From NCBI RefSeq assembly GCF_017377655.1, contig NZ_JAFREL010000026.1, forward strand, positions 1-64,000: a stretch of DNA of 64,000 nt. Reading direction: 5' to 3'. The notes under the pieces are model-generated. The model was not told the origin of the DNA and ran no database searches. It saw only the letters and a list, made by a program, of their open reading frames with translations. Every line of letters starts with the position of its first letter. The first letter of the stretch is position 1. Source of the DNA: Candidatus Enterococcus ferrettii (lineage in GTDB: Bacteria > Bacillota > Bacilli > Lactobacillales > Enterococcaceae). This document shows, in pieces, positions 1 through 64,000 of the stretch. The position numbers and the translations under genes are program-made.

Positions 1-519
1 AACATTCCTAATGAGGAAGAACAAAGCTACTGGCAAGAACGAGGCTTGGTAGACTGGGTTGCAAAAGAAACCAGCTATGAACTTCTTCGAGAAAAAATGA
101 ACGAGCTCCAACAACAAGTGAAGCAAGATGTGGTAACTGGCAATCAAATTCTGACTTTTCCTACTACACAAGGAGAGGATACTACTCCAAATAGTCTGAA
201 ATTATTAATCAAGAGTCTGTCCAAAACGGAAAAACGTGTCTTTGAATGTTTAATCCAGTCTTACTCCACTAGTGGCGTTCTATCTCGACAAGAACTGTGC
301 GACTGTCTATGGCAGGATGGCAGCACGTCTTCGAACATGAGCCAATTGTCTTGCTTGATAAACAAGTTGAAGCACAAGTTTGAGACCCATGGCATCACTG
401 GAGAAACCATCACGACACTATGGGGGAGAGGCTACAAGTTAAGCAGTGCTTTTTATGAATATTGGTTGGAAGGTTCACAGCAGCTAGAGGAATTGAAGTA
501 CTATTCAGCGATAAACTAG
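1..519 (+). CDS. Winged-helix DNA-binding regulator, C-terminal part (5' truncated)
   Basis: The frame is open from base 1, so this is the last 172 residues of a longer protein whose start lies outside the window. The last ~100 residues look like an OmpR/PhoB-type winged helix: a recognition-helix region around SNMSQLSCLINKLKHKF followed by the wing motif TLWGRGYKLS. The upstream part (Glu/Gln-rich helix) could be the end of a receiver-like domain. Target genes are unknown. A TTG at 46 lies in frame but has no ribosome-binding site and is not proposed as a start. A short hairpin with a T-rich tail follows. Confidence 0.75.
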   Translation, partial: NIPNEEEQSYWQERGLVDWVAKETSYELLREKMNELQQQVKQDVVTGNQILTFPTTQGEDTTPNSLKLLIKSLSKTEKRVFECLIQSYSTSGVLSRQELCDCLWQDGSTSSNMSQLSCLINKLKHKFETHGITGETITTLWGRGYKLSSAFYEYWLEGSQQLEELKYYSAIN

Positions 520-529
520 CCAAACAAGA

Positions 530-562
530 TGCTCAATCAATTATGATTGGGTATTTTGTTTT
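530..562 (+). terminator. Weak intrinsic terminator after the winged-helix gene
   Basis: CTCAATCA and TGATTGGG form an 8-bp stem (one G-U pair) with a 4-base loop, followed by TATTTTGTTTT. Confidence 0.5.
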
Positions 563-671
563 AACAAAAAAATAAGCCACATCAAAAAATATATTTCACT
601 ATGTAGTACTTCTTTTAAAAATACAGAAGGATGTTAAATCAGAACGTATTGCACAATAATCAGGAGAAGAC

Positions 672-702
672 AAAAAAGCTAGTCGGTGGGTGGCCGACTA
701 GC
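672..702 (-). terminator. Strong hairpin with minus-strand U-tract, no obvious gene upstream
   Basis: GCTAGTCGG and CCGACTAGC form a perfect 9-bp stem around a 7-base loop. Read on the minus strand it is followed by six T, so it is an intrinsic terminator for leftward transcription. No credible minus-strand gene precedes it, so it may end a small RNA. The rest of 563-860 shows no supported gene. Confidence 0.6.
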
Positions 703-863
703 AAAGGAGTTAAAAATGAAAAAGTGTTAGGGTTGTTTGTTGGTATACATATATAGTAAATGAAAGATATGATGGAATTGTGAACAGACTGTTTAGAAAG
801 CATTAAAACGGTATAACTTTTTTGATTTAGAGGATGGAGTAGTGCTGCTTTTCTAGGATGACG

Positions 864-892
864 TTTAACCAACTAACGGGATATGTTATACT
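864..892 (+). promoter_or_regulatory. Sigma-A promoter for the FtsE-like gene
   Basis: TTTAAC (864-869), a 17-base spacer and an extended -10 TGTTATACT (884-892). About 90 bases lie between it and the start codon. Confidence 0.6.
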
Positions 893-984
893 TTTATTAG
901 TAGTTTTCGACGATCAGCAAATGGGGAGTATCTCTTCACCTAGCTGAAAAGAGTTTAAAACATCCCAAGTAGTGAGGTGAAAAC

Positions 985-1737
985 ATGATTGAAATGCGAA
1001 ATGTGAGCAAATTCATCACTGAGCCGCGCCGAGTAAAAATCGATGGAGCGGTCAAAATAAAGAAGCAGCAGATCCCCATCTTAAGACGAGTGAACCTGAT
1101 GATTCCTTCTGGTGAATTTGTTTATATTACTGGAGCCTCTGGAGCAGGTAAATCGACCTTGCTAAGGCTTTTATACAAAGATTTGGTCCCTGAACGAGGA
1201 GAAGTTTTTGTTAATCACCATAAGCTGAGTACATTAAAACGCAAAGAGGTCCCTTATTTAAGACGGGACATTGGCGTAGTCTTCCAAGATTTTCGATTGC
1301 TGCCGCAAATGACGGTAGAGGAAAATTTAGTCTATGCACTGGATATTGTCAATACGCCTCCAGAACAGATTCCTAAAAAGGTGAATCAAATTCTTCGATT
1401 AGTAGGCTTAACGCATAAGCGACATGCGATGAAGCTTTCGGGCGGGGAAGCACAGCGGGCAGCTATTGCTCGAGCGATTGTCAACCAGCCGCGAATTTTA
1501 TTGGCAGATGAACCCACTGGGAACTTGGATGCAGCCAACGCGATGCAAATTGTCCAGTTGTTGGAGCGAATTAATCGCAAGGGTGTTACGGTGGTAATGA
1601 CTACTCATAATCATGGGTTGATTCGGCGTTTTCCTCATCGGGTGGTCCATCTGGAAAAAGGAAAACTGATTCACGACACTCGGCCGGTGAAACATTTGGC
1701 TAAAAAGAGGACCCAGAAACGGATGTACGGTAGATAA
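985..1737 (+). CDS. FtsE-like ABC transporter ATP-binding protein (no FtsX partner here)
   Basis: A 250-residue ABC ATPase. Walker A GASGAGKST is at 50-58, the signature LSGGEAQR at 151-158 and Walker B ILLADEPTGNLD at 171-182; the Q-loop region VVFQDFRLLPQ is typical of FtsE. FtsE with membrane FtsX forms a complex at the division septum that controls cell-wall hydrolases. Two things are odd: residues ~11-34 carry a basic insertion not usual in FtsE, and the C-terminus ends in a very basic tail. No ftsX follows; the gene is monocistronic between its own promoter and a terminator. GAGGTG precedes the ATG. It could be a second FtsE paralogue or a MacB/LolD-type ATPase; FtsE-like fits best. Confidence 0.75.
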   Translation: MIEMRNVSKFITEPRRVKIDGAVKIKKQQIPILRRVNLMIPSGEFVYITGASGAGKSTLLRLLYKDLVPERGEVFVNHHKLSTLKRKEVPYLRRDIGVVFQDFRLLPQMTVEENLVYALDIVNTPPEQIPKKVNQILRLVGLTHKRHAMKLSGGEAQRAAIARAIVNQPRILLADEPTGNLDAANAMQIVQLLERINRKGVTVVMTTHNHGLIRRFPHRVVHLEKGKLIHDTRPVKHLAKKRTQKRMYGR

Positions 1738-1786
1738 GGCTAATAATAAAAGGTTTTGTTCTAGCAACTAGAATGAACGTACATAT

Positions 1787-1836
1787 AAAACCAAGCATAT
1801 TCTTTTTTGAAAGAATAAACTTGGTTTTATTTTTTT
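1787..1836. terminator. Bidirectional terminator
   Basis: AAAACCAAG and CTTGGTTTT flank an inner ATTCTTT/AAAGAAT stem, with a T-tract on the plus strand and an A-rich flank on the other side. It separates the convergent FtsE-like and DeoR-type genes. Confidence 0.8.
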
Positions 1837-1837
1837 C

Positions 1838-2596
1838 CTATCTTTGCACTCTTTCTATGGATAGGTGTTTCTTTTCTAGATTTTTCAACAGTATTTCATC
1901 CTTTGAATCGGTGACTAGGATATTGACTGCTTCTGGTTTGCAGCAGATATAGTTGCTGTACACACCTAGCTTATCAGCAGAGGCCATCCCGATCACTTCA
2001 TCAGACACTTCAGTCATCTTTCTTTTAACCTGAGCTTCCTGCTGGCTGTGAACAGTCATTCCTTTTTCTGGATCAAGGTTATAAATGCCCATCACGTAAG
2101 TATCTATTCTAAGTGTATCTAAGACCTCCAACGCTTCTACTCCAAGACTAACTGCCGCACGCTTGGCCATGATTCCACCTAGAACAATGGTTTCAATATT
2201 TTTTCTTTTAATTGCTTCAATAGTGATATACGGTGAATTGGTGATAATCGTAGCCGAAAAATCTTCCGGCAGAGCTTTAACCAATTCTAAATTGGTAGTC
2301 CCCCCATCAATCATTAAGATACTATCCTCGGTTAATAAAGGCAGTGTCCGCTGAACTAAGGCTTGCTTTTGGTCCATGTTCACTCCCAAGCGTTGTTCAA
2401 AGGTTGTTACTGCTGGGCCTAGACTGATGGCTCCGCTATGAATTCTTCTCAGTAATCCTTGCTGATCCAATTCTCTAAAATCTCTTCGAATGGTGTCCTC
2501 GGAACAATGGAACTGTTCGCTTAAATCTGAAGCAAGAACTTTCTTTTTAACATTCAATTCTTCTAATATTAGGCGTTGTCTTTCTCTTTTTAACAT
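1838..2596 (-). CDS. DeoR/GlpR-family transcriptional regulator
   Basis: 252 residues. An N-terminal DeoR helix-turn-helix (residues ~1-55, with CSEDTIRRDFRELDQQGLLRRIHSGA) is followed by the DeoR sensor domain (DGGTTNLELVKALP, TNSPYITIEA, LGG). This family binds sugar phosphates and usually represses an adjacent sugar operon. I chose ATG at 2596 because GGAGGGG sits 4-5 bases upstream on the minus strand; a TTG four codons earlier would overlap that site. It is divergent from the hexitol operon and three repeated motifs lie in the shared intergenic region, so it probably regulates that operon. Confidence 0.85.
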   Translation of the reverse strand: MLKRERQRLILEELNVKKKVLASDLSEQFHCSEDTIRRDFRELDQQGLLRRIHSGAISLGPAVTTFEQRLGVNMDQKQALVQRTLPLLTEDSILMIDGGTTNLELVKALPEDFSATIITNSPYITIEAIKRKNIETIVLGGIMAKRAAVSLGVEALEVLDTLRIDTYVMGIYNLDPEKGMTVHSQQEAQVKRKMTEVSDEVIGMASADKLGVYSNYICCKPEAVNILVTDSKDEILLKNLEKKHLSIERVQR

Positions 2597-2671
2597 AAGC
2601 CCCTCCAACTACTAATTTTCCTGTCTATTCTACCACAAAATCGCTGGTCAATACATCGTTATATGCAATTC

Positions 2672-2719
2672 GTGCAAAAAATATGAATGAATGTGCAAAA
2701 AATATGTTGATTTTTGCAC
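2672..2719. promoter_or_regulatory. Likely operator array for the DeoR-type regulator
   Basis: The 14-mer GTGCAAAAAATATG occurs at 2672-2685 and again at 2693-2706, exactly 21 bases apart (two helical turns). An inverted core, TTTTTGCAC, lies at 2711-2719. The array runs into the -35 region of the operon promoter, as expected for repression. Confidence 0.65.
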
Positions 2720-2735
2720 ATCAACCGTTTACAAT
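2707..2735 (+). promoter_or_regulatory. Sigma-A promoter of the hexitol operon
   Basis: TTGATT (2707-2712), a 17-base spacer and TACAAT (2730-2735). The -35 sits inside the operator array. Confidence 0.7.
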
Positions 2736-2749
2736 GATGTCAAAGACAT

Positions 2750-2763
2750 GGGGAACGTTTTCA
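2750..2763 (+). promoter_or_regulatory. Possible CcpA cre site downstream of the promoter
   Basis: GGGGAACGTTTTCA matches the cre consensus TGWAANCGNTNWCA at 11 of 14 positions. It lies just after the predicted transcription start, where CcpA could block elongation. Confidence 0.35.
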
Positions 2764-2825
2764 GGATGTCGAGATAGCTTGGTAGAGCTCCTGGGTTATC
2801 AAATAAAAATGGTGAGGTGTCGAAA

Positions 2826-3641
2826 GTGTCAGAAAAGTGGTTAGATTTGACGTGTAAGGTTGCGATTGTCACAGGCGGAAGTATGGGATTAGGCGAAAAG
2901 ATGGTGGATGGGTTAGCACGGAATGGTGCACAAGTTATTTCAGCAGATGTCACTGAAACAAGCAATCATGACGGAAAAGCCAATGTCGATTCAATGGTAT
3001 GTGATGTAGCGAATAAAAAGTCGGTTGAGGCAATGGTTCAGCAAGTGGTTGAAAAATATGGACATGTCGATGTACTGGTCAATAATGCTGGGGTAAGTCG
3101 TCCTCGTATGTTAGTCGATTATTACGGGAAAAAGCCGGAATACGAACTAAGTGAAGAGGATTTTGATTTTATGACAAATGTGAATCAAAAAGGTGTCTTT
3201 CTTTGCTCGCAAGCCGTTGCACGTGTAATGGTTAAACAAAAATCAGGTGTGATCATTAATATGTCTTCTGAAGCAGGGCTAGAAGGTTCGAAGGGACAAA
3301 GCTGCTACTCAGGCAACAAAGCAGCAGTGCATGCTTTTACCAAAGCGTGGGCAAAAGAGTTGGGAGCGTTTAACATTCGAGTGATTGGGGTAGCTCCTGG
3401 AATAAATGAACGGACACCTATGAACAGTGAAGAGAACTTTAAGGCTTTGAATTACACCAGAGGAGTCGATCCAGAAGCTGCAAATGATGATTATACCGGA
3501 AATTATGCAGCAACGATTCCATTAGGAAGACCTGGGAAAATGACAGAGATTGCTGATTTGATTTCGTATTTGTCTTCAGATCATGCTTCCTATATTTCAG
3601 GAACAACAATTAATATTACTGGGGCAAAATCAACTCGTTAA
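2826..3641 (+). CDS. SDR-family dehydrogenase, sorbitol-6-phosphate 2-dehydrogenase-like
   Basis: 271 residues, classical short-chain dehydrogenase. It has a Gly-rich NAD(P) motif (TGGSMGLGEKM), NNAG, and the catalytic Ser-Tyr-Lys set with CYSGNK. Length and C-terminus (GTTINITGAKSTR) resemble alditol-phosphate dehydrogenases of sorbitol operons in lactobacilli. It probably oxidises the phosphorylated hexitol made by the next gene's PTS to a ketose phosphate. I chose GTG at 2826 because GGTGAGG lies 8 bases upstream; a GTG at 2817 would overlap that site. First gene of a four-gene operon. The exact alditol cannot be read from the sequence. Confidence 0.7.
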   Translation: MSEKWLDLTCKVAIVTGGSMGLGEKMVDGLARNGAQVISADVTETSNHDGKANVDSMVCDVANKKSVEAMVQQVVEKYGHVDVLVNNAGVSRPRMLVDYYGKKPEYELSEEDFDFMTNVNQKGVFLCSQAVARVMVKQKSGVIINMSSEAGLEGSKGQSCYSGNKAAVHAFTKAWAKELGAFNIRVIGVAPGINERTPMNSEENFKALNYTRGVDPEAANDDYTGNYAATIPLGRPGKMTEIADLISYLSSDHASYISGTTINITGAKSTR

Positions 3642-3655
3642 GGGGGATTAAAGTG

Positions 3656-5578
3656 ATGGAGATGAATATCGGTGAAGGCTCAAGCAGCTCAGGTGTTTTA
3701 GCAAAAATTCGACGTTTTGGCGGATTCATGAGTGGAATGGTTATGCCTAACTTAGGGGCTTTTGTTGGGTGGGGAATCATGGCAGCCTTGTTTATCCCGA
3801 ATGGCTGGCTGCCGAATGAACAATTAAATGAACTTGTAGGACCAATCCTTAATTATGTTTTTCCGTTGTTGATTGGCTATACTGCTGGCTACAATATCCA
3901 TGGTCAACGGGGTGGAGTGATTGGTTTATTTGCCAGCATGGGCGTGGTTGTCGGTTCGGATATTACAATGATTAGTGGCGCCATGATCATGGGGCCGTTA
4001 GCAGCATGGGTTTTGAAAAAGTTTGACCAGGCTATTGATGGTAAGATCAAACCTGGTTTTGAAATGTTTGTGAATAATTTTAGCTTAGGAATTATTGGGG
4101 CAATTTTTACGATCATTGCCTTTTTAACAGTAGGACCAACGATCCGCGGTCTTGTTGCTGTTTTAACAGCTGGAGTTCAGTGGGCGACCGATAATCGGAT
4201 GATTCCTGCCTTGTCTATTTTCATGGCACCAGCTCAGGTATTATTTTTGAACAATGTAGTAAATCACGGAATTTTGGCTCCTATTGGCTATGCGCAAGCA
4301 GCTGAGTTAGGCAAATCCATTATGTTCTTGGTGGATACGAATAATGGTCCTCTATTAGGAACGTTGTTTTCAATTGCTTTGTTCGGCAAGGGGAAATCAA
4401 AAAACACTGCGCCGATGGCCATGTTTATTGCAGGAATTGCCGGTATCGGCGAAGTATACTTCCCATTTGTATTAGGAAATCCAATCATGGTTTTCGCTAC
4501 AATGGGCGGTCTGTCAGTCTCCTTGTACCTCCAGGTATTGCTAGGGGGTGGATTGATTGGCGTTGCTTCTCCGGGGAGCTTGATAAATATAGCATTAATG
4601 ACACCAAAGGACGCAATATTTGCGAACTTTGTCTCGATTTTGGCTGGATTCATTGTGTCGACTCTAATTGGAATGTTCCTATTAAAGACTTTCGGTTCTG
4701 GTGAAGAGGCAAAAGAGTATTCAGTTGGCAATCGCAAGGTGAAAAGTGTGGCGGATTTTGCTAAGCGGTCAGCTAAACAAACGTCTTTGTTGAAGGAAAT
4801 GGATGCAGCGGTACAAAAGATTGTTGTTGCATGTGATTCTGGCATGGGCTCCAGTGCGATGGGGGCTTCTGTCTTAAAGAACTTACTGAAAAAGGAAAAC
4901 CTTGCAGGTATTACTGTTTTAAACTCTTCAGCCAATAAGATTGATTCGGATGCCGACTTAGTCATCACGTTGGATTCGTTGATTGAACGAGCCAAAATCA
5001 GTGGAGCGAATGATCAAATAGCGTACATTCCAATCAATAATTTCTTGAAGGAAAGTGACTATGATGAGGCTATTGCTTTTGTCAAAGAGCGAAACCAGCA
5101 TGCTCAGGTGGAGAAAACAAATGAGGCTCCAGAAGCAGCTGCAATTATTGATGGAAAGATTTTGAATAAAGAGAATATCTTGCTTAATCAGAGCTTCACC
5201 AATGTTGAAGAAGCAATTGTAGTATCTGGTCAGATTTTAGTCGATAAGGGCTATGTAACAAAGGATTATATCGATCAAATGATTGAGCGAAATCAGCGCT
5301 TACCAGTTTATGTAGGCAATCATGTAGCTATTCCCCATGGTTTAGAAGAATCGCGAGGGGCCATTAAGGAATCTGGGGTTTCGGTGGTGCAAGTACCTGA
5401 AGGCGTGGCTTTTCCAGATGGTGAAATTGCCTATGTCTTTATCGGAATTGCTGGTAAAAATAATAGTCATTTAGAGATTTTAAGTGTGATTACTAGCTCG
5501 CTGATCGATGAAGAAAATGTACAGCGTATTCGTAGGGCAACAACCGCCAAGGAAATTATGGATGTTTTTGCAAAATAG
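3656..5578 (+). CDS. PTS mannitol-type EIICBA fusion transporter
   Basis: 640 residues in the domain order of E. coli MtlA. EIIC (~1-345) is a multi-spanning membrane domain with MVMPNLGAFVGWG and NNVVNHGILAPIG. EIIB (~385-480) has the phosphorylatable Cys393 in VACDSGMGSS. EIIA (~500-640) has His561 in AIPHG. It takes up and phosphorylates a hexitol. Many Firmicutes split EIICB and EIIA into separate genes; here all three are fused. The family motif GIHEIYFP reads GIGEVYFP, keeping Glu but losing His, so the substrate may not be mannitol. AGGGGGA precedes ATG 3656; GTG 3653 is an alternative start. Confidence 0.85.
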   Translation: MEMNIGEGSSSSGVLAKIRRFGGFMSGMVMPNLGAFVGWGIMAALFIPNGWLPNEQLNELVGPILNYVFPLLIGYTAGYNIHGQRGGVIGLFASMGVVVGSDITMISGAMIMGPLAAWVLKKFDQAIDGKIKPGFEMFVNNFSLGIIGAIFTIIAFLTVGPTIRGLVAVLTAGVQWATDNRMIPALSIFMAPAQVLFLNNVVNHGILAPIGYAQAAELGKSIMFLVDTNNGPLLGTLFSIALFGKGKSKNTAPMAMFIAGIAGIGEVYFPFVLGNPIMVFATMGGLSVSLYLQVLLGGGLIGVASPGSLINIALMTPKDAIFANFVSILAGFIVSTLIGMFLLKTFGSGEEAKEYSVGNRKVKSVADFAKRSAKQTSLLKEMDAAVQKIVVACDSGMGSSAMGASVLKNLLKKENLAGITVLNSSANKIDSDADLVITLDSLIERAKISGANDQIAYIPINNFLKESDYDEAIAFVKERNQHAQVEKTNEAPEAAAIIDGKILNKENILLNQSFTNVEEAIVVSGQILVDKGYVTKDYIDQMIERNQRLPVYVGNHVAIPHGLEESRGAIKESGVSVVQVPEGVAFPDGEIAYVFIGIAGKNNSHLEILSVITSSLIDEENVQRIRRATTAKEIMDVFAK

Positions 5579-5601
5579 ACAGTAGGATGGGAGAATGCAG
5601 G

Positions 5602-6756
5602 ATGAAGAATGTACTTATTGTTGGTGCTGGAAGATTGGGTAAAGGATTTGTAGGGGAAACATTTTTTAATGCAGGCTGGAACATCACCTTTTTAGATAAT
5701 GATCCTCAGGTGATTGATGAATTAAATAAAGAGGGTCATTTTGACGTACGGGTTCATACAACCGATGATGTGTTCATGAACAAGATTGATGGGTACAAAG
5801 CTTTTGTAACCGATAAGGACTACTCCGTAATGGACAGTTTTCTTGCGGCTGATTTACTGATGCTTCCATTGTATCCAGAAGATTTTGAAGAGTCGGCTAA
5901 ATATTTGGCTAAGTGTTTTGACAAGCAGTACGAAGTAGATCCTGAAGGCAAAAAAACCTTGATTTGCTTAACCAATAAAAACCATATTATTGATCAAATT
6001 ACAGCATATTTCAGAGACAACTTAGGATCTGAAGAAGCTAAAAACTGGTTTGACAAAAATGTGGTTGTCCGCGACTCGATCGTTCGCCGCTCGACGGATG
6101 CAGAAACTACGTATTCTACTGATCTAGTAACAACAGCAGTGGCAGCGTTGATTATTCAAGGACCCGTTTATTCAGATTTCAGCGATGTTAAGTGGCTTGA
6201 TGTACGGGAAAATGTAGAAATGCTAAAGGATATTAAGGTCTTTACGATTAACGGGCCGCATGCTGCCACAGCCTACTATGGTTATCTGAAAGGGTATGAT
6301 GATATTGTTACCGCTCAAGCAGACCCAGCGGTAGCTGCCTTAATCAAAGCGGTACACGATGCAACGGTTCATGCAGTTCTATTTGAATATCCCGTTACTC
6401 GTGAAGAAATTCGTGAACTGGAATATTTGCCAAAGGCCAAGAATGAAATGCCGGATGCAATTTATCGTGTAGCCTATGATCCAATCAGAAAAGTAGGTCC
6501 ACAAGATCGATTTATGGGCGTCATTCGTCTGTGTCAAAAGTATGGTATTGATTATGACGGTATCGCTAAAGCATTAGCTTGTGCTTTTGCCTATAGTGAA
6601 CCAGCGGATGAAAGTGCAGTAACCATCCAAAAGAATATTGCTAAAGATGGCGTAAGAGCAACTGTTGCTAAATATGTTGACCGAGCTTCTGATGATGAGG
6701 TGGTCGATAAGATCGTCGAAGCGTATCAAAAGCTGCAAGAGGAAAAAGCTAAATGA
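5602..6756 (+). CDS. Mannitol-1-phosphate 5-dehydrogenase-like protein
   Basis: 384 residues, long-chain mannitol dehydrogenase family. The N-terminal Rossmann motif is GAGRLGKGFVGE and the catalytic K-x4-N-x2-H motif is KVFTINGPH. The length matches MtlD, but the sequence is clearly divergent from the E. coli enzyme, so the exact hexitol phosphate is uncertain. Together with the upstream SDR this gives two alditol-phosphate dehydrogenases in one operon. I chose ATG 5602 because GGGAG lies 8 bases upstream; the earlier ATG at 5587 overlaps that site. The gene ends in an ATGA overlap with the next gene. Confidence 0.75.
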   Translation: MKNVLIVGAGRLGKGFVGETFFNAGWNITFLDNDPQVIDELNKEGHFDVRVHTTDDVFMNKIDGYKAFVTDKDYSVMDSFLAADLLMLPLYPEDFEESAKYLAKCFDKQYEVDPEGKKTLICLTNKNHIIDQITAYFRDNLGSEEAKNWFDKNVVVRDSIVRRSTDAETTYSTDLVTTAVAALIIQGPVYSDFSDVKWLDVRENVEMLKDIKVFTINGPHAATAYYGYLKGYDDIVTAQADPAVAALIKAVHDATVHAVLFEYPVTREEIRELEYLPKAKNEMPDAIYRVAYDPIRKVGPQDRFMGVIRLCQKYGIDYDGIAKALACAFAYSEPADESAVTIQKNIAKDGVRATVAKYVDRASDDEVVDKIVEAYQKLQEEKAK

Positions 6757-7418
6757 CTTTTAAGGTCGTAATTTTTGATATGGATGGGGTCATTGTTGAT
6801 ACTGAACCCTTGCAATTTGCCAGGCAAATGGAATACTTACAACACTTAGGCATAACTATTCCAGAAGAAACCCTGATGAAAATGGTTGGTGGAAACAAAA
6901 AGATGGCTTTCCAAATTATTTCTACCTATTGTAAGGAAGAAACATCATTCGAGGAATACTACAAACGGTTTAGCGCTTACTATGCGGATCGGCCCATTGA
7001 CTTTACTGAGATTCTAAATGAGGGGATCATCGAAACCTTAGGGTGGCTGAAGTCTCAAGGTTATCGCCTAGCTCTGGCATCTTCAGGTGCACCTGAGAAG
7101 ATTGAAGCTGCGCTGACACAATGCAAGATTAAAGACTATTTTGAACTGATCTTGAGTGGCGACATGTTTAAAGCATCTAAGCCGCATCCAGAGATTTATC
7201 AAACAGTTGCACAAAAAATGTGTCTTGCGCCAGAGGAGTGTTTGGTAATTGAGGATTCAAATTATGGCATTGAATCCGCAACTCGAGCAGGGATGTACAC
7301 CTTAGCCAAACGGGAAGAACGATTCCCCTTCTCACAAGAACAGGCTGATGGACTTTTTGATTCTTTCAGTGAGGTTATCGCCTTTTTGGAAAATCAAGTC
7401 TTGAAAGCAGCAAATTAA
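6753..7418 (+). CDS. HAD-superfamily phosphatase, beta-phosphoglucomutase-like
   Basis: 221 residues. It has the HAD nucleophile motif DMDGVIVDTEP, a helical cap, motif II LASSG, the conserved Lys in SKPHPEIY and the acidic motif IEDSNYGIESA. Such subfamily IA enzymes dephosphorylate sugar phosphates or act as phosphoglucomutases. Overlapped by 4 bases with the MtlD-like gene and ending the operon, it may clear excess hexitol phosphate. Substrate unknown. Confidence 0.8.
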   Translation: MTFKVVIFDMDGVIVDTEPLQFARQMEYLQHLGITIPEETLMKMVGGNKKMAFQIISTYCKEETSFEEYYKRFSAYYADRPIDFTEILNEGIIETLGWLKSQGYRLALASSGAPEKIEAALTQCKIKDYFELILSGDMFKASKPHPEIYQTVAQKMCLAPEECLVIEDSNYGIESATRAGMYTLAKREERFPFSQEQADGLFDSFSEVIAFLENQVLKAAN

Positions 7419-7424
7419 TAGTGG

Positions 7425-7452
7425 AACACCTCTCGAATTGGGGGGTGTTTTT
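7425..7452 (+). terminator. Terminator of the hexitol operon
   Basis: AACACCTC pairs with GGGGTGTT across a short loop, followed by a T-rich tail, 7 bases after the HAD stop. Confidence 0.75.
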
Positions 7453-7613
7453 GTGCGGAAGTTTTTAAATGAATCTCGTGAAATAGGTTCTAACGAAACC
7501 AATGAACGAATTCTATGTTGGATTGATGCGAATATCTAAAAACAGCACTGTTTGTTTGAAATTCAATCAAAAGGGCTCTTTTTTGCGTACTTTATAGAAT
7601 GAATAACCATTTT

Positions 7614-7643
7614 TTGATAGAGCAAGGAAACCCGTGCTATACT
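7614..7643 (+). promoter_or_regulatory. Promoter of the Rpn-family gene
   Basis: TTGATA (7614-7619), an 18-base spacer and an extended -10 TGCTATACT ending at 7643. The gap 7453-7613 shows nothing else. Confidence 0.65.
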
Positions 7644-7682
7644 TAAGGTGAATCCTTCTCTAGCCAGAGAGGACGTAAAAAA

Positions 7683-8570
7683 ATGCCTAATTATTTACCA
7701 ACTAACGATCTGCTTTTTCGAAAATTATTTACTTCAAAAGACACCAATCACATTCTAAAAGCCTTTGTCAGAGATGTCCTTGGTGAAGAATTTGAGACCC
7801 TGACGCCCAGAGACACGTATCACATTGATAGCTACAAACAATCTTTGGAAGATGAGAACAAGCTGAAATATACGGAAGTGGATGTGCTGGCTGCTAGCAA
7901 TGATGGCACTCAGGTGACCATTGAGATGCAGGTCCGCAGCCATGATTTCTTCAGGGAACGGGCGGTCTTTTATTTGTCCGCTGCCTATGCTTCTCCCTAT
8001 GGTGACGAAGATGCTGAAGCCTACGAAGATGACAACCAATTTTCTACTCTACACGCTGCGTATGGGATAAATATCATTGATTTCCACATGTTTCCTAAAG
8101 ATGAAGATGCTTTGCAAAATATTAGCTACCACAATGACAAAACCCGTAAACCTTTTTTAGGCAGCCAAGGTCAAAAAATCCATCGCATCTGTTTTCTTAG
8201 TCTGAAAAATAAAAACATTGAACAAGACAGCCCTGCTTACCACTGGCAACAATTTTTCAAAACCGGCCAAGTGGCAGAGCAAGCCCCTCAGTATTTGAAG
8301 GACGCCCAGAATAAGGTTAATTATTACTCATTAAACGAGGAGGAGAAGCAAATGATTATGCGAGTCGACAAAGGTCGAGCAATCCGGAATGCTGAACTTT
8401 CTACTGCTAGAAGAGAAGGCTTAGAGGAAGGTAGAAATGAAGGTAAGTCCGAAAATAAAGTTGAAACGGCAATTAATTTTTTGAAAATGGGTCTAACCCC
8501 AGAACAAGTAGCTCAAGGAACTTGCTTATCTATTGAACAAGTAAAAGAACTGGAACGACAATTAGAATAA
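7683..8570 (+). CDS. Rpn-family PD-(D/E)XK nuclease / transposase-related protein
   Basis: 295 residues. The N-terminal ~220 residues carry the PD-(D/E)XK core of Rpn proteins (EVDVLAASNDGTQVTIEMQVR, giving D...ExQ) with the start motif NDLLFRKLF. A charged coiled tail follows (from ~224), then a short helical module INFLKMGLTPEQVAQGTCLSIEQVKELERQLE. Rpn proteins are DNA nucleases linked to recombination and, in E. coli, to toxicity and phage defence. GAGGAC sits a few bases before the ATG. An in-frame ATG at codon 224 has its own strong ribosome-binding site (separate entry). Confidence 0.85.
   Translation: MPNYLPTNDLLFRKLFTSKDTNHILKAFVRDVLGEEFETLTPRDTYHIDSYKQSLEDENKLKYTEVDVLAASNDGTQVTIEMQVRSHDFFRERAVFYLSAAYASPYGDEDAEAYEDDNQFSTLHAAYGINIIDFHMFPKDEDALQNISYHNDKTRKPFLGSQGQKIHRICFLSLKNKNIEQDSPAYHWQQFFKTGQVAEQAPQYLKDAQNKVNYYSLNEEEKQMIMRVDKGRAIRNAELSTARREGLEEGRNEGKSENKVETAINFLKMGLTPEQVAQGTCLSIEQVKELERQLE
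8352..8570 (+). CDS. Putative intragenic short product of the Rpn gene (RpnS-like)
   Basis: An ATG at 8352 is in frame with the Rpn gene and lies 8 bases after GGAGG (inside GAGGAGGAG, 8337-8345), an ideal ribosome-binding site. It would yield a 72-residue protein consisting only of the C-terminal tail. E. coli rpn genes are known to encode intragenic C-terminal proteins that inhibit the full-length nuclease. The free-standing paralogue at 8683 begins at the equivalent residue, which supports this start. Translation itself is inferred. Confidence 0.5.
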   Translation: MIMRVDKGRAIRNAELSTARREGLEEGRNEGKSENKVETAINFLKMGLTPEQVAQGTCLSIEQVKELERQLE

Positions 8571-8577
8571 GGAAACA

Positions 8578-8638
8578 GGAATACCATATATACTGAAGCA
8601 TTAGAAGTTGCCAATAGAAGATTGCGGTGTTCCTTTTT
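8578..8638 (+). terminator. Possible terminator after the Rpn gene (long loop)
   Basis: GGAATACC (8578-8585) can pair with GGTGTTCC (8626-8633), followed by TTTTT. The loop is about 40 bases, so it is a weak candidate. Confidence 0.35.
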
Positions 8639-8682
8639 AAGGTGTTGCATGTAAATATCTAAAAGCAAAGGGGGAAGTGCTG

Positions 8683-8874
8683 ATGTTAAGGATCGACAAA
8701 GGTCGAGCGATCCGGGATGCTGAACTTTCTACTGCTAGAAGAGAAGGCAGAGAAGAAAATAAAGTTGAAACGGCAATTAATTTTTTGAAAATGGGTCTAT
8801 CCCCAGAACAAGTAGATCAAGGAACCGGCTTATCTATTGAACAAGTAAAGGAATTGAAACGACAATTAGAATAA
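8683..8874 (+). CDS. Stand-alone duplicate of the Rpn C-terminal module
   Basis: 63 residues, MLRIDKGRAIRDAELSTARR onward, nearly identical to the tail of the preceding Rpn protein but without the nuclease domain and with a shortened linker. AAAGGGGGA lies 8 bases before ATG 8683, so it looks translatable and not merely a decayed fragment. By analogy with intragenic RpnS proteins it could bind and restrain the full-length protein. It could also be a neutral duplication remnant; the good ribosome-binding site and intact frame favour a gene. Confidence 0.6.
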   Translation: MLRIDKGRAIRDAELSTARREGREENKVETAINFLKMGLSPEQVDQGTGLSIEQVKELKRQLE

Positions 8875-9053
8875 GGAAATAGAAACAACGTATATGCCAA
8901 AGAATCAGAAGCTGCTAAAGTAGGATTGCCTACATAAGAGCGAGTTGACTAGTATTTGAACCCTCGTACAGGAGAGTTGAGCTGTCTAATAGAAATTGTT
9001 GCAAAATCTTCTGTAAGAAAATTCGAAAGGCCTCTTTATTGGTGAATGTATCT

Positions 9054-9085
9054 ATGCCTCCTCATTAAGGGAGGTATTTTTGTTT
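9054..9085 (+). terminator. Terminator before the sirtuin operon
   Basis: CCTCC and GGAGG (extended by AT/AT) form a hairpin followed by TATTTTTGTTTT. The stretch 8930-9053 holds no supported gene. Confidence 0.7.
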
Positions 9086-9119
9086 TGCATTGCAGTATAA
9101 TGGATATGAGGTGATAAAA

Positions 9120-9818
9120 GTGGAGATAACAATTCAAGCAGCAGTACAGAAAATACAAGAGGCGAAAAGCATTACTTTTTTAACTGGAGCAGGTGTTTCA
9201 ACGCCATCGGGAGTGCCAGATTATCGATCATTGAAAGGTATTTACCATGGCATAGAAGCACCGGAGTATTTATTGAGTAGTGATTGCTTAAACCAAGAAC
9301 CGGAGAAATTCTATACCTTTGTTAAAACGTTGTACCATCCGACTGCTGAACCGAATGTAATTCATAAAAAAATGGCGGTTTTGGAGAGGAGTAAACCGGT
9401 CTGGATTGTTTCGCAAAATATTGATGGTCTGCATCAAGCAGCAGGCAGCCAACACTTGGTAAATTTCCATGGTTCACTTTATGACTGCTATTGCCGAAAG
9501 TGTGGGCAAACAGTACCTTGGCAAGAGTATTTGAAGAGTGATCGGCACGAAAATTGCGGTGGGCAGATTCGACCAGGCATTGTTTTGTATGGTGAGGGTT
9601 TTACCGATGACACCATTCGTCAAGCTATTCAAGCGGTAAATGTTTCAGATTTGTTAGTAATCGTTGGAACAAGCTTTCAAGTCCATCCGTTTTGTGATTT
9701 AATTTATGAAAAGAACGAAAAAGCAGCAGTGCTGGCAATTAATCGGACCCCGATCCACATTCCGATGTTGCATGAGTTTGTAGAAGCCGATGGCAGCACT
9801 GTTTTCGAACAGCTATAG
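9120..9818 (+). CDS. cobB: NAD-dependent protein deacylase, sirtuin (SIR2/CobB family)
   Basis: 232 residues. Sirtuin motifs are GAGVSTPSGVPDYRS, QNIDGLHQAAG with the catalytic His in NFHGSLYD, and IRPGIVLYGE. It removes acyl groups from lysines using NAD+, releasing nicotinamide. The zinc knuckle is unusual: CYCRKC is normal, but the second half reads HENCGG with one Cys where two are usual, so His may replace a ligand. GTG 9120 lies 8 bases after GAGG; an upstream TTG at 9090 overlaps a TATAAT and is rejected. It heads a tight three-gene set with the acetyltransferase fusion and NiaR. Confidence 0.85.
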   Translation: MEITIQAAVQKIQEAKSITFLTGAGVSTPSGVPDYRSLKGIYHGIEAPEYLLSSDCLNQEPEKFYTFVKTLYHPTAEPNVIHKKMAVLERSKPVWIVSQNIDGLHQAAGSQHLVNFHGSLYDCYCRKCGQTVPWQEYLKSDRHENCGGQIRPGIVLYGEGFTDDTIRQAIQAVNVSDLLVIVGTSFQVHPFCDLIYEKNEKAAVLAINRTPIHIPMLHEFVEADGSTVFEQL

Positions 9819-9828
9819 GAGGATTTTG

Positions 9829-10665
9829 ATGGAACGTACAGAAAAAGAGAAAATGATTGCGGGAGACTTATATTTTGCTGGGGATCCTGAGTTATCAGCT
9901 GATCGTAAAGATGCCCGAGTAAAGCTGCGAGCAATTAATGCGGAAACTGACTCAGCGAAAAGAGCGCTGTTAGTTAAAAATACATTTGGTAAAACAGGGG
10001 AACAAGTTCATGTGGAGCCATCCGTTTCTTTTGACTATGGATACAATATTTTAGTCGGTGAGAACTTCTATTGTAATTTCAACAATATCTTTTTAGATAT
10101 TTGTCCAATTACGATCGGAGATAATTGTATGTTTGGCCCTAATTGTCAGCTGTATGCAGCAACTCATCCAATTGAGGCTGGCAAACGAAATAGTGGGATG
10201 GAATTTGGAAAACCAATTAGAATTGGTGATAATGTCTGGCTAGGTGGTTCAGTTGTCATTGCACCGGGGGTTACTCTAGGGAATAACGTTGTAGTCGCAG
10301 CCGGTTCAGTAGTAACCAAATCATTTCCGGATAATGTGGTGCTTGGCGGGAATCCAGCTCGTATAATCCGCACCATTGATGAAGATGCTAACGGCAATAA
10401 GCTAGAAGCCGCTCGTAGAAAAATTGATGCCATTGATGAACAGTTGGTAGCATTGCTGGAAAAACGACTACAGGCAGTAACCGAAGTCACGGCGTATAAA
10501 AAGGAAACACAAAAAGATATTCTAGACCAAGGTAGAGAAGATGCAGTCTTAGAAAAAGTTGCCAAACGAGTAGAAAATCCTCTGTTTGAAGAAACAATGG
10601 TAGCAACTTTTCAAGATATTATGAAGCAATCCAGAAATTTTCAATCTAAAGAGTTAGGTGAATGA
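9829..10665 (+). CDS. Maltose/galactoside O-acetyltransferase - chorismate mutase fusion
   Basis: 278 residues with two domains. Residues ~1-190 are a hexapeptide-repeat sugar O-acetyltransferase with the Mac N-terminal domain, a catalytic His in ATHPIE and left-handed helix repeats. Residues ~195-278 are an AroQ-type chorismate mutase; the E. coli active-site residues R11, R28, K39, D48, R51, E52 and Q88 all have counterparts (RRKID, EKRLQ, YKKE, LDQGRED, QSRNFQ). The second half should convert chorismate to prephenate. AGGAGG precedes ATG 9829. It is 10 bases after the sirtuin and 1 base before the NiaR gene. Confidence 0.8.
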   Translation: MERTEKEKMIAGDLYFAGDPELSADRKDARVKLRAINAETDSAKRALLVKNTFGKTGEQVHVEPSVSFDYGYNILVGENFYCNFNNIFLDICPITIGDNCMFGPNCQLYAATHPIEAGKRNSGMEFGKPIRIGDNVWLGGSVVIAPGVTLGNNVVVAAGSVVTKSFPDNVVLGGNPARIIRTIDEDANGNKLEAARRKIDAIDEQLVALLEKRLQAVTEVTAYKKETQKDILDQGREDAVLEKVAKRVENPLFEETMVATFQDIMKQSRNFQSKELGE

Positions 10666-10666
10666 G

Positions 10667-11182
10667 ATGAAAGATGGAAACAAACGCAGAAAAGCAATTC
10701 TAAAAGAACTGGGAGAAACAGAAAACCCACTAAGTGCCAGCAGCTTCGCTAAAAAATATGAGGTTAGCCGCCAAATTATAGTAGGTGACGTTGCCTTGTT
10801 AAGAGCAGCTGGTGAAAATATTATTGCAACCTCCCGTGGCTATTTATTAGAGCGCAGGTCTAGCCAACTGTTCAGTAAAATTGCAGTTCAGCATAATAAA
10901 AGTCAAGCGGAAGAAGAATTGCGCACGATTGTAGAAGCAGGTGGAGAGGTTGTCGATGTAATTGTCGAACATCCATTATATGGAGAATTGGTTGGTGGAT
11001 TGCATATTACAACTCAGGAAGATGTGAATGGCTTTCTGGAAAACTATCAGACATCCAATGCTAGCTTCTTATCAGAATTAACGGATGGTATTCATCTGCA
11101 TACCATTGCTTATGACACCCAAGAAGACTTTGAACGGATTACCGAAGCTTTGTCAGATAAAGGAATTTTGTATAAAGAATAA
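10667..11182 (+). CDS. niaR: NiaR-type transcriptional repressor of niacin/NAD metabolism
   Basis: 171 residues. An N-terminal HTH_11 domain (SASSFAKKYEVSRQIIVGDVALLR) is followed by a 3H domain with conserved histidines (VEHPLYGELVGGLH and DGIHLHTI). NiaR proteins bind nicotinic acid through the metal-binding 3H domain and repress niacin uptake and salvage genes. I chose ATG 10667, preceded by AGGTGA; a GTG at 10658 overlaps that site and the upstream gene. Co-transcription with a sirtuin, which consumes NAD and releases nicotinamide, fits an NAD-related unit. No niacin transporter is in the window. Confidence 0.8.
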   Translation: MKDGNKRRKAILKELGETENPLSASSFAKKYEVSRQIIVGDVALLRAAGENIIATSRGYLLERRSSQLFSKIAVQHNKSQAEEELRTIVEAGGEVVDVIVEHPLYGELVGGLHITTQEDVNGFLENYQTSNASFLSELTDGIHLHTIAYDTQEDFERITEALSDKGILYKE

Positions 11183-11225
11183 GGGTCGTAGCAGTACAAT
11201 AAAGTAATCAAATAGAGATTTTAGG

Positions 11226-11259
11226 AAAAATGCTTTCTCAATGAGAGCATTTTTTTTTG
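11226..11259 (+). terminator. Terminator after niaR
   Basis: ATGCT and AGCAT with inner TCTC/GAGA pairing form a hairpin followed by a run of nine T. Confidence 0.8.
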
Positions 11260-11272
11260 TGAAAAATTTCTA

Positions 11273-11286
11273 TGTTTGCGTTTACA
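11273..11286 (-). promoter_or_regulatory. Likely CcpA cre site overlapping the -35
   Basis: On the minus strand it reads TGTAAACGCAAACA, one mismatch from TGWAANCGNTNWCA. It covers the -35 box of the PTS promoter, so CcpA binding would repress. Confidence 0.55.
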
Positions 11287-11309
11287 TTCTAAAATAACTG
11301 AGGTATACT
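11281..11309 (+). promoter_or_regulatory. Promoter of the EIIBC / ARH / GntR operon
   Basis: TTTACA (11281-11286), a 17-base spacer and TATACT (11304-11309). Confidence 0.75.
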
Positions 11310-11320
11310 CGTATTGAGGA

Positions 11321-11340
11321 TAAGACGTTATAACGTCTTA
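11321..11340. promoter_or_regulatory. Perfect 20-bp palindrome, likely GntR operator
   Basis: TAAGACGTTA followed directly by its reverse complement TAACGTCTTA. It begins about 11 bases after the -10 box, at the expected transcription start, and the operon's last gene encodes a GntR/HutC regulator. Confidence 0.7.
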
Positions 11341-11391
11341 TTGAGCAGTACGTCGTGTTTCTGTTTTATAAATGGAAGGGAGTCAATGAAG

Positions 11392-12792
11392 ATGGGGAAG
11401 ACAGAGGCTTTGTCTAAACAATTGCTTGATTTTATGGGAGGTGCTGACAATATTGTTTCGGTTACTCATTGTGCTACAAGGTTACGCCCACAACTTAGGA
11501 ATCGGGCTTTGGTCGATGTAAAGCAGATTGAAACATTAGAGGGGGTCACAGGTGTTGTAGATAAAGAGTCAGGAATTCAAGTTGTCATCGGAACCACGGT
11601 AGGTGATGTGTATGATTCGTTTTTGAAGGAGCTGGGAACTGGAAAAGAGGCAGAGGATTATTCTGTCGAAGAGACTAAAAATGAACGTCATTTATTAAAT
11701 GATTTTGTTGCCTTGGTAGTCAGTATATTTTCCCCTTTGCTGCCGCTGCTTGCTGGCTCAGGATTACTTCGCGGCTTTACTATTTTGGCAAATGAATTAG
11801 GCTGGTTATCAACAGAAAGTACGACTAATTTAGTTCTCACCTTAGCTGCTACTTCTGTATTTTATTTTTTACCTTTGCTGGTTGCAGTAACCTCTGCCAA
11901 TCGATTTAAAACAAGTCCCTTCATTGCAATGGCTGTTATGGGCGCTTTAATTATGCCTGGTTTTATAGAGTTGATCCAAGGTGATGGAGGAAACATGGTA
12001 TCATTTTTAGGTATTTCTATTCCAGTATTTAACTATACGAGTCAAGTTATTCCGGCTATTTTAACGATTTGGCTTCAGTCAAAAATGGAGCATTTTATGA
12101 AGGCAAAATTGCCTAATAGTCTACACATGATCATCATTCCAACCGTTTTATTGTTGGTTTTAGTACCAGTTGCTGCGGGCATTTTTGGGCCGATTGGTAA
12201 CTATTTGAGTATTGGCATTGCCAATGTTGTGGGCTGGTTAGCAAGTATTAATCAGATTGTTACTGGAGCAGTAATTGGAGGGATTTGGAACATTCTCATT
12301 ATGTTTGGCGTTCATTGGGCCCCGAATACAATGGTAATCATCCCAGAAATCGCTCGAACAGGCTCTTCGCCATTTATCGCCTATGGAGCTAATGCCAACT
12401 TTGGCATGGCAGGTGCCGCTTTTGCTATTTTTCTACGGTCACGTAATCAAAAGCTGAGAAACTTTTCTTTAACAGCAATTACCTCAGTATTTCTGTCAGG
12501 AATTGTTGAACCAGCTATTTATGGACTAGGTGTAAAATTTAAAACGCCGTTGATTGCTGGTTGTGTAGGGGCTGCTTTAGGTGGAGCATTTATGGGTGCT
12601 TTTAATGTAATTGGTAATGCCTTTGTGTTTGGAGGGCTAACAACTATTCCGGCTTTTGCGGGGCCAACATTATGGGCATATATCGTAGGTTTAACCATTT
12701 CATTTCTGGGTGGACTACTTCTAACATTTGTTTTAGGCGTTAAGGATCCAGAAGCAGAAATGTCAGCTATTGATAATAAGGGAGGAAAATAA
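11392..12792 (+). CDS. PTS EIIBC transporter, glucose/sucrose superfamily
   Basis: 466 residues. An N-terminal EIIB domain with phosphorylatable Cys27 (VTHCATRLRP) is followed by a linker and an EIIC domain of about ten membrane segments (~100-450, including GVHWAPN and GIVEPAIYG). No EIIA is encoded nearby, so it must borrow one. ATG 11392 lies 9 bases after GGGAG and matches the usual spacing to the EIIB GG motif; ATG 11386 is possible. The substrate cannot be told. Linkage to an ADP-ribosylglycohydrolase-fold protein instead of a glycosidase suggests an N-glycosidic (ribosyl-like) substrate, as inference only. Confidence 0.85.
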   Translation: MGKTEALSKQLLDFMGGADNIVSVTHCATRLRPQLRNRALVDVKQIETLEGVTGVVDKESGIQVVIGTTVGDVYDSFLKELGTGKEAEDYSVEETKNERHLLNDFVALVVSIFSPLLPLLAGSGLLRGFTILANELGWLSTESTTNLVLTLAATSVFYFLPLLVAVTSANRFKTSPFIAMAVMGALIMPGFIELIQGDGGNMVSFLGISIPVFNYTSQVIPAILTIWLQSKMEHFMKAKLPNSLHMIIIPTVLLLVLVPVAAGIFGPIGNYLSIGIANVVGWLASINQIVTGAVIGGIWNILIMFGVHWAPNTMVIIPEIARTGSSPFIAYGANANFGMAGAAFAIFLRSRNQKLRNFSLTAITSVFLSGIVEPAIYGLGVKFKTPLIAGCVGAALGGAFMGAFNVIGNAFVFGGLTTIPAFAGPTLWAYIVGLTISFLGGLLLTFVLGVKDPEAEMSAIDNKGGK

Positions 12793-12794
12793 TT

Positions 12795-13844
12795 ATGACA
12801 GTACAGACAAAAATTCAAGGAATTTTAGGTTTAGCAGCAATTGGTGATGCTATGGGAGCGGCAACAGAGAACTTATCCTTTGATCAGATTCGTCAACACT
12901 TTGGAGGACCAGTTACTGATTTGCAAAAACCTGGTGAAACGGCTTTTGCTTTAGGAAATGAAGCGGGACAGGTTACCGACGACTTTTCTCAAATCTATTT
13001 TCTGTGCCAAGCAGTTTTGGAAAACGGCGGAACGCTGGACAAAGAAACGGTGATTAAAGCCATCTTAAAATGGTCAGATGTTTCATGGTACTTTGATAGA
13101 TTCGCTGGACCGACTACTAGAAGTGCAGTGGCAATGTACAAAGATCCTTCATTAAAGATGAAGCCTTTACCAGGAGCAGTCACTGTAGACTATGCGTCCA
13201 AAGCAACGAATGGTGCAGCGATGAAAATTGCTCCAGCGGGCATTTTGAATCCAGATGATTTAGCTGGTGCAATTGATACGGCCATCACCATTACTCAGGT
13301 GACCCATGATAATTCCTTGGCAATTTCAGGAGCCTGTGCTGTTGCAGCTGCAACAAGTGCGTCGTTAGCTGAGCATGCGACTGTTGAAGATGTATTAGCT
13401 GCTGGATATTACGGTGCGGTTCGTGGAGAAGCACTGGCGAAGGAAGTTTCTCGAGAAGTGGCCGGGCCTAGTGTTGTAGAGCGCATACAACTAGCGTATA
13501 ATATTGTAGACGGTGTAGGTACAAAGGAAGAAAAACTACGTCGACTTTCACAAATCGTTGGTAGCGGACTGCATATTTCAGAAGCCGTACCTAGTGCTTT
13601 TGGAATCGTGTCCTTAAATAAAGGGAATGCTTTACAGGCAGTCATTGATGCTGTAAATATTGGATACGATACAGATACAATCGCAACTATTGTTGGTTCA
13701 ATGGTGGGGGCATTTATTGATTTATCTGATCCAGAATTCCTTTCCTTATTTGAAACTGTTCAAAAGGCCAATGATTTTAATATTGTAGAATTATCAAATT
13801 CATTAGCAGATGTGGTGAGGTTTCATGAAAGGAAACAGTGTTAA
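12795..13844 (+). CDS. ADP-ribosylglycohydrolase-fold hydrolase (ARH/DraG family)
   Basis: 349 residues. It shows the ARH metal-site motifs: GDAMG (17-21), TDD (61-63), NGAAMKIAP and the C-terminal DTDTIATIVG. The family cleaves N-glycosidic bonds of ADP-ribose with two Mg2+ ions, but members in sugar operons may act on other glycosides. The usual TDDT is TDDF here. A GGAGG lies just upstream of the ATG, 3 bases after the EIIBC stop, and the end overlaps the GntR gene by 20 bases, so the three are co-translated. It probably processes the phosphorylated PTS substrate, though protein de-ADP-ribosylation cannot be excluded. Confidence 0.75.
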   Translation: MTVQTKIQGILGLAAIGDAMGAATENLSFDQIRQHFGGPVTDLQKPGETAFALGNEAGQVTDDFSQIYFLCQAVLENGGTLDKETVIKAILKWSDVSWYFDRFAGPTTRSAVAMYKDPSLKMKPLPGAVTVDYASKATNGAAMKIAPAGILNPDDLAGAIDTAITITQVTHDNSLAISGACAVAAATSASLAEHATVEDVLAAGYYGAVRGEALAKEVSREVAGPSVVERIQLAYNIVDGVGTKEEKLRRLSQIVGSGLHISEAVPSAFGIVSLNKGNALQAVIDAVNIGYDTDTIATIVGSMVGAFIDLSDPEFLSLFETVQKANDFNIVELSNSLADVVRFHERKQC

Positions 13845-14541
13845 GTATTTAGCAATTTATGAGGAATTAAAGCAGGAGATCATCCATGGCAACTACCCGG
13901 TAGGTGATCCATTTCCAGCTGAACCTGACTTGCAAAAGCGTTTTAATGTAAGCCGGATTACAGTGAGAAATGCAGTGAAGCTTTTAGTAGATGAAGGCTA
14001 TGTCCAACGTATTCATGGAGTAGGGACGATTGTTTTAAGCAGAAAAGAATCGCTGCAATTACAAACGCTGCTTAGCTTCTCTGAAGAAAATGGGGATCGT
14101 GGCGTACATTCCACCTTGCATTCTTTTAAAGAGACAGTTGCAGCTGATCCTATGGTCTGCTCTCAATTGGAGCTGCCAAAGGGGGCAACCGTCAGCTGTC
14201 ACGAAAGGCTGCGTTGGATTGGCGATACACCAATAGGCTTCCAGCGTGTGTACTGTCCATCCTTTATCACACTTGCGGCAGAGGAACTGGACGATCCAGA
14301 TGCTTCGCTGTACAAGCTGTTGCGTGAAAAAGGGTTCGTGGTGACGAATGCTAAAGAAACAATTGAATCGATTGTTGCAGATAAGCAGTTAGCAAAAGAT
14401 CTAAAGGTAGAGGAAAACAAACCGCTGCTGTACGTTCAGCGAGTAACCCGCGATCAGCGAGACCGCTTGATCGAGTATGCTGAAATTTATTATCGTGGCG
14501 ATCGCTATCGTTACAATGTGCAGCTGCAAGTACCAAGATAA
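13825..14541 (+). CDS. GntR/HutC-family transcriptional regulator
   Basis: 238 residues. An N-terminal GntR winged helix (FPAEPDLQKRFNVSRITVRN, VDEGYVQRIHGVGTIV) is followed by a UTRA ligand domain (~90-235). HutC-type proteins bind sugar phosphates or small metabolites and repress their own operon. GTGAGG lies upstream of ATG 13825, inside the end of the hydrolase gene. The 20-bp palindrome at 11321 is the obvious candidate operator. Confidence 0.85.
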   Translation: MKGNSVKYLAIYEELKQEIIHGNYPVGDPFPAEPDLQKRFNVSRITVRNAVKLLVDEGYVQRIHGVGTIVLSRKESLQLQTLLSFSEENGDRGVHSTLHSFKETVAADPMVCSQLELPKGATVSCHERLRWIGDTPIGFQRVYCPSFITLAAEELDDPDASLYKLLREKGFVVTNAKETIESIVADKQLAKDLKVEENKPLLYVQRVTRDQRDRLIEYAEIYYRGDRYRYNVQLQVPR

Positions 14542-14553
14542 TAAAGGAGTCAC

Positions 14554-14600
14554 AAAAAAGGATTTCTCAAAGTGGTTAAAACCTTGAGAAATCCTTTTTA
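14554..14600. terminator. Strong bidirectional terminator
   Basis: AAAAAGGATTTCTCAA pairs perfectly with TTGAGAAATCCTTTTT around a 13-base loop, between the convergent GntR and def genes. Confidence 0.9.
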
Positions 14601-14611
14601 GTTAGAAATTC

Positions 14612-15175
14612 TTATTCAATCACCAACACGCCGTCATCTAAAGTGAACGGTGTGCTTTCATCGATGTGGTCGTAGAACATTATGCCATTAATATGGTCAA
14701 TTTCATGTTGCACGACAATTGCGTTGTAATTTTTCAAGCGAACTTTTTGCTTGTTACCTTCTGCATCGTAGTAAGAAACAGTGATTCGAGCAGCACGTAC
14801 AACGTATCCAGGAACTTCCCGGTCTACTGATAGACAGCCTTCACCTTCACCAAGGCAGGCTTGTTGGACTGAGTGACTCAAAATTTTCGGATTATACATT
14901 ACTGTGCTAATACCGGAATCTGGTTTCTCTGGATCAAGGCTAGGCACATGAACCGCAATCATTCGTTTTGAGATATCTAATTGGGGAGCGGCTAAGCCGA
15001 CACCACCTCTTAAGTGCATTTCTTCAGCTTTTACTGGGTCTTGACTATTTTTAAGAAATTCCATCATTTCTTCACCCAGCTTCACGTCTTCTTCCGTTAG
15101 TGGAATAGGCACTTCTTTAGCAACTTCACGTAAGGTGGGATGTCCTTCCCGAATAATATCATCCATTGTGATCAT
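14612..15175 (-). CDS. def: Peptide deformylase
   Basis: 187 residues, the Gram-positive (type 2) length. The three deformylase motifs are present: [13 protein letters not shown] and HEIDH (metal ligands Cys and two His, catalytic Glu). It removes the formyl group from nascent proteins. The ATG at 15175 is preceded on the minus strand by GAGAGGAG. Monocistronic. Confidence 0.95.
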
Positions 15176-15339
15176 TAAAAATGTCTCCTCTCAAGGCTTC
15201 ATTCACCAAGATAGTTTATCACAAAAGCGACGTTACGCAAAAGTACCGCTTAAAAATTGCTCTTTTTTTAAAGAAAATTACTGAGTAATTTGTATTTTTA
15301 AAAACATTTATTTTGTTTGAATTCATTGAGTGTCTCCTC

Positions 15340-15348
15340 TGGTATACT
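15340..15348 (+). promoter_or_regulatory. Extended -10 promoter for the two-component/ABC operon
   Basis: TGGTATACT gives an extended -10 about 30 bases before the TTG start. No good -35 at 16-18 bases. Confidence 0.45.
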
Positions 15349-15379
15349 TTTGTAGAGAGCAATAAGGGAGGATAGCGCC

Positions 15380-16045
15380 TTGAAAGAAATAGTGATTGTT
15401 GACGATGATGTACATATTGGGAATGTGCTTGAGGAACTACTTATTCAGGAAGGCTATGGTGTGCTGCGGGCCTATTCGGGAACTGAGGCCTTACTGCTGT
15501 TGGAGCAAAGGCAGCCGGATCTTATTTTACTGGATTTGATATTGCCGGGTTTGAATGGTGAAGAGATTCTGCCTCAGATAAAAACAATTCCGGTAATCAT
15601 CTTAAGTGCCAAGGTAGACATAGATAATAAAGTGAACCTCCTGCTAGAGGGTGCTGTGGATTATGTAATGAAGCCTTTTAACACGAAGGAATTATTGGCT
15701 AGAATAGCGGTGCAATTCCGTAAACTAGTGACTGATCAGACTGTCTCTAAGCTAGTGTTCGATGACATTGTTTTGGACCTTCATCAATGCACAATTTACG
15801 TTTCTGATGTGCAGGTGAAACTAACGCGAACAGAGTATGCGATTTTGAAGCTGTTGATGCAGCGTCCTGATCAGGTAATGACCAAGTCTATATTGCTGGA
15901 ACAAATCAGTGAAGACACACCTGATTGTACAGAAGCTTCTTTGAAAATACATGTGAGCAATTTGCGTAAAAAATTACGACAGGTAAATGGCAGAAATTAT
16001 ATCGAAGCAGTTTGGGGAATTGGATTCAAGTTGAAAACGGAGTAA
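15380..16045 (+). CDS. OmpR-family response regulator
   Basis: 221 residues. A receiver domain with acidic pocket VDDD and phospho-acceptor Asp52 (LILLDLILPG), the conserved Lys in MKPFN, and a C-terminal winged helix (~125-220, ending AVWGIGFKL). Start is TTG 15380 after GGGAGGAT. It forms a system with the kinase at 17799 and flanks an ABC transporter, an arrangement used for antimicrobial-peptide or bacitracin sensing and export. Confidence 0.9.
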   Translation: MKEIVIVDDDVHIGNVLEELLIQEGYGVLRAYSGTEALLLLEQRQPDLILLDLILPGLNGEEILPQIKTIPVIILSAKVDIDNKVNLLLEGAVDYVMKPFNTKELLARIAVQFRKLVTDQTVSKLVFDDIVLDLHQCTIYVSDVQVKLTRTEYAILKLLMQRPDQVMTKSILLEQISEDTPDCTEASLKIHVSNLRKKLRQVNGRNYIEAVWGIGFKLKTE

Positions 16046-16066
16046 ATCTTTACTCAATCTTTACCC
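16045..16066 (+). promoter_or_regulatory. Direct-repeat box, likely response-regulator binding site
   Basis: AATCTTTAC occurs at 16045-16053 and 16056-16064, an 11-base period typical of tandem OmpR-type binding. It begins at the regulator stop codon and precedes the ABC genes. Confidence 0.55.
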
Positions 16067-16134
16067 TTTGCTTTGCGGATTTCATTCCTTTTTATCGATA
16101 GGCTATCAGTATCAAGTAAAGGAGATGAAAAGCT

Positions 16135-17049
16135 ATGAATAGTGTTCTTGAAACGACTGGATTATGCAAAAGTTATGGTTCTTTCAAAGCGTTGAATCGA
16201 CTAACTATGACCGTTCCTAAAGGGGCAATCTACGGATTTGTCGGGAAAAATGGAGCAGGGAAAACAACATTGATTCGTTTAATTTGCGGACTGCAGCAGC
16301 CTTCTTCAGGAGAATTCACGTTGTATGGCAAGAGAAACACAGACAAACATTGGGTCCGCAGTCGTCGCAGGATTGGTGCCGTTGTTGAAACACCCTCAAT
16401 CTATCTAGAGATGTCAGCAAAAAACAATTTGAAGCAGCAATACCGTATTTTAGGTTTGCCCTCTTATGATGGCTTAGATGAATTGCTAACTTTGGTAGGC
16501 CTAGATAAAACTGGGAAAAGAAAGGCGCGGAATTTTTCACTGGGGATGCGGCAAAGATTAGGAATTGCGATTGCTTTAGTTGGTGATCCGGATTTCTTAG
16601 TTTTAGATGAGCCGGTAAATGGTCTTGATCCGCAGGGAATTATCGAAATTCGGGAATTGATTTTAGAATTGAATCGCAAGAAGCAAATCACGGTCTTAAT
16701 TTCCAGCCATATGCTGGATGAGCTGTCCAAATTGGCTACACATTACGGCTTCATCGATAATGGCCGAATCATTAAAGAAATGAGTGCAGCAGACTTTGAA
16801 GCTGCCAGCAGAAAATGTATCCGCTTGGAAGTAACGGATATTCTTGCACTTTCTAGAGTGCTGGAGGAGATGAATCTTGAATTTACTACTCTTTCCGATA
16901 CGCAGGCAGATATTTTTGCCAAGGTGAATGTGACGCAATTGGTAATGGCTTTAGCTGAAGCGGACTGTGGAGTGCTTTCAATGCAAGAAAAAGACGAAAG
17001 CCTTGAAAGCTATTATGTCAGCTTGATTGGAGGAAATAGTCATGTTTAA
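16135..17049 (+). CDS. ABC transporter ATP-binding protein, BcrA/LanF-like
   Basis: 304 residues. Walker A GKNGAGKTT (38-46), a degenerate signature FSLGMRQRLGIA typical of BcrA-type ATPases, Walker B LVLDEPVNGLDP and the switch His in ISSH. A ~75-residue C-terminal domain follows. It energises the permease encoded next and probably exports or clears a peptide or antibiotic. AAAGGAG precedes the ATG. Its stop overlaps the permease gene by 8 bases. Confidence 0.88.
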   Translation: MNSVLETTGLCKSYGSFKALNRLTMTVPKGAIYGFVGKNGAGKTTLIRLICGLQQPSSGEFTLYGKRNTDKHWVRSRRRIGAVVETPSIYLEMSAKNNLKQQYRILGLPSYDGLDELLTLVGLDKTGKRKARNFSLGMRQRLGIAIALVGDPDFLVLDEPVNGLDPQGIIEIRELILELNRKKQITVLISSHMLDELSKLATHYGFIDNGRIIKEMSAADFEAASRKCIRLEVTDILALSRVLEEMNLEFTTLSDTQADIFAKVNVTQLVMALAEADCGVLSMQEKDESLESYYVSLIGGNSHV

Positions 17050-17788
17050 ATTACTTTCTGCTAATTTGCAGCGGCTTCTTTTAAATAGACTGTTTTGGTT
17101 TACGCTGCTTGCAGTTGTTGCAATGGAGGGAGCCATTTGTTTTCAGTTGCAGCGGCAAGGGCCACTTCCGTTAGAAGTGGCTTTGTTTATTTTTCTTCAA
17201 ACGATTGGTATTTTGGCAGCTATTTTTCTTAGTTTGTTTTATGGAACTGAGTATCAGGATGGAACAATGCGGAACAAATTGATTGTGGGGCATAAACGGA
17301 GCAGCATTTATTTTGCCAATTTCATTACAGGAGCTGTTGCGATCACCTTGCTTTTCCTAGCAGGATTACTGACTGGACTCGGACTTGGGCTATTGATGTA
17401 TGAACCGTTGCAAAATGAAGTGTCGCACGTTCTGTTAGCAGGAGTCGTTGCATGGCTGGCCTGCATGACTATGGCTGCGCTTTTCAATCTTATTGGGATG
17501 CTTTCGACAAATAAATCAGTGTCAGCAATTTTAGCGATTTTATCGGCCTTTGGCCTATTGTTTTCGGCATTGTATATTTATCAAAGATTAGCAAAGCCGG
17601 GAATTCTGACCGGTCTTAAAAGGAAGATTTACGAATTGATTTTTGAACTGAATCCCAATGGACAAATTCTTCAAGTAATGTCTCTTAATGTTGATTTACC
17701 CAGCAAAATGATTTTGTATTCTTTGCTGCTGATTTTCATTGCAACGATAAGCGGTGTGTTTTTCTTCAGTAAAAAAGATCTAAAATAG
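17042..17788 (+). CDS. ABC-2 type permease, BcrB/LanE-like
   Basis: 248 residues with about six hydrophobic segments (starting ~17-35, 50-72, 103-130, 140-165, 172-192, 225-243). N-terminal MFKLLSANLQRLL and the YGTEYQDGTMRNKL loop are typical of ABC-2 permeases in immunity-type transporters. ATG 17042 lies 8 bases after GGAGG inside the ATPase gene. Substrate unknown. Confidence 0.8.
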   Translation: MFKLLSANLQRLLLNRLFWFTLLAVVAMEGAICFQLQRQGPLPLEVALFIFLQTIGILAAIFLSLFYGTEYQDGTMRNKLIVGHKRSSIYFANFITGAVAITLLFLAGLLTGLGLGLLMYEPLQNEVSHVLLAGVVAWLACMTMAALFNLIGMLSTNKSVSAILAILSAFGLLFSALYIYQRLAKPGILTGLKRKIYELIFELNPNGQILQVMSLNVDLPSKMILYSLLLIFIATISGVFFFSKKDLK

Positions 17789-17798
17789 GAGGGAGAAA

Positions 17799-18689
17799 AT
17801 GTCGTTGCCATGGTTTTTATGCAGTGTTTTACTAATCCTAGTTTTTGTATTAGCGGCTAAAATCGTGTCGTTGAAAATGAGCATGAATGAAATCTGCAAA
17901 GAACTGGCAGAGTATTTTTCGGAGGAAACCAATACGCTTCTGAAAACTTCTTCTAACGACAGGCACATTCGGCATTTGACGGCTAAGCTGAATGTCCAGC
18001 TGCGTCTCCTACGCCAACAGCGCCAGAACTACTTGGTTGGTAATCGTGATCTGAAAGAGGCAGTCGCAAATATTTCTCACGATTTGCGCACACCGTTGAC
18101 GGCGATCTTAGGCTATTTGGAACTAGCCAATCGAGAAGAAAAAACAGAAGCGGTGGCACGCTATTTAAGTGTCATCAGCAACCGGGCGGAATTGTTAAAA
18201 GAATTAACGGAAGAATTTTTCCGGTATTCCGTCATCCTTGAACCAGAAAAGCAGGGCATAAAGGAAGAAATTGTCCTAAATGAGCTGCTGGAGGAAAGTC
18301 TTGCGGCGGCTTATACGGAGCTAAGCGAGCATCAGATTTTTCCGGATATTTGTTTGCCCGAAACCAAGGTCATTTGTTTACTGAATCGTTCGAATGTTTT
18401 GCGGATTTTTGCTAATTTAATCAGTAACGCAATTAAGTACAGTGATGGTGATTTGTCTATTGTTCTTACCGAAAAGGGGCAAGTAACATTTACTAATACG
18501 GCAGCGAAGCTTGATGAGGTGCAGGCTGGAAAATTATTAGACCGTTTTTATACAGTTGAAACAGCGAAAAAATCTACGGGTTTAGGGCTGACAATCACAC
18601 GTACCTTAGTAGAGCAAATGAATGGATCCATCTCTTTAGACTATCAAAATAATCAATTGAGTATCGGAATTACGCTACCAAGGAATTAA
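17799..18689 (+). CDS. Sensor histidine kinase
   Basis: 296 residues. One N-terminal membrane helix (~3-25), a short linker, a DHp domain with phospho-acceptor His94 (NISHDLRTPLTAILGY), then an HATPase domain with N box NLISNAIKYS and G box STGLGLTITRTL. There is no extracellular sensor domain, so it may sense through the membrane or through the ABC transporter. It lies 10 bases after the permease and should phosphorylate the regulator at 15380. Confidence 0.9.
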   Translation: MSLPWFLCSVLLILVFVLAAKIVSLKMSMNEICKELAEYFSEETNTLLKTSSNDRHIRHLTAKLNVQLRLLRQQRQNYLVGNRDLKEAVANISHDLRTPLTAILGYLELANREEKTEAVARYLSVISNRAELLKELTEEFFRYSVILEPEKQGIKEEIVLNELLEESLAAAYTELSEHQIFPDICLPETKVICLLNRSNVLRIFANLISNAIKYSDGDLSIVLTEKGQVTFTNTAAKLDEVQAGKLLDRFYTVETAKKSTGLGLTITRTLVEQMNGSISLDYQNNQLSIGITLPRN

Positions 18690-18780
18690 GGCCGCAAAAA
18701 ATCTATTGCACTGCAAAAATAGTAAAAAAATTCTTTCATTTATTCGCTTCATATCTTGCTTTTTCCAGTTAAATCAAGTA

Positions 18781-18842
18781 AAGTAATGTAGGTATGCACT
18801 ACTGCATATATCGCCTATTACTTGGTTGGGCGCTTCACCAAC
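18781..18842 (+). promoter_or_regulatory. Structured rpsO leader, candidate S15 autoregulatory element
   Basis: Hairpin 1 (18781-18823): AAGTAAT..AGG pairs with CCTATTACTT, capped by TATGCA/TGCATA. Hairpin 2 (18825-18842): GTTGG/CCAAC. Both lie 45-105 bases before rpsO. S15 binds its own leader in several Firmicutes; identity with that class is not proven. Confidence 0.5.
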
Positions 18843-18886
18843 GCTTTACTCAGTTGTAGGGAAAATAAGAGAAAGAGGTGAAATAC

Positions 18887-19156
18887 ATGGCTTTAACACA
18901 AGAACGCAAAAACGAAATCATCACAGATTTTGCTCGCCATGAAGGAGATACTGGTTCTCCAGAAGTACAAATTGCTGTACTAACAGAAGAAATCAATCAA
19001 TTGAATGAGCATGCACGTGTCCATAAGAAAGACCACCATTCATACCGTGGTTTGATGAAAAAAGTTGGTCATCGTCGTAACTTGTTAGCTTACCTACGTA
19101 AGAATGATGTACAACGTTACCGTGAATTAATCCAACGTCTAGGACTACGTCGTTAA
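18887..19156 (+). CDS. rpsO: 30S ribosomal protein S15
   Basis: 89 residues, full length. [20 protein letters not shown], the [19 protein letters not shown] rRNA-binding region and the C-terminal GLRR are characteristic. It binds 16S rRNA early in assembly of the small-subunit platform. AGAGGTG lies 6 bases before ATG 18887. It precedes pnp, as in many bacteria, but a terminator separates them. Confidence 0.97.
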
Positions 19157-19164
19157 TTTTTGCC

Positions 19165-19198
19165 TAAAAGTGAGGTTCCTAGGAATCTCACTTTTTTA
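19165..19198 (+). terminator. Terminator after rpsO
   Basis: AAAAGTGAG and CTCACTTTT form a 9-bp stem followed by a T-tract. Confidence 0.85.
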
Positions 19199-19313
19199 CT
19201 AGGTGGACAGTTATGCTTATGCTGTCGTCAAATGAATAAAATGAATGGTAACGATCGAAATATTCATTTAGTGTTTACAAAAAACTACCCCCCTCCCGCA
19301 GATTGCCGTCACT

Positions 19314-19367
19314 CTACTAACCAAATGCAAGAAGCGAAGCTGTTCGCTGTTTCCATTTGTTTAGTAG
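19314..19367 (+). promoter_or_regulatory. Long hairpin in the pnp leader
   Basis: CTACTAA-CAAATG pairs with CATTTG-TTAGTAG, with an inner AGCGAA/TTCGCT stem and GCTG loop: 54 bases, ending 33 bases before the pnp start. In E. coli a comparable pnp leader hairpin is cut by RNase III for autoregulation; a similar role here is inference. Confidence 0.6.
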
Positions 19368-19400
19368 CGTCGCACCTGTCAGAGGGAAAAAGGAGAAATT

Positions 19401-21524
19401 ATGTCAGAAAAACAAGTATTCAAAACCACTTGGGGCGGCCGTCCCTTGCAAGTCGAAGTTGGTCAATTAGCGAAGCAAGCCAATGGTGCAGTCTTGGTTC
19501 GTTATGGTGATACGGTTGTATTAAGTGCAGCAGTTGCTTCAAAGGAAGCAAGAGATACTGACTTTTTCCCGTTGACTATCAATTACGAAGAAAAAATGTA
19601 TGCAGTAGGTAAAATCCCTGGTGGATTCATCAAGCGTGAAGGTCGTCCAAGCACAGAAGCGACTTTAACAGCACGTTTGATTGACCGCCCAATTCGTCCG
19701 ATGTTTGCGGATGGTTTCCGTAATGAAGTACAAGTAACTAACGTTGTTATGAGTGTGGAACAAGATTGCTCACCCTCAATGGCAGCAATGTTTGGTTCAT
19801 CATTGGCTTTGGCTATTTCAGATATTCCATTTGATGGTCCAATCGCTGGTGTCGATGTTGGTCGTGTTAACGGCGAATACGTTTTGAATCCAACGACCGA
19901 ACAAAACGAATCTTCTGACATCAATTTAACTGTTGCTGGTACTAAGAAAGCCATCAACATGGTTGAATCAGGTGCGAAAGAAGTTTCAGAAGAAGATATG
20001 TTAGGTGCTTTGTTGTTTGGATTTGATGCTATCAAAGAAATGGTAGCCTTCCAGGAAGAAATCGTCGCAGCTGTGGGCAAACCTAAAATGGAAGTTAAAT
20101 TGTTGCAAGTAGATGCTGACTTGAAGAAAGAAATCTTTGGCAGCTATTACGAAACAATGAAAACTGCTGTTATGACCGAAGAAAAATTAGCTCGTGAAGA
20201 TGAAATTGATAAAGTAAAAGATACCGTCAAAGAAGTCTATGCAGAAAAATTTGCAGACCACGAAGACGTAGATCAATTAACTAAAGAAGTGAAACAAATC
20301 GCGGAAGATCTTGAAAAAGATGTCGTACGTGAATTAATCACGATTGACAAAATCCGTCCTGATGGCCGTAAATTGGATGAAATCCGTGCATTGGATTCTG
20401 AAGTTAGCGTATTACCACGCGTTCACGGTTCAGGTTTATTCACTCGCGGACAAACTCAAGCTTTGTCAGTATGTACATTAGCACCATTAGGGGAACATCA
20501 AATTATTGATGGCTTAGGAATTGAAGATTCTAAACGATTCATCCATCATTATAACTTCCCTCAATTCTCAGTAGGTTCGACAGGCCGTGCCTTTGGTCCA
20601 GGTCGTCGTGAAATTGGACATGGAGCTTTGGGTGAACGTGCGTTGTCTCAAATTATTCCTAGTGAAGAAGATTTCCCTTACACTATTCGTTTGGTAGCGG
20701 AAGTATTAGAATCGAACGGTTCATCTTCACAAGCAAGTATCTGTGCTGGAACGTTAGCATTAATGGATGCAGGTGTGCCGATCAAAGCTCCTGTAGCTGG
20801 TATTGCAATGGGCTTGGTTTCTGATGGTGAAAACTATACTATCTTAACTGATATCCAAGGACTAGAAGATCATTTAGGCGACATGGACTTTAAAGTTGCT
20901 GGAACAAAAGAAGGTATTACTGCTTTACAAATGGATATCAAGATCCAAGGAATCACTGAACAAATCCTAAAAGAAGCTTTAGACCAAGCGAAAAAAGCGC
21001 GTATGGAAATCCTTGAAAACTTAACTAGCACTCTGGCTGCGCCACGAGAAGAGCTAAGTGAGTATGCTCCTAAGATTGAAATGATCAAAATTGATCCAGA
21101 TAAAATCAAAACAGTTATTGGTAAAGGTGGAGACACGATCAATAGCATCATTGATGAAACCGGCGTGAAGATCGATATCGACCAAGAAGGTCAAGTAAGT
21201 ATCGCTTCTTCTGATGCTGAAATGATCCAAAAAGCGATCAAGATCATTGAAGAATTAACCAAAGAAGTCAAAGTCGGCGAAGTTTATTTAGGTAAAGTTG
21301 TCCGTATTGAAAAATTTGGTGCTTTCGTCAACCTGATCAAAGGCAAGGACGCATTGGTACACATTTCTCAACTTGCGAACGAACGTGTGAAACAAGTAGA
21401 GGATGTCGTGAAAATGGGTGATGAAGTCTTAGTAAAAGTTACTGAGATCGACCGTCAAGGCCGTGTGAATGCTTCTCGAAAGATATTGTTAAAAGATGAT
21501 GAGAATAAAAAAGAAGAAAAATAA
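19401..21524 (+). CDS. pnp: Polyribonucleotide nucleotidyltransferase (PNPase)
   Basis: 707 residues. Two RNase PH domains (~1-230 and ~310-550, the second with [14 protein letters not shown] and [23 protein letters not shown]), a linking helical domain, then KH ([15 protein letters not shown]) and S1 ([18 protein letters not shown]) RNA-binding domains. It degrades RNA 3' to 5' using phosphate and can add tails. AAAGGAG precedes ATG 19401. The leader carries a long hairpin; no dedicated terminator is seen before the next promoter. Confidence 0.97.
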
Positions 21525-21550
21525 TTTTTTCAAATTCATTCATATTTTCT

Positions 21551-21579
21551 TTGACAAATGACCAAACTACGCCCATAAT
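21551..21579 (+). promoter_or_regulatory. Promoter of the manganese riboswitch transcript
   Basis: TTGACA (21551-21556), a 17-base spacer and CATAAT (21574-21579). The predicted start falls at the first base of the aptamer. Confidence 0.8.
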
Positions 21580-21587
21580 ACAAATAT

Positions 21588-21680
21588 GTTTTAGGGGAGT
21601 AGCGACATAGAGTCTCTATGCTTTTAGATCAACATCTAGTGCTCAGCACTGGTCTAAGAGATAATTTGCCAGACCTAAAC
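21588..21680 (+). promoter_or_regulatory. yybP-ykoY (Mn2+) riboswitch aptamer
   Basis: The conserved 5' motif GGGGAGTAGCG (from 21594) and 3' motif GCCAGACCT (from 21668) flank two hairpins: CATAGAG/CTATG, and a longer stem around TTAGATC/GGTCTAA. P1 is GTTTTAGG (21588-21595) with CCTAAAC (21674-21680). The class senses Mn2+ and usually turns on Mn exporters. Confidence 0.8.
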
Positions 21681-21712
21681 GACAGGAAAACTGTTGTTTA
21701 GGTCTTTTTTTG
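21671..21712 (+). terminator. Riboswitch expression-platform terminator
   Basis: AGACCTAAAC pairs with GTTTAGGTCT, extended by GACAG/CTGTT around GAAAA, then seven T. Its 5' arm includes the 3' strand of aptamer P1, so a ligand-stabilised aptamer would prevent termination. Confidence 0.85.
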
Positions 21713-22272
21713 CCACTCCTGCTTTTCGTAGTTCGTTTAAAAGTACCAGTTAAACTTGAAAGTATAACTAATCATGGTACTGAGAAGTTTAGCAGAATGG
21801 TATGCGTACGAAAATAAAACTCATTTTTTCGATCTTTAAAAAATGAATTCCTTAAAAAGAGTTAGCTGCTAGTCCAACTTTTCGCAGTTTATTAGAGAAG
21901 TAAGCTAGATAAAGATTAAACGCCTAGTGCTGAGTTAGTGCGGCTTAGTTGGATAGCCTGCACACGAAAATGAACCCCTAAAAGGAGTCAACAGTCAGTT
22001 CCGTCTTTAAGAGTAGATGAGAAGAGAGTACTTTAACTGCCAAACTGGTTCCACAAAGCTTATTTAGTAGGTATTTGCTAAATCTAAAGGTATAGTAAAT
22101 TATGAGACCTATAAAGTTAGCAGGGATAGGTTTGCGAAATAAAGGCGCATTTTAAATTTATCAGCCCGAATCCCTTACGTATTATATAAAAAACAAACAG
22201 CCCTTGATTCCCTGATTATTAGGAGGAATTGAGTTCCTATATACGAGTGATCTGCAAGAGGAGAGTGTAAGA
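21713..22272 (+). other. 560-base gap between riboswitch and kup, no gene seen
   Basis: No open frame of useful length or good start is present. A long-range stem TCCAACT (about 21873-21879) with AGTTGGA (about 21945-21951) suggests folded RNA, and GGAAttgagTTCC lies near 22230. I find no ydaO (c-di-AMP) motif. It may be an unusually long kup leader or the decayed remains of the riboswitch's original target. Confidence 0.5.
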
Positions 22273-24264
22273 ATGGAAAAGAAAAGTCATGTCAAAAAAT
22301 TATCAGTCGCGGGATTATTAGTGGCGATGGGCGTGGTGTACGGGGACATTGGAACAAGTCCGCTGTACGTAATGAAGGCTATCTTGATGGAAAACGGTGG
22401 CCTTTCATCGGTAACTAACGATTTCGTTATCGGTGTTGTTTCACTGGTCTTTTGGACAGTAATGCTGTTAACCACAGTAAAATATGTGATTATCGCATTG
22501 AACGCAGATAACCATGGTGAGGGCGGGATATTTTCGCTATATACCTTGGTGCGCAAGGGCGGGAAATATTTAATTATTCCTGCGATGATTGGTGGAGCGG
22601 CTTTACTAGCTGATGGCGTTCTAACACCAGCAGTAACTGTTACTACAGCTATTGAAGGGCTACGAGGAATTCCTAATTTCTATGATCAATTCGGCAATAA
22701 TCAAAATATCATTGTTATTATTACGCTGGTCATTTTACTATTTCTCTTTTTAATTCAGCGCTTTGGGACGGATTTTGTAGGGAAAGCTTTTGGACCAATT
22801 ATGCTGCTGTGGTTTACTTTCTTAGGTGTCATGGGGCTAATCAATATCCCTTATGACTTTTCAGTGATTCGTGCTTTAAATCCTTATTATGCCATTCACT
22901 TATTATTTAGTCCTGAAAATAAAATGGGTGTCTTTATCTTAGGAAGTATATTTCTAGCAACAACGGGGGCAGAGGCGTTGTATTCGGATATGGGGCACGT
23001 GGGTAAAAAGAATATCCGTTTTAGCTGGCCGTATATTTTCGCTTGCTTAATGTTGAATTATGCTGGGCAAGCTGCATGGATTATGCATGCTAAAGGAAAT
23101 CCAGTTTATGAAAATCTAGAAAATTTGAATCCTTTCTTCCAAATCTTACCAGATGGCTGGATTGTATTTGGTGTTGTATTTGCAACAGTTGCCGCGGTTA
23201 TTGCCTCTCAAGCATTGATCTCAGGTTCCTTCACTTTGGTTTCTGAAGCAATCAAGCTGAAGCTGTTGCCAAGAATGCGTATTTTTTATCCAGGAAGCTC
23301 GATTGGACAAATGTACATCCCCGCTGTGAACTTCATTTTATGGGCAGCATGTTCGTTGATTGTACTGACCTTTAGAACCTCTAGTCATATGGAGGCAGCA
23401 TATGGTCTGTCTATTACTGTAACAATGCTGATGACGACATTCTTGTTGTATCATTACATGATTCAGAAGAATGTTTCACGCTTTTTAGCTTATTTGATGG
23501 TTCTGTTCTTCGGATTCTTAGAAACTTTCTTTTTCATTTCCAGTGTGACGAAGTTTTTCCATGGAGGGTTCGTTGCAGTAGGCATGGCTTTAATCATTCT
23601 GGCTTTGATGTATATCTGGTATCGCAGCAATCAAATTCAAGAAAACACCAGCCAGGAAGTCAATTTCCAAGATTATATGGGGCAGTTGAAAGAGCTGCAT
23701 GAGGATGATCGGATTCCTTACTATCAAACCAATGTGGTCTTTTTGGTACCGAAACTTGAGGAGGACCAAATTCCTCAACAATTTATTTATTCGATTTTAG
23801 ACAAGCGGTTGAAACGGGCCAAGGCCTATTGGTTTGTGAATGTTGAAGTGACCGATGAACCGTATACGGAAGAATTTTCAGTTGATATGATGGGGACTGA
23901 TTTTGTTGTAAAAGTAAAATTGTATCTAGGTTTCCGCATGTCGCAGGATGTGAATGTGTACTTGCGCCAAATTATTCATGATTTAATGAAGCAAGGACGG
24001 CTGCCAAAACAGCCTCAACATTATTCTTTAACACCGGGCCGGCAAGTAGGTGATTTCCGTTTTGTATTGATTCAAGAAGAGTTGTCATCGACAACAGAAG
24101 TTGCAAAATGGGATCGTCAAATTATGCAAGCTCGTTTGGCTATTAAGCGCTATGCAGTATCGCCTGAACGATGGTTTGGTTTAGAGTACAGTGAGGTTGT
24201 TTATGAGTCTGTTCCGCTGATTGTTGGACAAACTCGCAAGACATGGCTGAAGGAAAGAAAATAA
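22273..24264 (+). CDS. kup: Potassium uptake protein, KUP/HAK/KT family
   Basis: 663 residues. The N-terminal KUP signature GVVYGDIGTSPLYVMK is followed by about twelve membrane segments (~15-430) and a ~200-residue cytoplasmic C-terminal domain. It imports K+ with protons. GAGGAGAG lies before ATG 22273. The only promoter I can assign upstream is that of the Mn2+ riboswitch, 700 bases away; another may lie in the gap. K+ uptake in Firmicutes is commonly inhibited by c-di-AMP, but no such riboswitch is visible here. Confidence 0.93.
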   Translation: MEKKSHVKKLSVAGLLVAMGVVYGDIGTSPLYVMKAILMENGGLSSVTNDFVIGVVSLVFWTVMLLTTVKYVIIALNADNHGEGGIFSLYTLVRKGGKYLIIPAMIGGAALLADGVLTPAVTVTTAIEGLRGIPNFYDQFGNNQNIIVIITLVILLFLFLIQRFGTDFVGKAFGPIMLLWFTFLGVMGLINIPYDFSVIRALNPYYAIHLLFSPENKMGVFILGSIFLATTGAEALYSDMGHVGKKNIRFSWPYIFACLMLNYAGQAAWIMHAKGNPVYENLENLNPFFQILPDGWIVFGVVFATVAAVIASQALISGSFTLVSEAIKLKLLPRMRIFYPGSSIGQMYIPAVNFILWAACSLIVLTFRTSSHMEAAYGLSITVTMLMTTFLLYHYMIQKNVSRFLAYLMVLFFGFLETFFFISSVTKFFHGGFVAVGMALIILALMYIWYRSNQIQENTSQEVNFQDYMGQLKELHEDDRIPYYQTNVVFLVPKLEEDQIPQQFIYSILDKRLKRAKAYWFVNVEVTDEPYTEEFSVDMMGTDFVVKVKLYLGFRMSQDVNVYLRQIIHDLMKQGRLPKQPQHYSLTPGRQVGDFRFVLIQEELSSTTEVAKWDRQIMQARLAIKRYAVSPERWFGLEYSEVVYESVPLIVGQTRKTWLKERK

Positions 24265-24272
24265 GGATTGAC

Positions 24273-24307
24273 GCTGCCGCAGAGTAAAATCTGCGGCAGT
24301 TTTTTTG
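24273..24307 (+). terminator. Terminator after kup
   Basis: CTGCCGCAGA and TCTGCGGCAG form a perfect 10-bp stem followed by eight T. It lies before the 3' end of the convergent AraC gene. Confidence 0.9.
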
Positions 24308-24316
24308 TAGTTAATA

Positions 24317-25207
24317 TTATTGGTGGAATTTTTTTCGGAATTTCAGTGGCGACATTTTATAGTGCAGTCTGAATTGTTCAATAAAATAGCTGAGTGTGCC
24401 GAATCCGCATTGTTCGCTAACAGTGGAGATGGGTTTATCGGTGGTGATTACCATTTCCTGAGCGACCTGCAGCCGGTAGGCAGTGATATATTGAATGGGA
24501 GACATCTTCGTATACTTTTGAAACAGTTCGTTACAAAAGGTTTTGCTGATATGTGCGTGATCGGTCAGATCCTTTATCATGACCTTTTGGGTATAGTTTT
24601 GATGGATGTACAAGAGAAGTTTATTCAATGTATCAAATTCCTCTTTTTTCATGAAGTTATGCTGGCCATCGAATTTCAAAACGATTTCTTCAATGATTAA
24701 ATTGATTAGATTAACCACTTGGAAGTAATTGGTTGATCCCGTTTCATTGACAGATTCGGCTGCTTGAGTGGGAATTTCACTCAAAATTGAACTAAAGTAT
24801 TTAGAGAGAGTTCCGACCATAGGCAATCGGTAATAGACAAAACCAGGATTATTCAAAATTGGTTCAATGTAATCCTCAATAATTTTAGGATGCAAAAAGT
24901 CCAAGTTGAAATTAATACATAAAGTTTTAGCATTCCCTTCAATGGCAGAGGAGCTATGAAATTTCTTCTGGTTGATAAACAGGATATCCTTTTCGCTAAT
25001 AACAATCGATTCTCCATCAATTAAGAATTCGATTTTCCCTTCATAAACCCAGCTGATTTGCAGCTCCTTATGCCAGTGAAGAGGCATAAAGTCATGACGT
25101 TCGTAATCATACTCGATTACATAAGGGATGATAGAAAATCCGACTGACTGATACGTCAAATGTTCTTCGAGAGTTTCATCCATATTGATAGGTAAGGTTC
25201 TTGCCAT
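24317..25207 (-). CDS. AraC-family transcriptional regulator
   Basis: 296 residues. The N-terminal half is a cupin-like ligand domain (HDFMPLHWHKELQISWVYEG); the C-terminal ~100 residues are the AraC double helix-turn-helix (KTFCNELFQKYTKMSPIQYI, STVSEQCGFGTLSYFIEQFR, KMSPLKFRKKF). I chose ATG 25207 because GAGGTG lies 6 bases upstream on the minus strand. It is divergent from the diaminopropionate operon, whose promoter has a -10 but a poor -35, the pattern expected if this protein activates it. Confidence 0.85.
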   Translation of the reverse strand: MARTLPINMDETLEEHLTYQSVGFSIIPYVIEYDYERHDFMPLHWHKELQISWVYEGKIEFLIDGESIVISEKDILFINQKKFHSSSAIEGNAKTLCINFNLDFLHPKIIEDYIEPILNNPGFVYYRLPMVGTLSKYFSSILSEIPTQAAESVNETGSTNYFQVVNLINLIIEEIVLKFDGQHNFMKKEEFDTLNKLLLYIHQNYTQKVMIKDLTDHAHISKTFCNELFQKYTKMSPIQYITAYRLQVAQEMVITTDKPISTVSEQCGFGTLSYFIEQFRLHYKMSPLKFRKKFHQ

Positions 25208-25373
25208 CGTATGCACCTCTTTCAAATAGATTACGATAAAATGGGCTCGCTAGTTGTTTGAATTATAGCATAGTCCTGTATTCATAAGGAGGAGGAAATC
25301 GTAATTATTTCCAATTCGGTCAATTCCGATAAAATGCAGTTTAATCCTAATAGAAATAGCCTTCAAAAACCAT

Positions 25374-25379
25374 TATATT
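25374..25379 (+). promoter_or_regulatory. -10 element of the diaminopropionate operon
   Basis: TATATT with no recognisable -35 at 16-18 bases. Upstream, AATTCGG and AATTCCG repeat near 25313-25329, possible AraC half-sites. Confidence 0.4.
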
Positions 25380-25392
25380 GAAACCGTAAACA
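25379..25392 (+). promoter_or_regulatory. Likely CcpA cre site
   Basis: TGAAACCGTAAACA matches TGWAANCGNTNWCA at 13 of 14 positions and covers the predicted transcription start, so catabolite repression is expected. Confidence 0.6.
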
Positions 25393-25450
25393 AAAACGCG
25401 TGACTGTTTCATCGCAAATTAAAATAGGTTCTAAGAGATGGAGGAAGGAA

Positions 25451-26602
25451 ATGAGTAAAGAACTACTAGTACAATTGACTGAATGGCGACATTATCTTCA
25501 TGAACATCCTGAGACAGCTTTTGAGGAAGTCAATACAGCAAAATTCGTGGCAGAAAAAATGGCGGAATTCGGCTATGAGGTTGCGACGGGTATCGGGAAA
25601 ACGGGTGTCGTTGCCAGCTTAACCAACGGCACTGGTAAGAAAACTATCGGTATTCGGGCTGACATGGATGCCTTAAATATTTTGGAGCAAACCGATTTGC
25701 CCTATGCCTCCAAAACTAAAGGAAAAATGCATGCTTGCGGACATGATGGTCATGTGACAACCGCTTTGGGTGCTGCCAAAATTTTAGCTGATACCAAGGA
25801 ATTTAACGGGACTGTTCGTTTTATTTTCCAGCCGGCTGAGGAGCATGGAAAAGGTGCGCTGTCCATGTTGGAGGACGGCCTGTTTGAAAGGTTCCCAATT
25901 GACGAATTTTATGGGCTGCACAATATGCCTACTTTACCGGAAGGAGAAATTCATTCTAAGTCTGGTCCGATTATGGCGAGTGAGGATAATTTCAGAATTG
26001 AAATAAAAGGTGTTGGAGGACATGCCTCTGCTCCTCATCAGGGAAAAGATCCTTTAGTAGTGGCTGCAGAAATTATCTTGGCTTTGCAGACAGTAGTTGC
26101 AAGAAATGTCGACCCAATTGATACGGCGGTGGTCTCGTGTACGGAAATCCATACAGACGGTATCATCAATGCCATTCCTTCAAATGTGGTAATAACTGGC
26201 GATACTCGCAGTTACAAGCCTGAGGTCCAGCAGCTGCTGGAGCACCGCATGCGCTTGCTTTGCGAAAAAATTTGTGAAGCTAATGAGGTCTCCTGTGAGT
26301 TTAGTTATTCAAATTCCTTTAGCCCTACGATTAATTGGGAAGAATGTCATCAAGTGGCTATTCAAGCTGCGAAAAATGTTTTAGGAGAGCAACTGGTAAA
26401 TGAGCAAGCCAGCCCAATGATGGCTTCAGAGGACTTTGGTCATTTTCTCAAACTTGTACCTGGGTGTTTTGTATTTTTAGGGGGAATGCGTGAAGGGGTG
26501 GAACCTTATCCTCTGCATCATGCGAAATTTGATTACAAGGAAGAAAACTTAGTAAAGGGAGCAGAATATTTTGCTGAGATTGTTCGTTTGCAGCTGAAAT
26601 AG
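25451..26602 (+). CDS. M20-family amidohydrolase / deacylase
   Basis: 383 residues. Metal-site motifs are GIRADMDAL, HACGHDGH (94-101) and QPAEEHGKG, with a dimerisation domain (~180-290). Such enzymes (hippurate hydrolase, N-acyl-amino-acid deacylase types) cleave N-acyl groups from amino acids. ATG 25451 follows GGAGGAAGG. Because the operon ends with diaminopropionate ammonia-lyase, the likely substrate is an N-acyl-2,3-diaminopropionate or related amide; E. coli ygeX-ygeY pairs similar genes. The specific acyl group is unknown. Confidence 0.82.
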   Translation: MSKELLVQLTEWRHYLHEHPETAFEEVNTAKFVAEKMAEFGYEVATGIGKTGVVASLTNGTGKKTIGIRADMDALNILEQTDLPYASKTKGKMHACGHDGHVTTALGAAKILADTKEFNGTVRFIFQPAEEHGKGALSMLEDGLFERFPIDEFYGLHNMPTLPEGEIHSKSGPIMASEDNFRIEIKGVGGHASAPHQGKDPLVVAAEIILALQTVVARNVDPIDTAVVSCTEIHTDGIINAIPSNVVITGDTRSYKPEVQQLLEHRMRLLCEKICEANEVSCEFSYSNSFSPTINWEECHQVAIQAAKNVLGEQLVNEQASPMMASEDFGHFLKLVPGCFVFLGGMREGVEPYPLHHAKFDYKEENLVKGAEYFAEIVRLQLK

Positions 26603-26625
26603 AAGCTTAGGGAGGTTTAGCAACT

Positions 26626-27561
26626 ATGAAGGGAAGAACAAAAGGTATAGCACTTGCGGCAACAGGAGCTGCGCTTTGGGGAATTAATGGTGCTTTTGCT
26701 GATGTGGTATTTTCTCAATTCAATGCGCCAGTTGAGTGGGTTGTGGGTACGCGGCTGTTTCTAGCAGGTATTCTGATACTCCTTTATGCCAAGTTCGTAT
26801 TAAAAAAAGAGATCTTTGAGATTTTCGAGACGAAAAAAGACACCGCAGTATTATTCCTGTTTGGTTTACTGGGGATGATTGGCTGCCAATACTTATTCTT
26901 TTTATCAATTGGAGCAAACGGTGCCGGATTAGCAACGATTCTGCAATTTACCTCGCCGATTTTCATTTACTTCTATTTAGCTGTGAAAAAGGAAAAGGTT
27001 GTACATGCTAAAGAACTGTTCTATATATTCTTGACGTTTTTAGGTGTTTTTCTAATTGTTACCCGAGGAAACTTTGGCCAGCTGGAGGTTAGTCTAACTG
27101 GTTTGGTTATTGGGATTGGTTCGGCGATTGGCGTAGCCTTTTATACCTTGCAGCCGCGTCGTATTTTAAAAATATACGGCTCACCGATTGTCGTTGGCTG
27201 GGGTATGCTGATCGGTGGAGGTGCCTTCCAATTCGTACATCCTATTTGGAAACCGGGTTTTACGGTAAATCTTGAAGTCATTTTGTATATGGCTTTTATC
27301 ATCGTAGTTGGTACGGCCATTGCATTTAGCTGTTATCTAGGAAGTGTAAATTACGTTGAAGCATCTTTATCTAATATCATGGCTGCTTTGGAGCCCTTAG
27401 TTGCGAACATTCTAACCCCATTGCTGCTAGGACAATCTTGGACAATTGTTCAGATGGCAGGAATAGCGGTTGTCTTAGTATCAGTCATCCTTTTCGCCAA
27501 TTATGGTGAGAAGACCAAGAAACAAAACAACTTGGAGCTAACTAGCGAACAGTTCAAATAG
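26626..27561 (+). CDS. EamA/DMT-family transporter
   Basis: 311 residues with ten predicted membrane helices in two EamA repeats (~5-140 and ~155-295; AATGAALWGINGAFADVVF and ALEPLVANILTPLLLGQ are typical). These carry amino acids or metabolites. It lies 23 bases after the deacylase, with GGAGG before the ATG, so it probably moves the operon's substrate or a product. Direction unknown. Confidence 0.82.
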   Translation: MKGRTKGIALAATGAALWGINGAFADVVFSQFNAPVEWVVGTRLFLAGILILLYAKFVLKKEIFEIFETKKDTAVLFLFGLLGMIGCQYLFFLSIGANGAGLATILQFTSPIFIYFYLAVKKEKVVHAKELFYIFLTFLGVFLIVTRGNFGQLEVSLTGLVIGIGSAIGVAFYTLQPRRILKIYGSPIVVGWGMLIGGGAFQFVHPIWKPGFTVNLEVILYMAFIIVVGTAIAFSCYLGSVNYVEASLSNIMAALEPLVANILTPLLLGQSWTIVQMAGIAVVLVSVILFANYGEKTKKQNNLELTSEQFK

Positions 27562-27596
27562 GAAAACTTGTCTTTAAATGATTGGAAAAAATAATA

Positions 27597-27640
27597 CTGC
27601 CAGTCAGGCAATCATTATGTGATTTGCGTGACTGAGGCAG
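27597..27640 (+). other. Imperfect intercistronic hairpin
   Basis: CTGCCAGTCAGGCAATCA pairs with bulges to TGATTTGCGTGACTGAGGCAG, between the transporter and RidA genes. There is no U-tract, so it is more likely an RNA processing or stability element than a terminator. Confidence 0.5.
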
Positions 27641-27672
27641 ACTATTTCAAAGAAAATTGGAGGAAATTTTAA

Positions 27673-28053
27673 ATGATCAACAAAATTGATACGGCCAAGG
27701 CACCTGCTGCAATTGGCCCATATTCACAGGCTATTAAAGTTGGTAATACCTTATATTTATCTGGTCAGTTGCCTATTGACCCTGCTACTGGAGAGTTTCC
27801 AAGTGAGGATATTAAGGAGCAGACTGCTCGTTCTCTGGAAAATATAAAAGCTATTTTAGCAGAAGCTGGTACGAATCTTACTAAGGTAGTCAAGACCACG
27901 GTGCTGCTGAAAAACATTAGTGATTTTGCTGCGATGAATGAGGTTTATGGTGAATACTTTAACGGTACCTGTCCGGCTCGAGCTGCGTATCAGGTGGCTG
28001 CATTGCCTAAAGATGCCTTAGTAGAAATTGAAGCTATTGCAATGATTGATTAA
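27673..28053 (+). CDS. ridA: RidA-family enamine/imine deaminase
   Basis: 126 residues, full length. It has [18 protein letters not shown], the carboxylate-binding Arg103 in [13 protein letters not shown], and the conserved C-terminal Glu (VEIEAIAM). RidA hydrolyses reactive 2-aminoacrylate and similar enamines to keto acids and ammonia. Placement directly before dpaL, whose reaction releases 2-aminoacrylate, fits this job exactly. GGAGGAAATTTT precedes the ATG. Confidence 0.92.
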
Positions 28054-28075
28054 CTGACAGATTAGGAGAAAAGAG

Positions 28076-29284
28076 ATGACGGAACCAATTAAAGCTGTTC
28101 ATTATGAGCGGGCTAAGAACAGCGGAACAACCTCGGTGGAAGCCTTTGGTGCCAAGGAAACTAAAAAGATTTGGGATTTCCACCAAAGTTTTCCAGAATA
28201 TACCGAAACACCCTTAGTTAATTTGAAGAATTTGGCTGAGGAATTAGGTGTTGAAGATATTTATGTTAAGGATGAAAGCTACCGGTTTGGTTTAAATGCC
28301 TTTAAGGTGCTGGGGGGCAGCTATTGTTTAGCTTCCGTGATTGCGGATAAGCTGGCAATGGATATTAGCGACCTTCCATATGAAAAAATCAGCAGTGAAG
28401 AGATGAAGCAACAGGTAGGAGATATCACATTTGTCACAGCTACCGACGGCAATCATGGGCGAGGAATTGCCTGGACAGCTGAGCGCCTAGGACAAAAAAG
28501 TGTAGTTTACATGCCAAGAGGCAGTGCCCAAGAACGCTTAGAAAATATTCAAAAATTAGGAGCCGATGCCAGCATTCTTGAGCTGAATTATGATGATGCG
28601 GTTCGCTTTGCCAGCAGCACCAGCGAGAAAAATGATTGGGTCTTAGTACAAGATACCGCTTGGGAGGGCTATGAGGATATCCCGTTGCGGATTATGCAAG
28701 GGTACACAACGATGGCCAATGAAATAATCCATCAATTGCAGCAGGTGAAGCCGACCCACATCTTCCTGCAAGCAGGGGTTGGCGCGATGGCAGGTGCCAT
28801 CACTGCCTTCTTTGCTGATTATTATCCCGGTGAACAACAGCCGATTATTGTAATTGTAGAACCGGAAAAAGCTGATTGTCTCTTTAAAACAGCCAGTCAA
28901 GCTGATGGCAAGCTACAGAAAGTTGCTGGTGACATGGATACGATTATGGCCGGTTTAGCTTGTGGGGAACCTTGTACGATCGGTTGGGATATTTTAAAAG
29001 ATTATGCGGATGATTTTATTTCTATGCCAGATAATGTAGCAGCCAAGGGGATGCGAGTGCTGGGCAATCCTTTAGGTGATGATCCTAAAGTTATATCTGG
29101 CGAGAGCGGAGCTGCAGGTTTAGGGTTAGTTGCTGAGGTTCTTGAGAAGACTGAATTAAACTGGCTTAAGGAACAACTACAGCTTTCTAACCACTCGAAA
29201 ATTCTATGTATCTCAACTGAAGGAGACACGGATCAGGAGAGCTATCGCAACATTGTTTGGGATGGGAAATACCCAAGTGTTTAA
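28076..29284 (+). CDS. dpaL: Diaminopropionate ammonia-lyase
   Basis: 402 residues, fold-type II PLP enzyme. The Schiff-base Lys77 sits in RFGLNAFKVLGG, the phosphate- and substrate-binding motifs include TATDGNHGRG and QAGVGAMAGA, and GESGAAGLG lies near the end. It converts 2,3-diaminopropionate to pyruvate and two ammonia. AGGAG precedes the ATG, 22 bases after ridA. It is the metabolic core of the operon and supports the deacylase as the upstream step. Confidence 0.93.
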   Translation: MTEPIKAVHYERAKNSGTTSVEAFGAKETKKIWDFHQSFPEYTETPLVNLKNLAEELGVEDIYVKDESYRFGLNAFKVLGGSYCLASVIADKLAMDISDLPYEKISSEEMKQQVGDITFVTATDGNHGRGIAWTAERLGQKSVVYMPRGSAQERLENIQKLGADASILELNYDDAVRFASSTSEKNDWVLVQDTAWEGYEDIPLRIMQGYTTMANEIIHQLQQVKPTHIFLQAGVGAMAGAITAFFADYYPGEQQPIIVIVEPEKADCLFKTASQADGKLQKVAGDMDTIMAGLACGEPCTIGWDILKDYADDFISMPDNVAAKGMRVLGNPLGDDPKVISGESGAAGLGLVAEVLEKTELNWLKEQLQLSNHSKILCISTEGDTDQESYRNIVWDGKYPSV

Positions 29285-29312
29285 TTGCAGGATTGAATAA
29301 GGCGAAATGAAA

Positions 29313-29354
29313 GAGGTTAACGTGGGAAATTAACTTTCCCTGTCAGCCTTTTTG
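29313..29354 (+). terminator. Terminator of the diaminopropionate operon
   Basis: AGGTTAACGTGGGAAA pairs with TTTCCCTGTCAGCCT (some G-U and one bulge), followed by TTTTTG. Confidence 0.7.
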
Positions 29355-29468
29355 TGATGGATGATTGTGTTGAATCCTGATTAGTCTAATTTTACGAAGA
29401 GGATCAGTTAGTTAAAGCCCCGTTCATAGTGTGACCATACAGATAATAGAATATACTAACCTGCAACC

Positions 29469-29512
29469 AGAACAGTTTGTTTCAAGAAATTTGAAATGAA
29501 CTGTTCTTTTTC
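29469..29512 (+). terminator. Second hairpin with U-tract, upstream of the PRD regulator
   Basis: AGAACAGTT pairs with AACTGTTCT, with inner GTTTCAA/TTGAAAT, then TTTTTC. A TATACT at 29452 lies just before it, so it could be a leader attenuator or a second terminator for the previous operon. Confidence 0.6.
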
Positions 29513-29536
29513 ACGCTATTTATCATCCTTTATACT
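29508..29536 (+). promoter_or_regulatory. Promoter of PTS operon 1
   Basis: TTTTCA (29508-29513), a 17-base spacer and TATACT (29531-29536), 20 bases before the start codon. Confidence 0.55.
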
Positions 29537-29555
29537 AAAGTCAGGAGGAAGACCT

Positions 29556-31592
29556 ATGGATAATCGATTATCAAATTTATATAGCTTGCTAGCAAAGCAA
29601 CAAAGAAGATTCCAAATCAGTGAGTTGGCCGCTCACTTTCGCGTCAGTACTCGAACGATCTACAATGATATTGATAAGCTGAATGAACTACTAGAAACAG
29701 TCGGTGCTGCAGAAATAGTGATCGAAAAGGGACGTATTCAGTATGAATGCGAAATGCCTATCGACATTGAGAAAATCCTTTTTAAAAATAATGATTTCAT
29801 CAACAGCGATCAACGCATCAGAAAAATTCGTATGCTAGAGTCGGTCCTGCTGCTGCCGGACAATTTCAGCTCCGAAACATTACTGCAGCGAACGTTGGTT
29901 TCTAGAAATACACTGCTTAATGATTTGCGAGCTGTTCGTAAGGAACTGGAGAATAATGAAATTATTCTTGAGACTATCCCTTTTCGCGGCTACCGAGTGG
30001 TGGGAGAGGAAGCAAGGATCCGAAACTTCCTAGCAGCTACCTTAGAGCAAGACCCGTTGCTATTTGAAACTGAAGGCTTTCAAGCAGAGAGAAACAGCTT
30101 GGTGGAGATTGATGAGCTGATTGAGAAAATTTGCAATGAGATCGGTATTCAGTTAAGTGATGAATCCTTCCAAAAAATGATTCTGCATTTTTGGGTAACC
30201 AAGAAGCGTTTGCAAATAAATAAATCCCTTAAGCAGTGGCAAAAAAAAGAGATCTATAACAAAGAGGAACAAGTTCTATTTGCGAACAAACAGGCAATAG
30301 AGGATAGGTTCAAACAGCCAATAACAAAAGCGGAGCTGGTATATCTAGCGAACAAGTTATCAGAAGCCTCGATTACTAACTTTCAGGAGCTGCTAACCGA
30401 TAAATGGCTAACATTTAATCTAATCGTTGAACAATTCATTACGGCAGTCGATCAAGATTTTCCCCAAATCGATTTTACGACTGACCAAAAGCTTTATAAA
30501 GGTTTGTTAAATCATCTGCGTCCTGCCTACAAACGAACCTTGGCTGGTGAATCTATTGAAAATCCCATGTATGAATACGTGTTGGAAAATTATCAAGAGC
30601 TGCACACCTCAATCCGCACCTATGTACCATTGCTGGAAACAAAATTAAAGGTGACGTTTACTGATCAGGAAATCAGTTTCTTTACTCTTTTCTTTGCAGC
30701 ATCATTGGAGCGTAATAAGTTCTTTGTTCCTCACAAAACCAAAATTGTGGTTATCTGCAATGCCGGAATCAGCACCTCAGAAATATTAAAGAGTAAAATT
30801 CAAAATACCTTTCATGTAGAGGTAGTAGGAACCTTTGGCGCACGGGAAGGAATCAAGTGGTTAACAGAAAACAAAGTAGATCTAGTAATTACCACAATCC
30901 CTTTGGAACTGAAAAGTATCCCGGTCGTTCGAGTAAATCCTTATTTATCAGAAGAAGACAGAGAGAGTATTCATCGATTTGTTAAGCCGATCTTTCGCGA
31001 GGTAACGATTGAACAGTTACTTACAATTGTAGAAAATTACGCGTCGCTATCTTTTCAGGCGACCAAAAGCCTATCTGATGAATTAACTACTTATTTGAAT
31101 TTACCAAAATCCCAAGAGAAGAAGGAGTATCAGCCTATGCTTAAAGAAATACTAACTCCCGACTTGATTGAGCTCAACTATGCAGCTGAAAATCGAGACG
31201 AAGCCGTAAGAAAAAGTGGAGAATTATTAGTGAATAGCGGGTTAGCAACCAACAATTATGTGGATGGTATGATTGAAAATTTGGAAGTGAATGGAACGTA
31301 TATAGTGATTGCACCAGGGATTGCGATGCCTCATGCTCGTCCTGAGGAAGGGGCATTGGATGTAGGCTTTAGCATTGTAACCTTAAAAGAACCGGTTGTT
31401 TTCGGCCATCCAAAAAATGATCCAGTGAAAATCGTGATTGGACTTTGTGCGATTGACCATCAAACCCATTTAAAAGCGTTGGCTGAATTGGTGGAAATTT
31501 TGTCCCATGAGGAAAATGTGGCAGGTTTTACAAGTGCCACTAATAAAATAGAAATTATGAACATCATTGAAGGGGGAAAAGAAACATGTTAA
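29556..31592 (+). CDS. PRD-domain transcriptional activator with EIIB- and EIIA-like domains
   Basis: 678 residues in the order of MtlR/ManR-type activators: HTH_11 (~1-55, RVSTRTIYNDIDKLNE), second HTH (~90-165), two PRDs (~170-385), a GatB-like EIIB with Cys401 (VVICNAGISTSE), and a C-terminal Fru/Mtl-type EIIA (~528-678) with His593 in PGIAMPHARPEEG. PTS phosphorylation of these domains sets activity according to substrate supply. ATG 29556 follows AGGAGGAAG. The EIIA part closely matches the free EIIA of operon 2. Operon 1 has no separate EIIA gene, so this domain may supply it. Confidence 0.88.
   Translation: MDNRLSNLYSLLAKQQRRFQISELAAHFRVSTRTIYNDIDKLNELLETVGAAEIVIEKGRIQYECEMPIDIEKILFKNNDFINSDQRIRKIRMLESVLLLPDNFSSETLLQRTLVSRNTLLNDLRAVRKELENNEIILETIPFRGYRVVGEEARIRNFLAATLEQDPLLFETEGFQAERNSLVEIDELIEKICNEIGIQLSDESFQKMILHFWVTKKRLQINKSLKQWQKKEIYNKEEQVLFANKQAIEDRFKQPITKAELVYLANKLSEASITNFQELLTDKWLTFNLIVEQFITAVDQDFPQIDFTTDQKLYKGLLNHLRPAYKRTLAGESIENPMYEYVLENYQELHTSIRTYVPLLETKLKVTFTDQEISFFTLFFAASLERNKFFVPHKTKIVVICNAGISTSEILKSKIQNTFHVEVVGTFGAREGIKWLTENKVDLVITTIPLELKSIPVVRVNPYLSEEDRESIHRFVKPIFREVTIEQLLTIVENYASLSFQATKSLSDELTTYLNLPKSQEKKEYQPMLKEILTPDLIELNYAAENRDEAVRKSGELLVNSGLATNNYVDGMIENLEVNGTYIVIAPGIAMPHARPEEGALDVGFSIVTLKEPVVFGHPKNDPVKIVIGLCAIDHQTHLKALAELVEILSHEENVAGFTSATNKIEIMNIIEGGKETC
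31137..31592 (+). CDS. Putative intragenic EIIA translated from within the regulator gene
   Basis: In-frame ATG at regulator codon 528, preceded by AAGGAG with a 9-base spacing. The product (151 residues, starting MLKEIL) would be a complete EIIA. The free EIIA of operon 2 (MLEDIL, 150 residues) begins at the aligned residue, which supports this start. Expression is inferred. Confidence 0.45.
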   Translation: MLKEILTPDLIELNYAAENRDEAVRKSGELLVNSGLATNNYVDGMIENLEVNGTYIVIAPGIAMPHARPEEGALDVGFSIVTLKEPVVFGHPKNDPVKIVIGLCAIDHQTHLKALAELVEILSHEENVAGFTSATNKIEIMNIIEGGKETC

Positions 31593-31858
31593 AAATCGTG
31601 ACCGTTTGTGGGGCTGGGGTTGGCAGTAGTATGATGATGCGTCTGTTTACCCAACAGATTTTAGATGATGAAAAGGTTGAAGCCACGGTTGATGCGGCAG
31701 ATATTGGATCCGTTGATCCTAACAGCTATGATATTTTGATCACCACTTCTGATTTTGCAGATACCCTGCGGGATTCAACTGCAAAAATTATCCGCATTGA
31801 TAATATGATGGATAAAGTGTATTTGAAAGAGCAATTATTAACAACCATCAAAGCTTAA
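31586..31858 (+). CDS. PTS EIIB, ascorbate family (copy 1)
   Basis: 90 residues, SgaB/UlaB-like. Phosphorylatable Cys8 lies in VCGAGVGSSMMM and the fold ends with the short helix DKVYLKEQLL. It accepts phosphate from EIIA and passes it to the substrate carried by EIIC. AGGGGGA precedes ATG 31586, which overlaps the regulator's end by 7 bases. Copy 2 at 35026 is about four-fifths identical by eye. Confidence 0.88.
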   Translation: MLKIVTVCGAGVGSSMMMRLFTQQILDDEKVEATVDAADIGSVDPNSYDILITTSDFADTLRDSTAKIIRIDNMMDKVYLKEQLLTTIKA

Positions 31859-31870
31859 GGGGGTAATACT

Positions 31871-33151
31871 ATGTCGGTATTTCTATATATTGTAAACAAT
31901 GTACTGAGTCAGGCAGTCTTTATTATTGGGATGGTCGTAGTTGTCGGAATGATTGCCCAAAAGAAATCATGGGATCAAATTTTACCTAGTGCCATTAAAA
32001 CAATGATTGGATTTACGATGATTAATGTGGGTGGTCAAACGCTGGGTGGGGCCTTATTACCTTTGCAGCAAATGATTTCTAAAATTTTCGATATGCAAAG
32101 TTTTTCAGCGGATATTGGAGCTGCACAAGCAGAGAGCCTGGCAGATATCGGAACCGAAATGGCCTTGATCTTTGCTTTTGGTTTCTTGATTAATCTATTG
32201 TTGGCTCGCTTTACTCGTTTTAAATATGTTCATTTATCTGCCCATGTCTCTTTTTTCTTTGCAGGTTTGATTGCCGCTTTACTAAAGTTTGGAACAGCTT
32301 TGCCATTTACTGGTATTGTAGCGATTGGCTCTGTTTTGTTAGGCTTATACATGACCTTTTCTTGTGCGTACGTGGCAGTCTGTATCAAGGGAGTAAAAGG
32401 TGCGGAAGGCTTTACCCTAGCTCATTCAAGTTCTTCAGGACTATTAGTAGCAACTTTATTAGCGAAAGCATTTGGCAATAAGGAACATGATTTGGAGCAG
32501 CTGGAGATTCCTAAGAAATTGAATTTTCTGCGGGAAATGACGATCGCCTTAACCCTAGTAATGACGGTGCTGTTCTTATTAATCAGTTTAATTGCAACAC
32601 CAAGTTGGACGATGGAAAATATTACTGGCGGTCAAGATATCATTGTCTTTTCTTTATTACGTGGTGTTGAGTTTGGCATGTGGATTACCGTCATTATAAC
32701 CGGGGTTCGGATGATGTTATCAGAAATTATTCCTGCTTTCCATGGAATTGCCAATAAGATTATCCCGAATTCTAAGCCGGGCTTAGATATCCCTTTACTG
32801 TTTCCTAATTATCCAACATCAGTCATTGTCGGCTTTTTATGCAGCTTAGTTTCAGGCTTAGCAGGCATGTTGATCCTGGGTGCGTTGAATTATCCAGTAG
32901 TCGTTTTTCCAGCCTTAATTCCCACGTTCTTTACTGGCGCTGCAACCGCGATCTTTGGAAATGCACATGGTGGTCGCCGAGGAGCAATTATGGGTTCCTT
33001 AGCAAACGGATTTATTTTAATTTTCGGTCAAGCCTTCTTACTGCCCATGGTAGGCAGCTATGCGCCAATCATGCGGATTCTTAGTGAAACAGATTATACG
33101 GTGTATGGCCCAATTCTAGGTTGGTTCCTGCAATTGTTTGGAGGCGCATGA
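31871..33151 (+). CDS. PTS EIIC, UlaA/SgaT family (copy 1)
   Basis: 426 residues with about eleven membrane segments. UlaA-family motifs are MINVGGQTLGGALLPLQ, FHGIANKIIPNSKPGLDIP and IFGNAHGGRRGAIMG. Known members carry L-ascorbate, but the family also holds uncharacterised transporters. Absence of ascorbate-degrading genes (UlaD, UlaE, UlaF types) and linkage to a TrpA-like protein argue against ascorbate here. GGGGG precedes the ATG. It ends in a TGATG overlap with the next gene. Confidence 0.85.
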   Translation: MSVFLYIVNNVLSQAVFIIGMVVVVGMIAQKKSWDQILPSAIKTMIGFTMINVGGQTLGGALLPLQQMISKIFDMQSFSADIGAAQAESLADIGTEMALIFAFGFLINLLLARFTRFKYVHLSAHVSFFFAGLIAALLKFGTALPFTGIVAIGSVLLGLYMTFSCAYVAVCIKGVKGAEGFTLAHSSSSGLLVATLLAKAFGNKEHDLEQLEIPKKLNFLREMTIALTLVMTVLFLLISLIATPSWTMENITGGQDIIVFSLLRGVEFGMWITVIITGVRMMLSEIIPAFHGIANKIIPNSKPGLDIPLLFPNYPTSVIVGFLCSLVSGLAGMLILGALNYPVVVFPALIPTFFTGAATAIFGNAHGGRRGAIMGSLANGFILIFGQAFLLPMVGSYAPIMRILSETDYTVYGPILGWFLQLFGGA

Positions 33152-33855
33152 TGAATAACCTAGTATTGTACGTGACGATTAATTACCCGACGCGGGAAAA
33201 TTTTTTTGAAATACTTGATGTTATTGAAGAGTCTAACGTGGGCTATGTGGAGATCGGAATACCCGTAGCAAATCCTTATGTTGATGGTGGTGTAGTGCGG
33301 AAGACCCAAGAGCAGGTGTATCCCACATTAACGCAACAAGAAATTATATCAGTATTAGAAGAAACCCGCCGACAGTATTCATTTCGGGTAATTTTGATGA
33401 CTTATCATGAAGGGGTTGAACATTTTCAACTTTCTCAGATAGCCCGTACACTTTACGATGCGATCCTATGTGTAGATAAATGTCTGGATCAAAAAAACTA
33501 TACGGGTCTTGTACACACTTTTACCCATAAGTTAGACCAAGAAATACTGGCGGAGCAATTAACCAGCAGTTCGGAATTTATTTATTTGGTATCTGGTGAA
33601 GGAAAAACTGGAGAATTTACCCAGCTGCCAAACGAATACATTCCTTTGCTCGCCTATCTGAAACCAAAGACTAAGCTGCCGATATTTGTCGGCTTTGGAG
33701 TGAAGGAGTCGGAGGATATTACCAGTATACTAAATGAAGGGGCTGACGGAGCGATCATTGGATCGGAATTCATCAAACGATACGATGCGGATGGAATTTC
33801 AGGGATTAAGAAATACTTGCAGGTATTACAAGGTGCATTTGATAGAAGAAACTGA
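33151..33855 (+). CDS. TrpA-like TIM-barrel lyase in a PTS operon
   Basis: 234 residues, resembling tryptophan synthase alpha subunit. The segment VEIGIPVANPYVDGGVV retains counterparts of catalytic Glu49 and Asp60; YLVSGEGKTGEF and the phosphate-binding loops GFGVKESEDI and GADGAIIGSEF also match. TrpA splits indole-3-glycerol phosphate into indole and glyceraldehyde 3-phosphate. There is no trpB or other trp gene here, so it probably cleaves the phosphorylated PTS substrate, releasing G3P. GGAGG lies 6 bases before ATG 33151; ATG 33148 is an alternative. It is shorter than typical TrpA (about 260). Confidence 0.7.
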   Translation: MNNLVLYVTINYPTRENFFEILDVIEESNVGYVEIGIPVANPYVDGGVVRKTQEQVYPTLTQQEIISVLEETRRQYSFRVILMTYHEGVEHFQLSQIARTLYDAILCVDKCLDQKNYTGLVHTFTHKLDQEILAEQLTSSSEFIYLVSGEGKTGEFTQLPNEYIPLLAYLKPKTKLPIFVGFGVKESEDITSILNEGADGAIIGSEFIKRYDADGISGIKKYLQVLQGAFDRRN

Positions 33856-33928
33856 CGACTATAGTCAGAAAAAGAAAAAATAAATGGCTTTATGATTAAA
33901 AAAAGAAAAAAATTCTTTCATAAATCGA

Positions 33929-33957
33929 TTGACTCTTTCAGCAAACAAGCGTATTAT
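33929..33957 (+). promoter_or_regulatory. Promoter of PTS operon 2
   Basis: TTGACT (33929-33934), a 17-base spacer and TATTAT (33952-33957), directly upstream of the first T-box. Confidence 0.75.
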
Positions 33958-33963
33958 TTAAAA

Positions 33964-34228
33964 AAAATACATGTCATACAAAAGAGTAGTAACATGATTT
34001 TTCTTTCCAGGGAGCTGATGGGACTGTGAATCAGTAAGAGAAATAATGCGAATGGACTTTTGGACTGAAGCTTTGAATCTAAGTAGGAGCTTCCGGAAAC
34101 TCCCGTTATTGAGAAAGGCTGTTGATAGACGGCTGATAAAGAGATGCTTAATGAAGCATACAATGAGGTGGCACCGCGGATTGATCGCCCTCAAGTTGGA
34201 CAATGGTCTGACTTGAGGGCTTTTTTTT
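33964..34228 (+). promoter_or_regulatory. T-box riboswitch 1, apparent tryptophan (UGG) specifier
   Basis: Stem I carries the loop-E strand GAGTAGTAAC, an apical hairpin CTGAT/ATCAG, and GAA-TGG-A, placing specifier UGG at 34053-34055. The T-box ATGAGGTGGCACCGCGG is at 34163-34179; its TGGC pairs with a GCCA tRNA end, as in bacterial tRNA-Trp. The terminator GCCCTCAAGT/ACTTGAGGGC plus eight T is at 34187-34228. Uncharged tRNA-Trp should allow read-through. Confidence 0.85.
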
Positions 34229-34264
34229 GAATAAAAATCATAAACAAGAGAAGTAATTGGGATA

Positions 34265-34493
34265 ATAAAAATGACAGAAAGCTTCTAGCGATGAGAATGA
34301 AGCATTTTTTACCTGATGAATGGACTTGTTAGAGCATCCTTGAATACTAGTAGGGGATGACGGGAACTCCCGTTATAGAGGAAGGTTATTGCTGGATAAT
34401 CGATCAAGAGATGCTTCATGGAGCATATAGTGAGGTGGTACCGTGTGTAATGCGCCCTCAAGCTGGACAATCGTCTGGTTTGAGGGCTTTTTT
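34265..34493 (+). promoter_or_regulatory. T-box riboswitch 2 in tandem, same apparent UGG specifier
   Basis: GAA-TGG-A recurs with TGG at 34321-34323. The T-box AGTGAGGTGGTACCGTG is at ~34430-34445 and the terminator GCCCTCAAGC/GTTTGAGGGC plus T-tract at 34453-34493. Stem I is shorter and lacks a clear AGTA strand and apical hairpin. TGGT would pair with a G discriminator only by a G-U wobble. Confidence 0.75.
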
Positions 34494-34576
34494 ATTGGTT
34501 TGAGATGAATCACGAGAGGTATTAACTAAAAGAATGGGGAAGCAATCAACTAACTTGGAAAAGGAGAGAACGATTT

Positions 34577-35029
34577 ATGCTGGAAGACATCTTAACTGAG
34601 ACGTTAATTGACCTTAATTTCTCAGCAAACAACCGCGAAGAAGCTATGCGAAGAAGTGGCGAATTATTAGTTGAAAATGGCTTCGCAACCACTAATTATA
34701 TTGAAGGTATGTTGAAAAATGTGGAAGAAAATGGTACCTATATTGTGATTGCACCGGGGATTGCAATGCCTCATGCGCGACCAGAGGAGGGAGCTTTAGC
34801 AGCGGGAATCAGCCTAGTAACGTTAAGAAAGCCAGTTGTTTTTGGCCATCCCAAAAACGATCCGGTGAAGATTGTGATGGGACTTTGTGCAACTGATCAG
34901 CAGACTCATTTAGAAGCACTGGTGTCATTAGTAGATGTTCTGTCACAGGAAGGAAAAATTGAACAGTTTTTAGCAGCTGAACAAGCGAAAGACATTTTGA
35001 CTATTATTAAAGGGGGAAATAGAAAATGA
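34577..35029 (+). CDS. PTS EIIA, Fru/Mtl type (free copy, operon 2)
   Basis: 150 residues with active His66 in PGIAMPHARPEEG. It aligns along its whole length with the C-terminal domain of the PRD regulator at 29556, so one probably arose from the other. It carries phosphate from HPr to the EIIB encoded next, which overlaps by ATGA. AAGGAGAG precedes the ATG. Controlled by the tandem T-boxes. Confidence 0.88.
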   Translation: MLEDILTETLIDLNFSANNREEAMRRSGELLVENGFATTNYIEGMLKNVEENGTYIVIAPGIAMPHARPEEGALAAGISLVTLRKPVVFGHPKNDPVKIVMGLCATDQQTHLEALVSLVDVLSQEGKIEQFLAAEQAKDILTIIKGGNRK

Positions 35030-35298
35030 TTAAGGTTGTAACGGTTTGTGGAGCTGGGGTAGGCAGCAGTATGATGATGCGATTGTTTGCTCAACAGATT
35101 TTAGATGCGGAAGGAATTGAGGCGGAGGTTGATGCCTCAGATATTGGATCGGTGGATCCTAATAATTATGATATCTTAATCACCACGTCTGATTTTGCAG
35201 AAACCTTGCGAGAAACAAGTGCTATAATTATTCGTATTGACAATATGATGGATAAAGCGTATTTAAAAAATCAATTGCTAAAAACGATTAATGGATAA
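35026..35298 (+). CDS. PTS EIIB, ascorbate family (copy 2)
   Basis: 90 residues; Cys8 in VCGAGVGSSMMM. Paralogue of the protein at 31586, with the same length and motifs. AGGGGGA precedes the ATG, which overlaps the EIIA stop. With EIIA and EIIC it forms a complete transporter. Confidence 0.88.
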   Translation: MIKVVTVCGAGVGSSMMMRLFAQQILDAEGIEAEVDASDIGSVDPNNYDILITTSDFAETLRETSAIIIRIDNMMDKAYLKNQLLKTING

Positions 35299-35310
35299 GG
35301 GGGTCCGAAG

Positions 35311-36591
35311 ATGGCTGTATTTTTATATATCGTGAATAACGTACTGAGCCAAGCTGTATTCATTATCGGAATGGTTGTTATTATAGGTATGATTGCTCAA
35401 AAGAAGTCTTGGAATCAAATTTTACCTAGTACAATCAAGACAATGATTGGGTTCACGATGATTAATGTTGGAGGACAGACTTTAGGTACGGCTTTGCTGC
35501 CTCTTCAGCAGATCATTTCCAAAATTTTTAATATGCAGGCTTTCTCAGCGGATATTGGTGCTGCTCAAGCAGAAAGTTTAGCGGATATTGGAACAGAGAT
35601 GGCTCTTATTTTTGCTTTTGGTTTTCTGATTAACTTGCTGTTGGCTAGATTCACCCGCTTTAAGTATGTTCATTTGTCTGCGCACGTTTCTTTTTTCTTT
35701 GCTGGGTTAATTGCAGCCTTATTGAAATTTAATACATCATTGCCGTTTATAGGAATTATTGTGATTGGTTCGATTTTATTAGGTTTATACATGACTGGTT
35801 CATGTGCTTATGTAGCTGTTTGCATGAAGGGTGTAAAGGGTGGTGAGGGATTTACTTTAGCCCATTCGAGTTCTTCGGGATTATTAGCAGCAACATTTTT
35901 GGCAAAAACTTTTGGAAACAAAAATCAGGACCTTGAAGAATTGAAAATTCCCAAAGAATTCAATTTCTTGCGAGAAATGACGATTGCCTTAACCTTAGTG
36001 ATGACTGTGCTGTTTTTAATGGTGTGTTTGTTTGCAACACCAAGCTGGACGATGGAAAATGTTACCGGAGGGCAAGACATTATTGTCTTTTCCATGTTGC
36101 GGGGAATTGAGTTTGGAATGTGGATTACTGTGATTATTATGGGTGTACGGATGATGCTGTCAGAGATTATCCCGGCTTTTCATGGGATAGCAAATAAAAT
36201 TATTCCTAATTCAAAACCGGGGCTAGATATACCACTGCTTTTCCCTAATTATCCTACATCAGTGATTGTTGGTTTTTTGTGCAGCTTGATTGCCGGATTG
36301 ATGGGTATGTTGCTGTTAGGCGCAATGAATTATCCTATTGTAGTCTTTCCTGCTTTAATTCCAACTTTTTTCACAGGAGCGGCAACAGCAATCTTTGGCA
36401 ATGCTCATGGTGGACGCAGAGGTGCGATTATTGGTTCAGTGGCAAATGGCTTCATCCTGATTTTTGGACAGGCATTATTATTACCAATGGTAGGCAGCTA
36501 TGCACCAATTATGCGTATTTTAAGTGAAACTGATTATGCAGTTTACGGGCCTATTTTGGGATGGATATTGCAGTTGTTTGGTGGCGCCTGA
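35311..36591 (+). CDS. PTS EIIC, UlaA/SgaT family (copy 2)
   Basis: 426 residues, the same length as copy 1 and very similar throughout, with identical FHGIANKIIPNSKPGLDIP and GNAHGGRRGAI motifs. Differences concentrate in membrane segments near residues 150-165 and 230-245. This operon has no TrpA-like gene or regulator and depends on the T-boxes. Conservation of the substrate motifs suggests the same or a closely related substrate as copy 1. Confidence 0.85.
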   Translation: MAVFLYIVNNVLSQAVFIIGMVVIIGMIAQKKSWNQILPSTIKTMIGFTMINVGGQTLGTALLPLQQIISKIFNMQAFSADIGAAQAESLADIGTEMALIFAFGFLINLLLARFTRFKYVHLSAHVSFFFAGLIAALLKFNTSLPFIGIIVIGSILLGLYMTGSCAYVAVCMKGVKGGEGFTLAHSSSSGLLAATFLAKTFGNKNQDLEELKIPKEFNFLREMTIALTLVMTVLFLMVCLFATPSWTMENVTGGQDIIVFSMLRGIEFGMWITVIIMGVRMMLSEIIPAFHGIANKIIPNSKPGLDIPLLFPNYPTSVIVGFLCSLIAGLMGMLLLGAMNYPIVVFPALIPTFFTGAATAIFGNAHGGRRGAIIGSVANGFILIFGQALLLPMVGSYAPIMRILSETDYAVYGPILGWILQLFGGA

Positions 36592-36621
36592 GGAATGACT
36601 TGCTGCAGAGAAATAAATCGC

Positions 36622-36662
36622 AAAAAAGCCTAAAGATCAACTTTTAAAGCTAATCTTTAGGC
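36622..36662 (-). terminator. Terminator of the MATE gene
   Basis: GCCTAAAGAT and ATCTTTAGGC form a perfect 10-bp stem; on the minus strand it is followed by six T. It may also stop rightward transcripts, though the plus-strand tail is not T-rich. Confidence 0.75.
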
Positions 36663-36669
36663 CTTCAAA

Positions 36670-38067
36670 TTAATTGGTTGTGGGAAGTGGCTTGCGCTCT
36701 TCTTCTGGTAAACCAAGTTCTTCAACTTGTTGCTGACGTTCCAATTCTTTCAGTTTGCGAATGGCTTTGATCGTTGATGGTAATAGGACAGATACGGAAC
36801 CAATCCAGGCCAGTGGTGAAGCAAAGGCTGCACCAGGGTAACCATATAAACCAGTCAAAATTATCGCAGCGAAGGAACGCATTAGCAACTCCATAATCCC
36901 AGCGAAGGTTGGGATTTTTGCTTGGCCAAGGCCTTGCAAAGTGTAACGTAGAATAAACAGTACCGATAAAATTACGTACAAGGCTCCGCTAATATTGAAG
37001 TAGACCTGAGCCAATTGGAAGACTTGAGTTTCCCCTTTGTCGACAAACAAAGCAATCAAGTAGTGACCAAAAAAGATAACTGAGAAACCAGCTAACAAGC
37101 TGAACAGGATGTTCATAATCAAACTTTGCTTGATCCCAGTTAAAATGCGACTATACTTTCTAGCACCAAAGTTTTGGGCAGTAAAGGTAGCCATGGTAAT
37201 ACCAAAGGACATCATTGGCAAAATAGCGAATTGCTCAATTCGTCCTGCAGCGGCTTGGGCAGCTACTACATCGGTTCCTAAGCTGTTCAATGCTGATTGT
37301 AAAACAACGGCACCAATCGCAATGATAGAAGATTGGAAACCCATGGGTAAAGCAGCATTTAAGTGAGTACGAATCTCTTGTTTATCGAATGAAAAATGTT
37401 TCCGCCCAATTTGTAGTAATGGGATACGTTTGCGAATATAGATTAGACATAATAGACTGGCAATTACTTGGGCAATTACGGTTGCATAACCAGCACCAGC
37501 AATCCCAGAGTTAAATTTAGTGATAAAAACGATATCCAGAACGATATTCACAAGGACAGCCAGGGCTAAAAAGATTAACGGTGTTCGACTATCGCCAAGT
37601 GCACGAATCATGTTAGATAACAAATTGAACATCATCGCCGCAAAAATACCTGCTAAAATGATTGAAATAAACGTTTGAGCTTGATCTAAAATCTCAGGCG
37701 GTGTTTGCATCACTAACAGTAACGGACGTAAAAACAGCAGGCTCAGGACAGTAAGAACAACAGTGACAACAGTGCTGATCAAAACAGAAGTAGCAAAACT
37801 CTTACGAACGCCTAAGGTATCCTTGGCACCGAAGCGCTGAGAGGTAATAATGGAGAGACCCGATGTTAATCCTTGGGCGAATCCAATAATTAGAAAGCTG
37901 ACACTTCCAGTAGCTCCAACCGCAGCTAATGCGTCTTTGCCAAGTGTTTGGCCTACGATGATCATATCTATCATATTGTAAAATTGTTGCAAAACATTAC
38001 CAGCTAACAATGGGATTGTGAAAAACAAAATTAATTTTGCGGGATTTCCTCGTGTAAGTTCTTTCAT
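36670..38067 (-). CDS. MATE-family efflux transporter
   Basis: 465 residues, about twelve membrane segments in two MatE repeats. NPAKLILFFTIPLLAGNVLQQFYNMIDMIIVG at the N-terminus and AALPMGFQSSIIAIG in the second half are typical of DinF/MepA-type exporters, which expel drugs or metabolites using Na+ or H+. I chose ATG 38067 after AAAGGA; ATG 38085 is upstream without a good site. Monocistronic. Confidence 0.9.
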   Translation of the reverse strand: MKELTRGNPAKLILFFTIPLLAGNVLQQFYNMIDMIIVGQTLGKDALAAVGATGSVSFLIIGFAQGLTSGLSIITSQRFGAKDTLGVRKSFATSVLISTVVTVVLTVLSLLFLRPLLLVMQTPPEILDQAQTFISIILAGIFAAMMFNLLSNMIRALGDSRTPLIFLALAVLVNIVLDIVFITKFNSGIAGAGYATVIAQVIASLLCLIYIRKRIPLLQIGRKHFSFDKQEIRTHLNAALPMGFQSSIIAIGAVVLQSALNSLGTDVVAAQAAAGRIEQFAILPMMSFGITMATFTAQNFGARKYSRILTGIKQSLIMNILFSLLAGFSVIFFGHYLIALFVDKGETQVFQLAQVYFNISGALYVILSVLFILRYTLQGLGQAKIPTFAGIMELLMRSFAAIILTGLYGYPGAAFASPLAWIGSVSVLLPSTIKAIRKLKELERQQQVEELGLPEEERKPLPTTN

Positions 38068-38158
38068 CGTTTTCATTCCTTTCATGAAAATTGCTCACTA
38101 GATATTACCACAGAACTCACACAATGCAAGGGGAAATTTGTAAATAAAAAGTATTTAC

Positions 38159-38207
38159 AAAAAAAGCGTACTAGAAACGGTCAAAACCGTTGCTAGTACG
38201 CTTTTTT
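38159..38207. terminator. Bidirectional terminator downstream of the DUF960 gene
   Basis: AAAAAGCGTACTAG pairs with CTAGTACGCTTTTT, with inner ACGG/CCGT. It should end leftward transcripts of the DUF960 gene. Confidence 0.85.
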
Positions 38208-38313
38208 AATAGGTAAAGAAATGGTAAAACTAACGAAAATTCTTAACTTTTAGTATTCCGTTTAGTTGCTGTTTGGTTTTGCAAAATCATTTGCAAAGCG
38301 TTTATTGTTTGTT

Positions 38314-38637
38314 TTAACGTTGTCTAATTTCGTTAGGTAATAAGATCGTTTGGCGATTGCCGTCATCATAAGCATAAACTTCTGCTGGGAATTCGGAAGA
38401 ATAGACAAAAGGAAGATCAATATCCATCTCTACCTCACTGCCTTCTTGTGAGAAGTGCATTGTGACATGTCCTTGCTTGTTTACAAGATCAAATGTCAGC
38501 ATATTGTCTAACGGAATCAAGCCCTTCAAATCCAAATCGATGATAAACCAAATGCTGTCTATCAATTCACCAGGCAAGCTGGAGACTACACCGACAGAGG
38601 CATAACGACTTCTATTTGCATCAAATGTTTCAAACAT
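38314..38637 (-). CDS. DUF960 protein
   Basis: 107 residues, small acidic protein with the DUF960 pattern (RYASVGVVSSLPGELIDSIWFIIDL near the start). The family is common in enterococci, streptococci and lactobacilli and has no established function. No membrane segment or signal peptide. AAAGGAGG lies 8 bases before the ATG on the minus strand, and TATAAT for leftward transcription lies at 38673-38678. Function unknown. Confidence 0.75.
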   Translation of the reverse strand: MFETFDANRSRYASVGVVSSLPGELIDSIWFIIDLDLKGLIPLDNMLTFDLVNKQGHVTMHFSQEGSEVEMDIDLPFVYSSEFPAEVYAYDDGNRQTILLPNEIRQR

Positions 38638-38802
38638 GTTTTGTCCTCCTTTGCGGAACAGGTCTATAACTAATTATAGCGCAATTTACTGAACCTTGCC
38701 TTTGTAGTGCCTTATTGTAAAACTTTTTATAAGAAAAGACAATTATTTGCTACTAGGAAAAAGGAATTTTTATTGTCAGCGAGGCATATAAATTTAGTAA
38801 GC

Positions 38803-38834
38803 AAAAGAGACCGACTCCTAAGAGCCAGTCCCTA
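38803..38834 (-). terminator. Terminator of rplY
   Basis: AGAGACCGACTC pairs with GAGCCAGTCCCT (a few G-U or mismatched pairs), followed on the minus strand by TTTTGC. The stretch 38638-38802 otherwise holds only the DUF960 promoter. Confidence 0.7.
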
Positions 38835-38852
38835 CTTAATTTACTTGAAATC

Positions 38853-39470
38853 TTATTCTTCTGATTCGCCAATTACTTCTGGTTCTGCTGCTTCAGCAGG
38901 TTCAGTAGTTTCAGGTTCTTCTTCTTGCGCTCCTTGAACTGCTGCGATTTGTTCCTCAGCATCAGTAACGATAGTGTAATCAGCATGTGCAGCTAAATCG
39001 CCAATTGTAATTGAGTCGCCAATTTCTAGATTAGTAACGTCTACTTCAACATTTTCAGGCAATTTGTCTGGTGTTGCTGAAACAACGATTGTGTACAATG
39101 TTTGAGTTAACACGCCGCCGGCTTTAGCACCAACTGCTTCCCCAACTAGTACGATTTCAGTTTCAACTTCAGTTTCTTCTGTCATATTTACTGACAAGAA
39201 TTCAACGTGAGTCAATTCGCGAGTAAATGTATCTGCTTGATAATCGTGAAGCAAAGTGTTTACTTTTTTACCATTCAAATCCATAGTGAAGACTGTGTTT
39301 GATCCGTTTTCGCGCAATAAACGCATGAATTCATGGTCATCGATTGAAACAGGTGTGCTTTCCACATTGTATCCATAAACGATGCCAGGTACTTTACCTT
39401 CGTGACGTAGCTTGTTGCGTAGGGAACGGGGACGGGTTGCTCTTTCTTCTACTTTCAATGATACTGCCAT
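38853..39470 (-). CDS. rplY: 50S ribosomal protein L25 / general stress protein Ctc
   Basis: 205 residues. An N-terminal L25 domain binds 5S rRNA (RHEGKVPGIVYGYN, FTRELTHVEFL) and a C-terminal TL5-like domain follows (~95-185), ending in a strongly acidic Glu/Pro/Ala tail. ATG 39470 follows AAGGAGG. Ctc proteins are stress-induced in Bacillus. A minus-strand terminator-like hairpin sits in its leader about 100 bases upstream. Confidence 0.92.
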   Translation of the reverse strand: MAVSLKVEERATRPRSLRNKLRHEGKVPGIVYGYNVESTPVSIDDHEFMRLLRENGSNTVFTMDLNGKKVNTLLHDYQADTFTRELTHVEFLSVNMTEETEVETEIVLVGEAVGAKAGGVLTQTLYTIVVSATPDKLPENVEVDVTNLEIGDSITIGDLAAHADYTIVTDAEEQIAAVQGAQEEEPETTEPAEAAEPEVIGESEE

Positions 39471-39570
39471 AACCAAATTCCTCCTTAAAATGTCACTGAC
39501 CGTTGGTTTTCAGTCAGATGCTCTTAAAGTGACGGGTTATTCTCAGCACAATGGTTTTGCGAAAATACGC

Positions 39571-39598
39571 AAAAAGACAGTCGCGAACGCAACTGTCT
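39571..39598 (-). terminator. Terminator-like hairpin in the rplY leader
   Basis: AGACAGT and ACTGTCT form a 7-bp stem; on the minus strand it is followed by TTTTTGCG. A possible minus-strand promoter (TTGCAA, 17 bases, TAACCT) lies ~130 bases further upstream, so this may attenuate rplY. Confidence 0.5.
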
Positions 39599-39856
39599 AA
39601 AAAAAGTCTAGGTTCAACTTTCTCTACCAGGTCATTACGCTGTGTATGAGAAACCTTTGATTCACTTAGCAGATCGCAGAAATTTACGATCTAATTAAAG
39701 GTTAACGCGTTTTTCAGCAAATTGCAAGGAAAAGCGTTCTTAATTTGAAAACGTCTGCATCACTTTTACAAAAAATACGAAAAAGCATTTTCAAGGCGTG
39801 AGACCTGACGAAAATTATTTCTTGTGCTAGGGTTTTAAAAGAGAGGAGGAGTAAAT

Positions 39857-40384
39857 ATGGATACTCGACAACAAAAAGGGTTCAATTGGGGCTCTTTTAT
39901 TCTAGGAATACTTTTTATTTTGGTTGCATTACTTTCGTTTCAAGATCCGGTAGGAAATCTTGTAGCTATTGTAATTGTAATTGGTGCCTTTGCTATTATT
40001 AAAGGTCTGTTTGAAATTTTTGTGCGGAACAAGGTGAAGGAATTCACTGGATACCAAAGCAAAATGCCGATCGTTATCGGAATTATTGATATTGTGATTG
40101 GGGTACTGCTGCTATTTAATATCGGTGCAGGTGTGATCACTTTACCATTTGTGTTTGCTTTTTGGTTCTTATTGGATTCTATCGTAGGTTTAATGACAGC
40201 CGGAACTGCAAAAGTTTATAGCAATGGCTACTACTGGTTTACAGTAGTAGTGAACATTATCGGGATTCTTCTAGGAATCTATCTATTGTTTAATCCACTA
40301 TCTTCAGTTCTAACTTTGAGTTTCTTGGTTGGTGCTTACTTTATGTTAGTAGGAATTACCGAGATCGTTTATGCATTTCGTTAA
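39857..40384 (+). CDS. DUF308 / HdeD-family membrane protein
   Basis: 175 residues with six membrane helices in three helical-hairpin repeats. FILGILFILVALLSF and FLVGAYFMLVGITEIVYAFR are typical of DUF308. Such proteins have been linked to acid resistance in enterics; in Firmicutes the role is unknown. GAGGAGGAG precedes the ATG. It is divergent from rplY. Confidence 0.8.
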   Translation: MDTRQQKGFNWGSFILGILFILVALLSFQDPVGNLVAIVIVIGAFAIIKGLFEIFVRNKVKEFTGYQSKMPIVIGIIDIVIGVLLLFNIGAGVITLPFVFAFWFLLDSIVGLMTAGTAKVYSNGYYWFTVVVNIIGILLGIYLLFNPLSSVLTLSFLVGAYFMLVGITEIVYAFR

Positions 40385-40392
40385 TTGAATAG

Positions 40393-40429
40393 AAAAGACC
40401 TGACAAAAAAATTGTCAGGTCTTTTTTAC
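40393..40429. terminator. Bidirectional terminator
   Basis: AAAAGACCTGACAA pairs with TTGTCAGGTCTTTT, between the convergent DUF308 and MFS genes. Confidence 0.88.
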
Positions 40430-41787
40430 GCTTTCTTTTTAAAATGAATAATTGTTGCTGCGAAGATGATAATTAGTAAGATCAATAAGAAGAGCAGAGA
40501 TAATTGGGATCCCAACACCGTCCCTTGCCGAAAATTGCCTTGGTGTATCTGTGCCAAATTAATGATGGTCGCAACAATGGCAGTGGCAACTGCTCCGGAA
40601 AACTGCTGTAGCGTGTTAAACAAGGTATTACCATCACCATAGTCTTTTTCTGACAGCTGATTCATACCGGCAGTCATCATGTTGCTATAAGCAAATCCGA
40701 TGCCAATCATGTAAAAAACGTGTCCAGCAAAAAAGCCTAATAAAACTGGAGACTTCAATAGAATCGTTAAACCGATCCAGCCGATAGTCGCAAAAGTTAA
40801 GCCAAATAAGATCGGTTTTTTCGGACCTACACTATCTAAAACACGACCAGAGATAGGTGCTAAAATTGCCCCTACAGCTGCACCGGGCAGCATCACTAAC
40901 CCAGATACAAATGCATCCTTACCTAAAATAATCTGTAGAAAATTCGGCAAGACAAAAGAAATTCCTAACAGTAGAAATTGGCAAACGAGAAAGCCAAATA
41001 GAAATAGTCGAAAGGTTTCATTTTTCAAAACAGCTAGTCGTACTAAAGGGTATTCCGCCCGGTTTGCCTGATGGTAGAACAAGGCTGTCCCAGCTAATCC
41101 TATCAATAAAGGAATCAGACTAAGCCAAGAACCTAACTGATTTAAAAAGAGCAGCAGACCACTAAATAACAATCCAACTCCTAATAAACCTAAAAAGTCC
41201 AATTTAGTAGTCTTTTTGATGGTCATCTCAGGAATTGTAACTAAGCCAATAATCATAGAAACGCATAAAACCGGTACTAAAAAAAGAAAAATGTAATGCC
41301 AGGATAATGCCGATGTCAGTAATCCGCCATAGGTTGGACCTATTGCTGGAGCAATCGAAGTGGTCAATGTACCTACACCCATCATAGTTCCCCGTTTATG
41401 CATTGGGGTGAAGTTCAAGATAATATGAAACATTAACGGCAGAGCAATTCCCGTACTAACCCCCTGAAATAAGCGACCCAGCAGCAATACACTAAAAGAA
41501 GGGGACCAAAAATCAATGATAAGACCTGCGATGAAGAATAAGTTAGCTGCAATAAACAAGTGACGGATCGAATAATTTTTCAATAAATAATTAGCAAAAG
41601 GTACCATAATAGAAATAATCAGCAAATAGATAGTCGTGACCCATTGGACTAAAGCAGTTGACAGCCCAAATTGATGAATCAAGGTTGGAAAAGTCACGTT
41701 CATGGCCGTTTCAATCAGTACACCAGAAAAGGACATAATTCCGGTAGCCAGAACGGCAGGAATTAAACGAATAGTTTTTTCTTTCAT
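40426..41787 (-). CDS. MFS drug:H+ antiporter, DHA2 (EmrB/QacA) type
   Basis: 453 residues with about fourteen membrane segments. Motif C-like GTLTTSIAPAIGPTYGGLL and the N-terminal FSGVLIETAMNVTFPTL match LmrB/EmrB-type exporters, which expel hydrophobic drugs. GAGGTGATTTT precedes the ATG at 41787. The only nearby regulator candidates are remote, so control is not visible. Confidence 0.85.
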   Translation of the reverse strand: MKEKTIRLIPAVLATGIMSFSGVLIETAMNVTFPTLIHQFGLSTALVQWVTTIYLLIISIMVPFANYLLKNYSIRHLFIAANLFFIAGLIIDFWSPSFSVLLLGRLFQGVSTGIALPLMFHIILNFTPMHKRGTMMGVGTLTTSIAPAIGPTYGGLLTSALSWHYIFLFLVPVLCVSMIIGLVTIPEMTIKKTTKLDFLGLLGVGLLFSGLLLFLNQLGSWLSLIPLLIGLAGTALFYHQANRAEYPLVRLAVLKNETFRLFLFGFLVCQFLLLGISFVLPNFLQIILGKDAFVSGLVMLPGAAVGAILAPISGRVLDSVGPKKPILFGLTFATIGWIGLTILLKSPVLLGFFAGHVFYMIGIGFAYSNMMTAGMNQLSEKDYGDGNTLFNTLQQFSGAVATAIVATIINLAQIHQGNFRQGTVLGSQLSLLFLLILLIIIFAATIIHFKKKA

Positions 41788-41830
41788 AAAATCACCTCAG
41801 TTTTTGTTAGCAGAACAAACAGTTCAAGAC

Positions 41831-41871
41831 AAAAAAAGAGACGTCTCTAAATTAATAGAAACCGCCTCTCT
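41831..41871 (-). terminator. Terminator of the TraX-family gene
   Basis: AGAGACG pairs with CGCCTCT (one mismatch) across a loop; on the minus strand a run of seven T follows. The stem includes the palindrome AGAGACGTCTCT. Confidence 0.6.
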
Positions 41872-41961
41872 CTCGACGCGTATTAAACCGCGTTATCTGT
41901 ACGATTTGTTCACAAAACGGATTGTAAAACTTTTCTGTGAACCAGTCAAGGAAAAATTGGA

Positions 41962-42765
41962 TTACTTTTGCAGTAAAAAGCTGATAATTGCAAAAATTGC
42001 GATATGTGCAGGGTAGAAGTAGTAAAAGAAGCTACGCATGCTTCGGCCCTTTTCACCGTTGTACAAGATAATTGGAATTGCTGAAAGCATCATCATCCAT
42101 TGGAAATTTTCGGCAAAAGGATGTTGCATTCCGCCGAAGATTAGTGAAATTAAAGCAACACCTATTAGTGCTGCCACCTGTAAGCTCTTCTTACCATGGA
42201 ACAGATAGAACAATACTGCTAAAAGGACAAACAAAAATCCGCCTTCCGTTAATAACAACGTGGGTACTAAAAAGGCGAAGACTTGAAAACCGATCATCAA
42301 AGCAGGGTTCATTACGCCTCCTGAAAGGACAAGCAAAGGAAAAACGCTAAGAACCAAAGGAAGGATTAACCAAAGCAGACCTTTGCCCAACATCCGACCC
42401 TGCTTTTTTTTAACTCCAGTAATCAAATAGTCAGCAGCCTGCATGAAAACCGTACCTAAAAAAAGGGTGCCGAAAATATTATTGATGACTACAGCATTAC
42501 CGATACTGAAATACGTATTTAAAATCCAGTCAATTGCTCCCATAATCCAAAAACCGATCAGTAAGCGAAACATATATTTTTTACGATTACTTGTATGAAC
42601 AAAGCCTTCAGAGCTTTCAAACAAGAAAATTGGTGCAGCAATTCGTCCAATCCAGTGAAACCATAGCGGTATACCTAGGAAAGAGAAAAATTGTCCTAAA
42701 TGATCTATGACCATGGTGATGACTCCGATTATTTTAAGTTGAAACCCAGTTAAGCCTTTTTGCAT
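41962..42765 (-). CDS. TraX-family membrane protein (possible acyltransferase)
   Basis: 267 residues with about eight membrane segments. KIIGVITMVIDHLGQF, IGRIAAPIFLF and the terminal YYFYPAHIAIFAIISF are TraX hallmarks; TraX acetylates F pilin, and chromosomal homologues in Firmicutes are presumed to acylate unknown envelope targets. ATG 42765 lies 8 bases after GAGGAG. No conjugation genes are nearby. Confidence 0.85.
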   Translation of the reverse strand: MQKGLTGFQLKIIGVITMVIDHLGQFFSFLGIPLWFHWIGRIAAPIFLFESSEGFVHTSNRKKYMFRLLIGFWIMGAIDWILNTYFSIGNAVVINNIFGTLFLGTVFMQAADYLITGVKKKQGRMLGKGLLWLILPLVLSVFPLLVLSGGVMNPALMIGFQVFAFLVPTLLLTEGGFLFVLLAVLFYLFHGKKSLQVAALIGVALISLIFGGMQHPFAENFQWMMMLSAIPIILYNGEKGRSMRSFFYYFYPAHIAIFAIISFLLQK

Positions 42766-43001
42766 AGTTATACTCCTCATTTTATAAAATTTAGAGCAGC
42801 AAGCTGCTCTCCTGCTAACTAGTATAAGAAAACTAAAAAAAATTCACCATTTATCTGGCTGTCAATGAACTTACAAAATTGTTCGAATGAAAAGAATAAC
42901 TCTGGCTTCTCTGTAGTTTAGAGAAAGCCAAGTTCCCTTGCATAGTTTAGGAATAGAGGGTTCAATTCTCCCTTTTTTCTTTAAAGATAGAAGCAGCCTG
43001 A

Positions 43002-43029
43002 TTACATTCGTTAAAAATTCCAGTATAAT
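43002..43029 (+). promoter_or_regulatory. Promoter of the pseudouridine synthase gene
   Basis: TTACAT (43002-43007), a 16-base spacer and TATAAT (43024-43029). Confidence 0.65.
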
Positions 43030-43059
43030 GTATCCGACAAGCCTAAAGGAGTTTTCATA

Positions 43060-43776
43060 GTGCGTTTGGATAAATTGATTGAAACTCGTCTGCAGACTAC
43101 TCGAAAAGAAATGAAGCGTCTGTTTCTAATGAAGCGGGTAACAGTAGATAATGAAGTTGAATTGAATCCACAGCGAAATGTGGATAGTCAGCTGCATGAC
43201 ATCGTAGTAGCTGGACAGCGATTGCAAACAAATCAGGTTTACTATTTATTGAATAAGCCTAAGGGTGTAGTGACAGCCAAACAAGATGTTTATCATCGTA
43301 CAGTGCTGGATTTAATTAATTCTAAGGATCAACGGTCAGAGCTTTATCCTGTAGGACGTTTGGATCGAGATACTACTGGTTTGCTTTTGCTGACTGACAA
43401 TGGTCAGCTTGGTTATGATTTGCTGCAGCCAAAGGAAGAGGTAGCTAAAACCTATCGAGCAGTGGTCAACGAACTAGTGACAGAAGAAGATGTGAATGCT
43501 TTTTCCAAAGGGGTTGTCTTTCATGGTGGAATTATTTGTCAGCCGGCAGAACTGAAGATTCTTTTTGCCAGTGAAAAAGCTTCTACGGTGGAACTCACAA
43601 TTCATGAAGGAAAGTTCCATCAGGTGAAAAAAATGTTTTTAGCCTGTGGTAAAAAAGTAGTAGATCTTCAGCGCTTGACGATGGGGCCTTTGACTTTACC
43701 GGCTGATTTAGCAGTCAGCAGCTACCGGTCACTGACTCTAGAAGAATTGCGGCAGTTAAAAAAATACTTTAGATAG
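43060..43776 (+). CDS. rsuA: Pseudouridine synthase, RsuA family
   Basis: 238 residues. An N-terminal S4-like RNA-binding domain (~1-60) precedes the catalytic domain with Asp in GRLDRDTTGLLLLT, plus LNKPKGVV and EGKFHQVKKMF. It probably makes pseudouridine 516 in 16S rRNA, though related RluB/RluF-type enzymes look similar. GTG 43060 follows AAGGAG. The HAD gene follows by 11 bases, so the two are likely co-transcribed. Confidence 0.85.
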   Translation: MRLDKLIETRLQTTRKEMKRLFLMKRVTVDNEVELNPQRNVDSQLHDIVVAGQRLQTNQVYYLLNKPKGVVTAKQDVYHRTVLDLINSKDQRSELYPVGRLDRDTTGLLLLTDNGQLGYDLLQPKEEVAKTYRAVVNELVTEEDVNAFSKGVVFHGGIICQPAELKILFASEKASTVELTIHEGKFHQVKKMFLACGKKVVDLQRLTMGPLTLPADLAVSSYRSLTLEELRQLKKYFR

Positions 43777-43787
43777 AGGGAAAAAGA

Positions 43788-44471
43788 ATGTATACGACTT
43801 TATTGTTTGATATTGATGATACGTTATTGGATTTTCAAGATGCTGAAGAGCAAGCTTTGAACAAGCTATTTATAGAAATGGGTGTACCTTTGGATGAAAA
43901 GGTCAAGGACGCCTACAAAGAAATGAACCGTGGTTTTTGGCGCCAACATGAACAAGGAACGCTTTCCCGTCATGAATTGCTGAACACGCGTTTTAGTCTC
44001 TTTTTTGATACTGTTGGCAAAAAAGTAGACGGTCCAGAAACGGAAGAACGTTATCGCTATTACTTAAATCAAGGCCACAAATTGATAAAAAATGGGTTAG
44101 ATGTCGTTAAACGTCTCAGCCAGACTAAAGAATTGTATGTTGTGACTAATGGAGTTTCAGAAACGCAGCATCAAAGACTGCAGCAATCTGGCTTGGCTCC
44201 TTATTTCCAGAAATTTTTTATTTCGGAGGAAATGGGTGTCCATAAGCCAATGAAGGAATACTTTGACATCGTGTTTGATGAAATTGCTCATATCAATAAA
44301 AAGCAAACGGTTATCATCGGGGATTCTTTAACTTCAGACATAAAAGGGGGACAAACGGCAGGAATTGATACGGTTTGGATGAATCCACAAAACAAACCAT
44401 CAGCAGAGATTCAACCGACGTATCAAATTCGTCAATTGACCGACCTTTACAAAATTTTGCAAGAATTTTGA
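43788..44471 (+). CDS. HAD hydrolase, YjjG/YfnB-type nucleotidase
   Basis: 227 residues. HAD motifs are LFDIDDTLLDF, VVTNGVSE, HKPMKEYFD and IIGDSLTSDIKGG, in the order of YjjG-type pyrimidine nucleotidases that clear non-canonical nucleotides. GAGGGAAAAAG precedes the ATG. A TATAAT at 44512, after its stop, probably belongs to udk. Confidence 0.82.
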   Translation: MYTTLLFDIDDTLLDFQDAEEQALNKLFIEMGVPLDEKVKDAYKEMNRGFWRQHEQGTLSRHELLNTRFSLFFDTVGKKVDGPETEERYRYYLNQGHKLIKNGLDVVKRLSQTKELYVVTNGVSETQHQRLQQSGLAPYFQKFFISEEMGVHKPMKEYFDIVFDEIAHINKKQTVIIGDSLTSDIKGGQTAGIDTVWMNPQNKPSAEIQPTYQIRQLTDLYKILQEF

Positions 44472-44542
44472 TAAATCAATAGTAATTGAAGCGATTTTCG
44501 CTATAATAGTTGTAGCAAAAGACACGAAAGAGGTTTTATTTC

Positions 44543-45169
44543 ATGAAAAGCAAGCCAATTATCATTGGTGTAACAGGTGGTTCAGGCAGCGGGAAAACAA
44601 GCGTTAGCCGTGCAATTTACAATCATTTCCCAGATCATTCGATTATGATGCTGGAACAAGATTCCTATTATAAAGATCAAAGTAACTTAAGCTTTGAGGA
44701 ACGTTTGGAGACCAACTATGACCATCCCTTTGCTTTCGATACAGATTTATTAATTGAACACGTCAAACAGCTGTTGAATTTTGAAGCGATCGAAAAACCG
44801 GTATATGACTATGTAGCTCACACTCGCAGTTCTGCGGTAGTAGTGCAGGAGCCGAAAGAAGTCATCATTTTAGAAGGAATTCTAATTCTAGAGGATGAGC
44901 GGCTACGGGATTTGATGGATATTAAGATTTATGTTGATACAGATGACGATATTCGAATCATCCGTCGAATCAAACGGGACATGGAGGAACGAGGAAGAAC
45001 CCTAGACTCGGTCATCGAACAGTATTTAACGGTTGTAAAGCCAATGTACCATCAATTTATTGAACCAACAAAGCGTTATGCGGATATTATCGTACCAGAA
45101 GGTGGCGAAAACCACGTGGCGATTGATTTATTGGCGACGAAGGTATCCTCTTTTTTGAATCATGAGTAA
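44543..45169 (+). CDS. udk: Uridine kinase
   Basis: 208 residues. P-loop GGSGSGKTS near the N-terminus, [16 protein letters not shown] and the ATP-binding [12 protein letters not shown]. It phosphorylates uridine and cytidine in pyrimidine salvage. GAGG precedes the ATG, and TATAAT at 44512-44517 gives a likely own promoter. A weak hairpin with T-tract (CAGGCA/TGTCTG, about 45180-45213) follows. Confidence 0.93.
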
Positions 45170-45240
45170 TATTGTTGAAGCAGGCAAATCCTTTTAGGAG
45201 CTGTCTGTTTTTTAGCTAGAGAAAGCAGGAGGAATGTTGA

Positions 45241-46125
45241 ATGAATTTGGAGAAACTGCGCTATTTTGTCGATTTGGTTCAGACGGGGAGCTTTACCAAG
45301 GCCGGGAAAAAGAATTATGTCTCACAAGTGAGTATCACGCAACAGATTCATTTTTTGGAGGAACACTTCGAATGTCAGTTGATTGACCGAACCACTATCC
45401 CCGTGACACCGACGGAAGCTGGAAAGATTTTATATCAGGAATCGCTACAACTGCTTCAGCAATATGAACAGTTGAACCAACGAATGATTGACTTCAATGA
45501 AGGACAAAACCGTATTAGAATTGAATACACCTCTATCATGGATATTCAACAGTTATCACAAGTTGTTCGTAAACATGACTTAAAAAAGGCAAATATTGTC
45601 TTGGATGTTGAGAAAGTCCCTTTAAAGGGCGTGGCTGAAAATCTGCGAAATTATCGCTATGATTTGGCCATCAGCTTTGACTCTGAATTTTTCGAGGAAG
45701 AAAATATTCAAACGATTCCTTTATACTATGGGGATTATCGCGCAGTAGTGGGAAAAGACCATGCATACTTTGAAAAAGATTCTCTAACGATCAATGAATT
45801 GTACAGCCAGCCTATCGTTATGTTATCACCAGAAATGATAGGGAAATCCTATTATCTAATGTTAGAGAATGCACTAAAGGATGGTTATACCCCGAACATT
45901 GCAAAAGTAGCCAATGATATTGAAACGGAGTTATTTATGATCCAGAACAATGATATGATTGGTTTTTTTCCAAAAGATTATCCACTGGTTAACAATGGAG
46001 TCGATGTAAAATTATTGCCGATTAAAGACTCTCACCATCAGTTTGCGATAGTTCTTGCTTATCGCAAGGGAGAAAACAATCCCAGTATAAAACATTTGTT
46101 ATATCTACTCCGAGGACAGATATAA
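45241..46125 (+). CDS. LysR-family transcriptional regulator
   Basis: 294 residues. An N-terminal winged helix (MNLEKLRYFVDLVQTGSFTK, SQVSITQQIHFLEEHF) precedes a LysR substrate-binding domain (~90-290). GGAGG precedes the ATG. It runs in the same direction as the NAD(P)-binding protein 97 bases downstream, which it may regulate; LysR genes are more often divergent from their target. Confidence 0.85.
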   Translation: MNLEKLRYFVDLVQTGSFTKAGKKNYVSQVSITQQIHFLEEHFECQLIDRTTIPVTPTEAGKILYQESLQLLQQYEQLNQRMIDFNEGQNRIRIEYTSIMDIQQLSQVVRKHDLKKANIVLDVEKVPLKGVAENLRNYRYDLAISFDSEFFEEENIQTIPLYYGDYRAVVGKDHAYFEKDSLTINELYSQPIVMLSPEMIGKSYYLMLENALKDGYTPNIAKVANDIETELFMIQNNDMIGFFPKDYPLVNNGVDVKLLPIKDSHHQFAIVLAYRKGENNPSIKHLLYLLRGQI

Positions 46126-46221
46126 GTTTTACTTATAGACTATCGATTCTTTGTATTGGATATTGTTCATGAATTCACATATTATAAAAGCAATAAGAGC
46201 AAAGCAAGGAGGAGAAGTTAC

Positions 46222-47163
46222 ATGAGTAAACTAATTTTAACTGGTGTAGATGGAAATTTAGGTGGCCAAGCGGCAGAGTATTTAATGACTTTGACTGATA
46301 CGAAACATTTAGTATTTTGCGGTTATTCTCCGGCTACTTTGGAAAAATACGCGAAGCAAGTGGTTGCAGTTCAGGAGACAAACTTCAATTACTTGGAAGG
46401 ATTAGCTGAAAAATTTTCTGGCGGTGAAGCTCTAGCTTTAATTTCGATGCCTTTTGTTGGCGAAAAGCGGCAAATTGCCCACAAAAATGTTGTAGATGCA
46501 GCTAAAGCAGCAGGTGTAAAGAAAATTATCTATACTTCATTAGTAAATGCTGCTGATCCGAGTAATCCAAGCATCGAAAAAATTGATCATGCTTTCACTG
46601 AAAATTACATTAAAGAAAGTGGTCTAGATTATATCTTCTTACGAAATTCTCAGTATGCAGAAGCAATGGTTACTAACTACTTTACTTATGTTAAAGCTGA
46701 TGGTGAACTGACCAATAGTCAAGGTGATGGAAAGATGGCTTATATATCTCGTAAAGATTGTGCTAAAGCAGTCGCTTATGCATTGATCAATGAAACCTAT
46801 CATCACAAAATTCTGAATATTAACGGCAAAGAATTGATGACAATTCGTGATTTTATTGAGATTGGTAACGAAGTAACCGGGAATAAGGTTACGTATAAAG
46901 AAGTGACGGATGAGGAAAATTATGAAGTTTTTGATGCAATGGGTGTGCCTCGTACTACAGATGGGAAGTTCAAAGATGGCTCAGAAGCACCATTTTCTTC
47001 AGAAGGTATGGTAACCTTTGCTCAAGCAATTCGGGAAAATAAAATGGCTGAGCACACAGATGATTTTAAGCAACTAACCGGGGATGATCCAATTAGTGTT
47101 CGCTATATGTTTGAACATGCGGATGAATTCCAAGTCGGTGAACGTCATTCGAAAGATGCATAA
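46222..47163 (+). CDS. NmrA-like NAD(P)-binding protein (atypical SDR, QorB-like)
   Basis: 313 residues. Rossmann motif TGVDGNLGGQAA near the start, IYTSLVNAADPSNPS and FLRNSQYAEAM are typical of atypical SDRs such as QorB/YtfG quinone reductases and NmrA-type redox sensors. It lacks the canonical SDR YxxxK. ATG 46222 follows AGGAGGAG. Substrate unknown. Confidence 0.78.
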   Translation: MSKLILTGVDGNLGGQAAEYLMTLTDTKHLVFCGYSPATLEKYAKQVVAVQETNFNYLEGLAEKFSGGEALALISMPFVGEKRQIAHKNVVDAAKAAGVKKIIYTSLVNAADPSNPSIEKIDHAFTENYIKESGLDYIFLRNSQYAEAMVTNYFTYVKADGELTNSQGDGKMAYISRKDCAKAVAYALINETYHHKILNINGKELMTIRDFIEIGNEVTGNKVTYKEVTDEENYEVFDAMGVPRTTDGKFKDGSEAPFSSEGMVTFAQAIRENKMAEHTDDFKQLTGDDPISVRYMFEHADEFQVGERHSKDA

Positions 47164-47198
47164 AAACAGCGCTGAGGCTTTCAACCTCAGCGCTGTTT
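47162..47198. terminator. Bidirectional terminator
   Basis: AAACAGCGCTGAGG pairs perfectly with CCTCAGCGCTGTTT, with a T-tract on the minus strand. It separates the NmrA-like gene and gpmA. Confidence 0.88.
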
Positions 47199-47206
47199 GC
47201 TTAATC

Positions 47207-47893
47207 TTATAAGTAGTATTTTTTCGCTACTGTTAAGTCGTCATTCAATTCATAAACAAGTGGTTGACCTGTTGGGATTTCTAAGTCCATAATATCTTCA
47301 TCAGAAATACCTTCAATATGTTTAGCCAATGCACGTAATGAGTTACCATGAGCTGCAACTAAAACAGTTTTGTTGTCTTTCAAAGCAGGAGCAATTTCGT
47401 CTTGCCAGAAAGGTAGTGCACGTTCTAAAGTGACTTTTAAGTTTTCTCCACCAGGAATGTCACGAGGATCTAACATTGAGTAACGGCGGTCTTGAGCAGC
47501 AGAACCTTCATCAGTTGCTTCCATTAATGGAGGCAATACATCGTATGAACGACGCCAGATGTGTACTTGTTCGTCACCGTATTTTTCAGCAGTTTCTTTT
47601 TTGTTAAGACCTTGCAATTTACCATAGTGACGTTCGTTTAAGCGCCAAGATTTAACGGTTGGTACCCAAAGTTGGTCAGACTCTTCTAAGATGTAGTCAC
47701 AAGTTTTGATGGCACGAGTTAATACAGAAGTGTAAGCAACATCAAATTCGATGCCAGCTTCTTTAATTTTACGTCCACCTTCTTTTGCTTCTTCAACACC
47801 TTCTGGAGCTAGATCTACATCTGCCCATCCAGTAAATTGATTTAATTTGTTCCATTCGCTTAGTCCGTGACGAGAAAAAACTAATTTTGGCAT
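47207..47893 (-). CDS. gpmA: 2,3-bisphosphoglycerate-dependent phosphoglycerate mutase
   Basis: 228 residues. The phospho-His motif [19 protein letters not shown], the E-R-H-Y-G-x-L-Q region ([14 protein letters not shown]) and the second catalytic His in [10 protein letters not shown]. It interconverts 3- and 2-phosphoglycerate in glycolysis. AAAGGAGAG precedes the ATG. Monocistronic, with a promoter at 47941-47969. Confidence 0.95.
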
Positions 47894-47940
47894 ATTATTC
47901 TCTCCTTTAGTCCATTTCTGAAATTTTCAATTCCTGATTC

Positions 47941-47969
47941 ATTGTACAATGTTTTCAAAGGTTTTTCCA
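47941..47969 (-). promoter_or_regulatory. Promoter of gpmA with overlapping palindrome
   Basis: On the minus strand: TGGAAA, 17 bases, TACAAT. The -10 lies inside the perfect palindrome CATTGTACAATG (47940-47951), a possible operator. Confidence 0.5.
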
Positions 47970-48008
47970 TTGTTTTCCTTTATTAACCGCGGAATTTAAA
48001 AAAAGAAA

Positions 48009-48689
48009 CTATTTACCAGGAACAGCTATTTCCTTTGGACCTTCCGGAGTACCAACGACAACTTTTGAAATCATATCAATAAATAGTCCATGTTCTACAA
48101 CGCCAACGTACCTATCGAGCTCATCGGCTAAAGCGTGCGGATTTTCAATGACTTCCAGTGCTAAGTCGATAATGTAGTGGCCACCATCTGTGATTAGTAT
48201 TTCGTCGTCAGCTGTTTTACGCCATTTTGGATTGTAGCCTTTTTCTTCAAACAGACGAAAAAGATTATGGCTGCCAAAAGGCACTACTTCTACTGGTAAA
48301 GGAAAATCACCTAATTTATCGACCATTTTGCTTTCATCGACAATCCAAATGCATTCTTTTGAATAGGTTGCGACAATCTTCTCGAATAATAGCGCAGCAC
48401 CGCCACCCTTAATTCCTTGAAAGTCGCTGCTGATTTCATCGGCACCATCAATGGTTAAGTCGACGTAATCCACTTCATCAATCGCTTTTAAAGGAATGCC
48501 TAGTTCTTTTGCTTGTTGTTCAGTTGCAGAAGAGGTTACAACGCCAGTAACCTGAATGCCTTCTTCCTTCATGCGTCGGCCAACTTCTTTTACCATATAA
48601 TATGCGGTAGATCCGGTACCCAAACCAACAACCATGCCATCTTTTACGTATTTTGCAACTTCAATGCCCACTAGTTCCTTTAGATTCAT
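48009..48689 (-). CDS. rpiA: Ribose-5-phosphate isomerase A
   Basis: 226 residues. [13 protein letters not shown] near the start, [10 protein letters not shown] and [14 protein letters not shown] are RpiA signatures, with the catalytic Glu in the last motif. It interconverts ribose 5- and ribulose 5-phosphate in the pentose phosphate pathway. GGTGGGA precedes the ATG on the minus strand. Confidence 0.95.
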
Positions 48690-48848
48690 TGGAAAATCCC
48701 ACCTTCGTTTAAGTTAATTCTATTGTAATCGGAACCACAAAAAAAAGATAGTTCTTTTTGAGTAAAAAAGACCAAAAAGACTCTTTCTTCTATAATATAG
48801 ATTGCTCGAAGGGAGTGAAAAATATTCAGAAAAACTTTCAACAGATTG

Positions 48849-48877
48849 TTGACAGGTAAAATCAATCATGATATGCT
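48849..48877 (+). promoter_or_regulatory. Promoter of the str operon
   Basis: TTGACA (48849-48854), a 17-base spacer and TATGCT (48872-48877). The predicted leader before rpsL is about 155 bases. Confidence 0.75.
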
Positions 48878-48947
48878 ATCTGAGGTGCTTTGTGAACAGG
48901 TCTCTCAAGTGAGACGTGCTGACTGTGTCAAGGTACGCTTGATAGAG

Positions 48948-48972
48948 AATGCAGAGATTGCATTATTTTTTA
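48948..48972 (+). terminator. Possible attenuator in the rpsL leader
   Basis: AATGCA and TGCATT form a 6-bp stem around GAGAT, followed by ATTTTTTAT. It lies ~70 bases before rpsL. A second small hairpin TCTC/GAGA is near 48901-48914. Confidence 0.5.
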
Positions 48973-49038
48973 TCGCTGAAAAAGAACCACCAGGATGTGT
49001 GGGACTAGAAAGCGAATCGAGGAAGGAGGAAACAAGGA

Positions 49039-49452
49039 ATGCCTACAATTAATCAATTAGTACGTAAACCTCGTAAATCAAAGGTGGAAAAATCAGGTTC
49101 ACCTGCATTGAATAAAGGATATAACAGCTTCAAAAAAGTTCAAACAAACGTTAACTCTCCACAAAAACGTGGGGTATGTACACGTGTCGGTACTATGACA
49201 CCTAAAAAACCGAACTCGGCTTTACGTAAGTATGCTCGTGTTCGTTTGTCTAACTTGATCGAAGTAACAGCTTATATTCCAGGTATCGGCCACAACCTAC
49301 AAGAACATAGTGTTGTTCTATTACGTGGCGGACGTGTGAAAGACTTGCCAGGAGTACGTTACCACATCGTTCGTGGTGCGCTAGATACAGCTGGTGTTAA
49401 CGATCGTAAACAAAGCCGTTCTAAATACGGTACTAAGAGACCTAAAGCATAA
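49039..49452 (+). CDS. rpsL: 30S ribosomal protein S12
   Basis: 137 residues, full length. [32 protein letters not shown] and [14 protein letters not shown] are diagnostic. It sits in the decoding centre and controls accuracy; the Lys in TPKKPNS is where streptomycin-resistance changes occur, and it is wild type here. AAGGAGG precedes the ATG. First gene of the str operon. Confidence 0.98.
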
Positions 49453-49498
49453 AAATCGAATTAGATAAAAGACATACTTTCGGAAGGGGGAGTTACGC

Positions 49499-49969
49499 AT
49501 GACTCGTAAGGGTGCTGCTATAAAACGCGATGTTTTACCAGATCCTATGTATAACTCAAAGCTAGTAACTCGTTTGATCAACCGGGTAATGGTTGACGGC
49601 AAACGTGGTATTGCTGCAAATATCGTATATAACGCATTTGACACAATCAAAGAATCAACAGGAAATGATCCATTGGAAGTTTTCGAACAAGCAATGGAAA
49701 ACATTATGCCTGTATTGGAAGTTAAAGCTCGCCGTGTTGGTGGTTCTAACTATCAAGTACCAGTTGAAGTACGTCCAGAGCGTCGTACAACACTTGGTTT
49801 ACGTTGGGTTGTCAACTATGCGCGTTCTCGCGGAGAACACACAATGGAAGACCGCTTAGCTAAAGAAATCATGGATGCGGCTAACAACACTGGCGCTTCT
49901 GTGAAAAAACGCGAAGATACACACAAAATGGCCGAAGCTAACCGTGCATTCGCTCATTATCGTTGGTAA
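49499..49969 (+). CDS. rpsG: 30S ribosomal protein S7
   Basis: 156 residues. [20 protein letters not shown] and the [19 protein letters not shown] stretch identify S7, a primary binder of the 16S 3' domain. GGAAGGGGGAG precedes the ATG. It lies 46 bases after rpsL. Confidence 0.98.
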
Positions 49970-50049
49970 AATCCTCTCTGCATTTGACAACTGTCGGCAG
50001 AAAGATATTAGGACGCTTAATTTGATTTGAGAGAGGAGAAACAGAAGAA

Positions 50050-52137
50050 ATGCCAAGAGAATTTTCTCTAGACAACACTCGTAACATTGGTATCATGGCC
50101 CACATCGATGCTGGTAAAACGACTGCAACTGAACGTATCTTGTATTACACTGGTAGAATCCACAAGATTGGTGAAACTCATGAAGGAGCTTCACAAATGG
50201 ACTGGATGGAACAGGAACAAGAACGTGGGATTACCATCACTTCAGCTGCGACAACCGCTGCATGGAAAGGTCATCGTATCAATATCATTGACACACCAGG
50301 ACACGTGGACTTCACTGTAGAAGTTGAACGTTCATTGCGTGTACTAGATGGTGCTGTAACCGTACTGGATGCTCAATCTGGGGTTGAACCTCAAACTGAA
50401 ACCGTATGGCGTCAAGCAACAACTTATGGTGTGCCACGTATCGTATTTGCTAATAAAATGGATAAAATCGGTGCAGACTTCTTATACTCTGTAGAAACTT
50501 TGCATGACCGTTTGAACGCAAATGCTCACCCAATCCAATTACCAATTGGTGCGGAAGACGATTTCACAGGCATCATCGACCTTGTGAAGATGAAAGCTGA
50601 AATGTACACAAATGACTTGGGTACTGAAATTGAAGAAACTGACATTCCTGCAGACTACTTAGAGCTTGCTGAAGAATGGCGTGAAAAATTGGTTGAAGCT
50701 GTTGCTGAAACTGATGAAGATTTAACAATGAAATATCTTGAAGGCGAAGAAATTACTGAAAAAGAATTGAAAGAAGGAATTCGTAAAGCAACAGTTAACG
50801 TTGAATTCTACCCAGTTCTTTGTGGTTCAGCCTTCAAAAACAAAGGGGTTCAATTATTATTGGATGCCGTTCTAGATTACTTGCCTTCACCATTGGATAT
50901 TCCAGCAATTAAAGGGATTAATCCTAAGACTGAAGAAGAAGAAGAACGTCCAGCTAATGATGATGCTCCATTTGCTGCTTTAGCATTTAAAGTAATGACA
51001 GATCCATTCGTTGGTCGTCTAACTTTCTTCCGTGTGTACTCTGGTGTCTTACAATCAGGTTCATACGTACAAAACGCAACTAAAGGCAAACGTGAACGTG
51101 TTGGTCGTATCTTACAGATGCATGCTAACTCACGTTCTGAAATCTCTGAAGTTTATGCTGGAGATATCGCTGCTGCAGTTGGTTTGAAAGATACAACTAC
51201 CGGGGATACATTGTGTGCTGAAAAATCACCAGTTATCCTTGAGTCAATGGAATTCCCAGAACCAGTTATCCAAGTTGCTATTGAGCCTAAATCAAAAGCT
51301 GACCAAGATAAAATGGGCGTTGCCTTGCAAAAACTATCTGAAGAAGATCCTACCTTCCGCGCTGAAACAAACGTTGAAACTGGCGAAACAATCATTGCTG
51401 GTATGGGTGAACTTCACTTAGATATTATCGTTGACCGCATGCGTCGCGAATTCAAAGTTGAAGCAAACGTTGGAGCTCCTCAAGTATCTTATCGTGAAAC
51501 CTTCCGTCAAGGTACGCAAGCAGAAGGTAAGTTCGTACGTCAGTCTGGTGGTAAAGGTCAATACGGTCACGTATGGATCGAATTCGAACCAAACGAAGAA
51601 GGCGGCGGCTTTGAATTTGAAAATGCAATCGTCGGTGGGGTTGTCCCTCGTGAATACATTCCGGCTGTTGAAGCAGGTTTGAAAGCATCAATGGACAACG
51701 GTGTATTAGCTGGTTACCCTATGGTTGACATTAAAGCAAAACTTTACGATGGATCTTACCATGATGTCGATTCAAACGAAACAGCCTTCCGTGTTGCCGC
51801 TTCAATGGCATTACGTGCTGCTGCTAAGAAAGCTGATCCAGCTATTCTTGAACCGATTATGGCAATTGAAGTTGTTATCCCAGAAGATTACTTAGGTGAT
51901 ATTATGGGTCACGTGACTGCTCGTCGTGGTCGCGTAGAAGGAATGGATGCTCGTGCCGGCGGCTTACAAGTTGTTCGTGCAATGGTTCCATTGGCTGAAA
52001 TGTTTGGTTATGCAACTACTCTACGTTCAGCTACACAAGGTCGTGGTGTCTTCACTATGACATTTGACCATTACGAAGCTGTTCCAAAGGCAGTTCAAGA
52101 AGAAATTATTAAGAAAAATGGCGGAAAATCTGAGTAA
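50050..52137 (+). CDS. fusA: Elongation factor G
   Basis: 695 residues. GTPase motifs [17 protein letters not shown] and NKMDKIGAD, then domains II-V, ending with the domain V region [20 protein letters not shown]. It drives ribosomal translocation. GAGAGGAG precedes the ATG. It lies 80 bases after rpsG in the str operon. Confidence 0.98.
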
Positions 52138-52220
52138 TCTAAAAAAACTTGGATAAATTCTAACTGTTTTTCCAAAAGACCTGTATTTTTGTGAACAATT
52201 CAGATAAAATGATATCGATG

Positions 52221-52257
52221 ATATGGGCTCGCGATGCAAAAACATCGCGGACCTATC
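52221..52257 (+). promoter_or_regulatory. GC-rich hairpin in the tuf 5' region
   Basis: CGCGATG and CATCGCG pair around CAAAAA, extended by ATGGG/CCTAT. There is no U-tract. It lies ~40 bases before tuf and may stabilise or process the fusA-tuf RNA. Confidence 0.5.
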
Positions 52258-52295
52258 AGATAAAAAACAAACTCATTTAGGAGGAACATATTTAA

Positions 52296-53483
52296 ATGGC
52301 TAAAGAAAAATTTGACCGTTCAAAACCCCATGTTAACATTGGTACTATCGGACACGTTGACCATGGTAAAACTACTTTAACTGCTGCAATTACAACTGTA
52401 CTTGCTAAACAAGGCGGCGCGACTGCTATGGATTACGCACAAATTGATGGTGCTCCAGAAGAACGCGAACGCGGAATCACAATCAACACTGCTCACGTTG
52501 AGTATGAAACAGAAAACCGTCATTATGCTCACGTTGACTGCCCAGGACACGCGGACTACGTTAAAAACATGATTACTGGTGCTGCACAAATGGACGGAGC
52601 TATCTTAGTAGTTTCTGCTGCTGATGGCCCAATGCCTCAAACTCGTGAACACATTCTATTGTCTCGCCAAGTTGGCGTACCTTACATCGTTGTTTTCTTA
52701 AACAAAGTTGATATGGTTGATGACGAAGAATTGTTAGAATTAGTTGAAATGGAAGTTCGTGACCTATTAACAGAATACGACTTCCCAGGTGACGACACTC
52801 CAGTTATCGCTGGTTCTGCTTTGAAAGCTTTGGAAGGCGACGCTGCTTACGAAGAAAAAATCATTGAATTGATGGCAGAAGTTGATGCTTATATCCCAAC
52901 TCCAGAACGCGACACTGAAAAACCATTCATGATGCCAGTCGAAGATGTATTCTCTATCACTGGTCGTGGTACAGTTGCTACTGGACGTGTTGAACGTGGA
53001 CAAGTACGCGTTGGTGACGAAATTGAAATCGTAGGTATCGCTGAAGAAACTGCGAAAACAACTGTTACTGGTGTTGAAATGTTCCGTAAATTGTTAGACT
53101 ACGCTGAAGCAGGCGACAACATTGGCGCTTTGTTGCGTGGTGTTGCACGTGAAGATATCCAACGTGGACAAGTATTATCTAAACCAGGTACTATCACTCC
53201 ACATACAAAATTCTCTGCTGAAGTTTACGTTTTATCTAAAGAAGAAGGCGGACGTCATACACCATTCTTCACTAACTACCGTCCTCAGTTCTACTTCCGT
53301 ACAACTGACGTAACTGGTGTAGTTGAATTACCAGAAGGAACTGAAATGGTTATGCCTGGTGACAACGTAGCAATGGAAGTGGAATTAATCCACCCAATCG
53401 CTATCGAAAACGGTACTAAATTCTCAATCCGCGAAGGCGGACGTACAGTTGGTGCTGGTGTCGTTTCAACTATCAACGCTTAA
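52296..53483 (+). CDS. tuf: Elongation factor Tu
   Basis: 395 residues. [21 protein letters not shown] and NKVDMVDD are the GTP-binding motifs; domains II and III follow. It delivers aminoacyl-tRNA to the ribosome. AGGAGG precedes ATG 52296. A 158-base gap with a hairpin separates it from fusA, and a strong terminator follows. Confidence 0.98.
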
Positions 53484-53532
53484 TTTGAATTAAGACAACT
53501 TTTATAAATTAGTTTTACCCATACTCGGACGT

Positions 53533-53561
53533 AAAGAGTCGCTTACTGCGGCTCTTTTTTT
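53533..53561 (+). terminator. Terminator after tuf
   Basis: AGAGTCGC and GCGGCTCT (one G-U pair) form a stem followed by a run of seven T. Confidence 0.88.
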
Positions 53562-53699
53562 GTTCTGTAGCTTAACTATAAGTAAACAGAAAACCGTGTT
53601 TCTTCTATTATATAGTCGAGAACTAAAAAGAGGGATTCTCATAATCCAGAAAAATTTCAGAAAATCAGCGAAATAATACGATCTTTATTGAGAAAATCC

Positions 53700-53728
53700 T
53701 TGCAATGACTACTCTGATGTAATATAAT
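53700..53728 (+). promoter_or_regulatory. Promoter of the S10-spc operon
   Basis: TTGCAA (53700-53705), a 17-base spacer and consensus TATAAT (53723-53728). Confidence 0.85.
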
Positions 53729-53734
53729 CATAAA

Positions 53735-53899
53735 GGTGCTGTTTACAGAAGTGTAAACGTACTGGGGGGTTCCTAATAGAATCCACCGGCTTTGAAACGA
53801 GAGGTTGCGACACGCCCGGACGCTTTGCCACGAACGAGCGTGACGGAAAATTTTCGTGGAGCTATGTCTACTTTTAAAATAGGCGAAGGAGGGAACAAG
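53735..53899 (+). promoter_or_regulatory. S10 operon leader, structured
   Basis: The ~165-base leader contains the hairpin GTTTACA-GAAG-TGTAAAC and a longer stem CCACGAA/TTCGTGG enclosing further pairing. L4 or S10 autoregulation through such leaders is known in bacteria; which protein binds here is not shown. The gap 53562-53699 shows no gene. Confidence 0.5.
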
Positions 53900-54208
53900 A
53901 TGGCAAAACAAAAAATTCGTATCCGTTTAAAAGCGTATGAACATGGTATTTTAGATCAATCAGCGGATAAAATCGTAGAAACTGCAAAAAGAACTGGAGC
54001 TGGCGTATCTGGTCCAATTCCATTACCAACTGAACGCAGTCTTTACACTGTAATCCGCGCGACTCATAAATACAAAGATTCACGCGAACAATTCGAAATG
54101 CGTACACACAAACGTCTAATCGACATTGTGAACCCAACACCAAAAACAGTTGATGCTTTAATGAAGCTAGACTTACCAAGCGGTGTAAATATTGAAATCA
54201 AACTATAA
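53900..54208 (+). CDS. rpsJ: 30S ribosomal protein S10
   Basis: 102 residues. [20 protein letters not shown] and the [20 protein letters not shown] loop identify S10, which also acts in antitermination as NusE. GAAGGAGG precedes ATG 53900; an open frame upstream overlaps the leader and is not used. First gene of the S10 operon. Confidence 0.98.
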
Positions 54209-54229
54209 TAAGAAGATGGAGGTGTAATC

Positions 54230-54859
54230 ATGACCAAAGGAATCTTAGGGAAAAAAGTGGGAATGACTCAAATCTTCACAGAGTCTGGTGAATTAATTCC
54301 AGTTACTGTTATCGAAGCTACTCCAAACGTTGTTTTACAAGTGAAAACAGTGAAAAATGATGGTTACGAAGCAGTTCAATTAGGTTACCAAGATATGCGT
54401 GAAGTTTTGTCTAACAAACCTGCGAAAGGTCATGTTGCAAAAACAAACACGGCTCCTAAGCGCTTCATTCGAGAATTCAAAGATGTTGAGCTAGGAGACT
54501 ATGAAGTAGGACAAGAAGTGAAAGTTGATACTTTCCAAGCTGGAGACATCATTGATGTAACCGGAACGACTAAAGGTAAAGGATTCCAAGGCGTTATCAA
54601 ACGTCACGGACAAAGCCGCGGCCCAATGGCTCACGGATCTCGCTACCACCGTCGTCCTGGATCTATGGGTCCTGTTGCACCGAACCGTGTATTTAAAAAT
54701 AAAAAATTAGCTGGCCGTATGGGTGGCAACCGCGTAACAATTCAAAACCTTGAAGTTGTACGTGTTGACGTTGACCGCAACGTTATCTTAGTTAAAGGAA
54801 ATGTTCCTGGAGCTAAAAAATCATTGATTACTATTAAATCTGCTGTGAAAGCAAAATAA
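54230..54859 (+). CDS. rplC: 50S ribosomal protein L3
   Basis: 209 residues. [14 protein letters not shown] near the N-terminus and [13 protein letters not shown] near the peptidyl transferase centre loop. An early assembly protein of the large subunit. GGAGGTG precedes the ATG; 21 bases after rpsJ. Confidence 0.98.
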
Positions 54860-54887
54860 TCGATTAGAGGAAAGGAGGAACTAAGGA

Positions 54888-55511
54888 ATGCCGAATGTAG
54901 CATTATTCAAACAAGATGGAACTCAAAATGGTGAAATTACTTTAAACGAAGGAATCTTCGGAATCGAACCAAATGAAAGTGTTGTGTTTGATGCAATCAT
55001 CATGCAACGCGCTTCATTAAGACAAGGAACACACGCTGTGAAAAATCGTAGCGCAGTTCGTGGCGGTGGCCGCAAACCATGGCGTCAAAAGGGAACAGGT
55101 CGTGCCCGTCAAGGTTCAATCCGTTCACCACAATGGCGTGGAGGTGGCGTTGTTTTCGGACCTACACCACGTTCATACAGCTACAAACTTCCTAAAAAAG
55201 TTCGTCGCTTAGCAATCAAATCTGTGTTGTCAGAAAAAGTTGCTGGAAATAACTTGGTTGCAGTTGAAGCGCTAAGCTTTGATGCACCAAAAACAAAAGA
55301 ATTCAAACAAGTTTTAGCTAACTTGTCGATTGACTCAAAAGTATTGGTTGTCTTAGAAGCAGATAACGAAGCTGCGGCTCTTTCAGCTCGCAACTTACCA
55401 AATGTTACTGTTACTACTTCATCAAATGTTACTGTACTTGATGTAGTCGCTAATGAAAAAATCTTAGCAACGCAAACTGCTCTTAACCAAATTGAGGAGG
55501 TGCTTGCATAA
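54888..55511 (+). CDS. rplD: 50S ribosomal protein L4
   Basis: 207 residues. The extended loop [19 protein letters not shown] lines the exit tunnel. L4 is often the autogenous repressor of S10 operons. AAAGGAGG precedes the ATG; its stop overlaps rplW by one base (TAATG). Confidence 0.98.
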
Positions 55512-55801
55512 TGGAATTACTAGACGTAATTAAACGCCCAGTGATCACTGAAAAAGCCATGTTAGACATGGACGAAAAGAAATACACTTTCGAAGTGGAC
55601 ACTCGCGCGAACAAAACTTTAGTTAAACAAGCTGTTGAAGCTGCGTTTGACGTTAAAGTAAAAAACGTAAACATTCTAAATGCTAAACCAAAAGCGAAAC
55701 GTATGGGTAAATACACTGGTTTCACTAAAAAACGTCGTAAAGCAATCGTGACGTTAACAGAAGATTCAAAAGAAATCCAAATTTTCGACGCTGCTGAGTA
55801 A
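55511..55801 (+). CDS. rplW: 50S ribosomal protein L23
   Basis: 96 residues. [12 protein letters not shown] and [20 protein letters not shown] are typical. It lies at the tunnel exit and docks SRP and trigger factor. GAGGTG inside rplD precedes the ATG. Confidence 0.97.
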
Positions 55802-55839
55802 GCACAAGAAATAGCGATTAATATAGGAGGGAAACAGAC

Positions 55840-56673
55840 TTGGCGATTAAAAAGTACAAACCTACCACAAATGGCCGTCGTAACATGACAAGTTCTGACT
55901 TTGCTGAGATTACAACTAGCACACCAGAAAAAACTTTGTTAGAGCCATTAAAAAACCATGCCGGTCGTAACAACAACGGTCGTATTACTGTACGTCATCA
56001 AGGTGGCGGACATAAACGTCAATACCGTGTAATCGACTTTAAACGTAATAAAGATGATGTAGTTGCAACAGTTCAAACGATCGAATACGATCCAAACCGT
56101 TCAGCGAACATCGCATTAGTTCACTATTCAGACGGAGTGAAAGCTTACATCTTAGCACCTAAAGGCTTGGAAGTTGGCATGACTATCGTTTCTGGACCAA
56201 ATGCCGATATCAAAATCGGAAATACTTTACCTCTAGAAAACATTCCAGTAGGTACTGTGGTTCATAACATTGAAATGAAACCTGGCAAAGGCGGACAATT
56301 GATTCGTTCAGCTGGTACTAGTGCTCAAGTACTTGGTAAAGAAGGAAAATACGTATTAGTTCGTTTAAACTCAGGCGAAGTTCGTATGATCTTAGCTGCT
56401 TGTCGCGCAACAATCGGTTCTGTTGGGAACGAACAACATGAATTGATTAATATTGGTAAAGCTGGCCGCTCTCGTTGGATGCGTAAACGCCCAACTGTAC
56501 GTGGTAGCGTAATGAACCCTAACGATCACCCACACGGTGGTGGTGAAGGTAAAGCTCCTATTGGACGTAAAGCTCCAGTATCTCCATGGGGACAACCTGC
56601 ATTGGGTTACAAAACTCGTAACAAGAAAGCTGCATCAGACAAACTTATCGTACGTCGTCGTAAGAATAAATAG
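55840..56673 (+). CDS. rplB: 50S ribosomal protein L2
   Basis: 277 residues. [35 protein letters not shown] and the C-terminal [18 protein letters not shown] close to the peptidyl transferase centre. Starts with TTG 55840 after GGAGGG. Confidence 0.98.
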
Positions 56674-56715
56674 AATCATTGACCATGTGTCGCACATTTT
56701 GAGAGGAGGTACACC

Positions 56716-56994
56716 ATGGGTCGTAGTTTGAAAAAAGGACCTTTCGCTGATGATCATTTAATGAAGAAGGTCGAAGCACAACAAGGCGCTGAAAAGAAAA
56801 AAGTCATTAAAACTTGGTCTCGTCGCTCAACAATTTTTCCTAATTTTGTAGGATTCACAATTGCTGTTTATGACGGACGTAAACATGTACCAGTTTACAT
56901 CCAAGAAGATATGGTAGGACATAAATTAGGTGAATTTGCACCAACAAGAACTTATCGTGGCCACGCAGCCGATGATAAGAAAACAAGACGTTAA
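56716..56994 (+). CDS. rpsS: 30S ribosomal protein S19
   Basis: 92 residues. [15 protein letters not shown] and [16 protein letters not shown] identify S19, which pairs with S13 in the head. GAGAGGAGG precedes the ATG. Confidence 0.97.
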
Positions 56995-57015
56995 TTTTGA
57001 GGGGAGGATATCATC

Positions 57016-57366
57016 ATGGCAGAACAACAAATCACATCAGCTAAAGCAACTGCAAGAACAGTTCGCACGTCTCCTCGTAAAGCGCGTTTAGTAATCGATC
57101 TTATTAGAGGAAAAAGCGTAGCAGAAGCGATTTCGATCTTAAAGTTCACACCAAATAAATCTGCTGGATTAATTGAAAAAGTATTAATGTCAGCAGTTGC
57201 TAACGCAGAAAACAACTTTGACTTAGATGTTGAGGAATTGGTTGTCTCTGAAGCTTTTGTTAACGAAGGACCTACAATGAAACGTTTCCGTCCACGTGCT
57301 AAAGGATCAGCTTCACCAATCAATAAACGTACAAGTCACATCACCGTAGTGGTATCAGAAAAATAA
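57016..57366 (+). CDS. rplV: 50S ribosomal protein L22
   Basis: 116 residues. [20 protein letters not shown] and the C-terminal hairpin [21 protein letters not shown] that reaches into the exit tunnel. GGGGAGG precedes the ATG. Confidence 0.97.
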
Positions 57367-57379
57367 GGAGGGATAATCA

Positions 57380-58036
57380 GTGGGACAAAAAGTAAATCCT
57401 ATTGGAATGCGTGTAGGCATCATCCGTGATTGGGATGCTAAATGGTATGCCGAAAAAGAGTATGCTGAGTTTCTACACGAAGATTTGAGAATCCGTAAGT
57501 TCATCGCAACTAAACTTGCTGATGCCGCTGTGTCAACAGTTGAAATCGAACGCGCTGCAAACCGTGTGAACATTTCAATCCACACAGCTAAGCCTGGTAT
57601 GGTTATCGGTAAAGGCGGTTCTGAAGTCGAAAGCCTAAGAAAAGAATTAAATAAATTAACTGGTAAACGAGTTCACATTAATATCGTTGAAATCAAAAAA
57701 CCAGATTTAGATGCAAAATTAGTCGGAGAAGGTATTGCACGTCAATTAGAAAACCGTGTTGCTTTCCGTCGCGCACAAAAACAAGCCATCCAACGTACTA
57801 TGCGTTCTGGCGCTAAAGGAATCAAAACTCAAGTATCTGGTCGTCTAAACGGGGCAGACATCGCTCGTTCAGAAGGATACTCTGAAGGAACAGTTCCTCT
57901 TCATACATTGCGTGCCGATATCGACTACGCTTGGGAAGAAGCAAACACAACATACGGAAAACTAGGAGTTAAAGTGTGGATTTATCGTGGAGAAGTTCTT
58001 CCAACTAAAAAAAACACTAAGAAAGGAGGGAAATAA
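57380..58036 (+). CDS. rpsC: 30S ribosomal protein S3
   Basis: 218 residues. [19 protein letters not shown], a KH domain with PGMVIGKGG and the C-terminal [13 protein letters not shown]. It helps unwind mRNA at the entry channel. GTG start at 57380 after GGAGGG. Confidence 0.98.
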
Positions 58037-58038
58037 TC

Positions 58039-58473
58039 ATGTTAGTACCAAAACGTGTGAAACACCGTCGTGAGTTCCGTGGAAAAATGCGCGGAGAAGC
58101 AAAGGGCGGTAAAGAAGTAGCATTTGGTGAATATGGTTTACAGGCTGTAGAATCTCACTGGATCACAAACCGTCAAATCGAAGCAGCGCGTATTGCGATG
58201 ACTCGTTATATGAAACGTGGTGGGAAAGTATGGATTAAAATTTTCCCTCATAAATCTTATACTGCCAAAGCTATCGGGGTACGTATGGGATCTGGTAAAG
58301 GTGCTCCTGAAGGCTGGGTTTCACCAGTTAAACGCGGCAAGATCATGTTTGAAGTTGCCGGTGTTCCTGAAGAAGTTGCACGCGAAGCATTACGTCTTGC
58401 TTCTCACAAATTACCAGTGAAAACTAAGATCGTTAAACGTGAGGAAATGGGTGGTGAATCGAATGAAGGTTAA
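58039..58473 (+). CDS. rplP: 50S ribosomal protein L16
   Basis: 144 residues. [19 protein letters not shown] and KPVTKKPAE-type C-terminal region [13 protein letters not shown]. It contacts the A-site tRNA elbow. AAAGGAGG at the end of rpsC precedes the ATG. It overlaps rpmC by 11 bases. Confidence 0.98.
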
Positions 58474-58654
58474 AGAAATCAGAGAGTTAACCACTACCGA
58501 AATGCTTGATCAAGAAAAACAATTAAAAGAAGAATTGTTCAATCTTAGATTCCAACTAGCAACAGGTCAATTAGAAAACACTGCACGTATTAAAGAAGTA
58601 CGTAAATCGATTGCACGCATTAAAACGGTATTGCGTGAACAAACTGTAAAATAG
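58463..58654 (+). CDS. rpmC: 50S ribosomal protein L29
   Basis: 63 residues, [14 protein letters not shown] onward with [20 protein letters not shown] and RIKTVLRE. A two-helix protein near the tunnel exit. ATG 58463 lies inside the end of rplP; the frame is open upstream, but this start gives the usual length. Confidence 0.96.
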
Positions 58655-58675
58655 TGGAAGGAGGCCATTTCAGGT

Positions 58676-58939
58676 ATGTCTGAAAGAAATCAACGTAAAG
58701 TTTACCAAGGTCGCGTGGTATCTGACAAAATGGACAAGACAATTACGGTTGTCGTTGAAACCAAAAAGAACCACCCTATCTATGGCAAACGTATGAAATA
58801 TTCTAAAAAATATAAAGCTCATGATGAAAACAATGAAGCAAAGATTGGCGATATCGTGAGAATTATGGAAACTCGTCCATTATCAGCTACTAAACGTTTC
58901 CGTTTATTAGAAATCGTTGAAAAAGCAGTGATTATCTAA
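58676..58939 (+). CDS. rpsQ: 30S ribosomal protein S17
   Basis: 87 residues. [17 protein letters not shown] and the [12 protein letters not shown] loop identify S17, an early-assembly OB-fold protein. GAAGGAGG precedes the ATG. Confidence 0.97.
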
Positions 58940-58966
58940 TCACACGAGCTTTCCTAATAAGACTAA

Positions 58967-59383
<417 letters not shown>

Positions 59384-59419
59384 TCGGAAAGTTCCAACCA
59401 AAGGAGGTGCGCAACAGTA

Positions 59420-59731
59420 ATGTTCGTTAAAAAAGGCGATAAAGTAAAAGTTATCTCTGGTAAAGATAAGAATAAAGAAGGCGTAATTCTAGAAGTCCTT
59501 CCTAAAAAAGATAAAGTCGTTGTTGAAGGCGTCAATGTCGTTAAAAAACACCAAAAACCTTCTCAGACTTCCCCTCAAGGCGGAATTCTGGAGGTAGAAG
59601 CGCCGATTCATGCTTCAAATGTGATGGTTATTGATCCTTCAAACGGAGAAGCTACACGTGTTGGCTACAAAGTAGTTGACGGTAAAAAAGTCCGTGTTTC
59701 TAAGAAAACCGGCGAAGTTTTAGATAAATAA
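59420..59731 (+). CDS. rplX: 50S ribosomal protein L24
   Basis: 103 residues. A KOW motif ([20 protein letters not shown]) and [12 protein letters not shown]. It initiates large-subunit assembly. AAAGGAGGTG precedes the ATG. Confidence 0.97.
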
Positions 59732-59756
59732 TTACAGGAAAGGAGGATCTTATTAG

Positions 59757-60296
59757 ATGAACCGCCTAAGAGAAAAATACTTAAATGAAGTAACCCCATC
59801 ATTGATGGAAAAATTTAACTATAGTTCAATCATGGAAGTACCTAAAGTTGACAAGATCGTCATCAACATGGGTGTTGGTGATGCGGTATCAAACGCAAAG
59901 AACTTGGATAAAGCAGTTGAAGAATTGGCATTGATTTCTGGTCAAAAACCAATCATCACTAAAGCTAAAAAATCAATCGCTGGATTCCGTTTGCGTGAAG
60001 GCATGCCGATTGGTGCGAAAGTAACACTACGTGGAGAAAGAATGTATGAGTTCTTGGACAAATTAGTGTCTGTATCTCTTCCACGTGTACGTGACTTCCA
60101 CGGTATCAGTAAAAAAGCCTTTGATGGCCGCGGTAACTACACTTTAGGTATCAAAGAACAATTGATCTTCCCTGAAGTTGACTATGATTTAGTTGATAAA
60201 GTACGCGGAATGGACATCGTAGTAGTTACAACAGCTAACTCTGATGAAGAATCACGCGAATTATTAACACAACTTGGAATGCCATTCCAAAAATAA
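59757..60296 (+). CDS. rplE: 50S ribosomal protein L5
   Basis: 179 residues. [40 protein letters not shown] and the 5S rRNA-binding and P-site loop regions. AAAGGAGG precedes the ATG. Confidence 0.98.
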
Positions 60297-60314
60297 TCAA
60301 GGAGGCGAAAAAAT

Positions 60315-60500
60315 TTGGCTAAAAAATCAATGATTGCTAAAAACAAGCGCCCTGCAAAGTTCTCAACTCAAGAGTATACTCGTTGCGAACGTTGCGGACG
60401 TCCACATTCAGTCTATCGTAAATTTCATCTTTGCCGTATTTGCTTCCGCGAACTTGCCTATAAAGGACAAATTCCCGGCGTGAAGAAAGCTAGCTGGTAA
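60315..60500 (+). CDS. rpsN: 30S ribosomal protein S14, zinc-binding type
   Basis: 61 residues, the short zinc-ribbon form: CERC and CRIC supply four Cys ligands. Firmicutes often keep a second, zinc-free S14 elsewhere for zinc starvation; none is in this window. TTG start at 60315 after AAGGAGG. Confidence 0.96.
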
Positions 60501-60533
60501 AATACAACTCGCATAAAGGAGGTAAACAGTTCA

Positions 60534-60932
60534 ATGGTCATGACAGATCCAATTGCAGATTTTCTAACGCGTATTCGTAATGCCAACATGGTAAAACATG
60601 AATCCCTAGAAGTACCTGCATCAAAAATCAAACGTGACATCGCAGAAATCTTAAAACGTGAAGGTTTCATTCGTGATGTTGAATATATCGAAGATGACAA
60701 ACAAGGCATGATCCGTGTTTTCCTTAAATACGGTAAAAATGACGAACGTGTTATCACGAACTTAAAACGTATCTCTAAACCAGGTTTGCGTGCTTACGTC
60801 AAAGCTGACGAAGTGCCAAAAGTATTAAATGGTTTAGGAATCGCAATCATCTCTACTTCTGATGGTGTCGTAACAGACAAAGAAGCTAGAGCTAAAAACG
60901 TCGGCGGAGAAGTATTAGCTTACGTTTGGTAA
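60534..60932 (+). CDS. rpsH: 30S ribosomal protein S8
   Basis: 132 residues. [16 protein letters not shown] at the start and [20 protein letters not shown] near the end. S8 binds the central domain of 16S rRNA. AAAGGAGG precedes the ATG. Confidence 0.98.
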
Positions 60933-60963
60933 TTTCAAACAATCCATGAGGAGGTGTCTTTAA

Positions 60964-61500
60964 GTGAGCCGTATTGGTAATAAAATCGTTGTTTTACCTG
61001 CTGGAGTTGAAGTAACTCAAAAAGGTAACGACATTACTGTAAAAGGACCTAAAGGTGAATTAACACGTGCGTTTTCTTCTGATATCAAAATGAATATCGA
61101 AGGCAGCGAAGTGACTTTCACTCGTCCAAATGACAGCAAAGAAATGAGAACAATCCACGGAACTACTCGTGCAAACTTCAATAACATGGTTGTTGGTGTT
61201 TCCGAAGGTTTCCAAAAAGCACTAGAACTAATCGGGGTTGGGTACCGTGCGCAATTACAAGGTTCAAAACTTGTATTAAACGTTGGTTACTCACATCCAG
61301 TTGAAATTGTAGCTCCAGAAGGAATTACAATCGAAGTTCCTGCGAACACACAAGTGGTCGTTAAGGGTTCAAACAAAGAAGTAGTCGGAGAAGTTGCAGC
61401 GAAAATCCGCAGCACTCGTCCTCCAGAACCTTACAAAGGCAAAGGAATTCGCTATGTTGGTGAATACGTACGCCGTAAAGAAGGTAAAACTGGTAAATAG
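60964..61500 (+). CDS. rplF: 50S ribosomal protein L6
   Basis: 178 residues, two similar domains; [16 protein letters not shown] at the start and [20 protein letters not shown] at the end. GTG start at 60964 after GAGGAGGTG. Confidence 0.98.
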
Positions 61501-61552
61501 TAGGCTCGACCTACATGCGGCCTAGGCCAGCTTAATTAAAGAGGTGACAATT

Positions 61553-61909
61553 GTGATTACAAAACCAGATAAAAACAAAACACGCCAAAAGCGCCACATG
61601 CGTGTACGTGGTAAAATCTCTGGTACTGCTGAGTGCCCACGCTTGAACGTTTTTCGTTCTAACAAAAACATCTACGCTCAATTAATTGATGACGTAGCGG
61701 GTGTGACGCTAGCAAGTGCCTCTGCCTTGGATAAAGAAATTTCAGGTGGAAACAAAACTGAACAAGCACAAAAAGTCGGTAAATTGATTGCTGAACGTGC
61801 TTCTGAAAAAGGTATTAAAGTAGTAGTCTTTGACCGTGGTGGATACCTTTACCATGGCCGTGTAGCAGCTTTAGCTCAAGCAGCACGCGAAAATGGACTA
61901 GAATTTTAG
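61553..61909 (+). CDS. rplR: 50S ribosomal protein L18
   Basis: 118 residues from GTG 61553 ([19 protein letters not shown]). [14 protein letters not shown] and [16 protein letters not shown] follow. Binds 5S rRNA. AGAGGTG precedes the start. Confidence 0.97.
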
Positions 61910-61929
61910 GAAAAGGAGGAACACCATTA

Positions 61930-62427
61930 ATGGTTTATATCGATCCAAAACATTTGGAATTAGAAGACCGCGTAGTTGCGATTAACCGTGTAACTAAAGT
62001 TGTTAAAGGTGGACGTCGTTTACGTTTCGCAGCATTAGTTGTTGTCGGTGACAAAAACGGACACGTAGGCTTTGGTACCGGTAAAGCACAAGAAGTACCT
62101 GAAGCAATTCGCAAAGCAATTGAAGATGCGAAGAAAAACCTAGTCGAAGTACCAATGGTAGGAACAACTCTTCCTCACGAAGTTATTGGTGTATTTGGCG
62201 GCGGACGTATCTTAATGAAACCTGCTGTAGAAGGTTCTGGGGTTGCTGCTGGTGGACCTGTTCGTGCCGTCTTGGAATTAGCAGGAGTAGCAGATGTTAC
62301 TTCTAAATCACTAGGCTCAAACACACCAATCAACGTTGTTCGCGCAACTGTTGAAGGTTTGAAACAATTAAAACGTGCAGAAGAAGTAGCGCAATTGCGT
62401 GGCATTTCTGTAGAAGACTTAGCATAA
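61930..62427 (+). CDS. rpsE: 30S ribosomal protein S5
   Basis: 165 residues. [20 protein letters not shown] and [18 protein letters not shown]. It sits at the mRNA entry site and affects fidelity. AAAGGAGG precedes the ATG. Confidence 0.98.
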
Positions 62428-62441
62428 GGAGGACGAAAATA

Positions 62442-62621
62442 ATGGCTGAATTAAAAATTACTTTAAGACGCAGTGTTATCGGACGTCCTCAAAACCAACG
62501 TGATACAGTGAAAGCTCTAGGCTTGAGAAAGTTGAACAGCACCGTTGTTAAACCTAACAACGAAGCCATCAAAGGGATGGTTAACACTATTTCACATTTA
62601 GTGGACGTAGAAGAAGTCTAG
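62442..62621 (+). CDS. rpmD: 50S ribosomal protein L30
   Basis: 59 residues: [20 protein letters not shown] onward, ending HLVDVEEV. A short protein found in the standard spc position between rpsE and rplO. AAGGAGG precedes ATG 62442. Confidence 0.96.
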
Positions 62622-62656
62622 AAAATAGATTTAGATTGTTAAGGAGGTGCCAATCA

Positions 62657-63097
62657 ATGAAACTTCATGAATTAAAACCTGCAGAAGGTTCTCGTAAAGT
62701 ACGCAATCGTGTCGGTCGCGGGACTTCATCAGGCAATGGTAAAACTTCTGGTCGTGGACAAAAGGGTCAAAACTCTCGTTCAGGTGGAGGCGTACGTTTA
62801 GGCTTTGAAGGGGGACAAACTCCTTTATTCCGTCGTTTGCCAAAACGTGGATTTACTAACGTAAATCGCAAAGAATACGCAGTAGTTAATTTGGATGTTC
62901 TTAACCGCTTTGAAGACGGAACAGAAGTAACTCCAGTTGTTTTAGTAGAAGCTGGAATCGTCAGCAACGAAAAAGCTGGAATTAAAGTATTAGCTAAAGG
63001 GACTTTAGAGAAAAAACTAACAGTCAAAGCTGCAAAATTCTCGAAAGCTGCACAAGAAGCAATTGAAGCTGCAGGTGGATCAATTGAGGTGATCTAA
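62657..63097 (+). CDS. rplO: 50S ribosomal protein L15
   Basis: 146 residues from ATG 62657 ([20 protein letters not shown]). The Gly/Arg-rich stretch [18 protein letters not shown] and [18 protein letters not shown] are diagnostic. AAGGAGGTG precedes the start. The stop overlaps secY by one base (TAATG). Confidence 0.98.
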
Positions 63098-64000
63098 TGT
63101 TTAAACTTTTAAAGGATTCTTTTAAGGTAAAAAACATCCGATCTCGTATCCTATTTACAGTACTGATTTTACTGGTTTTTAGAATTGGTGCTCAGATTAC
63201 TGTACCCGGGGTTGATGCCAGTGGTTTGCAAGGGTTAAGCGAGATGCCATTTTTCAGAATGTTGAATATGGTCAGCGGTTCAGCTATGCAAAATTTCTCA
63301 ATTTTTTCTATGGGAGTTTCTCCCTACATCACAGCATCCATTGTAATTCAATTATTGCAAATGGATATTGTGCCAAAATTTGTCGAATGGTCCAAGCAAG
63401 GTGAAGTAGGACGGAAAAAGTTGAATCAAGCGACACGTTACTTGACGTTAGTTTTAGCATTCATCCAATCTGTTTCTATCACGGCAGGATTTAACTATTT
63501 TGCACAATTTGGCTTTGTGCCAGATCGTGATATGCAAACCTTCATTACTATCGGTGTCATCTTAACTGCTGGTACGATGGTGGTTACTTGGTTAGGAGAA
63601 CAAATTACGGAAAAAGGAATTGGGAATGGCGTTTCTATGATTATCTTTGCAGGGATCGTTTCTCGATTACCGCAAAGTATTGTAGATATTTATGATGACT
63701 ATTTCGTAAACATTGAATCAAGCGAAATTTGGAAATCTGTCATTTTTGTTGTAATCCTAGTGGCTGCAATGCTGTTAATCATTGTATTTGTTACTTACTT
63801 CCAACAAGCGGAAAGAAAAATTCCGATTCAATACACAAAACAAGTCGTTGGAGCACCAACCAGCAGTTATTTACCTTTAAAAGTAAATGCTGCAGGAGTT
63901 ATTCCGGTTATCTTTGCCAGTTCGTTCATTGCAACACCCAATGCGGTACTGCAAGCCTTAGCTGGTCGTTACGGCGCTGAAGACTGGTTTGATATTTTAA
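63097..64000 (+). CDS. secY: Preprotein translocase subunit SecY (3' truncated by window end)
   Basis: 301 residues are visible and the frame is still open at base 64000. [20 protein letters not shown], the plug region after PGVDASGL, SIFSMGVSPYITASIVIQLL and ITEKGIGNGVSMIIFAGIV identify SecY; six to seven of ten membrane helices are present. It forms the protein-export channel. GAGGTG at the end of rplO supplies the ribosome-binding site. Confidence 0.97.
   Translation, partial: MFKLLKDSFKVKNIRSRILFTVLILLVFRIGAQITVPGVDASGLQGLSEMPFFRMLNMVSGSAMQNFSIFSMGVSPYITASIVIQLLQMDIVPKFVEWSKQGEVGRKKLNQATRYLTLVLAFIQSVSITAGFNYFAQFGFVPDRDMQTFITIGVILTAGTMVVTWLGEQITEKGIGNGVSMIIFAGIVSRLPQSIVDIYDDYFVNIESSEIWKSVIFVVILVAAMLLIIVFVTYFQQAERKIPIQYTKQVVGAPTSSYLPLKVNAAGVIPVIFASSFIATPNAVLQALAGRYGAEDWFDIL

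Follow-up and report, generated by a model that had tools for sequence, protein, structure and literature searches.

How a PTS transporter that is classed by sequence with the ascorbate (UlaA) family came to stand behind two T-box elements with tryptophan (Trp) specifiers, and what such a transporter would carry, are the questions raised by this locus of Candidatus Enterococcus ferrettii (the host). The window analysed is a stretch of 64,000 nucleotides, positions 1 to 64,000 of contig NZ_JAFREL010000026.1. The PTS behind the T-boxes is referred to as PTS2, and its upstream neighbour, a paralogous PTS operon, as PTS1.

Tandem T-box elements upstream of PTS2

An Rfam scan of the window gave two matches to the T-box model RF00230 (length 219 positions, gathering score 93) upstream of PTS2, T-box 1 with 117.6 bits (E = 2.3e-25) and T-box 2 with 107.2 bits (E = 1e-22). 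Both matches cover model positions 1-219 end to end, and no further T-box at or above the gathering score was present in the window. An earlier note on this DNA, made from the sequence, had described two tandem T-boxes in front of a PTS and had proposed this covariance search as a check. With both elements above the gathering score over the whole model, the description is borne out. The features of the leader are as follows.

33895..34496, + strand: homology to the promoter and tandem T-boxes that lead the trp operon, 82-86% identity to three trp leaders; extends up to 34509 against the host's own
33929..33957, + strand: promoter-like site TTGACT-17-TATTAT, a consensus match only (20 such sites found versus 20.6 in shuffles)
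33967..34195, + strand: T-box 1 (RF00230, Rfam), specifier UGG at 34053-34055, bulge UGGC
34187..34220, + strand: terminator 1, 15-pair stem with T tail
34232..34462, + strand: T-box 2 (RF00230, Rfam), specifier UGG at 34321-34323, bulge UGGU
34454..34487, + strand: terminator 2, 15-pair stem with T tail

The specifier context GAA-UGG-A occupies 34050-34056 in T-box 1 and 34318-34324 in T-box 2, so that the UGG specifiers lie exactly where the earlier note had placed them. It had also assigned each element its own terminator, and one was found for each. These two stems were the longest among five terminator-like sites within 29200-36800, a total that is unremarkable against an average of 5.5 in shuffles. 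The CCCTC 3' of each bulge is common to the T-box model and to the 15-pair terminator with its T tail, and in both elements of this RF00230 leader the antiterminator and the terminator are predicted to be mutually exclusive.

Relationship of the leader to the trp operon leader of the host

The host genome (5.4 Mb, 157 contigs) contains 28 T-box matches. One tandem pair precedes trpEGDCFBA, all seven genes of which score over an NCBIfam cut-off for their function. T-box 1 of the PTS leader was 85% identical to T-box 1 of the host trp leader and T-box 2 was 85% identical to T-box 2, whereas comparisons across T1 and T2 gave about 70%. These values come from rows L002 and L021, which are on the plus strand, as the minus-strand loci had been compared unoriented. 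The homology spans about 600 bases, from approximately 33895, on the 5' side of the promoter-like site, to 34496, just past terminator 2. Leader identity was 82.2% to the host trp leader, 82.9% to that of Enterococcus pallens (G005) and 85.7% to that of genome G019. The promoter-like hexamers and their spacing of 17 are identical in the trp leaders of the host and E. pallens.

In separate trees of T1 and T2 (nine elements each), the PTS copy clustered at 100/100 with the E. pallens-group trp leaders, those of the host, G005 and G019. When T1 and T2 were placed in one tree, the group of four T1 elements had support of 97/95, and T-box 2 of the PTS leader branched from an open fork next to elements of the E. 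pallens group.

Relative to the host trp leader, none of 48 helix pairs in T1 and none of 43 in T2 were broken, a comparison biased in favour of the PTS leader in that the helices were drawn on its sequence. Pairs changed on both sides numbered four in T1 and two in T2, and those changed on one side two and six, respectively. Among eight trp leaders, three in T1 and six in T2 showed no broken pair relative to the PTS leader. The others, all from the avium-malodoratus side, had 2 to 7 of 48 pairs broken in T1 (five leaders) and 1 of 43 in T2 (two leaders), which is at least partly explained by the alignment.

Taken together, the homology, the pattern of identities and the trees show that the whole trp promoter and tandem T-box leader is a copy placed in front of PTS2 with its specificity kept. 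This origin had not appeared in the earlier note.

The tRNA predicted to be sensed by the leader

The GAAUGG sequence is kept in all 18 related T1 and T2 elements, including the two PTS elements. The bulge is UGGC in 9/9 T1 elements and UGGU in 9/9 T2 elements. A tRNA-Trp gene was looked for in the draft assembly of the host and none was found; in two relatives, G001 and E. pallens, the discriminator of tRNA-Trp is G73. The UGGC bulge therefore fits by a Watson-Crick pair the G discriminator that the earlier note had expected for T-box 1. The UGGU bulge of T-box 2 would pair with G73 by a G-U wobble only, a point absent from that note. In Streptococcus suis, the mutation-tested Trp T-box of trpX likewise combines a UGG specifier with a UGGC bulge (PMC9382623). 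On the strength of the descent from trp leaders, the invariant GAAUGG, the UGGC-G73 fit and this parallel, the Trp specificity proposed earlier is supported, and the PTS2 leader is, as judged from sequence, nearly certain to sense tRNA-Trp.

In several other host T-boxes, GAA and the codon are separated by one base (those before what we take by eye to be valS, pheS and cysE, and the Met-type ones), and for this reason a specifier shifted by one base, GGA (Gly), had to be weighed. The discriminator of tRNA-Gly is U73, and the host T-box before a gene that by eye is presumably glyQ has a UGGA bulge. A Gly reading would need this same bulge; it was rejected on the observed UGGC and UGGU.

It is hardly credible that T-box 2 senses a different tRNA, for example tRNA-Met, which would turn the pair into an AND gate of two amino acids. 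AUG does overlap UGG within GAAUGGA, and UGGU suits an A73 tRNA, A73 being the discriminator of tRNA-Met. However, most Met-type T-boxes of the host read GAA-N-AUG, longer by one base, and an AUG specifier in T-box 2 was rejected on the loop, which is shorter than in these elements. GAAUGG is moreover identical in the eight T2 elements of trp operons, and UGGU also occurs in the Trp T-box of Carnobacterium iners. By our own reading, AUG stands at the specifier place in eleven of the 28 host T-boxes, and L010 and L019 are in tandem before one ABC-type gene.

PTS2 and the paralogous PTS1 operon

The PTS1 operon, which ends in a TrpA-like gene, was missing from the earlier note. The genes of the two operons are as follows.

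29496..31592, + strand: PTS1 regulator, HTH-PRD with a fused EIIA domain (EIIA part from residue 548)
31586..31858, + strand: PTS1 EIIB
31871..33151, + strand: PTS1 EIIC (EIIC-GAT, UlaA family)
33151..33855, + strand: TrpA-like protein of PTS1, 234 residues; catalytic Glu and Asp positions of TrpA matched in the alignment by E34 and D45
34577..35029, + strand: PTS2 EIIA, a homologue of the EIIA domain fused to the regulator of PTS1; DNA homology from one base before the ATG
35026..35298, + strand: PTS2 EIIB
35311..36591, + strand: PTS2 EIIC (Pfam EIIC-GAT, UlaA family), 89% identical to PTS1 EIIC

The DNA homology between PTS2 and PTS1 extends from one base 5' of the EIIA start codon to 8 bases past the EIIC stop (75.9% over 2028 columns). 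The compared pocket positions are identical between the two EIICs, which supports one substrate for PTS1 and PTS2, without telling which. The closest EIIC at a named locus to that of host PTS1 is from E. pallens (99.3%). In that species (G005, L091), the PTS1-type operon runs directly into a MATE-type gene, and the same gene follows PTS2 in the window; PTS2 is therefore an extra block at this place. A recent duplication of PTS1 and PTS2 was ruled out, since the synonymous differences between the EIICs are saturated (pN 0.06, pS 0.80). In the EIIC tree, PTS2 branches from an open fork within the Enterococcus clade, and either the gene copy or the leader copy may be the older.

Across 105 genomes of the family, a close EIIC (E up to 1e-120) was found in eight, with two copies in the host only; PTS2 was thus found in a single genome of the 105. 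This rarity is what would be expected if PTS2 and its leader were a relic without function, which we nevertheless regard as very improbable. The PTS2 frames are intact with pN far below pS, no helix pair is broken against the host trp leader despite 15% divergence, and stand-alone EIIA relatives exist in other records at 97%, 89% and 76% identity (the last from Enterococcus sp. AZ109). For a plasmid origin, no PLSDB match was obtained at the 'near' setting.

On the 5' side of PTS1 (27673-29284) lie a RidA-like gene and a gene for 2,3-diaminopropionate ammonia-lyase, unrelated as far as seen. The Rfam family rliD (a Listeria antisense RNA) also matched over threshold in the window at 19370-19552 (- strand) and in E. 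pallens at L091:17178-17361. The latter match overlaps the start of a gene presumed by eye to be pnp and may simply reflect conserved coding sequence.

The TrpA-like protein and its association with the PTS

The TrpA-like protein scored 105.5 against Pfam PF00290 (threshold 27) and 96.2 against the NCBIfam trpA equivalog model, under the cut-off of 102.35. The true TrpA of the host scored 194.2 on the latter and is 23% identical to the TrpA-like protein. An AlphaFold2 model of the protein (mean pLDDT 94.2) had as its nearest fold BX1 (PDB 1tjr; TM 0.89 by query and 0.81 by target), which was also first by sequence. BX1 is a plant indole-3-glycerol-phosphate lyase that works without TrpB. The aligned residues E34 and D45 correspond to E49 and D60 of TrpA in Salmonella numbering; among relatives of the TrpA-like protein the catalytic Glu was present in 27/27 rows and the Asp in 25/27. 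In its modelled fold, its catalytic Glu and Asp and its glycine loops the protein thus resembles TrpA and BX1. It differs in being 23% identical to BX1 and 18-26% to the listed TrpA structures, in missing two short stretches of true TrpA, and in having a PTS rather than TrpB encoded alongside it.

Scanning genome contigs yielded 49 loci, of which 29 (L105-L133) were taken at 33% identity or more before their neighbours were viewed. An EIIC stood beside the TrpA-like gene in all 29 of these named loci (in L120 as a 161-residue frame only), and EIIA, EIIB and EIIC were whole in 28. The regulator was upstream as in the window in 27; the exceptions were Helcococcus (L129), with a stand-alone EIIA and regulator-like genes elsewhere, and L120, where an intact upstream part is lacking. 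Among the 20 distant TrpA hits (21-29% identity), which served as a control and whose best match was true TrpA, 0/20 had EIIA, EIIB, EIIC or regulator beside them within the stretch examined. This control strengthens the link of the TrpA-like gene to the PTS. Going by the record titles, hosts of the operon include Enterococcus, Vagococcus, Carnobacterium, Lacrimispora, Virgibacillus, Bacillus, Helcococcus, Fusibacter and Atopobium.

None of the 29 operons showed a T-box at or above the Rfam gathering score, a scan that may miss weak elements (the C. iners element itself scores 92.3 versus 93) and in which L109 and L116 begin less than 260 bases from a contig end, leaving their leaders invisible. 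A word search for T-boxes at the 29 loci was insensitive, its laxer form recovering 18 of 28 known elements. The search for trpB covered 22 of the 29 hosts, and a close trpB (E below 1e-150) was found in 16 and none close in six (one of them a MAG). In those six, therefore, Trp making is not what the operon is for, and in some hosts it must serve a separate purpose, probably a catabolic one.

The EIIC was much more conserved than its TrpA-like partner (81% versus 47% between this Enterococcus, 31871-33855, and Lacrimispora celerecrescens, L111), and is far more tightly constrained than the enzyme. The EIIC of L127 (Roseburia sp. 1XD42-34) grouped with Virgibacillus and that of L119 (Paenibacillaceae MAG SIG288) with Lacrimispora, which may reflect misnamed records or movement of the operon between lineages.

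A second link to tryptophan in Carnobacterium iners

A sample of 395 genomes at the order level was searched for close EIICs (E up to 1e-110), and ten copies were found in nine genomes. Seven adjoin a TrpA-like gene, and in no case was a T-box seen in front of them. The three copies lacking a TrpA-like gene are PTS2, that of genome G206 and that of C. iners (G169); two of them stand behind Trp T-boxes, one being PTS2 itself. No Trp link was visible at the G206 locus. The assignment of G169 to C. iners is supported by its EIIA, which is identical in every residue to a protein (P0054) attributed to that species.

In C. iners the gene order is trpD, trpC, trpF, trpB, trpA, EIIA, EIIB, EIIC (L170:2674-9364 from the T-box on), with an overlap of 4 bases between trpA and EIIA. 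The products of trpD, trpC, trpB and trpA score over their NCBIfam cut-offs, and that of trpF has trpF as its best match, under the cut-off. The T-box before trpD (L170:2674-2919) reached 92.3 bits, just below the gathering score of 93, with E = 9e-21 in 801 bases. Its specifier context is AAA-UGG-A and its bulge UGGU. Both PTS copies behind Trp T-boxes are thus without a TrpA-like gene, and true TrpA is there under the same kind of control. Among 18 genomes of the family of C. iners, the EIIC was found only in C. iners and in G197, where it is accompanied by a TrpA-like gene.

No trpE or trpG match was found within the 28 kb read at the C. iners locus; anthranilate or a later intermediate may be needed by this organism. 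A gene that by eye is transposase-like lies 5' of the T-box and trp operon.

Comparison with the ascorbate transporter UlaA

The earlier note had spoken of an ascorbate-family PTS. As a family label this stands, the two window EIICs scoring 410.5 and 407.7 and those of C. iners and G206 415.4 and 404.4, all over the NCBIfam ascorbate cut-off of 380 (NF006919). It should not be taken to name the substrate. The window EIIAs (111.8 and 106.8 versus 187) and EIIBs (35.3 and 39 versus 138) are under their NCBIfam ascorbate cut-offs, and no ascorbate-pathway gene was present among the 8 and 6 neighbourhood proteins scanned.

The ascorbate contacts listed for E. coli UlaA are T86, Y87, H135, I136, Q139, H194, Q195, D314, I358, F362 and M410 (PMC6048161). 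The window EIICs differ at T86, Y87, I136, Q139 and Q195 and retain H135, H194 and D314, with I358, F362 and M410 unplaced; in addition, S59 is changed and R288 kept. Q139 and Q195 are also missing in 21/21 other UlaA-family paralogues of the genus, so the contact changes are not diagnostic. An aromatic residue at Q139 was considered as a sign of an aromatic substrate and dropped, as Y, F or W is found there in 21/21 of these paralogues.

Proposed substrate and alternatives

From these comparisons we infer how the T-boxes would act in the cell, what the PTS would carry and which reaction the TrpA-like enzyme would catalyse. The simplest reading is that the PTS product is the TrpA substrate, indole-3-glycerol phosphate (IGP), because the PTS copies behind Trp T-boxes are without a TrpA-like gene and true TrpA is in both cases controlled in the same manner. 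A PTS delivering IGP would therefore have to import indole-3-glycerol and phosphorylate its end CH2OH. Under Trp shortage, uncharged tRNA-Trp would pair in each element with UGG in stem I and, by its acceptor end, with the UGGN bulge. The two antiterminators would then form, and read-through would allow PTS2 to be transcribed together with the trp operon. The cargo of PTS2 would be a precursor of Trp that ends in CH2OH, with indole-3-glycerol as the likeliest candidate (or a similar aryl-triol); phosphorylation of that group would give IGP, which TrpAB would convert to Trp. PTS1, controlled by its PRD regulator, would also import this compound, and the TrpA-like enzyme encoded with it would split IGP into glyceraldehyde-3-phosphate and indole. 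A parallel for phosphorylation of an end CH2OH is provided by the ascorbate PTS, which makes ascorbate 6-phosphate (PMC6048161).

The full explanation, in which a copy of the trp leader drives PTS2, indole-3-glycerol is taken up as IGP and PTS1 carries a TrpA-like lyase, is given a probability of about one half. Several observations count against it. All four EIICs, those of PTS1, PTS2, C. iners and G206, pass the ascorbate cut-off, and the G206 copy has no Trp link. The TrpA-like protein misses the trpA cut-off. PTS2 occurs in 1/105 genomes, and 6/22 hosts of the TrpA-like operon without a close trpB speak against use of the compound as a Trp precursor there. The UGGU-G73 wobble in T-box 2 and the helix pairs broken against trp leaders of the other species group also weigh on this side, and the source of indole-3-glycerol for the host organism is putative.

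Alternatively, the T-boxes would sense tRNA-Trp and the PTS would carry ascorbate, a related compound or another ordinary sugar or sugar acid. Capture of the trp promoter would then have been accidental, and it would have been kept since a starvation-linked supply of carbon or phosphoribosyl precursors helped. The naming of the EIIC as ascorbate-type by NCBIfam, the restriction of PTS2 to one of 105 family genomes and the fact that the UlaA pocket changes are common to other UlaA-family paralogues are all consistent with this. We consider it unlikely while giving it real weight, as EIIA and EIIB fall under the ascorbate cut-offs, five of the eight placed ascorbate contacts listed for UlaA are changed (PMC6048161), and the neighbourhood, over the 8 and 6 proteins scanned, is without an ascorbate-pathway gene. 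Chance would also hardly bring one PTS subfamily together with a TrpA-like partner, with a trp leader and with a trp operon. Improbable in our view is a substrate that is a non-indolic triol (or a glycoside), for which the TrpA-like enzyme would act as retro-aldolase to give a product useful for Trp synthesis. The distance of the TrpA-like protein from the true TrpA of the host (23%) and the 6/22 hosts without a close trpB would agree with it. The catalytic Glu and Asp, the glycine loops and the fold are, in contrast, those of TrpA and BX1, and the C. iners operon sets the PTS beside TrpBA, whose input is IGP.

In a wider reading, the system would be, to our knowledge, the first PTS that takes up an amino-acid pathway intermediate. 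Indole-3-glycerol would enter as IGP, Trp synthesis would be re-entered near its end, and phosphoenolpyruvate would pay for both uptake and activation. The PTS would have been captured by the trp system at least twice, by copying of a leader in Enterococcus and by joining of the trp operon in Carnobacterium, each time without the TrpA-like lyase of the catabolic version. We hold this wider proposal tentatively, at somewhat less than even odds.

Relation to known systems and implications

Tandem Trp T-boxes on trp operons of Bacillota are known (PMC12452182; PMC2494555). They share with the present leader the type of element, the tandem layout and the specifier, the leader here being a copy of that of the host trp operon, and they differ in that a PTS transporter, not biosynthetic genes, would be controlled here. 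The Trp T-box of S. suis trpXYZ likewise has a UGG specifier and a UGGC bulge and controls an importer on Trp shortage; unlike PTS2, this is an ABC importer of Trp itself, and one T-box is described (PMC9382623). Transporters behind Trp T-boxes are tabulated as ABC and NSS (PMC2494555). The UlaA ascorbate PTS is of the same EIIC family by sequence and has EIIA and EIIB of the same type; it differs in the contacts, five of the eight placed being changed here, and in its partners, with TrpA-like or trp genes here in place of known ascorbate genes (PMC6048161).

A Trp T-box or TrpA homologue joined to a PTS was not found in the open-licence literature, judged by title and start of abstract among the matches listed. 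The statement of the earlier note that no Trp T-box before a UlaA-family PTS is established thus held within the open-licence literature searched.

The arrangement would extend T-box control to a PTS, and the T-box may help to indicate what a transporter subfamily now named 'ascorbate' carries. It is also a clear example of a complete promoter and tandem riboswitch being duplicated between operons while retaining specificity. Indole is a signal in gut communities. If the proposal is true, many Bacillota and some Actinomycetota would have, in the PTS-lyase operon, a salvage and catabolic route for indole-3-glycerol, and indole would be released without tryptophanase.
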